Shown: positions 1 to 64,000 of the stretch, in pieces
Layout: each line of letters opens with the position of its first letter
Numbering within the stretch: position 1 is the first letter of the stretch
DNA from: Polytrichum commune
Taxonomy: Eukaryota; Streptophyta; Polytrichopsida; Polytrichales; Polytrichaceae
DNA length: 64,000 nucleotides
Assembly (NCBI GenBank): GCA_950295325.1
Contig: OX485807.1
Coordinates: 15,897,001-15,961,000, forward strand
Reading direction: 5' to 3'
Notes under the pieces: model-generated
Seen by the model: only the letters and a program-made list of their open reading frames with translations
Told to the model about the DNA's origin: nothing
Databases searched by the model: none
Position numbers and translations under genes: made by a program

Positions 1-2498
1 GCACACTACAAGAGCGCAACCCACAGCTGAGATGCAAAAAGAGTCCCGACGGTGGGGGGTGTCCCCTTAAGTACTGATCGCTTTACCTTGGATCCGTTTT
101 CCAACATAGGATACCAGCCACCAACTATGTCCTATAAATACAAACCTAGCATTACTACATTCCGTGTGCCAGCCTTACAATGGAATGTGTATTCATGTGG
201 ACTACATGCATAGACCATGAGTCCACATAATGACAAAGAAAAAGGCATCTATGTATTTGTGGTATACAACAAAGTAAATTGGCTAATATTATATGAGCAA
301 TAAACATTGTTGAGGGGTGGTTTATAATATTGGAGTACCTAATATGAAGAGTACATTTTAAAAAACGTAGACAACAAAATTAAATTAGCAACAACAATAG
401 TACATGGAGTATAAAAATACATGTAATCAAAATTAAATTAGCAACTACTTTATTGTTTTGCATACAATGTAATGGTATTGACCATAATATCATGCTATCT
501 CCTCTCATCTTGCATTTAATATTATAATTACATTGGCCACCACCTAACCATCCAACATTTTTAATTTACCCACCTATACACACCTATACATAATTGTATT
601 CATATCTGATACAGAAACTTTGATTACCGTAAGGCCATGATAGTAGCACATCTATTGTCCTAGGTAACATGGGTTGCATTAAATTCAATATTATCAATTT
701 TCTCTCTAAACCTTAGGGGCCCCTTCCGTACATCAACATTTACTTCAAAAAAACTAATTATACTAGCCTTCTTCATGTACTATACGTGAGGAAAAACATA
801 TTTTAGTACCTCATGTACATTACCTACATTAATTAATACTCAAACAATACCAATTGTTGCTCCAAGTAGCATTCTTACCCTCAACCCTAAACCCTATAAC
901 CACCCAAACCTAAACAAACATGTGGACATAGAGATGCAAGCATGGTTAACTGAACAACTCCTGATACATGTCAAGGCTTAAGTGGAAAGTAATTCAAAAC
1001 AAGCAAGCAAACAATTATACCAATTGTTGTTCTACGTAATACTATTAACCCATAAAATATAATGGACAGAAAGGGAGGGTAGGGTATCTAAATAGTAATA
1101 AGGCAACCAATATTAAGTCGGTGACACAAGGGGGATACTCTTAACCCTAAACCCTAAACCCTAAACCGTATAAACGACTCCCGACTCATGTCAAGGCTTA
1201 AAATTCTCTAAAACAAAACCATCAAGATTTCAAAAGTCAAGCAAATTTATGTTTACAAATTATTCTTGAAGACATGGTAAGTGGTGAAAAAGTAGGTGAC
1301 ATAGAACAAAGATTTATCAAATTGTGAATGGCAATCCGATATGTGGTCTTAATTTGGCTAAGGAAAAAGGTACATGGGTTGCGTAACCTTACCTTTTATT
1401 TTTTTAATCTTTGTTTGCCTGGGTAAAATCCACCCCTTAGAGGCAAGTACAAGATTTAGCCGAGACTTGTTATTCTTTGATGGGATACAATATGAAAACA
1501 ATTAAGCCTTCAAAACATTTAAGATCATCAAAGTTATGTTCTAAGTCATATTTATCCATTTGCTTTAAACCTTTACTTTTGAAGATAGGTTTTGAACATC
1601 ATATATTGGTATTCTATAATCGAATACTTAACACAACCATACATGTCGTGGAAACAAAACTCCAATATAAACAACAATTTGCTACTACTTATAGGCGATA
1701 ATACAAGCTCATACCTAGGTTTGGAAGGATTGCATGAATCCTGAAGGTTGTTTAATGGACAAGAGGGATGTAAATTCAACACCTACCCATTCCTTTTGTT
1801 CTAATACAAGCTTAGACCTATGTGCAGAGGGATTGAATTAACCCCTAACGTTGTTTAAGATATTATAAGCATTTGATCTTAACCCATATTATCTCGATGT
1901 TTGGTTTTGTTAATTGTGTTTCAAACATGCTTAATTTAAATATCATTAATAATGATATTCACATCAAAGCATCCCAAGTGTCCAACTTCAATAAAGTCCC
2001 CAAGTTGCTATTGATAGTATAATTTAGGTTGAAAATCCCCTTTCACAAATTATTGCGATAATTGAGGGATTCATAAGGGTGCAGGGGTTTAGGGTTAATT
2101 GAATTTTTGGCCAATGGGTATATTATTGTCCCAATTGCATTTGAATCCCACCTTTGTGGTAAAAAATTACAAAATGCTTTATCTTTTTTATTATTGATGT
2201 TATTTAATTGATGCCAATGACATAATATACAATGAATAGTTAATATAGCATTCCATAATTCTAAATATTAAGCAATACTACTTATAATATTTAGTGTACT
2301 AGTAATTTAAAGCCCGCTTACCTTCATATTACAACAAGTCCACAAAGAAAATCTTACACTTGAGTTACTCAACCTCAACCCATACTTCAAAATTATGTTT
2401 ACTATTGGGCCTAGATGGTTATTATAATTTGAGCATTGAGATTCCTTTATTTTTGGTCAGCAATTGTTTTTGGTATTCGTTTTTGGACTCACCACATA
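1..2498. other. AT-rich intergenic DNA, no gene seen
   Basis: No open frame here resembles a protein I recognise; the longest (about 74 codons) look random. Short interstitial telomere-type runs are visible: about two CCCTAAA units near 885-897 and four near 1,141-1,167. The rest is AT-rich sequence without clear repeats. Confidence 0.6.
1141..1167. repeat. Interstitial telomere-type repeat (CCCTAAA)4
   Basis: Four consecutive units of CCCTAAA, the plant Arabidopsis-type telomere repeat. Shorter runs of the same motif recur near 885, 3,058, 25,898, 39,818, 42,928-42,962, 44,143 and 54,215. These are interstitial motifs, not a chromosome end. Confidence 0.75.
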
Positions 2499-2956
2499 CA
2501 ATCCATCCTCTATAAATGTTATGCTCTGGAATATAATTTTCCTTACATTTATTGTGAGTTAACATTGTAACAACTATAAAGGGAGCTTTTTGAATGCTTA
2601 ACAAATTTGATTCATTACAATTATGGAGGGAGATTTTTGCAAAATTATAAATTATAAAATATGTGTATCAATCACAATATAACCCATATTAATAATTTGA
2701 TCACAAAAGTCAAATTTGGTGGCTTTTGCCACTTTGAAAGGTTGTGACTCAATGTAATGGATGTCATCTCACAATATTGGATGTAGTTCGTAGGTTAACA
2801 TTTATAAGTGGCAAATTAACAAAGAGGGGAATAAATTATTCTTAACATGTAACAAAGTTTACATTCTAGTTAGCAATATGAGAGGAGTACGAATTTGTTA
2901 ACAAATACAATTATGAGTTAACATGTGGAAGTGTAACATTTATCGAGGGTGGACTC
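2499..2956. mobile_element. Emigrant/pogo-like MITE, copy 1
   Basis: A 458-bp non-coding element flanked by TA on both sides. Its ends are imperfect terminal inverted repeats: the left end reads CAATCCATCCTCTATAAATG and the right end, reverse-complemented, reads GAGTCCACCCTCGATAAATG. The interior is closely similar to 14,976-15,463. The end sequence resembles the plant Emigrant family (Tc1/mariner superfamily, pogo group), which also duplicates TA. It encodes no transposase. Confidence 0.75.
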
Positions 2957-3058
2957 TAGCAATCACAAAATAGACCAATAGACATATGCCACGTAAGGGT
3001 TACATGTGGCCTTTGGGTGCGGGTTGATGGGACGTCTAGGTAGGGAGTGGATGTGACG

Positions 3059-3076
3059 TTTAGGGTTTAGGGTTTC
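3059..3076 (+). promoter_or_regulatory. Telo-box-like motif upstream of the palindrome gene
   Basis: TTTAGGG is repeated twice and followed by TTTCG. In plants, telo boxes of this sequence are common near transcription starts, often with pyrimidine-rich tracts. Here a CT-rich tract follows directly (about 3,080-3,400), so this is a plausible promoter-proximal site for the locus at 3.9-10.4 kb. The role is inferred from position only. Confidence 0.3.
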
Positions 3077-3079
3077 GAT

Positions 3080-3400
3080 ACACTCCCTTGCTCTTTGCTC
3101 CTTTCGCTCATTTTTGCTCATTTTGCTCCTTTCGCTTACTCCCTTTCGCTCCTTTCCTCCTTGCCCACCATCGTTCCTTTCCTCCTCGCCCTTGCTGCTC
3201 CTCCTTCTCCTCCTTCTCCCTTGCTACTATTACTGGTCCTCCTTCTCCCTTGCTGGTCCTCCTTCTCCTCCTCCTCCTTCTTGTTGTTTATCCTCTTTCT
3301 CCTCCTCCTTGCTCTTCCTTTGTTGTTTCTCCTCCTCCTTGCTCTTAGTTCCATAAGAGCGCCAGGAGCTCCAGGCAGGTGCTTTTTTCTTTCCCTCTTT
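3080..3400 (+). other. CT-rich leader or promoter tract
   Basis: A strongly pyrimidine-rich stretch of CTCCTT-type repeats. Several overlapping frames stay open only because of this low complexity, so I do not call a protein. It lies about 500 bases upstream of a spliced-looking 5' UTR exon and probably belongs to the promoter or first untranslated exon of the downstream gene. Confidence 0.4.
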
Positions 3401-3877
3401 GCTAGATGTGCTGTTCCAGGTGCTAATTAGGTGATTTGAGTTTATGTATTGATGCACAAGAGGAGGATTGTGAGTATTGTGTGAGCATGCAATGTTTTGT
3501 TGCACTCACAATTGCAAGTAACATCAGAAATTGAGTAGTTTTTTGCTTGCAGTCTCATTAGGACATTAATGGAGTAGTTTCAGTTGTTGCAAGGGTTTTA
3601 GGGTTGGAGTATTTCAGTTGTTTCAGAGTGCTCCTCCTTTCAGTTTGTAATTGTCTTTACTTCACTTGAATTCACTTTTTCCAAGTTCTAATAAATCATA
3701 TGTTTTACTTTGTTCACTTCTATCTGATGTCAATGTTCAATCCAGTGCAATCTTTGTAGTAGGGTTTTTTTGGTGGGTTTGATGCATTTTAGGAGCAACA
3801 CACAGTTTAGTTGAATCTTGAATGTGCACATTGCATTACCAGAGGTTTCTAACTTCAATTTTATTGTTAATTTGCAG

Positions 3878-3923
3878 TCTGTCCTAGCTGCAGCTATGGT
3901 TGAGCAGCAAACATTGTACAAAG
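3878..3923 (+). other. Probable 5' UTR exon with upstream ATG
   Basis: Bounded by a good acceptor (TTTGCAG just before) and a consensus donor (AAG|GTAAGT just after). It contains an ATG at 3,896. Joined to the next acceptor at 4,851/4,852, that ATG reads 18 codons (MVEQQTLYKDGIYKKTRY) and stops inside exon 2, overlapping the main start in another frame. It would therefore act as an overlapping upstream ORF. The exon is inferred from splice signals alone. Confidence 0.45.
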
Positions 3924-4172
3924 GTAAGTGTTTCTAGTACATTGCAAATTGAAATGGAACATTCTTCTTAGTTTGGAGTGTAGAATCTGCTATTGCAATG
4001 CAACACCTGATATATTCTAATTTGGAGTGCAAATCCATGTTGCATTCCAAGTAAAGATGAACATTGCACATGAATGGAATGCAACAAAAAACTTGTTCCG
4101 AAAATTTCGGAGCAATATCCAGAAACACAGTAATTGTGCAAAGTAATTAAATTCAGAGTAATTAAAAAATGG

Positions 4173-4796
4173 CCTGAAGTTTACGGACGCGCGTCCGTAA
4201 ACTTCAGGGAACCCTGGGAATATGCATCGCACTATATGTGAACAGTTTACGGACGCACGTCCGTAAATTGTAGATATATTTAAAAAGAACTATTTAAAAA
4301 CATGAATGATAAGTTTACGGACGTGCGTCCGTAAACTTGAAATATCTAAGTACAATAAATGTGGTACATGATACATGTGCAGAGTTTACGGACGCGCGTC
4401 CGTAAACTAGGCAGCAAAAGCTATGAAAATCTCAGAGTATAATACATGTCATGGGTTTTCAAAATAAGTTCTACAAAATATACAAGTTCTACACAAAAAA
4501 AATGAACTTATTTTCCAAGAATTTACGGACGCACGTCCGTAAATTAGGTCTACATAATAATAATAAACATATTATATTCATGGAATATAGAAATAGAAAC
4601 TTTTGGATGATATATGTGCAGAGTTTACGGACGCGGGTCCGTAAACTCTGCACATATATCATGTATGTGATTTCTTTTTATAAGATATCTCAAGTTTACG
4701 GACATGTGTCCGTAAACTTGACATGTACTATAACATAATACATAACCACATTATATAGGAAAGGGTACGCAAAGGTTTACGACCGCGCGTTCGTAA
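4173..4796. repeat. Cluster of eight palindromes in intron 1
   Basis: Eight copies of a 22-bp palindrome (TTTACGGACGC joined to GCGTCCGTAAA) at about 4,180-4,201, 4,246-4,267, 4,314-4,335, 4,385-4,406, 4,522-4,543, 4,624-4,645, 4,695-4,716 and 4,776-4,796 (degenerate). The first extends to a perfect 36-bp palindrome (4,173-4,208). The sixth extends to 26-bp arms with a 4-bp centre (4,607-4,662). They sit in otherwise AT-rich intron sequence, spaced about 50-140 bp apart. Confidence 0.95.
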
Positions 4797-4851
4797 GATA
4801 GGCTCTGCATCCCCAGACCTTAATACTGACTTGTATATTTTACATTTGCAG

Positions 4852-7800
4852 ATGGAATCTACAAAAAGACCCGCTATTGATTTATTCGCAGAGCTTGTCC
4901 ATCCTCCGCTTCCAAAAGCCATCAAAGACATAAGCCACAACGACCATTACAAGCCACGCGAAGACATTGTAGATAACTGGACAGTTATTGTAGAAAAAGA
5001 CGAAAATGATATATTTGTCCTTAGATTTGCCTATCAAATAAAAGCAGATATACATGAATCCGAGAAGTGGATGAAGGTAAAAAACTGGACAGTAGAGTGT
5101 GCGGTAGCCCAAGGTGATTATGTTGTCATTGACCTTGAAAAGAAAAATGATAGGATCACATTCATTTTGCACGAGTTGTACCATCCGTTCAACAAAAATG
5201 AATGTGAAAATGCCAGCCCAGATGCGTCTTGCTTCAATTTACAGAATGAATTCCAAGACTATGCATGCAATGCACCCTGGACGGGTAAACGGCTTGGACG
5301 TCTCTTGAACAATGTGACAAGAGTAAATGGGGCATTACTGGAAGCCAAGAAAGGAAAGGCGAAAAAACCAGTTCCTGAACGACCTAAACGTGTTCCTAAA
5401 CACGTGCCAGAAGCCTCGAGACCCTCACAGAGTGGGGCATCAAGAGGGAGCAAGCAGACTAGTAAACGCTCCCACTCACAGATGGAGTCGTCAGGGCTAA
5501 CAGAGGGTCCAGATGTGAGCTCTACTCTTACTGTCGCACCACTCCTGAAGAAAGGACAACGCCCTGACGCCGAACTTTTCACAAAGATTTTCCAAGAGTT
5601 CGACGAGAAGACAAAGGGCTGCTGGCCACTTGGAAGATATTTCACGTTTGATGTGGATGTCTACAAATGCCACAAGGGCACGGAGAGTATGAATACTCGT
5701 GCCAAAGAAGAGACCGGGGTGTGGTGGCAAATGAATAACATTATGAACAACCCCAAATTTGATAGGCAAACCATATGTGTGACACCAAAGGATCCTGTGG
5801 TTGAAGTCACAGCGCAAAACTGGCCAATTCTCAAAGATGGAGAGTTCTACATAGTCGACGGCCAACATAGTGTGATGGCTGCAAAAGCTCTCCTAGAGGA
5901 CGATGAGTGGAAGAGCCCTTTGAAAGAGACAATCCGATACTGGAAGGCATTCGTCGTCCATTCCAAAGACTCGAACCAGCTCATCGCAATATCTGCCTTC
6001 ATGAACTAAGGGAATAAAGTGAGGCAGTTCGAGGCTTCATGGGCTGCCAACATCGTGGCTGGAAGGACCTTGTGGGTAGAGCACGATTGTCCCCCAAAAG
6101 AGAGGGAGAATGCAGTCATCAAGAATCCCAAATGGCAGGTATGTCTCAGTATAATTTTACGGACGCGCGTCCGTAAACTTCTTCCCATCTCCTTCCAATT
6201 CTTTAATTCCTTTGATTTAAGCTGTACTGATTTCTTGTAATACATGGCATTGCAGACATTCAGCAATGCCATCTTGACAAAGTTCTCCAGCATTGACTTG
6301 AAGACAAGCGGCATGAAGACGGTGCAGGAGCTGAAGGGGGAACTTAAGCTCATCACCGCCACAGAAGAGACATGGGCAATTTGGTTGCGCCTATTCGATG
6401 CCCACAACAACGGAGACCTTATCAATCCGGATGCAGAAAACACGTACAAGAGCGACTCGAAGGTTAAGGTGCCACCTATCCTGAGAGAGTTCTTTCGTCC
6501 CCTCCAAGGATTGCTCGACTCCGAACTGTACAGAGCGGCACAACACATCCTATTGGAGACTCCGAGGAGGACACTGCCCTACCCCAAAATCTTCCTGAAG
6601 CGGCCGAAGCACATGAAGCCTTCCACGTACCACATTAAAGAATGGTGCGAATACAGGAAGAAGAAGACCATGACTATAAGGGAAATTAGCAAGCTGCTGC
6701 CCTTCCACAACCTCACTGATACAGATGGTGAAATAATGTGGGAAAACTGGAGGACGCTCAAGGAGGAATATCACATCAATGGGGTCTCCATGCGATCATT
6801 GATAAGAGGCGCATCTCCCTTCCTAGCCCAAAGATCTAGAAGGAACGAGAAGAAAGGGTCTATCGACGAAAGAGAGACGGCGTTGTACGTCCATTTCCTT
6901 GACAGAAAAAAGAAAGCAAAATTCGAAGGGGTCGCAAGATTCTGCACTATTACAACGGCCTTGAAGTTTGGCACATGGGACACACATGCTTCAAGAGCCT
7001 CTGTGAGAGATGACCCCCGGGGTTGTCCGTTCGCACTATTTGATTTCCGTGCATTTCCCGGATCTTGGAGACAAAACGCTAGCGGGACCGCTTTCTATGA
7101 CAACTTCTTCAAGGCCTTCAAGAGCTATCGATCGCCTGCCCTCTTCGAGCCAAATGTGTGGCTCTGGATCGTAGATCAAGAGAGGTCCGCATCGGTCGTC
7201 CAGCTTTACACATCGACGATGAACCTCCAATACGATCTTTACCACAGCACATACATCCCCGCGAAGACGGAAGGGATCAGTGTTATTGAAGAGGCAAGAG
7301 GGGCGAAGCAGGTCGGGGCTTTGGCACTTTATTTCTTGACACACAAGTCTTCACCAAGTGGGCGGATGCCTATCAAAGCGCAGAACGTGTTCAAGAAAGT
7401 ATACTCGTTGCCACCACCACACCCCAAGGAGCTTGTCGCGGAGACTATGTATGCAATCTACCCGGCGTACGAGCTCCGAATGGATTTTTATATTGGAGTC
7501 TTGAAGGCTGTGACTGTGATGAGTGAAACAGTTTACAACGTCTTCGGAGGCACCAAATTTGTTTATGCGGCATTGGTAAGTACTTGTATGCACCTCTTTC
7601 CATGGTTCATCTGAATTGAAATTTACGGCCGCGCGTCCGTAACATTGGCCACACAAATATGCAGTGTAAATTTACGGCCGCGCGTCCGTAAATTGCAGTG
7701 CTTCATGATTATATTTGTCCTCATACTTGCTTGCAACAATGGAATGACTATAATTTCCTTGTTTTGGTGCAGATGCTTGGGTTGCAGGTAAATTCGTTTG

Positions 7801-10350
7801 TGGAGGCTCGCGACATGGATGAGGCGAATACTCATAGGGTTCTTGCCTCGAAAATGGATATCGAAGACATCATCGATGTCCTTACCCCCCATCCTGTGGT
7901 GCCTCTTGCCTCAAGAGAAGAGGGAACTCCTGCGACGGAGTGGGACAGTGACGGAGACCAAGAGCCCGTCTCCCCAAGAGAGCAGCCAGCCAGACAAGAT
8001 CACGTGCCCGGCCTTGTTCGTGATCCTGTTCATCCTCATCAATTTGTCTTGGGCGAAGACCACATGGATACAGAGGGGGCACAGGAAGACTTCACTCCAA
8101 TAAGGGTCCATCCTACCCCTATTTCCTCTCCCTTTGGGACTCCCACTTCTCGAGTTGGGTTTCCTTCCACTGCGGGTCCATCGCGTGCTGCTGGGCTTAT
8201 GGCAGAGAAGGATGTGGACGTTGCGACAGAAGCCGGATGCACAGCCTCATCTGGAGGGGGATCTGAACAGGCAGAGCTACCACCTATGGAGGGTAGAGAT
8301 GTGCTGGAGTTGATTTTGAGGCCGGATATCGCCTCATACCGTGAGAGTCGTCGACAGAGGAAGAAGACTCCTTACAACGAGTACCCTGAAGGCGCCGTCT
8401 TGGAACTCTTCGATGAAGACGAGGATGAGGTTAGGATGTACAATGCCCTCTCTGCGTTGCCTTCTGAACCTGGCAAGGTGAAGAAAGAGCCGATGTCTGT
8501 GGCCGAATTGGACGAGAAACTGGAGAAGAGAATGAAGGAAGAGCTTGACCAACGGCTTCGAGAAGCTAACGAGGAGCACGCCAAAAAGATGGCCGCCATC
8601 CAAGCTGAGATGGAGGAGGCTAGGTTGGAGTCTGCTAGAAGGCACGCCGATCTCATGGCTCAAAATCAACAATTCTTGGCCCAGAGCCAACAATTTATGA
8701 GCCTCATGCAGAGCTTGCAAGCAAGACCCCCAGTAATGTATGCAGCTCCCGAAGCCGGCATGTCGATGCCTCCCACTCTCATGCGGCCTCCGTCTAGTAG
8801 CCATACGGTGTACATACCAGAGCATACCTATCCAGCCCCCGCCTTGTATGTCCCGCCCTCTCCCCAGGTTGCCGACACCCCAGAGCCCTCCTCTCATAGC
8901 GTACAAGAGGAGGAGAGACCTGCACGTTATACGGCAGGTGCTCACGAGAAAGGCGCCATTGAAGACATCACAACCATTGGCAGCCAAGAAGATGAAGATA
9001 TGCGGGGCAGCCAAGAGGATGAACATATGCGGGGCAGCCAAGAAGATGAACATATGCGGGGCAGCCAAGACACCACAGATGAAGATCAACCTCATGTCGA
9101 TACCCAGGGGTCGCAAGCGGCTGGAGGCGCCTTGGTGGTGGAGGATAGCATGCACAATTTTGCGGACGCGCGTCCGGAACCTGTGCCCACGATGGGGCCT
9201 GGTGAGGGAGGCACTGCTGGCGAGGGCCTCTCCGCTGAAGAGGTAATCCACCTTTGAGCTTGCCTCCCACGTTATGGACGCGTGTCCGAAACTTCCTTGT
9301 CTGCCAACTTCGTGGCGTGTGCATATTGTCGAGTTCGATGCTCGGCTTCGCCCGGCGGGTGGATGCAATTTTGCCAGCATAGATTCAATTAGTTTTAGGG
9401 GAGACCTTTTGTGACAATGTAAATTATTCGCGAAATGTATTAAACCAATCACATTAATACAAATTTTTTGAACTGTGTATTAGTATTCTTTTTGCCTTAT
9501 ATTTGTTTGTTGAGTTTGTGCATGCTTGTCAATTGGTTTTCATGGGTAGTACCATTCACCTAGATAGTATTTTCATTCACAGGGTCCGTCGGAGATATGT
9601 CACAACCCCGCTGAAAGACCAAGCCGGCCCATGAGGAAACCGTTCATAATATTTGACCTCAATGGGGTGCTTTGTCATTCCATGCATATCTCCAATAGTG
9701 CGTCGAAGGGTCCCTTCCGTAGTCCACAAGACATGGATTACGGCGGACAGTTCGATACTCTCATTAACAAGAAGGTTGTACGGGCCCGGCCGGGGTTGAG
9801 GTGCTTCCTTCGTGATGTCCTTGGCTTGGCCCATGTCATCATCTGGAGCTCTATGCTCATGGACAACACGAAGGCCATCGTCGGTTTCCTTTTCCGAGAA
9901 CTCGCAATGCCATGCTTGCTTCTCGGTCAAGAACACTGCGATGACCTTTATGACCGTAATGGCAACATTGTACCCAAGGTCGGAGGAGGCCGAGGGCCTC
10001 AATTCCTAAAGGTACTGAGGAAGAACCTTTGGGTGGGCGTCCCTATGTTGGAGGGGGTGCCCCACGGTTGTTGGCCCACCCCGGAGAACACGCTCCTCAT
10101 TGACGACAGCCCGGCAAAGAGTATTCTCAATCCCCCGGGCAGTTGCATATTCCCGGATCCTTGGGAGAGTGATAGAAATGACAACTTTCTAGAGAATGAA
10201 CTAGGACCCTACATTAGGAGGCTTGCCTATCACCCCGGAAGTGTCCCGGATTTTGTCCTCTCCAACCCCATTGGCAATAGGCCTCTAGGCCCAAGAGATG
10301 AGGAATTTAGGAGGTTGTACGGCTATGCCAAACTCAATAAATTAATATGA
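4852..10350 (+). CDS. Large multidomain protein: DGQH/ParB-like, degenerate DNA methyltransferase-like, coiled coil, FCP1-like phosphatase; one in-frame stop
   Basis: I join exons 4,852-6,138, 6,256-7,575, 7,773-9,242 and 9,583-10,350. All junctions are phase 0 with consensus GT-AG sites, giving about 1,614 codons. The first ATG lies directly after an acceptor. Residues 331-350 carry FYIVDGQHSVMAAK, like the DGQH core of ParB/DGQHR-type domains. Residues 857-883 (NVFGGTKFVYAAL-MLGLQVNSFVEARD, across intron 3) match the layout of motif I of N4/N6 DNA methyltransferases (F-G-G ... AA ... G ... E), preceded by an HPKELV segment where such enzymes have HP-T-KP. I see no DPPY motif, so catalysis is doubtful. 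Exon 4 is acidic and proline-rich with a coiled coil near residues 1,115-1,190. Exon 5 holds a HAD/FCP1 domain. An in-frame TAA at 6,007-6,009 (codon 386) means either a young pseudogene, read-through or a sequence error. ParB-plus-methyltransferase fusions are known in phages and mobile elements; assignment here is inference. Confidence 0.6.
6007..6009 (+). other. In-frame TAA inside exon 2
   Basis: The frame is open for 385 codons before this TAA and 43 codons after it, up to a consensus donor at 6,138/6,139, and protein-like sequence continues across it (AISAFMN, stop, GNKVRQFEASWAANI). A single C-to-T change from CAA (Gln) would explain it. No splice-site pair of normal strength removes it. 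Confidence 0.8.
6156..6177. repeat. Palindrome in intron 2
   Basis: A perfect copy of the 22-bp palindrome, starting 17 bases after the donor of the 117-bp intron 6,139-6,255. Confidence 0.95.
7621..7692. repeat. Two palindromes in intron 3
   Basis: Copies at 7,622-7,643 and 7,671-7,692 inside intron 7,576-7,772. Both share the same variant, GGCC in place of GGAC in the left half, so one was probably copied from the other. Confidence 0.9.
8979..9070 (+). repeat. 27-bp coding tandem repeat (GSQEDEHMR)
   Basis: Three full units and a partial fourth, encoding GSQEDEDMR, GSQEDEHMR, GSQEDEHMR, GSQ. The units are nearly identical at DNA level, so the expansion is recent. It lies in the acidic, presumably disordered C-terminal part of exon 4. 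Confidence 0.9.
9158..9178. repeat. Palindrome inside coding exon 4
   Basis: A slightly diverged palindrome copy (TTTGCGGACGCGCGTCCGGA) read in frame as FADARPEP. It is the only copy in coding sequence. Confidence 0.85.
9271..9292. repeat. Palindrome in intron 4
   Basis: A diverged copy (GTTATGGACGCGTGTCCGAA) starting 28 bases after the donor at 9,243, in intron 9,243-9,582. If the intron is retained, translation stops at 9,255-9,257. Confidence 0.8.
9583..10350 (+). CDS. FCP1/NIF-type HAD phosphatase-like exon
   Basis: This exon encodes a domain of the FCP1/small CTD phosphatase kind. Counting from the ATG at 9,631, motif I is FDLNGVL with the nucleophile Asp at residue 9, motif II is IIWSS, and the late acidic motif is LLIDDSPAK (D158, D159). 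The second motif I Asp (DxD) is Asn here, a change I also associate with several plant HAD proteins; it removes the usual general acid. The frame is open upstream of the ATG to an acceptor at 9,582/9,583 and joins exon 4 in phase, so it is probably the C-terminal domain of the long protein. It could instead be a separate 239-aa gene starting at 9,631. Confidence 0.7.
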   Translation, partial: GPSEICHNPAERPSRPMRKPFIIFDLNGVLCHSMHISNSASKGPFRSPQDMDYGGQFDTLINKKVVRARPGLRCFLRDVLGLAHVIIWSSMLMDNTKAIVGFLFRELAMPCLLLGQEHCDDLYDRNGNIVPKVGGGRGPQFLKVLRKNLWVGVPMLEGVPHGCWPTPENTLLIDDSPAKSILNPPGSCIFPDPWESDRNDNFLENELGPYIRRLAYHPGSVPDFVLSNPIGNRPLGPRDEEFRRLYGYAKLNKLI

Positions 10351-10438
10351 TAACTGCTTTTTGGGTTTGTACTTGGACTCTCCATGTTTATATCTAACAT
10401 TTCTCCCCGTATTTTGTAAATGTATTTTTGTGTCTTAG

Positions 10439-11323
10439 TTGCCTCACCAAGGATCCCAAAGTCTCGTCCATGGCATGTGTGCATCTAAACCGGGCCCCAG
10501 CTCCCCTTCCATTGGTGTGACCGACATTTCAATGCCTTCACTATTTCAATTTTCTGCCGTCGATGCCGCCTCTGCTGTTGATTACTCCAAAGACTCGGGG
10601 TTTGAAGACGGAGTTGTCGATAGCCCTCCTCCAAAGGTTGCAAAACTCAATTACGCTCCATCTCCATCTCCATCTCCCCTCCGCAATGAGAAGCACGTTC
10701 GAAACCCGCGGTCGACCAGACGCCTTTGTATGGATGAACCCCAAATTGGTGTCCCGGCGTTTACGAGCGTCCCTGTTGTGCTTGTGGCCCCCCTCGATGT
10801 CGCAGAAGCTCAAACCACCGCCCCGCAGGCCAAGGTGCCCAATTATTGGCATTCTCAAGTTTTTTCTTCATGATTTCCGTGGATTAGTGCATTTCATATT
10901 ATTGGGTTTTTCGGACTTCCATCCGTAACTTATACTAACCCACATCATTATATGTATTTATGGTCATTGTTTCAGACCCCAATACACATGAATGTGGACC
11001 GTTCATCCTCGACTTCGTCATTGGATAGGCGAACACTGAAGACTGCTTCTTGCGAGTCTGATCGTTGTTTGGCCCTACGGAAGAGTGAAAGACGTTCGTT
11101 TTCCCAATCGCATTCGTATTCCACTTATTCGGTAGGGGGTCGGCAAATATGGGCAAATGGCACATATTCGGGGTCGACAAATACACAAGGTTTTAGCCGC
11201 GGACCCGAGATCTTTAGAGCCATGGAGGCCATGAAAGCAAAAGAACGTGAAACGGCCATAAATGCTAATAATAGTATTGCAAAAGCAAAAGTAGTGAGTC
11301 GTAATCATGATCCGAACGTATAG
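10439..11323 (+). CDS. Two phase-matched exons of unknown function
   Basis: Exon 10,439-10,834 follows an acceptor (TGTCTTAG) and ends QAK at a GT donor. Exon 10,976-11,323 follows TTTCAG and runs TPIHMNVDRSSSTSSLDRR to a TAG. Both are phase 0. The product (about 247 residues) is rich in Ser, Pro and charged residues, with KDSGFEDGVVDSPPPKVAKL and a Lys/Ala-rich C-terminus; no domain is recognised. An AATAAA lies near 11,420. I find no phase-0 donor in the phosphatase exon that would join it before its stop at 10,350. So this is either an alternative 3' part of the same locus or a separate gene whose 5' exon I cannot place. Confidence 0.4.
10909..10930. repeat. Degenerate palindrome in intron 10,835-10,975
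   Basis: TTTTTCGGACTTCCATCCGTAA keeps both outer half-sites (CGGAC and TCCGTAA) but has lost the CG-rich centre. Its presence ties these exons to the upstream locus. Confidence 0.5.
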
Positions 11324-11930
11324 GCTATATTAACATACATGTAGTTGTGGAATTATGTTTCTAGGACTTTCGCCTAATATTGGATATTCCACTTGTATTT
11401 TGTACTTCAACCCCTATTCAATAAATATGATATTGATTTTCCATATGCAAATGTTTTCATATATCCCATTTTCTTATTTTTATGTGTGGTTCCATGCATT
11501 TGAGTCTCTTATTTGTTTCCAAAATTGGGAACATAGCATATTTTTAGTGTTTTCCTTCCTACAAATGTGAAAGCCACGTCCTTAAATAGTCTCAAAATCA
11601 ACAAAAAGTCTCCAATTACCGAATATAGTGTTATATGCTTGGTTACACTAATGATCAACAACATCATCATTAGTGTCACCTCATGACATTGGTGTTTAAG
11701 TGCGCTTATTAATACCTTGGCATGAGTATGTTCAATAATGTTATGAGGTGTATGCTTATGTTACACAACGGTCTACAAGTAGAGTAAAGTGTGTACAAAT
11801 AACACTTGGCATTGGTATGTTCAAGAATATTTCCCTCTTGCATACTAAAATGTAAACACATAACACTTGCCATTAGTATGCTCAATTATATCTTGCCCTT
11901 GCTTATTAAAATGCAAAACTATCATCTCAA
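11324..11930. other. AT-rich intergenic DNA, no gene seen
   Basis: It starts with the probable 3' UTR of the preceding exons (AATAAA near 11,420), followed by AT-rich sequence with a weak repeat of the phrase CACTTGCCATTAGTATG and variants around 11,700-11,880. No protein-like frame is seen. Confidence 0.5.
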
Positions 11931-11949
11931 GTATTCCACTACAAGGCAA

Positions 11950-12142
11950 GATCATTGCTACCTATTGCATCTCAAACCATAGACTTGCCATTGAAATTGG
12001 ACGATGGATGACTATCCCGATCTCTAGAGATACTAGACCCTTTTGCTCCTATAATGCAATTGAAAATGAGGCACATTTGGTGTTGGAATGTCCCCTATAT
12101 AAGCCCATTAGAGATAAATTTCCATCACTATTTGAGAATTAG
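11950..12142 (+). pseudogene. LINE-type ORF fragment (C-terminal zinc-binding motif)
   Basis: The frame encodes SNHRLAIEIGRWMTIPISRD followed by TRPFCSYNAIENEAHLVLEC and PLYKPIRDKF. The spacing H-x-L-x-IE-x-GR, then C-x(7,8)-E-x-H-x(4)-CPxY--R, is the pattern seen after the reverse transcriptase of many LINE-like elements. No reverse transcriptase core is present upstream, so this is a 3' fragment typical of a 5'-truncated copy. Assignment is by pattern only. Confidence 0.5.
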
Positions 12143-12289
12143 TTGGTTTGAAACCATCCTAATGTACCTTCAGTCCCATTAGCCTTTTGGGCTTCCAAGA
12201 CTTTTAATTCAATTTCATTTCATTGTAAGTTCAATGTTTGTGCTCCTTGTCCGAATTTGCTCACGTGCTTACATAGCTCTAATTTTGTC

Positions 12290-12514
12290 CTACACTAAGT
12301 ATCCCAAATAGTGCGTGTTACTATTTGGAGTTAAGCAGTCCTATAACTATTTAACGAGAATGTAATTTTTTAAACCAAGCAAAATTATTTAAGGTCTATA
12401 ATGTCCAAACAACTTATTAAACTTTCCTTAGTAAAAATCAAACTCTTGAGTAAGATGTTATTGCACTACGTAACTCTTAATAACAACACGCAATAATTGG
12501 GATCATAAGTGTAG
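12290..12514. mobile_element. MITE family G, copy 1
   Basis: A 225-bp element with long imperfect terminal inverted repeats. The left end begins CTACACTAAGTATCCCAAAT and the right end, reverse-complemented, begins CTACACTTATGATCCCAATT; similarity continues inward past GAGTTA. A second copy is at 15,475-15,622. Confidence 0.65.
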
Positions 12515-13964
12515 AATCCCTATGCATGCGGAAGCAACCGTTGTATAGGCTTAGTCTATCTCGATAAGCATAAAAAATGATAGTCATCTTCAGGTCACCT
12601 AGAAGACTTGAGTAAGTTCTATAAGAGTTTCAAAAATTGACCCATCCCACCACCAGACTCCACTTGGCCCTCTACGTGTGTGTGCCCTCTTACAATAGAA
12701 GAAAACTTGTCCATTACAACCACACCTTGTGACTTGGCCATTGTGACTTGTTACAAGAAAATGCATAAACAAGTCATTTTGGTTGTCAACCAGAGGGTTT
12801 CAGTTGTCAATTGTCCCAAAATTGCAACCAAAAATCCTCGGTTAACTACCAAAATCATTTATTTATGCATTTTCTTCCCATGAGTCGCAATGGCTGAGTT
12901 GCAATACATGATTGTAATGGACAAGTTTCCTTCTAGTGTTATGTGTTGAAATCTTCATACCCCAAAGTTTTTACACTTAAAGAGACTTTGAGAGTATGAT
13001 AAGTTTTGCAACATCTTCGGTATTGGCAACATGGCCTCCAAGCCAAGCCCTAAGGAAGAGGACAAGCCTAACTCATGAGCGGTCTTTCAACCCTAGACAT
13101 TATGGAGTTTGTATTCCGCTTTTCACAATTCTCCTCAATTTGTTGAATGATTGCCCTCCAAATATATTCAATTTCCCAATATATGCAAATCTCATGCAAG
13201 TGTCAATAACATGTCACCAACATGCCAATGCAAAAATTACTTCTCGGTAAATGTCACCATCATACACTAGTTCTCAAGACTTGAAGTCTAGTTTTCATAT
13301 ATGAATGGACCCACAAAGTAATAAACCAATCCAAATACGTTAAAACCTTTTGTAAATTTCCCATCAAATGTTCAAAGTGTTCTTATGCTCTATGTGTTCA
13401 ACGTTTGAGGATGTAACTTCATGAAAGCCAATTGTATCGTGTACAACCAATCTTACATTGCACACTTAACATACGAATTAGTATTGTATCTCTCTAGCAG
13501 CTTGGGCTGAAAATAAATCATTTTAAAAGTGCCTAGTTTTATGGAAAATAAATTTCGTTGAGTGTCCAAGAAAAAGAAATAACATTCAAAGAGTGCCTAA
13601 AATTACAAAATCGCCATAGATGAAATTAGTAAACTCATCCATGAATTATAGAAATGACTGGGATGAATGTCTAACTTGTTTTAAATTATTTTTTGAATCT
13701 GCCCAATTTTAGAATATTATTTTTCGGGTTGCCTAACTTACTTTCGCACTTTAATTAATTATTAGGCAAAAAGGTGCCCAAGCTGCTAGAGAGCTACGGT
13801 ATGACAATATAATTGGTGTGCCATGTTGACTAGACCAATCTTCATGACTTGTCATATAGCACCAAGTGTCATGTGACAACCTCCCTATTTGCCACCCATT
13901 GACTACAAAATTATAAATATGGATCAATGACGAACAATGTAGCATGCCACGCTAAATTGAATGT
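12515..13964. other. Intergenic DNA, no gene seen
   Basis: AT-rich sequence without protein-like frames. A short inverted similarity is visible between about 12,700-12,760 and 12,840-12,930 (CTTGTCCATTACAA against TTGTAATGGACAAG), suggesting another decayed inverted-repeat element. Confidence 0.4.
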
Positions 13965-14545
13965 TTAAGATAGATGTGCCTAATCCAGTGCCCTCGTCTT
14001 ATACGAACACCTATATTTGAGTGAGGGATGGTGGGGTGTGGATCTAAGAACGGACACCAAAAAGACATGTGTTGAAAGAGAGAGTGGATTACGTGCTCTA
14101 AATCTATTAACCATTCTAGATGCAACAACCAACATAAATGGGGACCGTATATGATTAATTAAGAACTCAAAGAATCTTCACTTAGACAATGGAGAGGCTA
14201 CTCATACGAGCTCCAAAACTCGCGAGGGAAGTGGCTACAAGCATGATGTAGATTGAAGAGAGAGTGAGAGGATATTTTCACATACAAGCGTACTTCTCAT
14301 CCATCCAACATAAATAACTTGAATCCCTACAGGTTTGTGGCCGATTCATCTCAAATGATTTGGAACAGACTGAACCAAGGTCTTTGAAACTACTTCTAGT
14401 GTCAAAATCAACCAAAAAAAATGATCTCCTAGCTGCACATTTCTTCTTCAAGACTTTTATGTTAGATGAATGAGAGATATGGTCGTGAGTAATAATACAC
14501 TCACTCACTCGTATCATCATATTTCATGCCCTAGAAGAAGTGGGT
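13965..14545 (+). repeat. Dispersed repeat family A, interrupted by a MITE
   Basis: The segments 13,965-14,257 and 14,511-14,545 together match 15,712-16,020 (plus) and the reverse complements of 56,458-56,790 and 58,000-58,300. Shared landmarks are 'CCTATATTTGAGTG', 'GACATGTGTT', 'GATTGGATT/GTGCTC' and 'AGAAGTGGGTGCA'. An inserted element (14,258-14,510) splits this copy. Confidence 0.6.
14258..14510. mobile_element. MITE family H, copy 1, nested in family A
   Basis: Inverted ends carry CTCATCCATCCAACATAAAT on the left and, reverse-complemented, CTCATTCATCTAACATAAAA on the right. The same element type is found at 62,650-62,884. It lies inside a family A copy and so is younger than it. Confidence 0.6.
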
Positions 14546-14975
14546 GCATGGAGAAAAAGTGTCCGTTTAAGACCCGCTCACCGTAGTGTAGTTTGTTTGC
14601 CAAAAGTAAAGAGTCCGGTAAAGGTATGGGGCCGGGCCGTAAATGTGGGAGATAGCGTGCATAGGGATATCCGCTGCCTCTTTGAGGGCCCGGAGCCAAT
14701 AGAAGCTAAGCTAGGGCCCGTTTTGAAGTGCATTTCAAGCTTTTAAGGCACGTGTGGCTGCTTTAACTTACGTTGATTGGAACATGGACATTGTTCATCA
14801 ATGGGTATAACTTATAATTAGGCGACCCTTGCCCAATCTCATTTTCATTGGTGGCCTTTGGAATCGGGTTGTTGTGGCCCATCACCCCCAAGGGCCAATC
14901 CACCCCTCAATTCATGCCAAAAGCACCTAAAGGAGTGATTTCCGATGCGCCTTCTAAAACGCGCCCCTCTAGGTA

Positions 14976-15463
14976 CAGTCCACCCTCTATAAATGTTAGG
15001 CTCTGGAGTAAAATTTTCCTAACATTTATAGTGAGTTAACATTGTAACAATTATAAAGGGAGCTTTTTGAATGCTTAACAAATGTAAATTCATTACAATT
15101 ATGGAGGGAGAGTTTTGCAAAATTATCATATATAAAATATGTGTATCAAATCAATCTTTAATTTTTATGAAACAAAATAAGAATCAATATAATCTAGATG
15201 AATAATTTGATCACAAAAGTCAAATTTGGTGGCTTTTGCCACTTTGAAAGGTTGTGAGTCAATGTAATGGATGTCATCACAAAATATTGGATGTATTTCG
15301 TAGGTTAACATTTATAAGTGGCAAATTAACAAAGAGGGGAGTAAATTATTGTTAACATTTAACATAGTTAACATTCTAGTTAGCAATATGAGGGGAGTAC
15401 GATTTTGTCAACAAATATAACGAGTTAACGTTTATAAGTGTAACATTTATCGAGGGTGGACTG
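14976..15463. mobile_element. Emigrant/pogo-like MITE, copy 2
   Basis: A 488-bp element flanked by TA. The left end is CAGTCCACCCTCTATAAATG and the right end, reverse-complemented, is CAGTCCACCCTCGATAAATG. Internally it is close to 2,499-2,956, so the two copies are quite recent. It is non-coding. Confidence 0.8.
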
Positions 15464-15474
15464 TATAAGTTAGG

Positions 15475-15622
15475 ACTACACCGATCATCCTGATTAGTGT
15501 GTGTTACTATTTGGAGTTACGCAAGTGTAATAACATCTTACTCAAGAGTTGTTCTCGTTAAATAGTTATAGCACTGCATAACTCTGAATGGTAACATGTA
15601 GTAACTAGGGTGTTCAGTGTAG
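15475..15622. mobile_element. MITE family G, copy 2
   Basis: A 148-bp shorter relative of 12,290-12,514. The left end is CTACACCGATCATCCTGATT and the right end, reverse-complemented, CTACACTGAACACCCTAGTT. It begins only about 10 bases after the pogo-like MITE ends. Confidence 0.6.
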
Positions 15623-15711
15623 TGGTCAAGTGATACTCACTAATGCCACGACAATGGCCACTATTCATGTTCTTTGGTCACATCGCCCCTTTTGATATCT
15701 TTTTTAAGGTA

Positions 15712-16020
15712 GATGTGCCTAAATCGAACACAAAACAATTTGGATACCTATATTTGAGTGGGTCACGTGTGAATCTTAAAACAAACATCACACGTAGACA
15801 TGTGTTAAAAGAGATTGGATTGTGTGCTCAAAACTTGTTAACTATTCTAGGCTCAATAGTCCATGACGAGAATCTTCACTTTGGTGATGCATAAAATATT
15901 CATGTGAGTTCCCAAAATTGTGGGGCAGATGGCTACGGGCATGGTTTGGAGTTGCTAATCATCTCGCACTAATTGCGTGTTTCATACCCTACGAGAAGTG
16001 GGTGCAAAGAGGAAAAAATC
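15712..16020 (+). repeat. Dispersed repeat family A, complete copy
   Basis: The least interrupted plus-strand copy; see 13,965-14,545 for shared landmarks. The 83-codon frame in it is not conserved between copies, so it is not treated as a gene. Confidence 0.6.
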
Positions 16021-17490
16021 CAAATAGTATACATCTACATTGATATCTAGCCACAACGCCTACCAACTCTATTTATGGTATTTAAAGTCATTGGCACATT
16101 AAAGTCAATTGTAAAGTTTGGGCATCAAACAATCCCGAAATCCCCACTTTGAGTGAATCCATAAAGTCATGTGTATACACAAATATATGATGACATAGAT
16201 AAATATACATACATACATACATATTCCTAATATACACAAATATACATTTGTTTTGGGTGCATTTGCCCATATCATGTCACAAAATTCATAAAAGGGCCCA
16301 ACCTGAGATATACCCACACATGTTGCTCCTCTTCTATCTTTTTTTTCTATACGATAGCATTTTTTTAAGTGAATCAATCTTTAATTTCACTTGTTCCGTT
16401 GAGTATTCGAATGTCAAGCCACTTTCAATGCACTTAGCATTTATATGTTCCATTATATCTTTCTTCACTCTAGGAGTGAAATTTGGGAAATTTCCATCGG
16501 CCACATACAATTCTTCGTATTATTCTAGCAAATCTATTACTATATTGTTTGGCCATCGAACAAATGCCAAAGCAGGAGGGAGGTTGGAGCCTCCACCACT
16601 CCTTCCTCCTCCACGTCTGCCATCGTGGCATGGACTCCTCCCTCCTCTACTTTCCATGGTTGTGTACGAATAACAATACAAAAACAACATATAGTCAATG
16701 AGTTATGCAATAAGAACAAGAAGGCAAGATTGCCTTTCACACAATGTCAAATACAATAAGGCGAGAACAATACATCAATACCTCCCCTTACATACTTAAT
16801 GATTTTATTTTTTATAAAATTATAATTTAATTATAGCACTTTTCATTTTAACTTTTAGTATGTGGTAGTTAAAACCATAAATATAGTGTTTTTTACACTT
16901 GACTTGTACAATCTAAATTCTCACTCATAGTCTAATCAAGGAGTACAATTATGCAATTGCATGCAAGTTTAATGATTGTATCGACCTTGTGTTCACAATT
17001 TGCTTAATAGACAAGGTTGTTGAGTGTTGTACGACAATCTCAAATATGGAGCGATATGGCGAAACCACAGTTCACTATGTAGATTTGTTGTAGCCTATGA
17101 TGACATTTTTCATTTATTGGATGGCATTTTTTTTATTAGAGAGAAGTTAAGGAGGAATAGGTTGCCTAGTAGATGTTGGTGGATGGCTCTCTGCCACACT
17201 GGGGCGGTTGAGCCAATTGCACCCCAAGCCTCCCCGGGCGGCTGGCTGGGCCTGACCACCCCGGTGTGGCCAGGGTATCGGTGTGGCTAGCACTTGAGAC
17301 AACTGGGTATGAGACCTAGTGCCCAACTAGGTGTTCCGCACTCCAAGCCCAACTAAGGGCCATTTCACACACGAGCCAAGAGCCGTGACCATGAAATTGT
17401 GAGAGCCCCACAGAAAGTGTCCAAAGGCTATCCCAACACACCTCCAAAATCACGTAGTGTGGTCGCAAATCCTCAAGTGTAGTGTAGAGC
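16021..17490. other. Intergenic DNA with GC-rich patch, no gene seen
   Basis: Contains a (CATA)n microsatellite near 16,207-16,222 and AT-rich sequence. An unusually GC-rich patch lies at about 17,190-17,285 (GCCTCCCCGGGCGGCTGGCT). I recognise no gene. Confidence 0.4.
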
Positions 17491-17504
17491 CCTACATTGG
17501 GCGC

Positions 17505-17880
17505 CCATACCCATGCCCATGCCCATACCCACCCATGCCCATGGGTTTTGGGTGGGCATGGGTGCAATATTATTGTTCATGGGCGGGCATGGGTGGGCAT
17601 GGCTGCGCTATTATTGTTCATGGGTGGGCATGGGTTGGCATGGCTGTGCTATTATTGTTCATGGGTGGGCATGGGTGGGGCACAATTACACAATTACAAA
17701 ATACACATTACATAATTTTTTAATACATGGGCGCAATTTGAATAGCATGGGTGGGCATGGGTGGGCGCATGTCATGCTATGTGTGGGCATGGGTGGGCAT
17801 GGGTGCGCACATGTCATGCTATGGGTGGGCATGGGTGGGCATAGGTCGCTACTGATGGGCATGGTCTGGGTATGGGTGCA
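17505..17880. repeat. G-rich minisatellite, (GGGCATGGGT)n
   Basis: Degenerate tandem units built on GTGGGCATGG, with a short inverted start (ATGCCCATACCCACCC). Open frames across it are low-complexity artefacts. Runs of three Gs at about 10-base spacing could form G-quadruplexes. Confidence 0.75.
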
Positions 17881-17974
17881 ATTAGAAAGGTAAATGTTGG
17901 GCTCTGGTGTAGTGTGAAGTCATATGTGACCGGGCCCTCAACCAAATGCTATTTCAATGAATATCTATTCATGC

Positions 17975-18292
17975 GAGTCGTCACACATGATAAAATAGAA
18001 TATATCAACGGTTATAAGCGTTCGGAGTGCCATGGTCTCCCGATTTTGTGTTAGGCCTACCTCCAAGAGGTGATTTTGAAAGTAATCCAAGTGACCATGA
18101 AACATGATCCATTTGATGCCATGTAGGAAGCCATGTAGGCTCTCCATCCATCTTGCATTCACATACTCCGTTGGTCCCTCAAGCGTAGTGTGAAATGAAC
18201 TTGGACGGGCTCCGCCTTTTCCACCAATGAAAGTGCTTGAAGTGTAACAGTCATGGGCTCTCAGTCTCGTGTATGAAGTGGCCCTAAGCCCA
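17975..18292 (+). repeat. Dispersed repeat family E, plus copy
   Basis: Matches the reverse complement of about 63,688-64,000, with shared phrases such as CTCCGTTGGTCCCTCAAGCG and CAATGAAAGTGCTTGAAGTG. The far copy runs off the window end. Confidence 0.75.
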
Positions 18293-18529
18293 GCGTGGCC
18301 CGCTATGAAAGCCTAGTTGAGCTCATCCAACGATTGTCAGCAGTTGCCTAGGAAGGCCCTAAACATGTGGCGCAACCGTGAGACTGCGAGGGGTTGATCA
18401 CACCGGCCAGTTCAAACACCATCCGGCGACATTTCCAGTTGTAATAGTGTGAAAAGTGTTGGGCCAACATCTATTCCTCAACATAATTCCCATCAATTTC
18501 ACGGCTAGAACCGAAACAAAGAGTTTGGT

Positions 18530-19727
18530 GTGATTGGGGCATGAGCTAACTCCAAGTTTGGGAGTCAACAACTGCGAGGATGCAAACATTGTAGGCAATG
18601 TTGATACGGATGACAAATTTATTGAAGAGTTTGATCAACTTTTAGCTATGTGTTTGATAATGATGGTCAGTTGTGCAAATTCGTTTGATTTTTTCAACTC
18701 TAATGAGCTTGAAGATAGTGGAAATCCTTCCATCGACCCCACCGGCGGTGTTGAGAGATTTGTTGATGAACATGCGTGCTCTTCCTCCTTCTTCAAAACT
18801 AACTCGGAACTTCATTCTTACCGAGTTCAAAGCATTGTGTACGTTGGTTGTGCAAATCAATTCGGGGAATGCAAGGTCTACATGAAAGGCTCGTGTTGTT
18901 AGTGACCGCTCGGCGAAGTTCACACCAATGCTACAGATTTTGAACTTCATACTCTACATGAAACACGTTAACATGCTTTCATACGGCTTTCTACATTGGA
19001 ATTGGTCGAGGTTTTCATTGTGCGAGGATGCTTTTGTTCGTTGCAAATTGCATTAATTGTGGCCTTGAAGGCAAGATGAATTGGACTAATGCTAACAAGT
19101 GCCATCGTCTAGGGATGATGAATCCACAATTTTCAGTTGCATAGGGTTCATAGATGGTATGTTGGTTGAAATCCGGAAATTTTAGATTAATCCACGACAC
19201 TCCAAGTGGTTTAATGAATGCAAGAAGATGTATTGTATGAACAATACAGTTGTGGAACCTAATAACAACGGGTTGTTTAGGTATATCAACCTTGGTTATC
19301 CCCACGATGTCACTCTTTTTTGGACATTTGGATTTGTATCAAAGTTGGTGTAGGCATTTTACTTATGATGATGAGTGCTTTGTGTGCTTACTTGGGGACC
19401 TGGGATATCAAGGTGAAGATATATTCATCATAAGACGCATCAAACGTCTTGAGTTTCTTTCTTAATGTCGACGATCTTGCACTAAATGCATTCAATAAGA
19501 TGCATGCCGGATTTTGCATTCAAGTGGAGTGGGGGATAGGTGGGCTCAAGAAGAAGTGGCATTGGCTCGTGAAGCAATTTGATTGTACTAAGTCCAAATA
19601 TGACAATCTCATTCGGGCATGTATATTGATGACCAACTTCATTCACAAAAGGTGCATAGGTTTCACCATTGTGGTTGGTAATCGTGTGGAAGGAGAGGTG
19701 GAGGTTGGATGGGAAGGAGGCCATTAG
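18530..19727 (+). pseudogene. Broken PIF/Harbinger transposase
   Basis: Fragments in different frames match the layout of DDE_Tnp_4 transposases. CIGFIDGMLVEI near 19,138-19,173 corresponds to the first catalytic Asp block, LLGDLGYQGED near 19,388-19,420 to the second, and FNKMHAGFCIQVEWGIGGLK followed by KKWHWL near 19,488-19,565 to the Glu block, ending in ILMTNFIHKR. Stop codons and frameshifts separate them, so the protein is dead. The part before 19,000 (a 122-codon frame at 18,534-18,902) is in the expected place for the N-terminal region but is not recognised. Confidence 0.7.
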
Positions 19728-19789
19728 AAACTAATCTTCATGTTGCATGTTGTACTTATTCAATAATATTGTTGCATTCATGAAATATT

Positions 19790-19970
19790 AAGTTACAACC
19801 CCACACACTCTCTCGCACATTCATACATCCAATTGAATACATGAAAGATTAAGTTCCAACCACACACTCACCTTCACACATTCCCATGTCAAATTGAATC
19901 CACGAAAGCTTAAGTTACAACCACATAACAATCTCACACACTCACTTGTCAAAATGCACATGACAAATAA
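19790..19970. repeat. About 65-bp tandem repeat, three units
   Basis: Three diverged units each containing 'AAGTT(A/C)CAACC', 'CTC(A)CACA(C)TTC' and 'AAATTGAATACATGAAAG'-like phrases. Non-coding. Confidence 0.5.
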
Positions 19971-20269
19971 ATCCAAATTGAACATTTTAGTTGAAACCAC
20001 TACCACTTGCACAAAGGAATTTGAAAAATGAGTGTTGATCAACCTTTTATTCATAGAAGCACTCATGATCTCACTCACAATCGCCAAGTTTTCCTTGCGC
20101 TTATAAACCAACCCTTGTACAAATCATGAAGACAACATATTTTTTATTCGTTCTTTCATGTCTTCATTGGTTATCAATCTTAGTTCCTTTGCCCCCCTCA
20201 AGTGGTTGATTTTGGGTGATACAATCATGTACCTGATCCAACAATTGAATTAACATTGATGCAACATAT

Positions 20270-21150
20270 TTGAAAACACCAAGGTATGTGGTACTTGTGA
20301 GAAAAGTTGATTGCCAAAGTTACAACCACAAATTAAGAATTCAATTTTGGGTTCCTAATCCACATCCAAGGTATGCAAATTTGGGGTCCAATAATGTTGC
20401 AACCACATGAACACAATCAACCTACAAGGTGTGAGATTATGAAATCCAAGTGATATTTCAGTGATGGTTTCCTTGAACCAGTTTCAAGGTAAGAGATTTA
20501 TAGAGTCCAAGCTAAAATTCAACCTTGGATCATTAAACCAAGTCCATAGTACAAGAATTCAATGTTGGCTTCATTCATCCACGTCCAAGGTAAGAGTTTT
20601 TGACATCCAAACTATAATTCAATGTTGGCTTCCTGATCAAGCTCCAAGGTATGACATTGTGAAGTCCAAGCAAAAATCTAATGTTGGAGTCGTAGAAGTG
20701 ATGTTGGCTTCATCGATCCACAAACAAAGTAAGAGGTTTTGAATTCCACACTTAAATTCAATGTTGGCTTTCTAATTAAGCTCCAAGGTATGACATTTTG
20801 ATATCCGAGTAAAATTTAAGGATGGTCTCATTCAATTTCAATGTTGGCTTCATTAATGATGATTGCAACCTCATAAAGCAAACAAACTACAAGGTAAGAG
20901 AATTCAATGATGGCTTCATTCATCCATGTCCAAGGCAAAAGAGTTTTGAATTTCACATTCAAATTCAATGTTGTCTTCTTAATTGAGCTACAAGGTATGA
21001 CATTTTGAAGTCCGAGTGAGATTTCAAAATTGGGTTCCTAATCCACATCCAATGTATGTGATTTTGAAGTGGAAATGAGATTTCAATGTTAGCTAAATCC
21101 AAACCAGACTTACAAAGAGAGGTTTATGAAGTCCAAGGTGAAGTTCAACC
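20270..21150. repeat. Tandem array of about 60-75-bp units
   Basis: Many diverged units built on CAATGTTGGCTTC, a linker such as ATTAAGCTCCAAGGTATGAC, then TTTTGAAGTCC. The array is followed at 21,180-21,500 by two more short local repeats (about 48 and 75 bp units, the second with CCTAAATCCTCAAACC). No gene is visible. Confidence 0.65.
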
Positions 21151-21509
21151 TTAAACCCCTAAATTCAATGAGCAATATGACGTACCTCCAATTGTTGCCA
21201 AACTCCAATCACAAATGCATGATGTCCACAAACTAAACTCCGTGAGCAAGCGCATGACGTCCACAAATTGAATTCCATGAATGAGTGCCTAACATCCACA
21301 AGCCAAACCTCCGTGTGCAATCAAGCATACACAAAAGCAACCGCTAAGAGCAAGTGACCAAGGAGCAGCCAAGGCGACCCTAAATCCTCAAACCCTGGAA
21401 GGTGCACAAGCAAACAAGGTACGTGAACAAGGAGTAAGCAAGTTGACTCTAAATCCTCAAACCATGGTGAGTGAGCAAGCAAACTCAATGAGTAAGGATC
21501 GAGCAAAAT

Positions 21510-23370
21510 GATCGGTCTTTGCCAGGTGCATCGATGTCAAATGGACCGCTTCCACAAGAACCAAGGGGGTGGTTTAGCCTAGTAATCTAACAATAGCCAT
21601 GAGAAAGGAAGCAAAATTTCTTACCTCCAACATAACTGAGTGCATTTGGTCCCATGTTTGTTTTTAAGACCTAACAAATGCAACCCTAACCCTACATGTC
21701 ACTTTGGACTGGGCACCCCAGCCAATGGTTGCTCCCCGTTTACAGACTTTACGGTCAACTTTTATTACCTAGCACTTAATTTGAATCATGTGTGTACAAG
21801 ATACAATTATTTTTTATTTTTTATTTTTAAAATGGTGTCACAACAAAAATAAATGTAAATGCTCAAGGGGTGCACCTTTTATATCACACATGAGTATATG
21901 TGAGTGTACAAAAGGGGTATGAATTGAACTTTTCCATATTATGTATACATATGATGCACACATTATAACTTGTAGTTATGTGCATGTATGAAGGACCTCT
22001 AAAAAGTATATAATAATTGTATTTGTATAGCAGTATTATTAGACTTTGTAGGTTAAGTATTTAATATTGAATGAAACTAGGATGAATAGTTATCTCATGT
22101 CCTTATCTCATTCATGCATGTATGGAAGAGGCGGTATTAGGGTTTTGGAAGAAGTCGTTGAGCTGAGAACGAGGCCACTTCTTGCTTAGAGTTGCGAGAG
22201 GAATGGGTTGCACTTCTTTGTGGGGACTAATCAAAGGGGATGCGGGTGGTTCATGTAGGAAGTGATTGCGGGCATCAGTTGACTTAGAAGCTAGGTCTTG
22301 TCGCAAAGGCCATAACAAAATTTTGTTGAAATTGCAAAGATTCTCAAAACTCCTCATTTCCTCATTTGTTTTGTGTGTTTCAAATTGCCCCTTTCTCCTT
22401 TTGGGTGATTGTCATGTTAGTGGTTTTGTGTATTTAATTGTGGAAGCAACACAAGGTGTTTATAGATAAATTCTTCCAATAATTGAATCATTGGTTTTTA
22501 ATTAGAGAGCGTAATGCATGTATTGTCTTTGAATTAAGTTGTGAATTAATTTTGTCTCTGAATTAAGTTGTGAATACATGCGATTCTTGGGTTTTAATGA
22601 AAGGTGAACCCCCTGAGTGTAAATTGGACTAAGAAGAAATGCTAAACTATCTATTGGACTCATTGTGTTGGTGGAATCACCAATATGAATGCATATATTG
22701 GTTTAAAAACATGATGATACTAATTAAATTGGAGAAAAAACCAAATAGTAGTACATAGAATATTAAACTGATAATTTATGCTATTATTTACATAATATCA
22801 TGTTCTATATAGTTAGTAGACATCTAAGAAAATATGTAATATGCTTTTATTATACCATTAAAGACTAAAAGTAAACATGAAGAGGTCTCCCGCATGCAAC
22901 TGTAGAGCAATGTTATGTTGATGCCTTATATCTATCTTATTTCACTTCTCATTTTCCACTCCTTGCACTAAGAAACCAAAAACCGGTTGCACATGTTTAA
23001 CTAACATAATCATCAACAATAGTTAGTAAAAATGATAAGGGCTAACTCCTAACCACTAATAACATGGAAATAAAATAATGGTCGGGCCTTAAATATATAA
23101 AATAAAAAGTAATGTATGTAGCTAGGTACTGGCGTGACTGTGAGCCCGTTGGTCTATTGCTAATCACGGTCATCCGGGATGCCCCGTTAGTCAGGCCTTA
23201 TAATCGATTGCACACTTTACCAGACATTTCAAGATCACATATCAAGTGCTTCCACGGGATACCACATTGCGTCATCGGGAAGAGGCTAGGTCCTTTGTAA
23301 AATGTCAACAAACAATAGAACTTGCACAAATTAGATGGGTGAAATTTGATTATGGCAGGGTGTGTGGCTA
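21510..23370. other. Intergenic DNA, no gene seen
   Basis: AT-rich sequence. Open frames of 60-94 codons occur but none resembles a known protein or shows splice-compatible neighbours. Confidence 0.4.
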
Positions 23371-23378
23371 CCTGAACA

Positions 23379-23780
23379 AGGGTGAGTTTCCATGTAGGCC
23401 GCTCACCCACCAGATTCTAGAAAATAATGGGTCGGAGGTGTTCGCATGTACTTTAAGTGCAAGTTGCCATTCAACCACATTTTGACGGTCCTCTAGAATG
23501 TGGAGGGCCATGGACACGGGCCGCTAGATTTTCATGCGCCCACTAAAGAAACTTTAACCTACAAGTGCCGGTCACCGAAGGTTTTGAAGACTAGTTTAGA
23601 AGGTGAAGGAGGTTTTAACCATGAGGAGTTGGTTAATAAGTAGGCCTGGATTTGAGAAGATGGGAGTAGCTAGTTAGCATATATGAACCCTACCCCACCA
23701 TATTACCTCACATTTGGACGGGTTTGTCCTTATTCACACTAGAATCTGGTGGGCGAGCCGCCTACATGGAAACTCACCCT
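23379..23780. mobile_element. Candidate MITE with 42-bp inverted ends
   Basis: The left arm (about 23,379-23,420) and the right arm (about 23,739-23,780) are near-perfect inverted repeats; both contain GGTGAGTTTCCATGTAGGC in opposite orientation. The 320-bp interior is non-coding. I cannot define a target-site duplication with confidence. Confidence 0.5.
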
Positions 23781-23849
23781 AACTGAGCTCCCCAAAAAGA
23801 GTAACCTAATTCAAAGAAATTGCACCCCTTGACATGCAAAAGGCTGAAA

Positions 23850-24640
23850 AAGAAGTGTACATAACAAACCTCAACACTAATTGATTCACAACAACTTAAA
23901 CGCTTATCATTTTCATTTTAAAGTTAAACACAAAAATCTTTATTGAAACCTGTGGTGAACCTGATGTGGCTTGTGAATGAATCACGATCCCACATGCAAA
24001 GTATTGAACGGTTGCCTACATTGCCTAATAATACGTATTAAACTTCGTTACTAATCGATTCTATTTTTGAAGTGAGACACAAAGCCCTTCATTGAAACTC
24101 ATGCTCAACTTGAGAGCAATAATTTGGATGCAAAGAGGTTATCGATACGATGGCTCAATTTCCAAGTTTCTTTGGTCTTGGACCCTAGTTTAAAATCACC
24201 TTTACCGTACATAGAAAACTTGTTAGAAAACTCCGTCAATATCATTCATTTTTGAAGTGAACACAAAGATCCTCAATGAAAGCCGTGAAAAAAATGATGT
24301 GGCGCATGAATAGATTACGGCCCGACATGCAAAGTGTCGACCCAATAACATTGCTTGATTTCAAACTTCTCTTTGGTCTTGGACCCTAGTGTGATTAATC
24401 TCACCCTAAGTGCACATGGAAAACGTTCATCGACAAGTGCTAACTTGATTTGTGACAACTTTGACAAAATCGTACCGTGTTCAATTCACTTTGGAGTGAA
24501 CTACAAAGCTCTTCATTGAAACTTGTGAAGAAGATGACATGGCATGCAAATAAATTACGACTCGACATGCAAAGTGTTGAACCGATAAAACTATTGGGTT
24601 TCATCGTCTCTTGGTCTTGGAACCTAGTGTAAACTCAACC
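23850..24640. repeat. Tandem array of about 150-250-bp units
   Basis: Four diverged units share 'CACAAAGCTCTTCATTGAAAC', 'ATGATGTGGC', 'CGACATGCAAAGTGT' and 'TTTGGTCTTGGACCCTAGTG'-like phrases. Isolated further units occur at about 25,600-25,760 and 25,925-26,055. Confidence 0.65.
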
Positions 24641-25590
24641 TAATTGTAATAAAATCAAACTTTTCTTAAATTAATAAAATTATGAAGTTTGATGTTGTTG
24701 TTGTACCAAATGAACAATCTTTTTTTCCCTTAATTTGTTCATGTACCATCAAGCATCATGGAAATGATATATATATATATATATATATATGGAAGATGGT
24801 CATACTAGGAAAATAAACAAGGGGGGGGGGATTTAGCACTACATGGTTCCACAAGGGCTTCTTTATTGCCTATTTTCAGTTTGTTCAAGATAACACATGT
24901 AAAGTACGTGATGGCCGTTTGGTGTATTTCTTCCATAATTTTTAGAAATTCTTTTGTGATGGTATGTGAAGGTGTTTCATCTCATTAATCGAGCGCTTGT
25001 GCATTGCCCCTCTTACTCCTACCGTAATGATGATGAGGGGGTTCACTTTCCATCCTAAGTTCTTGAGGATAGTTATAAGTGGGTCATATTGTGTGTGTGT
25101 TTCCCCCCTTATAAACATGTGATAGAGAATCTATCAGGGCAAAAGGTGAATGCTATGAATTGTAGTTGTTGGATGGTGTTGGGGTTGGGTTGGGGGTTAG
25201 TGGAGGTTGGCTATCGTTGGAGCGTTGATTGTGCAAAGGATGACCGACCTTAGACTAACCATGCATGTGCAATGAAGTAGCCATGTGGAAACTATGTTGT
25301 CTTGTGGTCTAATGTTATGTTGTCTTGCATTAATTAATGTGTATTGTGTGTTTGGATGATTAGACGGTGTTGGCTATTTGGTGAGTTGCTTGATTATGCC
25401 CGGCTATTCGTAAACCTTTGATGTATTGATTGGAGCATTTTAATAGTAAGTGTGGCTAGGTGTCGACCTCGTTAGTTGAGTAGAGCGTGCAATTTGCATA
25501 ATAATAAGGTCCAATCCTAAGTCCAAAGTAAGGTTCAGTAAGGGGCATTTTGAACCCGAGGATTCAACTGGAACCCTAATGTAATCCCAC
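24641..25590. other. Intergenic DNA with simple repeats
   Basis: Contains an (AT)n run near 24,768-24,790 and a run of ten Gs near 24,821-24,830. No gene is seen. Confidence 0.5.
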
Positions 25591-26303
25591 CTTAAAGTGT
25601 ACATGGACAACTTCAACACCAATCGATCAATCCATAACAACTTCGATATCATCATAGTTGATTCATCTTGAAACAAATCACAAAGCTCTTCATTGAAATG
25701 TGTGAAACAACTAACGTGGCATGTGAATAAAGTACGACTCGACATGCAAAGCATTTGATTGAACGGTGCTACCAATCTACCAATCGAGCCTATAAAACAT
25801 CAAGCGCACATATCAATAAAAGTCCAATCTTGAGTCTAGAAATGAGGTCCATTAAGTTAAAGGGTATGTTGGACCCAAGATTTTGGGACCTAGACCCTAA
25901 CCCTAACCCTCATGTAAACCCGCCTCGTAAACAAGTGTCATATAGAAAACTTCGACCCTCATTGATCAATGCACAACCGTAACCTTTGATTGCATCATAA
26001 ATGGCTCATTTTGAAAGAGAACTCGCTACAATTGACATGCAAAGTGTCGGATTGCATGTTACCTACTTACCACATGTAGGCTAATAACAATAAGTAGTGT
26101 CCTTGCATAACATTAATAATAAAAATAAAAATAATGAAGCATATAAAGAGCCTTGAGGCCTGAGCGGTGGACATCTGGTGGAGGCTTCCACTTGGAAATC
26201 CACGTGGCACCTCCACCCAGAAGACTCTAGTACGTAATCCACATGAATGCTCTGCCGCTGACTCCCCACACAGTCCCGTCCCTCTCCCAATTTCCAAAAT
26301 GGG

Positions 26304-26321
26304 CTCTCGAACCTTCTCGAT
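26304..26321 (+). promoter_or_regulatory. Heat-shock element upstream of HSP101
   Basis: CTCtcGAAccTTCtcGAT fits alternating NTTCN/NGAAN units with correct 5-bp spacing: two perfect inner units (GAA, TTC) and two imperfect outer ones. It lies about 60 bp upstream of a TATA-like CTATATG and about 790 bp upstream of the HSP101 start codon. Heat-shock factor control of HSP101 is well established in plants. Confidence 0.6.
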
Positions 26322-26378
26322 GTGACCACAACTCGCCAGGCTCTTCTTCTCCATTCGCACTTCGATCACTTCCCTGTG

Positions 26379-26385
26379 CTATATG
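26379..26385 (+). promoter_or_regulatory. TATA-like box for HSP101
   Basis: CTATATG, 58 bp downstream of the heat-shock element. It would place transcription start near 26,410 and give a long leader of about 700 bases that contains the 300-bp duplication. Inference from spacing only. Confidence 0.35.
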
Positions 26386-26500
26386 ACTCCTCTCAAGGCC
26401 CTCGTAGGGGCAACGATAGCATCGAAATTGCTTCAGTTGTGTGCATCCTGATTAGTGGTGTTCATTTTTAAAATTTTTTCCCCTTCCTCTCAGTTTTGTA

Positions 26501-27065
26501 GCTAGGTTTTTGTAGGCGGGAACGGTGAAAGATTTCCGTGCTCGATTTGCGTTCTTGGAGCGGTGGCAATTGCTGAAAGAGTTCGTGAGGATAGCGTTCT
26601 TCTGTGGATCGATCGTCATTACTCTCGATTCCCATCTTAGCGATTGTGGCAGTTCAGAAAAAATTTGAAATATTGTTCGCCGTTGGAGTGTTAAGAGCTA
26701 CTACATCGTGCGAAGGATTTGTTGTGCGTAGGAAGGAGGAGGAGGTTGTCGGTTCGGTGTTACAGAGCTCTTAGTTCTCGTGTCTGGGTTTTTATAGGCG
26801 AAACGGTGAGTTCCGTGCTCACTTTGGCGTTCTTTGAAGCGGTAGTAGTTGCTGAAAGAATTCGTGAGGGGAGCATTCTTCCGTGGAGAGTGCAATTGAT
26901 CGACTTCACAGGCGTCTTTTGTTCGATTTGTCAGCGGTGGTGGCAACTTTGTTATAGAAAGTTTCTTAAAATCTGTTCCGCGTTGGAGTGTTGAGAGCTG
27001 CTACATCGTGTGAAGTCCGGAGGAGTTTACTGGAGGTTGTCGGATCGGTGCTACAGGGATTTTGT
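26501..27065 (+). repeat. 300-bp tandem duplication in the HSP101 leader
   Basis: Copy 1 (about 26,501-26,775) and copy 2 (about 26,781-27,065) share blocks such as GTTGCTGAAAGAATTCGTGA, CGTTGGAGTGTTGAGAGCT and GGAGGTTGTCGGATCGGTG. CTACATCGTG occurs at 26,701 and again at exactly 27,001. The copies have diverged noticeably. Confidence 0.85.
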
Positions 27066-27109
27066 TTCTTCGTTCTCGGTTCGGGAGCTTGTAGAGTGAG
27101 TGCGAGGTC

Positions 27110-30100
27110 ATGGATACCTCGAAGTTTACGCACAAGACGAACGAAGCGCTCGCGGTCGGCCAAGATCTAGCAACCGAAGCCGGCCATGCGCAGTACACTC
27201 CAGTCCACCTCGCCCTTGCTCTGCTTAATGACAACGAAGGATTGTTGAGGCAAGCGATTACCTCAGCGTCCGGGAGCGAGGGGACGATCAGTTCTGTCGA
27301 GCGCCTGTTGAATTTGTGTTTGAAGAAACTTCCGGCGCAGAGCCCGGCTCCTGATACTTCCCCGGCTAACAATGCACTCATCAAGTGTATTAAGAAGGCA
27401 CAGAGTCTGCAAAAATCGCGAGGAGACTCGCACTTAGCGGTCGATCAGCTCATTCTTGCTTTGCTTGATGATCCTCAAATTGGAGATTGCTTCAAGGAGG
27501 CTGGCGTCAGTTCTGCCAGGTGAAATTCATCTTCTGCTGTTTTGATGAGATGATGTTATTTTTTCTGTTTTATTCGTCAATTTGAGCTCCTAAGCTTCAT
27601 CTACAGTGAATATGTTTGGCTTGGAGACTGGTTTTCGTTTTACATTTTCTACTGTGCCTTTGTGACCATCGATGTGTTGTATGATGGTTTGTACACGTTG
27701 TTCGCCTTCTTGAATAGTGTGCCAAACTTCTCTGAATACAAGTTTCTTGCATCAATACTCTGGGAGATATGATAATTTTGCTGCAGTTTTATCTTCGCAC
27801 TAATCTCTTTTATTTACCCTTTTGACTATCTTCGAGAAGTGTGGGAATCGTTATTGAATAGTTATTTGAGACATTTTATCACGATTTGCAACATGCTTAA
27901 TCAAAATATAGGTGGGGAAGGTGATGAATGACCGGGATGAGCGATTCATGCCAGCTGAGATGGACTTTCAGGGTAGCGATTAGGTTACGAGTTGGAAATA
28001 AACGAGTTGATGAACGACCTGTCCTAACCTGGATGCCTTTTCACTTCTTACAGAGTGAAGAAAGAGCTCGAAACAGTCAGGGGATTCTCCAAAAAGGTGG
28101 AGAATGCAACTGGTGACACCAACTTCCAAGCCCTGAAGAAATACGGCAGAGATCTAGTTGAGCAAGCCTCGAAGCTGGATCCCGTCATTGGAAGGGACGA
28201 TGAAATTCGGAGAGTTGTGAGAATCCTTTCTCGAAGGACAAAGAATAACCCAGTGTTGATTGGAGAACCTGGTGTTGGCAAAACTGCTGTTGTAGAGGGC
28301 CTTGCGCAGCGGATTGTAAGAGGTGATGTACCAAGGTAAGTGTATGACTTAAGTTACTGCCTTTTGTTTGGCATTGTATATCTTCTTTCATGCTGCAGTC
28401 TCTAACCCTAACCTCCTGCATTCAGGGCCACTTTGACTAATATTGAGACAAGTCTGGCCATTTTGACCATCCATTTTTAATTATTGTTTCGTTTGTGCAG
28501 TAATTTGATGGAAGTCCGGCTGGTTGCCCTAGATATGGGAGCTTTGGTTGCGGGTGCCAAGTACAGAGGTGAATTCGAAGAGCGGCTCAAATCTGTCCTC
28601 AAGGAGGTAGAGGACGCTGATGGCAAAGTCATTTTGTTCATCGACGAGATACACCTCGTTCTTGGTGCAGGTACGCTCTACTTCATTTACTTACCTTCAG
28701 CAATCTAAATGCATGGCTAATTTAATTCGACACACTTCACTTTGCTCTCTCCTTGGAGTTTGAGATCTTTGTTGAATAGGCGACTTGGGGTACTTTATAC
28801 TCTGGCTTCTTCCTCATCGACTCACACTAGCACGACCATTTGGGTACAGGGCGCACAGAGGGGTCAATGGATGCTGCGAATCTCTTGAAGCCAATGCTTG
28901 CACGAGGTCAGCTGCGCTGCATTGGTGCTACAACACTTGAGGAATACAGGAAATATGTCGAGAAGGACGCAGCCTTTGAGCGCCGATTCCAACAGGTCAG
29001 TCCCACCCCCGGTATCGAGGACAATGTATAGGAGGGATATGATGATGATGTTTTCTTTACTCTACCTTTACTTGAATTGTGGAGCCTGAATTGTTCAGGT
29101 AAATTTCCTTGAGGGTCTCTTAAGCAACTGAAGAAAAGGTTAATTTTAACAGGGTCTCAAAAAAACAACCTTGTGCTAATTCTTGTTGTGGGAAATTATC
29201 AACTCACAGATCCATATGTGGTGCAGGTCCTTGTCGCAGAGCCGAGCGTGCCGGATACTATCAGTATTTTGAGAGGATTGAAAGAGAAGTATGAGGGACA
29301 TCATGGTGTTCGTCTGTTAGATAGGGCTCTGGTAGTGGCTGCTCAGCTATCAAGTCGCTACATAACAGGCAGATTTCTACCTGACAAAGCGATCGACTTG
29401 ATAGATGAAGCATGCGCCAATGTACGTGTACAACTGGATAGCCAGCCTGAAGAAATTGATGTGATGGAAAGGAGGAGGGTTCAGCTGGAGGTGGAGCTCC
29501 ATGCTCTTGAGAAGGAGAAAGACAAGGCCAGCAAGGCTCGCTTACTTGAGGTAACTTTTGAACTTATATTTTGAGATGCATAGCTATTTTACGTATTTAA
29601 TCCTCTGTCTATGCCATATTGGGATCACATCAGGTATTTGATGCACAATTTTCACCTGTGATTTCTTGGATATGTGATAGGTGCGGCAAGAACTTGATAA
29701 CATACACGATCAGCTGAGGCCCTTGAAGATGAAGTACCAAAGAGAAAAAGAGAGGTTGGATGAGCTTCGGAGGCTGAAACAGAAACGGGAGGAGCTGCAA
29801 GCCAACTTGGTGGATGCAGAACGGCGATATGACTTGGCAAGAGCTGCTGACTTGAAGTATGGTGCACTTCAAGAGCTGGAAAAGACTATCATCAAGTTTG
29901 AATCTGAACTTGGAGAGAACAACATGCTCACTGAGATTGTGGGGCCTGATCAGGTTGCTGAGGTAAGTGGTCATTGCCCGAGTTTTGTTCTCAAGGAATG
30001 ACAGTAGAGTTCCATCTTTTGTGAGCTAAGATTTGTAATGTGGGAATTGAAACCGTTTTTGTCCTGGTACTTTTCAGTTATGGAGCTTCTACTCTTTGTA

Positions 30101-31759
30101 TACTTGTTCCAAGCCGTGAGTGAGCATTATATTGAAGGTAGCGTGCCATTCTATGTTGTGCAGGTGGTCAGTCGCTGGACCGGTATTCCAGTGACGAGAC
30201 TAGGCCAGAATGAGAAAAGCCGGCTTTTGGGCTTAGCAGAGCGTCTGCACCAGCGTGTTGTTGGTCAAGATGAAGCTGTCCAAGCTGTAGCGGAGGCAGT
30301 TCTAAGATCACGGGCTGGTTTAGGGCGACAACAACAGCCCACTGGATCATTCCTTTTCCTTGGCCCAACAGGAGTTGGTAAGACAGAGTTGGCGAAAGCT
30401 CTGGCTGAGCAACTATTTGACAAAGAGAACCAACTTGTTCGCCTAGATATGTCCGAATACATGGAACAGCACTCTGTTGCACGACTTATTGGTGCTCCAC
30501 CAGGGTACGTCTGCAATCTCCGTATGTATATGCTCGTGCTACTCTGTAGCATGACTTGTTTAAACCACTTTGTCCATGTGAATTTTGAAGATTCATGCCA
30601 TTTTGATCGTTCAAGGAAATCAAGAAATGTTGCCTTTCTCCTGATTAAAAGGATATTCGCTTTTTGTTTTGCTTTTCCTAGTTGCTGAATCTGCAACTGT
30701 ATATCATTTTGCAGGTATGTGGGACACGATGAAGGTGGTCAGCTTACAGAAGCAGTGCGTAGGCGTCCGTACAGTGTTGTTCTCTTTGATGAAGTAGAGA
30801 AAGCCCACCCCTCAGTTTTCAACACGCTCTTGCAGTTGTTGGATGACGGTCGCCTGACTGATGGTGCTGGTCGGACTGTGGATTTCACCAACACAGTTGT
30901 CATCATGACATCCAATCTGGGTGCAGAGCACTTACTTTCTGGTTTGACTGGAGTGATAAGCATGGAGTCTGCTAAGAAAAAGGTGATGGAGGAGGTGCGG
31001 GTACATTTTCGGCCAGAACTCCTGAACCGGTTGGATGAGATTGTGGTCTTTGAGCCACTTGCGCATGCACAACTTCTGAAGGTGGCCCGCATGCAGATGA
31101 AAGATGTAGCTCTGCGGCTTGCAGAACGAGGCGTTGCTTTGGCTGTCACAGATGCTGCCCTCGACCTTGTTCTTGCAGAGTCCTACGATCCGGTAAGCTA
31201 CCTTCCAAAACCTCTGTCTGTTACATATCTGTGTCTGCTAAGCTATCTTCCAACAGCAAACATGTTTCTAGCTGCTTCGAGGCGTAGACCAACAAAAAAT
31301 AATGTGGCATAAAACTGGTCCTTCCAAGGCACTGAAGATTTGTTCAATCCTTTAGAAACTTTACATCAGCATGTAGCATCGCAATTGTGTGACCAGATGG
31401 CTTATTAAGCTTGAGTTGTATGTAGTCTTCATCTGTATCTTACAAAAATTTATTGTCATCTGGATCAGGTGTATGGTGCTCGCCCATTGAGAAGGTGGCT
31501 GGAGCGCAAGGTGGTCACTCATTTGTCGAGGATGGTGATCAATGATGAGGTTGATGACAATTCAACAGTGTACATAGATGCCAAGCCAGGAGCCCACACC
31601 CTTACATACAAAGTAGAGCGCAACGGTGGCTTTGTAAACAGCGACACTGGTGTCAAATCGGACATTCTCATCGAGGTCCCGAAGGCGCAGCTGAATGAGG
31701 CGAAGAAGATGAGAATTGAGGAAGTAGTTGACGATGCTGACATGGATGAGGACTTGTAA
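27110..31759 (+). CDS. HSP101: Cytosolic HSP101/ClpB disaggregase
   Basis: An AAA+ ATPase that, with Hsp70, pulls aggregated proteins apart; needed for acquired heat tolerance in plants. Nine exons: 27,110-27,519; 28,054-28,335; 28,501-28,670; 28,850-28,995; 29,227-29,550; 29,681-29,962; 30,164-30,504; 30,715-31,192; 31,469-31,759. All sites are GT-AG and phases are consistent, giving 907 aa, about the length of Arabidopsis HSP101. The Clp N-domain is at about 1-145. NBD1 has Walker A GEPGVGKT (207-214), Walker B ILFIDE (D279, E280), pore loop KYRGEF and ERRFQQ. A long coiled-coil M-domain follows. NBD2 has Walker A GPTGVGKT (605-612), pore motif GYVGH and Walker [11 protein letters not shown] (D677, E678). 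The acidic tail ends DADMDEDL. It starts [14 protein letters not shown] with no transit peptide, which points to the cytosol/nucleus. It appears intact. Confidence 0.96.
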
Positions 31760-32540
31760 ATAACCATCCCTCTTCATCCTGAGAGGACATTTGACCATCG
31801 CCAAATGAGCATATGCCGTTGCAAGGGCTTGAAAAAGCAGACGCCCTTGCATTATGCGGTCGTGTCTTCAATCTAGCCTGCAGCTGTTGTGGTAAATAAT
31901 TAACAATTTTGTGTGGGAGGCCAAGGTAGATCTAGTAGGGGCTCATGAGGTGTAAGGTATGCATGCAGACAAGCTTTGTCTGGCATGGTTCACTACCGGC
32001 ATAGTGAAATACATGTTTGCCTACAAGGCAACAATTTTTATGCAATTTGGGTTGCTGATGTAATTGCTCTTCTTCACATTCTAAACCCATTGGTTACATT
32101 ATACTAATCATTCTGTGTGATGCTCTTTAAGGTATACTGGTGCTATTTCGTTTGTTATTCTTGTTCTCAATCTTCTATTGATCAGATTCACATCTTCCAA
32201 TTTGTGTTCCATTAGCCAACCTATACTGAAACATCAACAAAAACCAGATTTCAAATTCAGAGTTTTCCTGATTTAGTTATGGTTAGCGGAAATACATGCT
32301 TGCAGATTCCTGAACTCCCGATTGTGTTCACTATTCCAGTGTGGAGTGGTTAATGAAATTTGAAGCTGTAGTCCAATCTCTGTTGAAACATCATGTGTTT
32401 CTTATGGTGTTTGTTCTTTGATTCTCACCTAACCACACACCAATCAAATATAGGGGTGGACCGATTAAGAGAACGAATCAAATAACACTACATATTTAGT
32501 GTTTGATTATATTTAGTGATAAATATAATCAAATACAAAA
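31760..32540. other. HSP101 3' region, no other gene seen
   Basis: Follows the HSP101 stop and presumably carries its 3' UTR. No canonical AATAAA lies close to the stop; AAATAATTAACAA near 31,892 is the nearest AT-rich candidate. Nothing protein-like is seen. Confidence 0.4.
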
Positions 32541-32544
32541 ATGA

Positions 32545-32880
32545 TATTTGTGTTTGATTATATTTAGTGTTGTTACCACCCTATCTTGCTCAACACTAAT
32601 TTTCAATTCTTTGATAATTAGTGTTAGACATAAATGCGCCGCCACCTTCCCTACCACCACCTCCCTTCTCCTTTTATCATTGTTAATTTTTTTGCATATC
32701 CTTACTAACACTAAATCCGTGCATGTAACTTCCACATATTACCAGAGTTGATATTTAGTGTTTGAGTTTACATTTAATGTTACTTACTTTCATAGGGTTA
32801 GTGATATTTAGTGTATGCGTTCGTATTTAGTGTTCCAAACACTAAATATGATATTTAGTGTAGCATACCTTGTTGGCTTG
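32545..32880. repeat. Dispersed repeat family C, copy 1 (TTTAGTGT-rich)
   Basis: Shares long blocks with 51,828-52,170, for example CTCAACACTAATTTTCAATT and CCTTACTAACACTAAAT. Many TTTAGTGT/ACACTAAA words occur in both orientations. The 67-codon frame in both copies is not convincing as a gene. Confidence 0.75.
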
Positions 32881-33899
32881 GACTTCTTGGTTAGAGGGGA
32901 GTTGTTGTATACTCGAGATGTGGTGTTGATATTCATTGTGTATTCAACTTACCGCAAAAGGCTTGGGCTTCAATTAATTGGGATGAGCCATGGTCACAAT
33001 TGCTTCCCTTGGGCAGCTATGGCCAGTCCACCCAATGGCACTTGTCCAATGTAATGTCTACTAAGGTAGAAATACCATAACCCGTTAACCACCCTCTAGC
33101 CATGCACTAGACCGCTGTCATAATGGTGACCTGCCATTTCTAAAACCGATCATGGCTTGGCGGTAACTTCAATGTGTGTACATTTAGTGTAGCCAATGGG
33201 AGTCGAGTGTTAATGTACTCGTGAGGTAACTGATTTAGGCGATGTTCTGTATGGAAATGTGGATTACCGTGTTCGGTGTAGGGAGAATCTAGTGAACGAG
33301 TAGGGGTTTGGACAACTTTCCACTTTGAAAAATTGTAGCATTTTTTTGTATAGGGCAGAATAATATGAAACAACTTGCATTCTTCATGAATCCTTCTTGT
33401 CTATCTTGGAAAATTATCTCATGATTGTCAGACTAGATCTTCAATGCGAATCACCTTATTTTCACAGGTTATGATATTTCTACCTTATGATGAGATTATG
33501 CACATTGCTTGAGAAGTTTTGTGAACATAATAGAGGCATTTGTAAAGTAAAGGAGACGAAACCATGGGTTTAGTCCCAAAACCATGAGTTTATGAGAGTT
33601 AACACAAAGTCACAGTTTTTTTAATGTTGAAATGACCCTACACAAAGAGTGGTGATGGGCAATTAAAAACTGGCTTTCTAGCTTGTCCTACTAGGATGGG
33701 TGGGTCAAGTTAGCTTTGCATAGGGCCGATCTGGGATGTATGATAGCGGATCCTACATGCACACCCTATTTTAGGGGTAAAAAATTGTCTCAAAGTTTGA
33801 GAGGTGGAAAGAGGAGCTAATTAGCTTTTGAGAGAATTTTTTCAAGGTAGGATTAAACCCATGGTCTCGTCCCTCTTTTAAGGACTTTATGGATCACTC
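32881..33899. other. Intergenic DNA, no gene seen
   Basis: AT-rich. One segment near 32,985-33,065 (ATGGCCAGTCCACCCAATGG, then AATGTCTACTAAGGTAG) is an outlying unit of the array that begins at 33,900. Confidence 0.4.
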
Positions 33900-35610
33900 T
33901 AATTTGTTGAACTTTATGATGTTTCTTGAAGTGAGATGTATGTGTTTGAATGTGTGGCTCACCCTAAGAAACTTGGGGTGGAGGACACAACCTCTTCCCA
34001 AAAGAGAAGGATGAGCAACTATGGCCATGTCAACCCGTAACCATTATATCAAACATAAGTTTTTCATGAGGCAAGGATGATTATGCATATCATTTAAGAA
34101 GTGTGTAAACAACATTCAACAATTCATGAGTAATTCTGCGTGTGTGTGGATCTTGGGGTGAAGTGCATACAATTTTATTTTATTTTGTTAGAGAGAGGAT
34201 GATGGCCACAATTGCCGTGGCCTTTTAACACCTTAGCTAACATAAATTTCCTTTGAAGAGATGTATGCATCACATTCAAGAAGTTTTGTAAACAATGTGT
34301 TGGACCATATGACATTTTCTAAGTGAAATAGATGTGTGGGGGTGGAATGCACAATCTCTTCCCACAGAGAAGGGATGCGAAGCCATGGCCATAATCTCTT
34401 CGTGCACATGACAACTGTGGTTGGGCCCACTTATGGTTATTTTGTAGCGAAATTTCTATCAATCGGACATGATTAAGCACATCAGTTTAGAAGTTTGTAT
34501 ACAATATGTTGGACCAAAATATATTTCCTAACTAATGTGGATGCACATGAATATGTGGTTCACCCTAAGAAACTTGGGTGGAGGCCACAATCTCCTCCCA
34601 AAGACAAGGAATGAGCAACATGGCCATAATCGCGTTCCAAGAAACGTTTGGGAGGAAGCACAATCTCCTCACAAAGACAAGAATTGAGCAGCCCTAACCA
34701 TGATTGCTTTCCCATGTCCACCCAATGGCAGTTATCTAACATAATATCCACTAGGGAAAAGAAAACTAATACGCACATCATTTAGCAAGTTTGTAAACAA
34801 TGTATTGGACCATAGATTATGACATGATGTCCAAGTGAAGTGGATGTGCCATTCATCCAGAGAAACTTGGGGTGAAGGCGATAATCTCTCCCTGACGACA
34901 AGTAATAAGCACATGACCACAATCAATCGTCCTTGTGCAACTATGGTCATGTCCACCCAATGCTCATTATCTAATATACTTTCCACTAGAAAAAGACAAT
35001 TTTGCACATCATTTACTAAGAAGTTTGCAAACAAATGTATTGGATCATAACTTAATGACATGTCCAAGTGAAGTGAATGTGTGTGTAGATGTGTGGTTCA
35101 CCCTAATAAAACTTGGGGTTGAGGCCACAATCCCTTCTCAAAGACAAGAATGGTGCCCCCATGGCCATGAACTAGATAACCAACGAGAGGAGAGTGGACA
35201 ACTGCGCTATTCCTGCAACACGTCATCCACCTACTCAAACTAGTTATTAGTCATAACTGATCAACTCATGAACACAAATTGAGAAATGTGAATGATATCA
35301 TGCCTTTGTGGATGAATGGTTGCGACGAGGTCTAATATCCTTTCTTCTTTTGGACGAGTGATACTTTATGGCCAAAAGTGTTGTTTTCTTTTGTTTTTTT
35401 TTTCTCAACTAACTTATGTTTCGGTCCACCCAATGACCATTTTCTTACAAAAACCAATTCACAAAATGTATGGGAGGCTTATGAAATGTGAGTCCAAGTG
35501 AAGTGGAAAGATGTGTGTGAATGTGGCATTCACCCCTACTAAGAGACTTGGGGTGGAATCCGCATCTCTTCCCAAAGACAAGGGACGACCACATGGCCAT
35601 GGCCATGGCC
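33900..35610. repeat. Diverged tandem array ending at the methylesterase promoter
   Basis: About six or seven units of roughly 220-370 bp. Each carries 'AACTTGGGGTGGAGGCCACAA' and 'TCTCTTCCCAAAGACAAGG' or variants (near 33,970, 34,345, 34,570, 34,865, 35,110 and 35,548), followed by 'ATGGCCATG', 'CACCCAATGGC' and 'GCACATCATTTAAGAAGTTTG'. The last unit ends only about 200 bp before the start codon of the next gene. Confidence 0.75.
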
Positions 35611-35814
35611 ACAATTGCTTCCTCTTCACCGCAACGATGGCTATGGCGATGTCCGCCGTATGTCGCCTCCCTTCGAACCACCCTCGCGCATCATCGGCGC
35701 CAACTCTCCTCGATCCCTACCGACTCCCAATCCTTTGACCATTTTAGCAAAAATCTCACAACCACACACTCATCAAGACGGTCTGGGGGGTTAGGATTGC
35801 GAAGGAAAGCAGGC

Positions 35815-38684
35815 ATGGCGGTCGCAGGAATGTTAGGGGAAGCTCTGAAAGGGGCGGCGATGGAGGTTCGACGGGTGAGGGGAGGCCCCGTGCGCAAGGT
35901 CGTGATGGCCGTCACGTTGTTGCTCATTATCGCTCGGGAAGTGCTCGGAACAGTCAGGTTGGCTCCCTATGGCCTTTACGCGCTTTGCGTGTACTCTTCG
36001 CTGTTGCCTTTTCGGAGGGCTAGCTTTTCGAAGTTAGAGGGATTGGAAGAGAAGGAGAAGGAGGACGAGGAGGAGGAAGGGGGCAGTAACCGGCGATGGT
36101 TGAGACCGATGTCGGAGAGCGTCGTGGTGTCCCGGAATGTGTGCTATGGTGATGCGGAACGCAACTTGTGAGTTCTGGTACTACCCTCCTCACCCCTGCT
36201 TGGTGTGGAGCTTGCATTTTGAAAATTGCAACGTAATTTCCCTTTTGTGTGCATAAGTTCTGTGTTATGTTGACTGCATAATTATGGACAATTGTTTTTG
36301 GAAGTTTAGGAATCTCACTTGAAATCAGTGGTTACAGAAAATTTTATGACGCTTTGGGATGATCAGAATGTCATGTTGTGGTTTGTCGTCGGACTTAGTT
36401 GTCTGCGTTTCTGGACATTTTCTTGCGTTGTTTTGATGTCGTTCATGTTGTGTGATAGCAACTTGTGATCTCTAGTACTTCCCTCCTCACCCCTGCTTGG
36501 TGTGGAGCTTGCATTTTGGAATTTGCAACACATTTCCCTCTTGAGAGCAAAACTACTGTGTAAGTATATTTAGTAATTATGGACAATAGCATTTTGGAAG
36601 TGCTTTCTCATTGAGTTGGCAGAAAACAAACCTCATTTGAAATCAGTGGTTATAGCATACGCCACGACGCTTTGAGATGATTAGATGTCATCTTGTGAAT
36701 TAAAGTCAGACTGACTTCTCTTAGTTTCTAAACCTCTTTTGCTTACCTTGTCTTGATGTCGGTCATGTTGTGCAACACATTTCTTTGTTGACTGCATAAG
36801 TTCTGTGTAAGTATATCTCACGATATGGACAACAGCATTTGGAAGTGCCTTCTTATTGAGTTGTAGGTGAACAAACCTCATTTGAAATTAGTGGTTACAG
36901 CATATATTAGAGATGATTAGAATGTCATTTCGTTTTGTGATTTATATTGAGACTGACATGTCAGGGTTCCTAAACCTCTTCTGACCTTAAAGCTTCTTCT
37001 TACCTTGTCTTAATGTCGTCCATGTATTGTGATAGCTTCGATGGTCTCAAGATGATTTTGTCATCTGAGAAGTTCTTGGATATTGCTCATGCGCATGTGT
37101 TCTGTACAGGCTGGATATCTATGTGCCCAAGAGCTGTACTAGGGTAGGGGAAGATCCTAAGCCTGTCATAGTCTTTGTGCACGGTGGAGTCTGGGCTTCT
37201 GGAGATAAATGGCAATTTTCCCCTTTAGGAGTGTTTCTAGCCGAGCAGGGGGTAATTGCAGTGCTTGTCCAATATACCCTATTTCCCCAGGTCAGGCTTT
37301 CTCTCTTTTTAGCTCACTTGCACACCGATACTGAGAAGTGAGTAGAAGACGCAGGAGATTTGAGGCTGCCGATGTCGGAGTGAGTTGATTGTTGATTTCA
37401 ACGGGGGCAATGGACAGATCCTCGAGTTTAGGAATTGCCATCACATTGTCCCGACAAAGTTCTTGTTACTTCAGCACTTACCAAATTTCTGATATCTCAA
37501 AATGATCACCTTTTTCCCATCTCTGCTGTCACCTGACTGCAACAGCAGCAACAGTGATCATACTTTGAAGGTAACTGGGAGTATTGGGTGCAGGTCCTGG
37601 CCATTGACCAGGTGAGCGAGGTCTCACAAGCATTATCTTGGACAATGGACAATATTGAGCAGTATTGTGGAAACCCAAATTCTGTTTACCTTATGGGTCA
37701 TTCTTCAGGTACTGTTAAATCTCTTGTTATGCTTGTCTGTGTTTCTTTTCTTGTCTTCCATAGTGAAAAAGCAGTGAGTCATGTTGAATCACAAGCATGT
37801 CAGAATGTAGCATACTTTCCTTGTGGGAATACTTAGTGGAGTTGATGGGAACCAAATGATTTTCTGGATTTCTTGCATGAAGCATATTCAGTAACTCTCT
37901 TATCCAGGTTACTTAGTCACACCTACACAGCCAGTTTGCAGTTGCCTGCATGCTGCAAGACATTATGGACTATGATGAAAGGTTCATTCTTTGTTCAGAA
38001 TCCTACTTCATTTCACATATAAAGGCAAGACTGAAGATTGTTTATGGCTGCATCTTTGGATGTAATACAGGGGCTCACTTAGCTTCTATGGTGATGTGGG
38101 AGCGAGCAAGGCGACGCCTGGAGAAACTACAACAACCAATTCCTGAGGAACTCGACATTCGTATCCCCCACGGCTTTCTGGGGCTGGCGGGTGTGTACAA
38201 CATTGGTGAACACTTTGAGTATGAAGTGGGGCGAGGTGTTGGAGCAATTTCTTGCATGAGGCCAGCGAATGGTGGGGAGGAAAACTTTGATGACATGTCT
38301 CCATCTTTACTTTTCGAGTCACTTCTGGTGCATGGAGGTATTAGCTTTGTGAAGGAATTTGCGGAGCTTAGTTCTGAAGTTGAGGTGAAAGGTGTGGATT
38401 TGGTACCTCCTTGTCTATTTTTGGCCAGCCATCAGGACACTGTGGTTCCTCCAACTTCAAGCTATGCCTTTCACAGCATGCTCCAAACTCTGTGTTGTGA
38501 GTCACGTGTTATCTTACACGATAGCTTGAATCACGAAGACTTTGTCTTGTGGCATAAAGGCTGGGGTACACTGAAACCTCACATAGGACCCTATGTAGAA
38601 GATATACTTAACTTTGTCACAAATGGTATGTCAGGAGTGAAGCGAGCTGCCCCAGAGCCTGCTTCAGCAACACTTTCTAGATAA
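35815..38684 (+). CDS. ICME: Isoprenylcysteine alpha-carbonyl methylesterase-like hydrolase
   Basis: Alpha/beta-hydrolase of the plant ICME family, which removes the carboxyl methyl group from prenylated C-terminal cysteines in the endomembrane system and affects ABA signalling. Exons 35,815-36,167, 37,110-37,290, 37,594-37,708 and 38,071-38,684 join in phase to 420 aa. The N-terminus (about 28-65: KVVMAVTLLLIIAREVLG onward) is hydrophobic and likely membrane-bound. The hydrolase signature is FVHGGVW (H142-G-G oxyanion motif) and MGHSSGAH (nucleophile S215, the codon stretch split by intron 3). SHQDTVVP (D339) and NHEDF (H371) complete the triad. The glycine of GHSSG is created across the intron 3 junction. 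The frame stays open upstream of this ATG, but that part derives from the repeat array, so I use 35,815. Specific substrate is inferred from family. Confidence 0.85.
36161..37035 (+). repeat. Threefold tandem repeat making up ICME intron 1
   Basis: Units begin near 36,161, 36,458 and 36,771. Units 1 and 2 both start GCAACTTGTGA and share CTCACCCCTGCTTGGTGTGG, offset 297 bp. All three share ACTGCATAAGTTCTGTGTAA-like and GAAATCAGTGGTTACAG-like blocks and a 'CTTGTCTTGATGTCG(G/T)TCATG' end. Unit 1 begins in the last codons of exon 1, so the duplicated block includes the splice donor. Confidence 0.85.
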
Positions 38685-41580
38685 AAAGTCCACAATGCTA
38701 TTAATAACCTCTTTAATTTACTTACTTAGGTAGGACCATCGATTTACTGATGACTAGGATTTTATAGCTCTGAGTGAGAGGAACCTTACTTTGAGGCTCA
38801 AAAGCAATATTCTAAGCAGAATTGCTGCAGGATATGTAGGAAAGCACATGTTTATTAAAACTTGCGCTATAAGTCTTACTGATGTGGAGGGCTTATGGGG
38901 TTTAAGCCTCATATAGTCCTCATTCTTGGAGATGCTATTGTTGACGTTATGGAACTGGTGCATACCTCTGTCTTGTATCTGTCATATTTGCACGTCACAT
39001 GGCCAAAGGAACATTTTATGAGGTTGGACACCTCTCCACCAAAGATATTGGAGAACATATCTTGGGGATGACATGTAAAGTGCCGAGTTATCAGGTGTAC
39101 CTTAAACTTCTGGATAAGAATATCCTGTAATACCTCACTACATTGTGGAGGACTTGGCCTTAACCATCTATTTCTGCGCTCCTCAGTCACGATTGTTTTA
39201 AATCACTTTCTAATGTGTTCAATGTCTTCATTTAGCCTTCGACCAATGAAGCTGTTTGGAATCTAAATCAAGCAGATTGATGAATTACAGAAAAATCATA
39301 TCAGGATGTATCGATCAAACTGAAAGCAGAGTGCTAACAAGTGCCTGTTCTTTCTTTCAGGATCACAAAGAAACTGGAATTCGCTACATTTTAGTTTACT
39401 ACTCTGCATTGCAGAGTTTGATGAGCTGAGTGCACAAGTAGAATGGATTCTTATATTGCAGTGCTTAGGTAAATATTACAAGCTGTCTTGAAAGTGATAA
39501 TGATCAATGTCTATCTGTTGTATCTCATGTGAATGCGTATATACTCCATTCCTATGTGCACTCTGAGGAACCGGCATAACACAGTTGAGCAAAAACCTCC
39601 GAGCAATTGCCTGGTCTTTCAGGAATCTAAGGAGTGTTTGTCTGCAAGTGACTGCATAAAAAAATTTATTCACCAAAGTATGTGCGATACAAGAGGTCCA
39701 CATCACAAGCATGTTGATCTGCTTGTGTAGACGGACTCAATGCAGTCCACGACCTGGGTGTAGAAGATGAATGGAACTCCTCTTACAACCAGTCATAGAT
39801 TGCTATAACATAATAAGGGTTTAGGGTTTAGGTATATTCTACAAACTATGTTTTGATGATGAATGTATCTGTTGCATCATCACTAGCAAATGCCTAAACC
39901 CTAAATTTTCTTACCGCGCATGATCAGGCTTGGAGGAACGACATCACAGAGGTGAGTCATTGGCTGCAAAATGCCAAAAATTCTTGAGATTGGCAGCAAT
40001 TCCTGGTGTTTTAGGAATACAAGAAACTTATCTGCTTTACTGTACCAGGTTTAGGATCTTCCCTTGCAGCACTTGGGAACATGGACATCAGCATGTTCAT
40101 CTGAATCAACATTTGCATGAGGAAACATCACCTAAACCTTACACCCTATAGCAATCTCATGTTGGGAGGTAAAAAATATTATATCAATTCGAAGATGACG
40201 AATGTTGAGCATCTCCGATTACGAATCTGGGTGATAAAGAAGGGGGCGCCAACAAGAAATTGAACTCAGAGACACAAATCCATTTCTATGGTTTCCCAGA
40301 CTAACTTCAATCTGATATCTTTGATCTGATATCTTCAAAAATGCCTAGATCAACAATGAACAAACTATACAACACGCATTTTTCTTTCAAGCAATGCACC
40401 TGATTGACGATAGAATGTTACAAATTTCTGGGTCGAGATGCAATGACAAGATAGTTAATTACAAGAGTCAGAAAGATCTTAAACCCTAAACCTTTCCCCA
40501 CTTTGAGATTGAATCGATTCCTCCACCAGCGTTGGAAAGCCTTCCATGAGCATTTCCAGTTAGTTGATGCACTGGATTTAAGACCAGTTTATGCAAACCC
40601 TCAGAACTGTCATCAACTGAAAGTCAGGTGAAGAATCTATCATCCGGTCTTCGGCATCACATCCAATCCAATATAAATTAAGCAAGCAGTGCTTCTGTTT
40701 TTCCGGCATCATGACCTCAATTTAGGACTCTCCGTGACTAAATCAGAGCTGATAAAATGTCAGACAATTCACTCTACCCATTCTCGGGAGGCATGCTCAA
40801 ATTCTGGTCAGATTTGTGAATGTGAACTCCGACTCGATTAGAAACCTCTCCCAGAAATTACTGTCCATAATTACAGGGTGAAATTACAGGAAGAAAAGTA
40901 ACCTTGCTCCGAACACCAGACGATGTTCACCATGAATGGAGGAGGATGAAGTTTTTTAAGAAGACTCACAAGTTGCATTTCGCATTTCCACAAACGCACA
41001 TTGCGGCAACAAACTCCGGTTGCCCTGCTATTGCACACTCCTCCTGCACCATTGCACAGATCTCATGTAACCTAACCCAAAAAGGCAACGAAGACGACCA
41101 CTCCTAACAAGCAAACACCATAAAGCAAAAGACCTTAACTAAAACCCAGAAGATCGCCCACAATGATGATGAGCAACTTGAAGGTGGCTGAAGTTTGAAC
41201 CTCCGCTTAGCTTATTAATATGTATCGCACCTACTATATCGCTTGCCCTACTACTATTTATAACAAATCGAAGAAGTAGGAGTCAGTTGGAGAGGGTTTG
41301 GAGAGAGTTCGGAGAAGGTTCGGGTCAGGAGCTTGCAGGCGTTGCAAAATGTTAGTCGAAATGGGTCATCAGTAGTAAGTAGTATTCCGTGGGAGGGTCG
41401 GAAAGAAACAAGTCGAAAACCGAGCCCCTGATCTCAAATTGGCTCTACCTCCGGGTGGGATCTACATTTCACCAACGGTCAATAACTGGAAAAGCAAGTA
41501 AAAGTGGACCAACCGTGCTTTACAAAATCCTCTTTCTTCCTTGTTTCCGTGACTTTCTCAAGAGCATATCGTGGAGGATC
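38685..41580. other. Intergenic DNA downstream of ICME, no gene seen
   Basis: The first few hundred bases are presumably the ICME 3' UTR. A TTTAGGG-type pair is at 39,818-39,833, with CCTAAACCCTAAA near 39,893. Frames of 60-90 codons on both strands have no recognisable product. Confidence 0.4.
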
Positions 41581-41581
41581 T

Positions 41582-41933
41582 AAAGTTAAGCTAAGCTTCT
41601 CCATTCAACTCCTCCTTTCTCCTCCCTCGAAAGTGACATTCAAAGTTAAGCTTCTCCATCCAAATCCTCTAAGTGCTTCCTCCAATTGACATTCAAAGTT
41701 AAGCTTGTCTATCCAAATCCTCCAAGTTCTTTCTCAAAGTGACATTCAAAGTTAAGCTTCTCCATCCAAATTCTCCAAATTCTTCCTGAAAGTGACATAT
41801 CTAAAGTTAAGGTTCTTCAAGTCGTCCTCCGCCTTTGGAATGACATACTCGAAGTGACATCGAAGTGACATTTGTAAAGTTAAGCTTCTCCATCCAAGTC
41901 CTCAATGCTTCCTTCTCCCTCGAAGTGACATGG
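41582..41933 (+). repeat. 52-73-bp tandem repeat
   Basis: Six units anchored on AAAGTTAAGCTTCTCCATCC followed by AAATCCTCCAA and a GTGACATTC end, starting near 41,582, 41,642, 41,695, 41,746, 41,802 and 41,875. The last unit runs into the pseudogene that follows. Confidence 0.75.
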
Positions 41934-42488
41934 GAGGGTGGCAGGGACGAAGACGAAGACGAATCCGGTGAATCCGGTGAATCCGACATGAGCGACAGCG
42001 ACGACGAGATTGTGCCCAGCGTTTGCAGCTGGGAGGTGGGTGAGCTTGGCAACTCCGACAACCGATTTGCCATCTCCAAACAGCCTTCCCGACACTCTCA
42101 ACGGCATCAGCAACAACAACAGCAGCGGTGGTGGAAGAATCTGTGGCCATCGACATTCTTCACGTGGGGCGCCGCTGCTTCTTCATCTACTATTTCTTCA
42201 CCTTCTTGCATATCAAAAACATCATCATCATCTCCATCTAAAGACATCTCCCTTTCCCGAATCTTGTCATCCTGCTCCGAGAGATTCCTCTCCTGCTCCG
42301 GAAGGTTCGACACCAAACAACACCATCATTTTCGCTCCCAGAGCTTCGACACATCTTCCATGTCCAAAGGCTCCATGCTTGTTCCGGAATCCAACAAGTC
42401 GTCATTTGATGCTCGTCATGTGCCCAGATTCTCCACCAAATGGTTTCAAAAAGATTTCGGCCATGGCAACACAAGCTTCACCCGCTGA
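41865..42488 (+). pseudogene. Intron-less partial copy of the gene at 46-48.6 kb
   Basis: This 207-codon frame matches the C-terminal half of the minus-strand gene at 46,027-48,606. Shared blocks in order are DSDDEIVPSVCSWE, RWWKNLWPSTF, LSSCSERFLSCSGR, FDTKQHHHFRSQSF and TKWFQKDFGHGNTSFTR. In the parent an intron of about 700 bp lies between SCSGR and FDTK; here they are directly joined. The copy stops right after TSFTR and lacks the parent's last 90 or so residues, and its start is made of the tandem repeat. It could be a retrocopy or a rearranged duplicate; I see no poly(A) tract. It might still be transcribed, since the frame is open. Confidence 0.65.
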
Positions 42489-42959
42489 TGATGATGATGA
42501 ATCCTCTTCTCGCATATCGAAGAAGAACTGCTGCCGCCTGCAACTGGATGGGACACGAATTCTCAATGGAGGGTTTATGAACCGAGGCAAGTGGGTCGAA
42601 TGTAATGTTATATTATGCTAATCGTTCATTGTGCAGCTCTGTCATCATATGGCGGAGGGTTCTGGGTGTCAAAATCTTCCTTGCATTTGATAATATTAGA
42701 AAAAGTCTGTCTCCCGTGGCCTGATCTGGGGGGCATTTGCGGAACAAAAACCTCTCAATTCAGTAAAGCTCAGGAGTATCTTTCTTGTATACCTAAAAGA
42801 CCAGACCAGCAGGCAATTTGCTGCTGCCATCGTCAGTGTTTTTGGATTTTGCAGCGTAATGGCATTTGCAACTTCATGATTGTCGGTTCCTCTGAGGCTG
42901 ATGTGTAGGTGGGAATGAATGTAGGGTTTAAAGGTTGTAGGGTTTAAGGGTTTAAGGGT

Positions 42960-42973
42960 TTATCCACAGGTCA

Positions 42974-43011
<38 letters not shown>

Positions 43012-44300
43012 CTCTGCCTCTCTCTCTCTGTCTTAGTTGTAAACTTTACCAGGACTAGAGAAGATTCAAGAAGCAGGAGCTCAAATTTCAAGAGTGCTCA
43101 CTATTGGTTATTGAGTTCCTGACAGAAGACGATAAACAAGACTTTCTCGACCTCAGAAATTGTCCCGGTAAACTTGTTTCTTCAGCACTTCCTAGTTTTG
43201 TGGATTCTTGAAAACCCACACCCTTTGTGAACACCCACCTGCACCTTTAACCCACAGCAGCAACATTCCTTAGTAGTCATACTCCGAAGCTAAACAAAGG
43301 AGTATATGGTGCGGTGTTGGCCATTTAACCAGGTTACCGAGGTTTAGGTTTAGCGAAATCATTCGGGTAAAATTCCTGTTTCTTTAGCACCTCCAAATAT
43401 GTTGATTCTTCAAAACCTGCACTCTTTGTGAACCCCCCATCGCCTCGAACCCGCAAGCAACAACACACTATTAATGCTTTGGAGCTAAATAGCAGATTTG
43501 GGTCCAGGTGTTGGTTATTTTAGTAGCTAAATGCTTTCGGAGCCCGATTTGAGCCTTACAAACACACGGTATTTGCACTGTGAATAGGTCAATACTTTGT
43601 GATGTGATTTTTTTGGTAGGTAGTGAGAGCTTGTTGTCTTGGAAGGTTACACTTCTTCACGCCCTGCACATAAAATAACTTGGAATTTTCTAATGAAGGT
43701 TTCATATCAGCAATACAAAAAGAGAATACCGTACAAAAAGTATGAAAATGCTAAATGCATTTAGGGGTTACCAGGTCAGTGAGGTCTAACAAGCATGCAT
43801 CGCGGACGATGATGGACAACCTTATTACTTAGTAGTAATGGACTTCACTCTCCTTTAAAAGCGTTTCTTGGCATTCTCTTTTTCAATCTGTTCGACACAC
43901 ATTGTGCATACCAGTACTCGTAGCAGTTGTAGTAGGGACGAGTCCAGTATTGATAATCAATTTCCTGCCAGATTACAATGAGGCAATTGACAAGATTGTC
44001 GACCTCAAAATTATTCCGGTTAACTTCTTGTGTCCTCAGCACTTCCCAATTTGTTGATTTTTCAAAATCTACACCCTTTATGAACCCGCCGGCACCTTGA
44101 ACCCACATCAACAACACGCTTCATACTTGAGTATGAATAGCTCAAACCCTAAACCCTGAAACCCTGAAGCTCGATAGCAGTATTGGGTTGCAGGTGTTTG
44201 GCTATTTAACCTGGTTAGCGAGACCTCACAAGCATGTAAGTTATCATGGACGATAGACAACATTAACAGTACAGTGGTGATCCAAACTGTAAATTAAATG
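42960..44300 (+). pseudogene. Decayed copies of the ICME exon 2/intron 2/exon 3 segment
   Basis: CCACAGGTCAGGCTCTCTCT at 42,964 mirrors the ICME exon 2 donor (CCCCAGGTCAGGCTTTCTCT). CAGAAATTGTCCCGGTAAAC mirrors intron 2. Exon 3-like phrases (ICME GGTCCTGGCCATTGACCAGG) recur as GTTGGCCATTTAACCAGG near 43,316, TTACCAGGTCAGTGAGGTCT near 43,768 and GTTTGGCTATTTAACCTGG near 44,196. The third continues CACAAGCATGTAAGTTATCA, then GGACGATAGACAACATTAAC as in exon 3. None keeps a coding frame. Confidence 0.6.
42976..43029. repeat. (CT)n microsatellite
   Basis: A CT dinucleotide run with two interruptions, expanded from the pyrimidine tract at the start of the copied ICME intron 2. Confidence 0.9.
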
Positions 44301-46026
44301 TTATGATCCACACTGTATGACCTCTAATGATATTCGTAGTCAACTATTATTTATTGAGTTCATTGAATCATATTTAGAGAAATTAAAGCACAAGCAAATA
44401 AGACTCTACCAGATTGTTTTCTCTGTTAACAATTGTGGAACGATCGACCCAAGGTTTGTAGGCTTGATTGTGGATTCTGGGACAGCTTCCCCACACATGA
44501 AGTAGTGTTTTGAGAACTCCAATCTTGTGTAGTGCTCCAAAATATGCTTTTACAGCTTGTAAGGTGTCTGGCCCTATTCTTGTGGGCACTTAGAATTCCA
44601 ACCCCACATACAATCCTCACCGTTGGATCGAATTGGGGATTGTCTCAGCTGGCAGCAATTACAACACAAATTGTCACTTCAAATTTTACGAATCAGAGTT
44701 GAGACGTGAAAGTAGAATCATCTTCAAAGTGAAGATACTATTTCTCTTTTTAGATCATAGATCTTCCGTGTTGTGTCAATTATTGGTGTCTGGATTTGGA
44801 GCATAACTGCCAATCACATCGCAACAAATATTGTTTTGGTGTGCAATCTTAACAACAACCCTTGCCCCGGAAATGGCATGGAATGAAAGCTGGGTCTCTT
44901 TTGAAACACAAATGAATTGTCAGATTTTGTTTTGCAAAAGGTGAAGTAAAGACCATGAAAATGTGCGCACATATTTTAATTGAATCTAAGTACATCTCTT
45001 TCTAATTGATCTCTAAAGACTCGATACAAAACCGCTTCCTTTCAGTAAGAATCATTGCCAAATTAAACCCTACCATCGCCGAAATGCCTAGACTTGATCT
45101 CAGACTGCTACTCTAGAAACCAAGGTATATAACAGTAATGATCTGGTATCGGTCTCTTCTTTCAAACCATTCGAGCTATATAAAGAGGATTCCACATTTT
45201 TAGATACCACTAGGGTATGGGTATTTGACAGTTATTTCTTATTCAAACACCATTCCAGTCTATACCATGCAATTACCTTCATACCTAGGCAAATTTTCCT
45301 CGTATCAAAATATTTTAGAGTGGTATGAAATCATTTGTGTATACCTTGAGTCATCCACCAAATATTAGTATTTGACGAGAATAATTTTTGTAGTATCCAC
45401 GGGTAGGCTCTTCGATACCGTTTTTAATCTTCACCAGATTAACACTGGTACATACCATCCAAATGTTGGATAATCATCAAATAGGTGTCTGCCTATCTAT
45501 CTGTTGCATCATGAATGCCTAATTCCTACTTATTTCCACACACAAATGATTGAGCTAGGAGTCACCAAAGCCATTGTTCTGCGAATTACAGCCAGTATCC
45601 AAGTAGCATTCATCCTCAGCTGCTATATGTTTCGATCTGTTCACCCAAATTCGTGCATCGGAACGTCAAATGAAGACTATGAAAACCAAACCCGAATGAT
45701 GTAGTGGATTCTATATCAATCAGCAGGTCTCTAAAGAACAATACAAAATCAATTCCGATGATCAGAGAGAAACATTGAAGTACACACCCAGTTGAAACCG
45801 AAATCCCCGGAACTGCCTATAGTGAAATCACAGATTGCTAGTCCTCAAGAATCCAAGGTATGTACATACCATCAAAATGTTGATGATCATCAATTTTCCG
45901 TCTGTCTGCCTAATTCCTAAACACAGATAACTGGGCTATGCCTCACCATAGACATCATGGCCATTGTCGTGCAAATTTCTTCCAAAAACTACCTACGAGT
46001 ATACCAAAATGCAGGACCCTGAATCG
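44301..46026. other. Intergenic DNA with local duplication
   Basis: The segment 45,000-45,130 resembles 45,720-45,860 (both with TCTCTAAAGA, ATCACAGATTGCTA or CTCAGACTGCTA), and 45,450-45,680 resembles 45,870-46,050 (CTGCCTAATTCCTA, CAAATTCGTGCAT). The last part of that block overlaps the 3' end of the minus-strand gene. The stretch 44,560-44,740 is one copy of dispersed family F, also at 59,990-60,135 and 62,940-63,060 (GATCGAATTGGGGATTGT). No gene is seen. Confidence 0.45.
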
Positions 46027-48606
46027 TCACTCATCAAATTCGTGCATGAGAAGGTCGGCAACAGTGATCCCCGAACCTCTACTCCCCTTCACCAGCCTCC
46101 GAATGATATCCTCCTCTCCTCCGTTAATTCCTCTCGCATCCCACGACGACGACGCAGACGACGGAACACTAAACTTGCAACCTTGGAAATTCATTGCACC
46201 CAACCCTGGAAACTCATTCCAGTTGCTCACGGACAAGTGATCGACTGCCGAATTAGAATGGTGCGAACTGGATGAGGATGAGGATGCGGAACCAGAGCCT
46301 GACCTGCGGGTGAAGCTGGTGTGTCCGTGGGCGAAATCCTTCTGAAACCACTTCGACGTCGTACTCAATCTCGCCTGCTGATGATGATGATCTGCATGGT
46401 GACCGCCATCGAAGGATTTTCTCGGGGAAACTGGTCGCGAGGAACTACCCCCAAAATTATTCGTCGTTGACGTGACGAAGCTCTTGGATCGAAGATGATT
46501 ATTATGATTATGATTATGATGTTGGTTTTGTTGTTGGTGGTGATGGTGGTGATGCTTGGTGTCGAAGCCCGGGGTGGCAACTCCTGTAAATAATAAACAA
46601 TAAACAGATGCTTAACAAAGAAATTTTTAAGCTCAAAACTTCGGATATCAAGAAGTTTTTATGATTACACAATATGAAAGCATAGACAATTAGATGGTGC
46701 AATCCGACTGTCATCAATTCCACTTCCTGACTACATAGATGTAAATGTTGTCTTTACATACACTCTAAATGATGCATTAGCAGGTAATAATCATAAAGTG
46801 CTGTTTTAGAAAGTAAAAAGAATTTCTTAGTAGGCATGACTTCTCAAAATAGCTTCTGAAGGTCCGGCAAGAGTTTTATGATATAGACATTTGCGCTATG
46901 ATGTCAGTGGATTCAATCTATAAATGTCCTCTTCCTTACAACACATAGTGAAGCAAGTCTTCACATAATAACATAATAAAGAGCTATCACTCGGCGGGAA
47001 CAGAAGAGGAATGGCTCGGATGAGGATAAGGACAAGAAAACTGTTTCTTTTTACGTATAAGTATTCTAAAAAATGACTTCTAAAGATTCAAGATGTTCCA
47101 CACACTGTTATTTGGTGTCATCGGATCGTTCCTCTCGATTTGAGTTCTACTCTCAAATTCTACACACATGCTGTAGCAAGTCTTTACATAAAAACAAAGA
47201 CTCGTAACTGAACTCTTACATGATGCACTAGAAAGGAGTGATAATAGGGAGGAAATTAAGAACGAAGAGTAATTGCTACCTCGGGTGTCGAATGCAGTAA
47301 CTCGGCCGGAACAGGAGAGGAATCGCTCGGAGCAGGACGACAACAATCGCGTAGGTGAAACCTTCGCCGACGTTTTCGAAGTGCAGGAGACCGAGAACGT
47401 TGTTGGCCAAAGCTGCTTCCACCAACGATTTCTCGAAGAAGATGTCGTCGCCGTCGTCGACGAATGCGACGTGCGGAAGCAAGTCGTCGCGGGCGGCTCG
47501 GAAGAACGCTCTGAGAGAGTCTCCCAGCTGCCGACGCTGGGGACAATGTCGTCGTCGCTGTCGCGACCGCCTTCAAACTCTTCACATTCATCTTCTTCCT
47601 CCTCCTCGTTGCCAAGGATTTCGCTGTTCGTCAACGAGTTCAAGCCGCCCTCCACCCATGTGAGCTTCGGGGAGGACGAGAAGGTAAGGTGTCGGCGCAC
47701 GACAGACGAAGGCTTGCTCCTGTCCTTGATCACCTTGGTAACCTTTTTCTTGTTGCAATTCGAGACTTCGACGAGGTAGTCGTACTCCTCCTTGTACACC
47801 GCGAAGTCGGTTGCACAGATTAAAGGCGACGCCAACGACGCAGCATCACAATCTGAATCTGCTACCAAACCTAATTGCGATCCGGTAGGAGGGGTAATCG
47901 CCCTCGATGTTGGCTTCGATGTCGGATTCGATGTTCTGCCAAGCTTAGGGTTAAGGTCAAGGCCGATATACACATCTGGCATGACCTCCGAACCGTCGCG
48001 ATGAATTGTGTTAAGCTTCTTCAAGTGATCGCCACTTGACATAGCCTCGTCATGAGGATGATAATGATGACGCTGACGTTGATGATGCATCCACATGGTG
48101 TCTTCGTCTACTACTCCATCATCGTCGAATTCGTTGACGCCGCTGCTACTGCTTATCTCCCACAGCTCATCACGAGGTCCAGACTCTTCGAGTTCTTCTT
48201 CCTCCTCGAGGATGCTGCCAAACGGGTGGTAAAGCTGCTGCTGCTGTTGCGGTGGCAGCGATAGTAATGAGGGGATGATACCAGGATCATGGCCCGGTAG
48301 AACAAGTGTTTGCACTGGTCCGGATCCGGATGAAATGGCGGTGTTGATGTTGATGTTGACGCAATTGTCTTGTGATGGTTTAATTTCTTGTGATTGTGAT
48401 GGTGATGGTGACGAGGATATTGATAATGGCCGGTACTGCGGAGGAGGCGGGTGATCGATTAGTGTGGCGTCGAAGTCGAAGAAGGCGAAGAAGAAGGAGT
48501 AGAGCTTGAAGTTGCGCTCCAGCTTGAAGCACATCAAGGAGATGTAGAAGCAGATGATGGCACGGATGGAGTGCATAAACAACCTGCCACTCAATCCATC
48601 GTACAT
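46027..48606 (-). CDS. Ser/acidic-rich protein of unknown function, two exons
   Basis: Exon 1 is 48,606-47,280 and exon 2 is 46,583-46,027 (minus strand). The donor is CGAG|GTAGCA, the acceptor TTTACAG; phases fit and give 627 aa. The N-terminus is hydrophobic and aromatic (SIRAIICFYISLMCF and KLYSFFFAFFDFDATLIDHP), so it may be membrane-anchored. The middle is acidic with poly-Gln and poly-Glu runs and PDVYIGLDLNPKLGR. Then come DDDIVPSVGSWE, RWWKQLWPTTF, LSSCSERFLSCSGR, a His/Asn-rich tract starting exon 2, SKWFQKDFAHGHTSFTRR, a poly-Ser run and the end GITVADLLMHEFDE. I do not recognise the family. Several conserved blocks also occur in the partial copy at 41.9-42.5 kb, which supports the frame and intron. 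The start could instead be the second or third Met. Confidence 0.7.
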
Positions 48607-51600
48607 AACCCCAAACTGTGAATTACTGACCTACCAATGCCCATTCTCACTCCATTATTGAGTTGAAGAAGATTAAAGAGCCAGATCCTCGCAATCGATT
48701 GTCGCGAACAACGTAGGACAGACATGTACACATCATCGGTGACCTCAGAATATAATTACTGGCATCGGTTCACTGACTTATTGGATGAGCTCCACATAAT
48801 TACAGCATCAGCATAATAATAATAGTAAATATAATAATGGATCAATTCTTACCTCATCCTGCCCACGGCCACAACCATCTTGGATTGACTCTGAAACATC
48901 GAGTGCCAAAGCATGTCAAGAAGTGATTTCTCAACCCTAATTCATTCGCAGTTAGGATTGCTGCTGCTGCTGCTAGTTGCCGCACGTCATTCAATCTTCT
49001 CAGAACCACTGTAGGGTTAACCGCACGTAATCAATGAAGTCAACATAGCTGGTCCAATTCACTTGCTATGTCCCATCGAAAAACATCATCAATATTGCCA
49101 AAACTGACCTTCCAAGTCCTCATTATTCACGGAACGGCATCCCAGACGTCACGATGGCCGCAAGAATGAACCATACAAACAAACTCCTAATTAGCTCCCA
49201 CCAAGCTCATATTGATGTACTCGCTACCACAGACACATGACGAGCACTCCGAAAATCCCTCAATCTCATCAACATCATCTCTCCCAACTCATCTAACTCC
49301 GCAGAAACTCTGAGCCAGCTAATTCAGCCATATTCATCCAGAAACAACATCAACATCCCTCGGAACTCCCATTTTTTCCCCAGCACCCCGAAACTCAGGA
49401 ACACTCATAATGACCACCTGCGCTTCTTCCTCTTCTTCTTAACTTCCTTACAAAGTCCTCACCTTAACCCACATCCAACTCCACCTCCCTGAACTACTGC
49501 TCGAATTCTTGGCACTACTTCCATTAAGTACTCGGAGGTCATGGTGCGCCAATCGAGGAATCCATCACCACATACAAGATCATTATCATCATCATCTCCA
49601 AGAATGCGGTGGAAGAATCATTCCCCTCTAAGCTGCCCCCTTCTTTCTTTCTCTACTCCGATTCTCCCTCTGATGCGTGATGAGTATGATTCTATGCACA
49701 TCCTATGTAGAAAATGGCAGCCATTGTAACAGCCAAGATCTCTCTGAGATCATGAACACTCAGGGTGGTGGCGAATTTGTGATGATGGTAAGGAGGGGAT
49801 CGACAAGTGAGTGGGAATCCGGAATGATGACGAAGATTATGATGATGTGATGCGTTAAATCCCTCCCAAACTTCTCCCTCATCCCCACCCATCATCCATG
49901 TCACGTGCAAACTTTAGTACTTGCGATACCACCTCACACAACAATTTTTTGTGAATCTTGTCACCAACTTAATGACGAATAAATGTGGCATTTTTTTCTT
50001 CAATTCCTTGATGTTGGCGGTGGCTGCGGTGACTGTGCGTGTACATCAGCTGTTTTTCTTTTGCCTTTTTTCCTTTATTCTTTGCAATGCCAATTTGCAC
50101 CAAAATTTAGTAAAGGTGGTTGTTTTTCACTTTAGAATAAGAACTTGAGGAAAATGGGTCCAAAAAGCCAATGAAACAATGTGGTTTGGCTGGTCAGGTG
50201 CCAACACATCAGCGACAATAGGCCCTCCCTTGTGACCTAACTCCATTATCTAGGAAATTATTGCTTCCTATTGTCAACTTTGAATTTGGATGCAGCAAAC
50301 AAAAAGCCAAAGGACATTCTTCATTTTGCATTGTGCAGCCAACATGCAAATTCTTATAATATTATAGATTGATTTTTATTTTAAATGTTGTCTAAGTCTG
50401 GGTATATTTAGTAGTTGTAACCAGTCGCTCTACTAAGTGCAAAAGGGCTATGAGAACTCGTCATGATGTTTCACCCATGTATGTAAGATATTATTCATAA
50501 TTCCAAGATTATGTCCACGAGATTATCGGTTACGACCAATAACCAACCCAAGTAGGAGATGATGACAAGAGCCATTCTTTGTCCTCTTGTTGATTGTTTC
50601 GTTGACGGGTTACTAGGAATTATGGGAGCCAATGAGGACCTTCCTTCTACAATACCATTTTTGGAGTTAAATATGCTCAAGAAAATAAGGGGGAAAAAAC
50701 AATAGACCATGGAATATTTCATTGCTTTTTCTGATGAATGAGTTAACGTAGATACCTACAAAACATGACCCCATTTTCCTCTATTATTCTTCATGTTTAA
50801 AATGCAAGATATTCGTTCCCCTTTGAGCGAGAAGGGTGTTCCAAGCGCCACCATGTATTCCATGTACCCATGCCCCGAAACAGAGAGATTCAACACAAGA
50901 ATCGTGACCCATTCATTAAGCAAAGCAAAAGCCCTTTGATCAAGACTTACTGAAATTTCGGTATTGCCTAGATCAATCTACAAAGAAGTTTCACAATGAC
51001 TATTGAAAGACAATAATAACGTTACTTTTTATGTAACAACTTTAAAGCTTCTTGAAGAATATATATACATGTATACATATATATATATGCTTAGTGAAAT
51101 TACTTTTGGCAAGGTCGTCAAGTCTACACGCATCCTCAAGAACGTTATTACTACGTAAAGCAACAATTACACACTTGGGTTAGAAGTTATCACAAACCTA
51201 GCCTAGAGGTTTAAGGGAAGAAAGAGCTAAGAGGAACGTTTGGATCACTCTATCCTCATAATATCGTAATATATTATAATGTGAGTCGCCAAATTTACCC
51301 CCATGCACACGCCCATTGAAAGCGCAGCCAAAATCTACACAAGAAGGAGCCTACTAGTGTTATTAATAAACAAAAAGGAGGGGCAAATCCAATATGCCTA
51401 ATAAAAACTCCACACCAAATTCTAGGCTATTGAAGAAGTAAGCAAGAGAGTAATAAGTTATTGAAGTTATTAGAGTGAATATTTGGGTCCTAGATTTGTG
51501 TAGGTGAACGGCTCTCCTTGGGAGAAGAGCTTAGCCGCTATAACACTTTATATTATCATAACTAGGGCTCTAGCCACCAACATGATTTATTGCCTTTGAG

Positions 51601-51827
51601 AAGCCCTAGGCGCCCACTTTGGAAGGGAGGCTTGACAAGCAACTCTAATCTACTACTAAATTTAAACTTGTTACAAAGCCATTCTCACAATTGTTGAAAC
51701 AATCACCTATATTGATGATGATTGCAATTATTGGCATGCATGCCATTTTAGGTCTTTTACCAATATTAGACTCCACCAAACATTGTATGAAGTGTCACCG
51801 ATTCTATTTGTCTTGCTCAATACTTCA
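48607..51827. other. Intergenic DNA, no gene seen
   Basis: The first kilobase is probably the 5' UTR and promoter of the minus-strand gene; small simple repeats such as (TGC)n near 48,962 occur. The remainder is AT-rich with an (AT)n run near 51,078-51,090. Frames are short and unrecognised. Confidence 0.4.
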
Positions 51828-52170
51828 TATTTAGTGTTTGATTATATTTAATGTTGTTACCACTCTACCCTGCTCAACACTAATTTTCAATTCCTTGACA
51901 ATTAGTGTTAGACGTAAATGTGCCACCACCTTCCCTACTGCCACCTCCCTCCCTTTTATCATTGTTATTTATCATTGTCGTATCCTTACTAACACTAAAT
52001 TCAAACATATAACTTTTACATATTATCATAGTTGATAATTAGTGTTTGAGTTTACGTTTCATGTTACTTACTGTCATAGGGTTATTGACATTTAGTTCTA
52101 TGCGTTCGTATTTAGTGTATCAAACACTAAATATCCTTTTTAGTGTAGTTGTAAACCACCCATGCCAACA
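51828..52170. repeat. Dispersed repeat family C, copy 2
   Basis: Second copy of the TTTAGTGT-rich repeat seen at 32,545-32,880, same orientation. It ends with TATTTAGTGTATCAAACACT, itself partly palindromic. Confidence 0.75.
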
Positions 52171-53977
52171 CTAAATGTAAACTACCCATTATTTGCCGTT
52201 CCTTGTAGAAACAAATTGGGATGTTATAGATATAAAACGTTGCGAGTATTGTCACTTACTAAGTGATTTTTCATCCAAGCTTCGATCATCCCTACTATCC
52301 ATATTTCATTACAGAATTGACAAGATGCAAAATATGCCAAACTTTTGTTTCAATAATTGGCATTTAGATGAACTCGAAGGTTGGTTGGGATGACAACAAC
52401 ATGTGTAAACTTATTTACAAGAAGTGTCACCATAAAAGTTACCACAGTGACATAAAATATTGTATGGCACTAAATACAATATTCAGTGTAGTATTTAGGT
52501 GAATGCATCGGTATCAATAATCATGAACATCAATACTGGTCTCAAAGAGCCTACCTATGGGTAAAATTGTAATACCAATCAAAGATTGATATAGGGTGGG
52601 TATGGCAAGGTGAAAGCATCTTTGTATATTCCAAGTTATTATGTGGGTCCATATCATTTGAAACCATATAAGGGCCATTTTGCATGGGTATGAATTTGCA
52701 TCACTAAGGCGTTGTGAATGCCTCCCGTGTGGTCGGGGGCTAGGAAGATTTCGGCTGTCAATTGCGATCTAACATATCTAAAGGCGCCTATGCTACCCTA
52801 GCTTATGGCTTCTCTTCCCCTCGTGTAGAGCTTGAAAAACTTCACTTTGGATGAATTCTCCGCCTTCATCCACTCAAGAATCTTGGATGAAAATTTTCAA
52901 ACTAAGTCCTTCATTAAAAGGACTTGCAGAGTAGATGATGCCGGGGGGGAGGATTTGAAACTCTTACCTCTTCCTTCTAAAAGGTAGAACCAAGGGTACC
53001 AGTCATCAACTCCAAGCCCCTTTTGATGACCAACCTTGAAATGAAATGAAATTTAATAGGTTGTATGAGAGCATTTGTGTGGGATTTTGAAAATTCCCAC
53101 AAGGTTCCCTAAGTTCCCAATGGAGTGACATGGGGTATGAAGGTTTGTACATGGTTTATAGACCCAAATAGTATTGAAACAAAAAACTACCATCAAATAC
53201 CCACACCCCACTAGTATCAAAAAATACAAATCCTCATCATACACACCCAAAAACTATCATCCGGGTATCTATAATGAGAACTTCACATTTTCTATTTTAA
53301 TATCAGTTGGATATGGATAGCCCTTGACGGTGTTTTTGTTTCGATAACATTCGGGCATGTATAAGGGTTGTATATCACACAAAAACCTTCGTACTTATGT
53401 AAAATCGCCCCAGCATCAATATGGTTTAGAATGGTATTGACCAAAATAATAATGTGGGTATGCAAAGATTCTCTCACCTTGACATACCCACTTCGTATCA
53501 ATATCATACTAGTGTTACAATCTTGATATCATCCCTGGTGTAAGTTTCTATTATCCAATTATCTATGTTGACTATTGATACCCATGCATACACCTATATA
53601 TTGGTCCAACATTGGTTTTTATGGGGGAAGAATCTAGACAAGGAACAAAAACTTGATTATGGATTAGGGACATGTATATAACAAGTTGAAGAGTTTATGA
53701 CCACTCACGTGACCGCTCATCCTCAATTTAGCAATATGATACTAGTCTTATACTCAAATTCGCGATATGACACTAGTGTTGCTTTTGTAAAGCAACATGG
53801 AAACTTGTGATCGCGTGTGTTGATTCCTTCGACCTTTTCAACTTTGAGTCTACATGTATGTATTTAAAAAGAAAGGAGATTCCTCTCAACAGCTCTCCAC
53901 ATTTGTAATAAATTTTGATTCCTAAGCAAATTGTTTTTTCGGATGGTGCATTGAGGAACACAGTTAAGGTGGTGCGC
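52171..53977. other. Intergenic DNA, no gene seen
   Basis: AT-rich sequence with phrases such as GGGTATGGGTAT and ACTAGTATCAA that recur loosely near 45,150-45,450, suggesting another old dispersed repeat. No gene is seen. Confidence 0.35.
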
Positions 53978-54493
53978 ATATTTCGGTTTGTAACCTATTA
54001 ATGGACTCCAAGAATTAAACTTGTAGAGAGATGTTTGGACACAAAAAAAAATGTATGTTAGATCATCTCCAACAGCCACACCATGGCATTGGGCAACAAC
54101 AATCCTTGTTTCTAGGAGGGGGGGTCCCATAAGGCGCCCTGGGCTGGATCACATCTTTATTCGGTTGGGCCCCGCCTTTCCCATGTCTCCTTCACTGCCC
54201 GGTCTTCCTGCCCACCCCTAAACCCTAAACCCGTAGACCATGTGATAATACCCGGTCACTAAGACTAGGCAGTGAAGGAGGCGTGGGAGGGGCGGGGCCT
54301 AGCCGCATGAAGATGTGATCTAGCCTGGGGCGCCTTATGGGAGGCCCCCTCCCCCTCCTAGAAACAAGGATTGTTGTTGCCCAATGCCATGGCGTGGCTA
54401 TTGGAGATGATCTAACATACATTTTTTTGTGTCCAAACATCTCTCTACAAGTTTAGTTCTCGGTGTCCATTAATAGGTTACAAACCGAAATAT
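53978..54493. mobile_element. Foldback element with about 230-bp inverted arms
   Basis: The left arm (53,978-54,206) and right arm (about 54,262-54,493) are highly similar inverted repeats. Both contain the outer end ATATTTCGGTTTGTAACCTA, TTGGGCAACAACAATCCTTG and a GC-rich inner part (GGGGCGGGGCC). The short spacer holds CCCTAAACCCTAAACCC. A partial third copy lies at about 54,498-54,780. Together the arms would form a very stable hairpin. Confidence 0.8.
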
Positions 54494-54497
54494 ATGA

Positions 54498-54780
54498 ACC
54501 CTAAACCATGTGACAATACCCAGTCTCTTAAGCCATTGAGCTCCTTTGGGATGTGAGGGAACTTCATCAATGACCTTGGGAATAATGAAAGTGATGTCAA
54601 CTTGAATATTTGTAATTTTGACCGAGTATTGTCACATTGGTTCCCAGCGAGGAAGAGTTCCCACGCAAGTGCGGGTAGGGAGCATGGGGAAGATCAGGCA
54701 GTGAAGGAGGTGTGGGAGGGGCGGGGCCCAACCGAGTGAAGATGTGATCTAGCCCGGGGCCCATAAGGCTAACCCCATCA
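54498..54780. repeat. Partial third copy of the foldback arm
   Basis: Repeats AACCCTAAACCATGTGACAA and the CAGTGAAGGAGGTGTGGGAG, GGGCGGGGCC and GAAGATGTGATCTAGCC blocks of the adjacent right arm, with an unrelated stretch between them. Confidence 0.65.
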
Positions 54781-56457
54781 AGGGTCCTCAACAACGTAAA
54801 GGCCTATCATGCAAGCAATTAATTAATCAAGTTGCCTTCCTCTATCAAGAAGATCAAGTACATTCCTACCTCTTCAATATGACGACCTTGATATAATGAC
54901 ACAAATTTTGTAAGCCAAACTTTCTAGTTGAAATCTACCTCTATAATACGGCTGTGACTTTTTAATACGACAATCATGGACCCCCCCAAATGTTATATTA
55001 TAGAGGTTAGAAATTCATATATGGCGGGTTATACCGATGTGTAAGTATGGGTGTTAATATAAATTTATGTAACTTTCACATATGAAATGTGAATGAAAGA
55101 GATTTTAGTGTAAAATGATGTTAAAACATGGGAAACAAGGGAACTAGGTTTTTTTTAATCTCAAACCCAATCAAGAGACTCGTTAGCTTTTGTCTCATTC
55201 ACAACAAATTTAATGCAAAGTCCTTGGATTGTGTTGATGTTGATGAGAGACCTCCACCTATTATGAAATTGGCAAATGCTCAACATCATGCTCGATTCTT
55301 AGCTACATTTTTTTTTATGGAAAAGTCATTAGAGTTTATTCGTGCATGTGTTATGAAGTTGCGGGTCATGTTGTAGAAGCTCGACAAAGATATTTGTTGC
55401 TAATTTGAAGTGACAACATCAGTGGACAATTTATATCTTCTTCAAATCCACGTAGATTTAATGAGAGAAATTTGCATATTTGTAAAGACATTTGATTCTT
55501 CAGGGGCCCTCTTTTTTCTCTTTTTTTATGCATCAACATTCCTCTTTTAATAGTAGAAGTCCATGAAATTGGCAGAGTACCTAGCCTTTCCATGTGTTAG
55601 AGCAACCATGGGGGCCAACCTAGCAACTCCACGTGGTTTATTTTATGATTTCTCAAGGTTGCATTGTTGAAGCTCATCAACATGCTCTTATGTACACAGT
55701 TCCTCACAAAATAAAAACTAAAGGGAAGCAATATAGTACGAGCTTACTTATGTGTACACATAGCAAATCCAAAGGGCAAACACATTGTGATCATAACATT
55801 ATTCAGATTTATAATAATGTTTTATGGGATTGACGATATTTTGCAGAATATTCCCCACATTCAATATGAAAACAAGTGATTAGAGGCTCCAACATAGCTA
55901 GTAGGGCCATGGATTTGCTAGTGATGTGAACTTTGAGGATAACTCCAATGACACACTCATATATCACTTCATACTAGAAACCTTTCCTCGAGTCAATTAA
56001 GCATCTATGTACCCATGTAAAGGGCATCTCCACTGCCATTGCCGCCATCAAATCTTTGTCTAGTTCCTACTCCTGAGCAACAATGGAGGGGCCTTATAAC
56101 TACGATGGCGGAAGCACCACCAATTTAATACCATTTTCTAATTTATTTATAATATCATAATGCGTAAGAGAATAATGTGTATATATTATATACTAAAAAA
56201 TCAACCCCATATCTTGAGATTAAAGGGAGCTATAGAAAAAGGAAAGGAGAGAATAGGAGACAAAGAGATCATGTTCTTGGCCAACGAAATGCTTGAAAAT
56301 ATTGACAAAAGCTTTGATGATGTCATCCAACTTTATTTTGCTTCACCAAATGGCCTACAAATGGAACTATGCTTTAAGTGGGACCTACAACTGGGACTCA
56401 CAACATTGTAGAAAGCAACCCTTAGCATGTTACTAAGGTAAGCATGCCTTAAATAAA
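54781..56457. other. Intergenic DNA, no gene recognised
   Basis: Near 55,793-55,872 there is half of the palindromic element at 58,432-58,596 (ATAACATTATTCAGATTTAT, AGAATATTCCCCACATTCAA). An 82-codon frame at 55,128-55,376 and an 83-codon frame at 56,160-56,411 are open but resemble nothing I recognise. Confidence 0.35.
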
Positions 56458-56790
56458 CACCTTCTCTTTGCGCCCACAACTCATAGGGTACGAAACAAGT
56501 GATTTCCAATTCCAAATTGTGGTTGTAGCCATTTTTTCCATAATTTTGAAACTCATACGAACGTGTTATTCATTGTCAAAGTGAAAATTTCCGTGGACAT
56601 TAATTGATCATATACGTTCACCCCACCCACCCGAAAATTATGTCGACTATCAAGCCTAGAATAATTAACATATTTTGAGTATGTAGTCCAATCTCTTTTA
56701 AACACGTGTCTTTGAGATATCCGTTCTTACATCCAAATTTGACCACACACCACTTTCTCATCCATCGTCTGACACGTTCACTCACGATCA
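56458..56790 (-). repeat. Dispersed repeat family A, minus copy
   Basis: Reverse complement of the 15,712-16,020 repeat, with the matching blocks TAGTCCAATCTCTTTTAAAC and TTTGCGCCCACAACTCATAG. Confidence 0.6.
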
Positions 56791-57999
56791 GTTCTACAGT
56801 ATTTGAACTGACCAAATGTCAAACAAAGTGGGACTGCCCCTCATTTCCTTAACCAATGATTTTTTTTAGAAAACGGTGATCAAGGTCATTGGTCACTAGT
56901 GTAAACCGGCCCTTAACACCCCACGTACCTTAGAAAAAGTGACCATGAAAGGCCCGCTTGCCTTAGGTCCATATGATTGGGTCTATGATGTTCATCAAAG
57001 CCCCACCCTAAGCGTGAGAGCATGCAAAATGATGAGGAACCCGAGATCGAGGAGATTAACCATACAAGATAGTCGTCGGCTCTATAACTTTAAGTGGAAG
57101 TAACTTAGAAGCTCGTTGTCCAATGCATATCATATCTATTTAGTACACGTAGCTTTTGAACAAGAAATAGATCTAATTAAGCTATCTCTCGGGTTTTCAC
57201 CATTTAAGTGAAGTCGTCATTTGCGATCGCGGGGATTTGAACCCCAACGCTCATGAATGTCACTAACGATGGAGCTTCTTCTAGATAGTTGTTTTCTCTA
57301 GCCGCCACCAATAACATTCTTGATAGATTTTGCCTTTCTTACATTAACCCTTAACTTCTTAAAGAGGCCATATATATATTTGGGCTTACAAAATGACTAT
57401 TTTGAAGGCAAGGAAGGTGCTAGGAAGGTGCTAGGAAGGTAGTTGTGTTCCTCGTGAAAATTTCTTGTCAATGACGATGATCTCATTTCAGCTTGAAGAC
57501 ATGGTCGATCACAAGAGAATGAACTAAGTTTCCCCCTTTGTCGATATATTCTTATATATGAGAAAATATTATTATTTTGATTGAAAAAGGTGGATTTTTT
57601 ATGGATTTTTTTCTTACCTCAAAGTGTATATCTATTCTTGATATAGTCTTTAAAGCTTGGACTATAATTTTATTGCATGTATCTATCACAATTTCTTGAA
57701 GTTTAATTATTGCAAATCGACTGTCATTTTTTTAAGGAAATTACTAAATATTTCTACCGTATTGATATGATCTTCAAATCATTAGCAACAACTTTTCTTT
57801 GAGGTACAATAAAAATCAAGGTCCATAAAGCTTAATTTCTTAGATGATATGATGAAACCACATTACACTCCATGAAATTCAGGGTTAAGCTTTGCTCTCG
57901 AGGGAATACTTTAATCTCCGCTTTTGGCCCATTGTGAGGAAGAGTTGTACAAATAGGTAGATGGGTCTAAAATAGTTACTTCTTTTCCCCCAACTAGCT
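56791..57999. other. Intergenic DNA, no gene seen
   Basis: AT-rich with a short direct repeat GGAAGGTGCTA (three times near 57,412-57,440). No gene is seen. Confidence 0.4.
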
Positions 58000-58300
58000 C
58001 ACTTCTCCTAGGATACAAAACACACGATTTAGCACAAGATAGTTAGAATATCCAAATCAAGGCCAAAGCCACTTTCCTCATAATTTTGGGAGCTCAAATG
58101 CATACCTCATTCATTATCAAAGTGAAGACTCTTGTGCTCGTTAAGTGGTCATACACCCCCTTCCCCCCAAATTATGTTGTCTACTGAACCTAGAACGATT
58201 ATCACATTTTGAGCACGTAGTCCAATCTCTTTTAAACGCATATATGTTTGGTGTCCGTTTTGAAGCCATACCTAACCACATGTCACTCAAATAGAGGTGT
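58000..58300 (-). repeat. Dispersed repeat family A, second minus copy
   Basis: Shares TAGTCCAATCTCTTTTAAAC and the CTAGAACGATTATCACATTT neighbourhood with the copy at 56,458-56,790. Confidence 0.6.
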
Positions 58301-58431
58301 CTGAAGTTTAAGAGAAGCAACCAAATCAAGCAAGTCTACCTTATGTTCTAAAGGTCCATAGCATCAACTTTGATTCAATAAAGGTTGCAGTTCGAAAAAC
58401 TAATGAAACATGTTCAAAATCATTGTTATAT

Positions 58432-58596
58432 ATAACATTATTCATATCCATGACAATGATATGTGGAACTCACAATATTCCACAGAATATTCCCATATAT
58501 TTCCCACATTCAATTTAAATGTGGGAAATATCCGTGAATATTCTCTGGAATGTTGTCACTCCCACAAAACATTGTTATGGATTTGAATAATGTTAT
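58432..58596. mobile_element. Palindromic MITE, 165 bp
   Basis: Two arms of about 78 bp meet at a short spacer near 58,511-58,517. The left arm starts ATAACATTATTCATATCCAT and ends TTTCCCACATT; the right arm starts AATGTGGGAAA and ends ATGGATTTGAATAATGTTAT. A half copy is at 55,793-55,872. Confidence 0.75.
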
Positions 58597-61500
58597 GTAG
58601 CTTTCCATTAAATGTTTATGTTTGCGAGTTGGCATTATGAGTTTTACATATACATGTGCACACACATTCATCACGCGAAACTACAAATGTTGGGGATACA
58701 TTGAACTTTGATCTTTTGTGCCATATTATTCTTTAAGGTTGAAATAGAATTCACACAAGCATGGGTAGAAGGTAATGAACAGACATCGCACGTCAATGTG
58801 TTTACAATGATTTTAATTTTTAATTTTTAATTTTTTCTTTGGTTTTGTGCATGGAATAGATATGATCTATCATGCACAAAAACTCCCATTGCAATTGCCT
58901 CGGTGAACTCGTTGATCCAATGATACAAAGTTTGGGCCATAGACAAATGGAGGTTAGATAGTTAGACTCAAATGCAAGTGAAAAACACCTAGTATGTGAG
59001 AAACCTAGATTGACCATAGGGAAGCCATAAAATGGTCAATTGGGCAGTTTGTGGTAAGGAGTTAACCCCTAAAAACCAAGAAGGACCTTCTATTGTGTGG
59101 ACAAACACCTTTGCCCCGAGTATTGTACTAGCGTACATGTTTACGTTATAATCTTTTGGTTTGGGACATGTGGACAGAGGAAATTTTGTGTGAACAAACT
59201 TAACTTTACAAAGATACCATATGTATAATCAAATCCACCATAAGAGGCACACAATTTTCTCCAATAAGCTGTCGATTTAGGATGAACATTGTTAGACGAT
59301 TTTCAAGAGATTTCAACAGGCCAAAGATTAGTCAACCTATGTTGTCTAGTCCTTTTCTTGACGGAGGCAACTAGCTTAAGTTCCGGGAATTGGACGTGGG
59401 AGATTCTTTGCATTGTCCACTCGGCAATTAGAAGCGACTAGCTCCTTGAAATTCGTGCAACTAGCATGGACATCTGAACGTTTAACAAGCATACCAGACC
59501 GCATTGCTTGACTGCGGCCACTTTTTTAACTTAAAAAATTAAACTTTGCTAACCGAACCTCAAGTCATATGGATGTTCACCCTTGCAAAGTGAACAATAC
59601 TCGTGTTGAATATTGATAAAGTTGCAAAGGATGGCCCAACATAAAAGGGAATAATTCCAACCAAATTCCCGACACTAGGGATGCTGCTGATGCTCTAATA
59701 TTTCTATTTTTTAGGGGTTGTTTTTTTCTTAAGCATCTGGTGTGGGAAATTGTGCCAGTATATTTTTTTTGCATAGGTGTTGATTTTGACTAAGTTATAA
59801 TATGTCAAAACATCCGAGGTCAATGACTGTGTCAACAAGCATGAATGTGGAGTTTTTTGGCCGATTTCTAAAGAATTGCTGGAAAAGTCAAATGACTCAA
59901 CAAGTCGAATGAATTAATGAATGAATGAATGAATGAATGGTGAATAAGGTTTGTGAGCCCACTACGGGCACTTCCTAACTTTACAAAATAAATAAATAAA
60001 TTGATTATCGGACCAATTTGGGGGATTGTCTCATCTATTCATCAAACATGTGAAAATCATGCACATTATCATATCAAATGTTTGGAATCGGAGTTAAGAT
60101 GGAGAAGTTATAAGTGTTCAAAGTGATAAGTTTCTTCCTATTTGAATGACCACATAGGTCCCTGCCAGTTGTGTTAACAACCTACCTCAAAGTGCCTAGT
60201 AATATTTTGAGCACATAAGGGCTCATTTATCACAAGGCATGCAATATACCCTACTAACGGGATTCTTGAACAAAGTAGGGTCAACATGCTCAAATTTACA
60301 TTGGTAATATCAATTTATTTCTTTCTTTTTTGCCTCTTCTTTTTGAGCACATAATTGGATATTCTCATCATAAGAATGTATTTTCAGCAGATTATTAGGT
60401 ATATCTAGATTTATGCATGAATTGTATGCACGATGTTCTATTGGTGGATCTCGTGATAGAAAGGACAAAACCTAAATAGATGTGAACTACATTTGTTGTT
60501 AACTTGCTTGTGTTACATGTACATTGTATATATGTGAAACTAAGGGAAATTTTACACATATAGATTGGTGTTTCAACCACATTCTTATCAAGGTATACAT
60601 GATAAGTCTTCCCATCATATGCTTCGAGTTTTCTTCCCTCGCATACTTTGATTGCAACATGAATGTACTAATGGCACGAACAATACTCTTATTTGCATTA
60701 TAAAAATTGGATATCTTTTTTTTTGTCTAATTTTACTTAAATCTCAGCTTTTTCAGTGTTCCTTTACGATGACTGGCCTTGCCATAGACCACCCAAATAT
60801 AGGTGTTTAATCAACAATAGTGACTACATAAGGTCCCTATACTTTACCCCTCCGAATCTAACAATTGTAGATAGTAGAGTTCCTTTGAGTTCCAACAAGA
60901 AGTTCACAAAATTGGGACAAAGCTTTCATGTGATTTGGCTTTCATACATAAGAATAATCATCTTATGTGGGGTTGGAGCTCATGGGAGGTCATCGAGGCT
61001 TGAGCATGGAGGCCAACTTTATGCCCGTGCTCATTGCTTGGTTTATGAGTAAAATACATTTTAGCATTTTGGGCAACATCCCACACCAAACATGCCCCAA
61101 AACATGGTCCTCAAGCCCATTATGGGAGATACCCACCACCCAGTCAATGAATTTTGACCCATGTAGAATGGGCATATGATCATCAAATGTAAACATTCAA
61201 ATCCCCACATGTATGTGTTCCAATTTAAAAAGAGACACATGTTTGTATTTGTACATGATCATAAGATAACATTATTCAGTTGCATGGTTGTGTTTGATTC
61301 TATAATTAGCATTTGACATGGGCCTCCACTATCTTACCTTCACGGGAAGGAAACTAAGAAAATAAGAAGAATTTGACGCCGATACGAATAATGAAGAGTG
61401 CCGGTTTGTTTAGTAAGAATGTTGTCAATATTGTGAGAACCCTTGTTTTCACTAGTTGCCCCTACGTGATTTTCTTGTGGCTTTGCAACTGTTGGATCTT

Positions 61501-62649
61501 CTCAAGTTTGATGCAATTTGGGGGATTCTTCTTCTCATAGATGTCTACCTAATGGAGTTTGCTACTATGTGTGAGTGGTCTATGCCAGAAAATGGGATGA
61601 AAGGGCCTTGATGTCAATGGTGGTCTAAAATCCCATCCTCTAGACCATTTTACACTAGTGACCACAAATCACAACCATCACTTTGTAAATTCCCTTGTTG
61701 GGTGGGAAAGGAGCAGCTGTCCCACTTCACTTTACACAAGGTCACCATAAAGAAAACCGACTATGCCAAAAATGGATGAGAAAGTGACATGCAATCCTCC
61801 ATAAAATGATGGCCAACCCAATTTCACGGTGAGACAACTTATTTGCCTTCACTAGTTGTCTTAGCATAAAATTAAAGGTCGGTGTCCTAGTTTTTTTTAC
61901 TAACATCTAGTCGTAGTTAAATCTTTTTAGGATACGTTCTTATTGTTGTTAGTTATCGATTTTCATCAAAAGTACTACATCCCATACTAAGCCCACTATA
62001 CACTATGTCCTATGACCAAAGGTTTTTCACATAATTAATTTAGGGTTCCTCGTGGTCATGGCTTCAAACCCCCAACCATGATCATGAGAAATACTAACTC
62101 GTTGTTTTCTCATGGCCCTTGGTCACATGTCTTGAACAACCATTAATAAATTACACCCCTTGGAGGAAAACAATCAAGATCATCTTTGAATTCATTCAAG
62201 ACCCTTGCCACCCCACTGCTTATTACCCACTACACATACCATAGAGTAGAATCAAGCTCAACACTTTGATTGTCGAAAGCTAATTTCCACATTGGATTGA
62301 ACATTGTCTTAACCAATATGGATATGACACTTGTCACACCCCCCCCTCCCCCTCAAAAGACTAATTATCTTGTGCCGAACGACACAACACTCCAAGGATG
62401 TTTTTGCTAATAAGAATTAACCGAACTACGGTATTTGCCATCGCGAGCTTGAGGAGTTTGTAGATCGCAATTGCTTAGAATCATAAATCACCTTACCATT
62501 CCCGCAAACCGAGGCCATTACCGTGCCTCTCATTTGGGCAATGGCGCAGCCGTAACCGGCACCCCTTCAACTTGGCAGTGGCAATAATGTAGCCGAAGCC
62601 ACGAAATGAATGTGGAATTACAACCCTAATAAATGGCTTCCGTGTATAT
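58597..62649. other. Intergenic DNA, no gene seen
   Basis: Contains an (AATG)n run near 59,911-59,940, (AATA)n near 59,987-60,000 and a copy of family F at about 59,990-60,135. No frame resembles a known protein on either strand. Confidence 0.4.
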
Positions 62650-62884
62650 GGAGAGAAACTTATCCCATGTTAGTGTACCTATCATTCATCCAACATAAAG
62701 ACTTGGAAATATAGTGCGGTTTGAAAGTTATTATTTTAGTCGATTTGATACTGGAAGTATATGTAAAGATCTCAAATTAGTCTAGTCCAAGTTATTTGAG
62801 ATGAATCGGTAACAATCCTATAAGGGGTTAAGTTTTCATGTTGGATGAATGAGAGGTACGCTCGTATGTGATTAATCTCTCTCA
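62650..62884. mobile_element. MITE family H, copy 2
   Basis: A 235-bp element with inverted ends: CATTCATCCAACATAAAGAC on the left, and CTCATTCATCCAACATGAAA on the right when reverse-complemented. Related in inverted orientation to 14,258-14,510, sharing the internal block ATTTGAGATGAATCGG. Confidence 0.65.
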
Positions 62885-63354
62885 TTTGTATAAGATGTGT
62901 AGCCCTATTGTGGACACTTTTGACTTGACGTAACTTAGGATGTTCGTCCTCTGATCGAATTGGGAATTGTTTCATGTGTTCAACAAATTCTAATCATGCA
63001 AATTGTTATTTTAGAAATCGAAGATGAGATGCATAAGTTATAGGAGGTCGAAATCATCATTCTCTTTCTCTATGACCCCTAGAAGTTGAAGAAAAACCGT
63101 CCCAAAATCGTCTGATACAATTCAATCCTATCGAGAAGCTTATAAAATAAAAATCGGCGTGCCTTAGGATAGATTTGATTATATATTTGAAGAGTTCAAA
63201 ATTTTGACACAAAGGTCTAGCCTTCCAAGTGTTGAAACTGGATGATTACAACGTAAACGTGAATGATGGTATTGTCATGCAGCGGTGACTGCTCGGACAA
63301 AATGGCCGCCTTGGCCTTTAGGAGTTCAGTGATCACATAAATTCTCCCAATTGT
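62885..63354. other. Intergenic DNA with family F copy
   Basis: About 62,940-63,060 is a copy of the family F repeat (GATCGAATTGGGAATTGTTT, GAGATGCATAAGTTATAGGA). No gene is seen. Confidence 0.4.
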
Positions 63355-63480
63355 GTTGACACTTCAACCTAGAATGGTGTCAATATTTAGCACATAGTCC
63401 AATCTCATAGTAACATATGTTTTTTTTGGTGTCCATGCTTAACATCAAACATTGTCACATACCACTCAAGTCTAGGTGTC
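63355..63480 (-). repeat. Partial dispersed repeat family A
   Basis: Carries AGCACATAGTCCAATCTCAT and CACTCAAGTCTAGGTGTCCG, matching the inner part of family A in reverse orientation. Confidence 0.5.
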
Positions 63481-63687
63481 CGAAAAATGACAAAATACTA
63501 TGAATTAACAACCGATTGTTGGACATGGGATAAAATTGAAACATGTTTTATGAATCTAGTGTTGACGGCACCGCAAAGAAAACAAATATATATGAAGAGG
63601 ACACCCAACCCGCCACATGTGAAGATGGTGAGCTCGGATTTATGGAGAAAAGAAAGTCCAAGGGGCCTCATTAGAAGGAAAACAAAA

Positions 63688-64000
63688 GGCTTAAGGGCCA
63701 CTTCACACACGTGACTGAGAGCCCGTGACCATTACACTTCAAGCACTCTCATTGGTGGAAAAGGCAGGGGTGGTCCAAGTTCACTTCACACTACGCTTGA
63801 GGGACCAACGGAGTATGTGAGTGCAAGATGGATGTCACAATCCACGTGGATTCCAACATGGTATCGAATGGATCATGTTTCATGGTCACCTGGACTATTT
63901 TCAAAAACCACTTCTTGGAGGTAGGCTCAACACAAAACTAGAGACCATGGCACTCTGAACGCTCACAACCGTTGATTTGTTTTATTTTGTCATGTGTAAG
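63688..64000 (-). repeat. Dispersed repeat family E, minus copy, runs off window
   Basis: Reverse complement of 17,975-18,292, sharing GAGGGACCAACGGAGTATGT and ATGGATCATGTTTCATGGTC. The similarity continues to the last bases of the window, so the element extends further. Confidence 0.75.

Follow-up and report, generated by a model that had tools for sequence, protein, structure and literature searches.

Introduction

The transposase of VANDAL elements is of the Mutator type, CACTA elements generate 3-bp target site duplications (TSDs), and the bacterial ParB-parS system, with its palindromic parS sites, offers a further comparison. In Arabidopsis, short motifs in introns and in upstream regions are the binding sites of the VANC proteins of VANDAL elements (PMC5735166; PMC10398659), and those of VANC21, located in both, have formed tandem repeats (PMC5735166). 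The motifs accumulate as tandem repeats and differ by family, and conservation is much stronger in the transposase than in VANC (PMC5735166; PMC10398659). CACTA elements have subterminal repeats bound by TnpA (PMC8195511).

Here, we analyse 22-bp palindromes in a stretch of 64,000 nucleotides (64 kb) from the moss Polytrichum commune, referred to as the window. These palindromes belong to a high-copy DNA transposon and not to one ordinary gene. A search of an incomplete literature collection found no description of a palindrome-carrying DUF7869 transposon system.

Results

Palindromes in the window and in the genome

The 22-mer TTTACGGACGCGCGTCCGTAAA has 11 matches in the window at ≤3 mismatches, all between 4180 and 9180, whereas 100 shuffles of the window give 0. 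At ≤6 mismatches, 14 sites are found from 4180 to 10929 and none in the rest of the 64 kb, which bears out the sequence-only reading that 13 copies and a degenerate one lie between 4,173 and 10,930 and nowhere else. Its counts per intron (eight, one, two, one, and one degenerate copy in the last intron) also hold. One copy, however, is located in coding exon 4 (Table 1). The sequence-only reading took the introns as lying between coding exons, but intron 1 belongs to the 5' leader, the long frame starting at the ATG directly after it. Regarding the proposed distance of 17-50 bases from the donor, this applies to introns 2-4 (17, 46, and 28 bases) but not to intron 1 (256) or the last intron (73).

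Moreover, the palindrome is not private to one gene or locus. The genome contains 5,214 matches at ≤3 mismatches, against 2 for the reversed control, a total that probably takes in part of the sites of the related family F1b because these, with one base different per arm, are close enough to the F1 pattern. The expectation that the copies would concentrate at related loci rather than spread through the genome stands in part: there are thousands of them, yet among the exact palindromes listed for C1, 67 of the 68 (hand count) lie <14 kb from a copy of exon 3 of the gene described below as gene B. Eight further palindromes are present just left of the window, in the left half of the element.

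Table 1. Location of the transposon, its genes, and the palindromes (window positions unless a genome coordinate is given).
Feature	Position	Strand	Remarks
DNA transposon, 16,435 bp (16.4 kb)	G000:C5:15892198-15908632		Borders and terminal inverted repeats (TIRs) common to other genomic copies
Right 11.6 kb of the transposon	1..11632	+	Left border 4,803 bases before the window
Right TIR	11605..11632	-	Starts AACACTATATTCG; 1/28 mismatch to left TIR
TSD ATAT, 4 bp	11633..11636		Second copy left of the window
Gene B 5'-leader intron 1 (predicted)	3924..4851	+	8 palindromes
Palindrome cluster, 22 bp each	4180..4797		Starts 4180, 4246, 4314, 4385, 4522, 4624, 4695, 4776
Gene B exon 2	4852..6138	+	Weak ParB-like and YEATS-like leads only
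Intron 2 (predicted)	6139..6255	+	Palindrome 6156-6177
Gene B exon 3	6256..7575	+	Without known domain
Intron 3 (predicted)	7576..7772	+	Palindromes 7622-7643, 7671-7692
Gene B exon 4	7773..9242	+	Coding palindrome 9159-9180, translated NFADARPEP
Intron 4 (predicted)	9243..9582	+	Degenerate palindrome 9271-9292
Gene B exon 5	9583..10350	+	NIF/FCP1-like phosphatase domain, PF03031, E 2.2e-12
Two more conserved open frames, 10439-10834 and 10976-11323	10439..11323	+	
Intron between the two downstream frames (predicted)	10835-10975		Degenerate palindrome 10908-10929

Borders and copies of the transposon

The pattern of the right end occurs at 407 places in the genome and that of the left end at 603, the reversed controls giving 0. 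An exact 4-bp target duplication of varied sequence is observed in 21 of the 21 element pairs checked (18 chosen from the listed ends by a spacing of 14-21 kb and three added to these). Also, a sister copy with 99% identity in exon 3 harbors a second element, of the family F2, flanked by the TSD AAAT, and the uninterrupted insertion site is present in another copy. With inverted repeats, a TSD of fixed length, and an empty site, the element is a TIR DNA transposon. The TIR is common to F1, F1b, and F2; element ends were looked for in the examined F3 loci and not found. Outside the element, the open frames at 27095-31312 of the window resemble a ClpB/Hsp100 chaperone gene.

Two genes of the element

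The left half contains a gene that lies beyond the window on the minus strand; at L003:5749-7260, it matches DUF7869 (PF25273) with an E value of 6.3e-38 and 130.7 bits against a cut-off of 26. Based on sequence, the DUF7869 protein is probably the transposase, and it is called so below. Its Pfam scan returns DUF7869 only, with no Mutator-type transposase, and scans of the element genes give no Transposase_21/24 match. A genome search for DUF7869 yields 150 scored matches among 1,490 candidates, and none of 14 control genomes (0/14) has a match. By name, DUF7869 is absent from the papers in the incomplete literature collection searched.

The gene of the right half, gene B, encodes a protein of ~1,600 aa with the NIF/FCP1-like domain, of a kind known from plants, at its end. 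In copies of two other subfamilies, the joined exons 2-5 form an uninterrupted frame, of 1,597 aa in one and 1,588 aa in the other; in the window copy, exon 2 contains an in-frame stop at 6007-6009. The predicted introns are of the GT-AG type, and their splice signals are retained in the copies compared (for intron 1, those other than L051, in which the anchor was not placed), with the exception of the acceptor of the last intron, which is CAA in L007. In the genome, exon 3 has 96 scored matches among 1,176 candidates, most of them 90-100, 82-85, or 77-78% identical, and by hand count 77 of the 96 are free of stops. The F1 reading frames show dN/dS values of 0.08-0.20, and the comparisons with F2 are saturated. 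The two frames after the stop of gene B, which are 43% and 37% identical in F2, may correspond to a third gene or to alternative C-terminal exons of gene B.

Outside the NIF domain, searches of gene B against Pfam, NCBIfam, PHROGs, and the PDB gave weak matches only. For exon 2 these are YEATS (E 0.015), DUF6551 (E 0.12), and a ParB-like stretch (DGQHS; PHROG 1033, E 0.02 at best), with no Pfam hit above the cut-off; profile searches of the PDB gave nothing significant, and single-sequence structure predictions of exons 2 and 3 reached a pLDDT of 34-35, too poor for use. At the exon 3/4 junction, a likeness to DNA methyltransferases was discarded, this region being without a Pfam match even at E 10. 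Among viral contigs, no relative of exon 3 or of the transposase was confirmed. In F3, gene B was sought in three further stretches, where a NIF-like stretch of uncertain ownership was the only candidate.

Position of the palindromes in the element

In the window copy of the element, 22 sites are found at ≤6 arm mismatches, of which 21 are intronic by prediction and the other is coding. On the side of the transposase gene, seven occupy the predicted 5'-leader intron and one a predicted internal intron. On the side of gene B, eight are located in the 5'-leader intron and one in exon 4, and the remaining five correspond to later predicted introns of the right half. A palindrome scan of the element shows none in the 4.4 kb between both leader clusters and none near the left end. 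The sites lie inside the element, at a distance of 2.1 kb from its left end and, except for one degenerate site, of >2.3 kb from its right end. Among the predicted introns, that of the transposase leader is the least certain: its acceptor just before the ATG is seen in the window copy, in the copies termed here the 84% copy (L009) and the 78% copy (L051), and in F2, whereas a donor-like site of the pattern searched for was found in the window copy only.

Some of the clusters are tandem arrays, with spacings of about 45, 78, 95, and 135 bp. At L063:5027-5684, 15 F3 palindromes form a tandem array of 44-46 bp units located 5' of the F3 transposase, which shows how the number of sites can grow.

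Family-specific versions of the palindrome

All versions share a 10-2-10 layout, with two 10-bp half-sites and a looser 2-bp center. The palindrome is TTTACGGACG-NN-CGTCCGTAAA in F1, which comprises three subfamilies, and TTTACGAACG-NN-CGTTCGTAAA in F1b (three loci), which differs from F1 in one base per arm. In F2 (one element) it is GTTTGGGTCG-NN-CGACCCAAAC, with 13,296 places in the genome at ≤2 mismatches and 0 for the control, and in F3 (one neighborhood and L058) it is CCCACGGGTG-NN-CACCCGTGGG. At ≤1 mismatch, sites of the own type number 13, 14, and 19 in three F1 elements, 18 in F1b, 37 in F2, and 26 in F3. At this threshold, each motif is confined to its own family in the loci examined, a single F1b-like site of the 84% F1 copy being the exception. 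At ≤3 mismatches the F1 and F1b motifs overlap, whereas those of F2 and F3 are absent from the other families in the loci examined. Two distant DUF7869 loci carry none of the four motifs, and Markov-shuffled controls give 0.

In F2, the sites are found in the introns that match introns 1-3 and at the end of exon 4. Between F1 and F2, gene B segments are just 25-50% identical, whereas transposase segments reach 56-67% (65% in the C-terminal segment), except for one stretch of 88 aa at 35%. At the level of sequence, the families suggest that each may encode a protein recognising only its own DNA.

Other palindromes were observed in the genome. Recurring ones, for example GGACTTCCATGGATGGAAGTCC (L048, L050), are grouped at L048:3364-3840, L050:624-1156, L052:5437-6007, and L059:7104-7201, and perhaps represent an unrelated short hairpin element. 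At L051:8044-9305, palindromes similar to GTGTTTCGGGCCCGAAACAC are repeated about every 250 bp, adjoining the right end of the 78% copy. Also, long 59-bp tandem arrays with GGTGAGGCATATGCCCCACC palindromes are located at L059:4861-9079, near a distant DUF7869 gene. This array could be the code of another family; it is not counted as a fifth one because its tie to that gene is putative.

Conservation, symmetry, and mosaic structure

The palindromes outlast the surrounding sequence of introns 1-3. With respect to the 84% copy, their identity in introns 1, 2, and 3 is 0.78, 0.95, and 0.89, compared with 0.48, 0.63, and 0.45 for the remainder, the palindrome values being inflated by alignment, as any two palindrome copies resemble each other, and intron 2 having been taken three bases too long. 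With respect to the 78% copy, the values for introns 2 and 3 are 1.00 and 0.91 against 0.49 and 0.52, intron 1 being excluded because its anchor was not placed. In introns 4 and 5, conservation extends over the whole length and the contrast is small; in the comparison with the 78% copy, identity in intron 4 is lower for the palindrome (0.77) than for the remainder (0.82). The near-identical copies L005 and L007 are uninformative, with 0.91 for the intron 4 palindrome and 0.98-0.99 for the remainder.

Among 51 distinct F1 22-mers, changes affecting both arms are complementary in 17 cases and not in 5. When shuffled, such changes are complementary in 4.55 cases on average and 12 at most, and 0 of 1000 shuffles reach 17; this figure is not a clean probability because the sites are related by duplication. 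The F1 center is far from free, being CG in 62 of 86 sites. That of F2 is freer, with eight dinucleotides in the 39 sites at ≤3 mismatches (hand count) and ten in all 43, and 409 of the 430 F2 arm pairs correspond to the consensus.

The element has a mosaic structure. When the 84% copy is compared in sliding segments, identity is mostly 82-98% in the outer parts and 47-61% in the middle (about 2000-4800 of the window), near the level of a forced alignment; with the 78% copy, identity is only 65% over the first 400 bases. Between the window copy and the 84% copy, dS is 0.84 for exon 2 and 0.82 for exon 3, compared with 0.16 for a transposase segment and 0.19 for exon 5. Because the faster divergence of exons 2-3 goes along with a higher dS, it points not to positive selection but to a cassette, comprising the promoter side and the first exons of gene B, that is older or was exchanged. 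A repeat of ~490 bp at 14974-15465 of the window, outside the element, is 86-92% similar to the variable middle (near 2500-2960), and may be a dispersed repeat that possibly entered the transposon too.

Discussion

Proposed function and alternatives

We propose that a two-gene transposon family carries 22-bp palindromes in introns of both genes, which would be spliced, and that the palindromes would be DNA binding sites for a dimeric protein encoded by the element, most likely that of gene B. This protein would recognise its own family only and might keep it expressed, either by activation or by the removal of silencing. We lean, by a modest preference, toward this whole scheme of dimer sites for a family-specific element protein, with gene B as the most likely reader and a VANC-like self-recognition. 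It agrees with one suggestion of the sequence-only reading, that the palindrome is a cis-acting site retained at this locus at the DNA level. This suggestion is supported by the conservation of the sites, which exceeds that of the remaining sequence in introns 1-3, by their family specificity, and by their travelling with a gene of the element.

The transposase itself could be the reader, the palindromes then being recognition or enhancer sites for the assembly of the transposition complex, as the subterminal TnpA sites in En/Spm. In favor of this, sites occur in F1, F1b, F2, and F3, all with the same type of transposase, and the left 5 kb of the F1b-type locus L055 keeps palindromes though no queried protein matches there. 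However, the internal position of the sites is at odds with such a role, and the protein seems too conserved between F1 and F2, considering its C-terminal segment, for a reader of half-sites in which most bases have changed; we consider this explanation unlikely. A host DNA-binding protein, hijacked by the transposon, appears still less probable: a host activator could account for clusters close to the 5' end of each gene, but a sequence that differs in each family within a constant 10-2-10 architecture is unexpected with a single host reader.

The palindromes might also act as RNA hairpins in the pre-mRNA, in splicing or as a source of small RNAs, as the location of 21 of the 22 sites in predicted introns of the window copy would allow. 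Nonetheless, one-sided changes in the arms, read on the sense strand, comprise 19 G-U and 18 A-C cases (11 and 13 on the side of gene B, 8 and 5 on that of the transposase). This lack of wobble preference speaks for the recognition of DNA by two monomers rather than for an RNA stem. Moreover, sites are found in coding exon 4 of both F1 and F2, and an Rfam scan of the window gives nothing at gathering thresholds, so that we regard a hairpin function as very improbable. Finally, the introns could have been made by neutral tandem repeats or by an introner-like element, whose ends the sequence-only reading suggested to be palindromic, in which case the palindromes would have arisen by chance. The tandem arrays in some clusters and the presence of a repeated sequence within introns, as in introners, are compatible with this. 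The introner reading is rejected because the palindromes are internal to the introns, one copy is exonic, and the same intron positions recur in families whose palindromes are quite different. The retention of the palindromes in introns 1-3 and the compensated changes in the arms also speak against a neutral origin, which we find barely credible.

Comparison with known systems

The proposed recognition by gene B would most resemble the VANDAL/VANC systems (VANDAL21/VANC21 and VANDAL6/VANC6). In these, as in the moss element, the motifs are family-specific, often tandem, change together, and are found in introns (predicted ones here) and upstream regions, and a fast-diverging second protein lies beside a more conserved transposase (PMC5735166; PMC10398659). 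However, the transposase is here a DUF7869 protein, the exons and joined pieces of gene B give no DUF1985 or DUF287 Pfam hit, and the TSD is 4 bp. The VANC motif is the 9-bp YAGTATTAY, whereas a 22-bp palindrome of two arms is observed here. Also, motif binding and loss of DNA methylation are features of VANC, and for the moss element binding and anti-silencing are proposed. Because proteins, TSD, and motif architecture differ, the element is not classified as a VANDAL.

With En/Spm (CACTA), the element shares the organization of a two-gene DNA transposon with repeated motifs resembling binding sites, and CACTA is found two bases inside the TIR. Nonetheless, the TIR begins AACACTA and the TSD is 4 bp, in disagreement with a CACTA assignment. 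Moreover, the sites are internal and intronic and not subterminal, the location described for CACTA (PMC8195511). The likeness to ParB-parS, no more than a lead, consists of the palindromic sites and the weak ParB-like stretch in exon 2 of gene B.

A further possibility, which we put forward tentatively and hold to be somewhat short of probable, is that a self-recognition code arose independently in a transposon lineage that is not related to VANDAL, with the palindrome of each family, distributed over introns and even a coding exon, paired with its own gene B, and with motif and reader changing together, possibly via exchange of the central cassette. The transposon accounts for the presence of palindromes in every intron of a seemingly ordinary gene. 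Moreover, four half-site versions in one genome, together with a diverging partner gene, constitute a natural series for the co-change of specificity and site. If binding is shown, self-recognition by plant transposons would not be peculiar to VANDALs and would have arisen more than once, with unrelated proteins.
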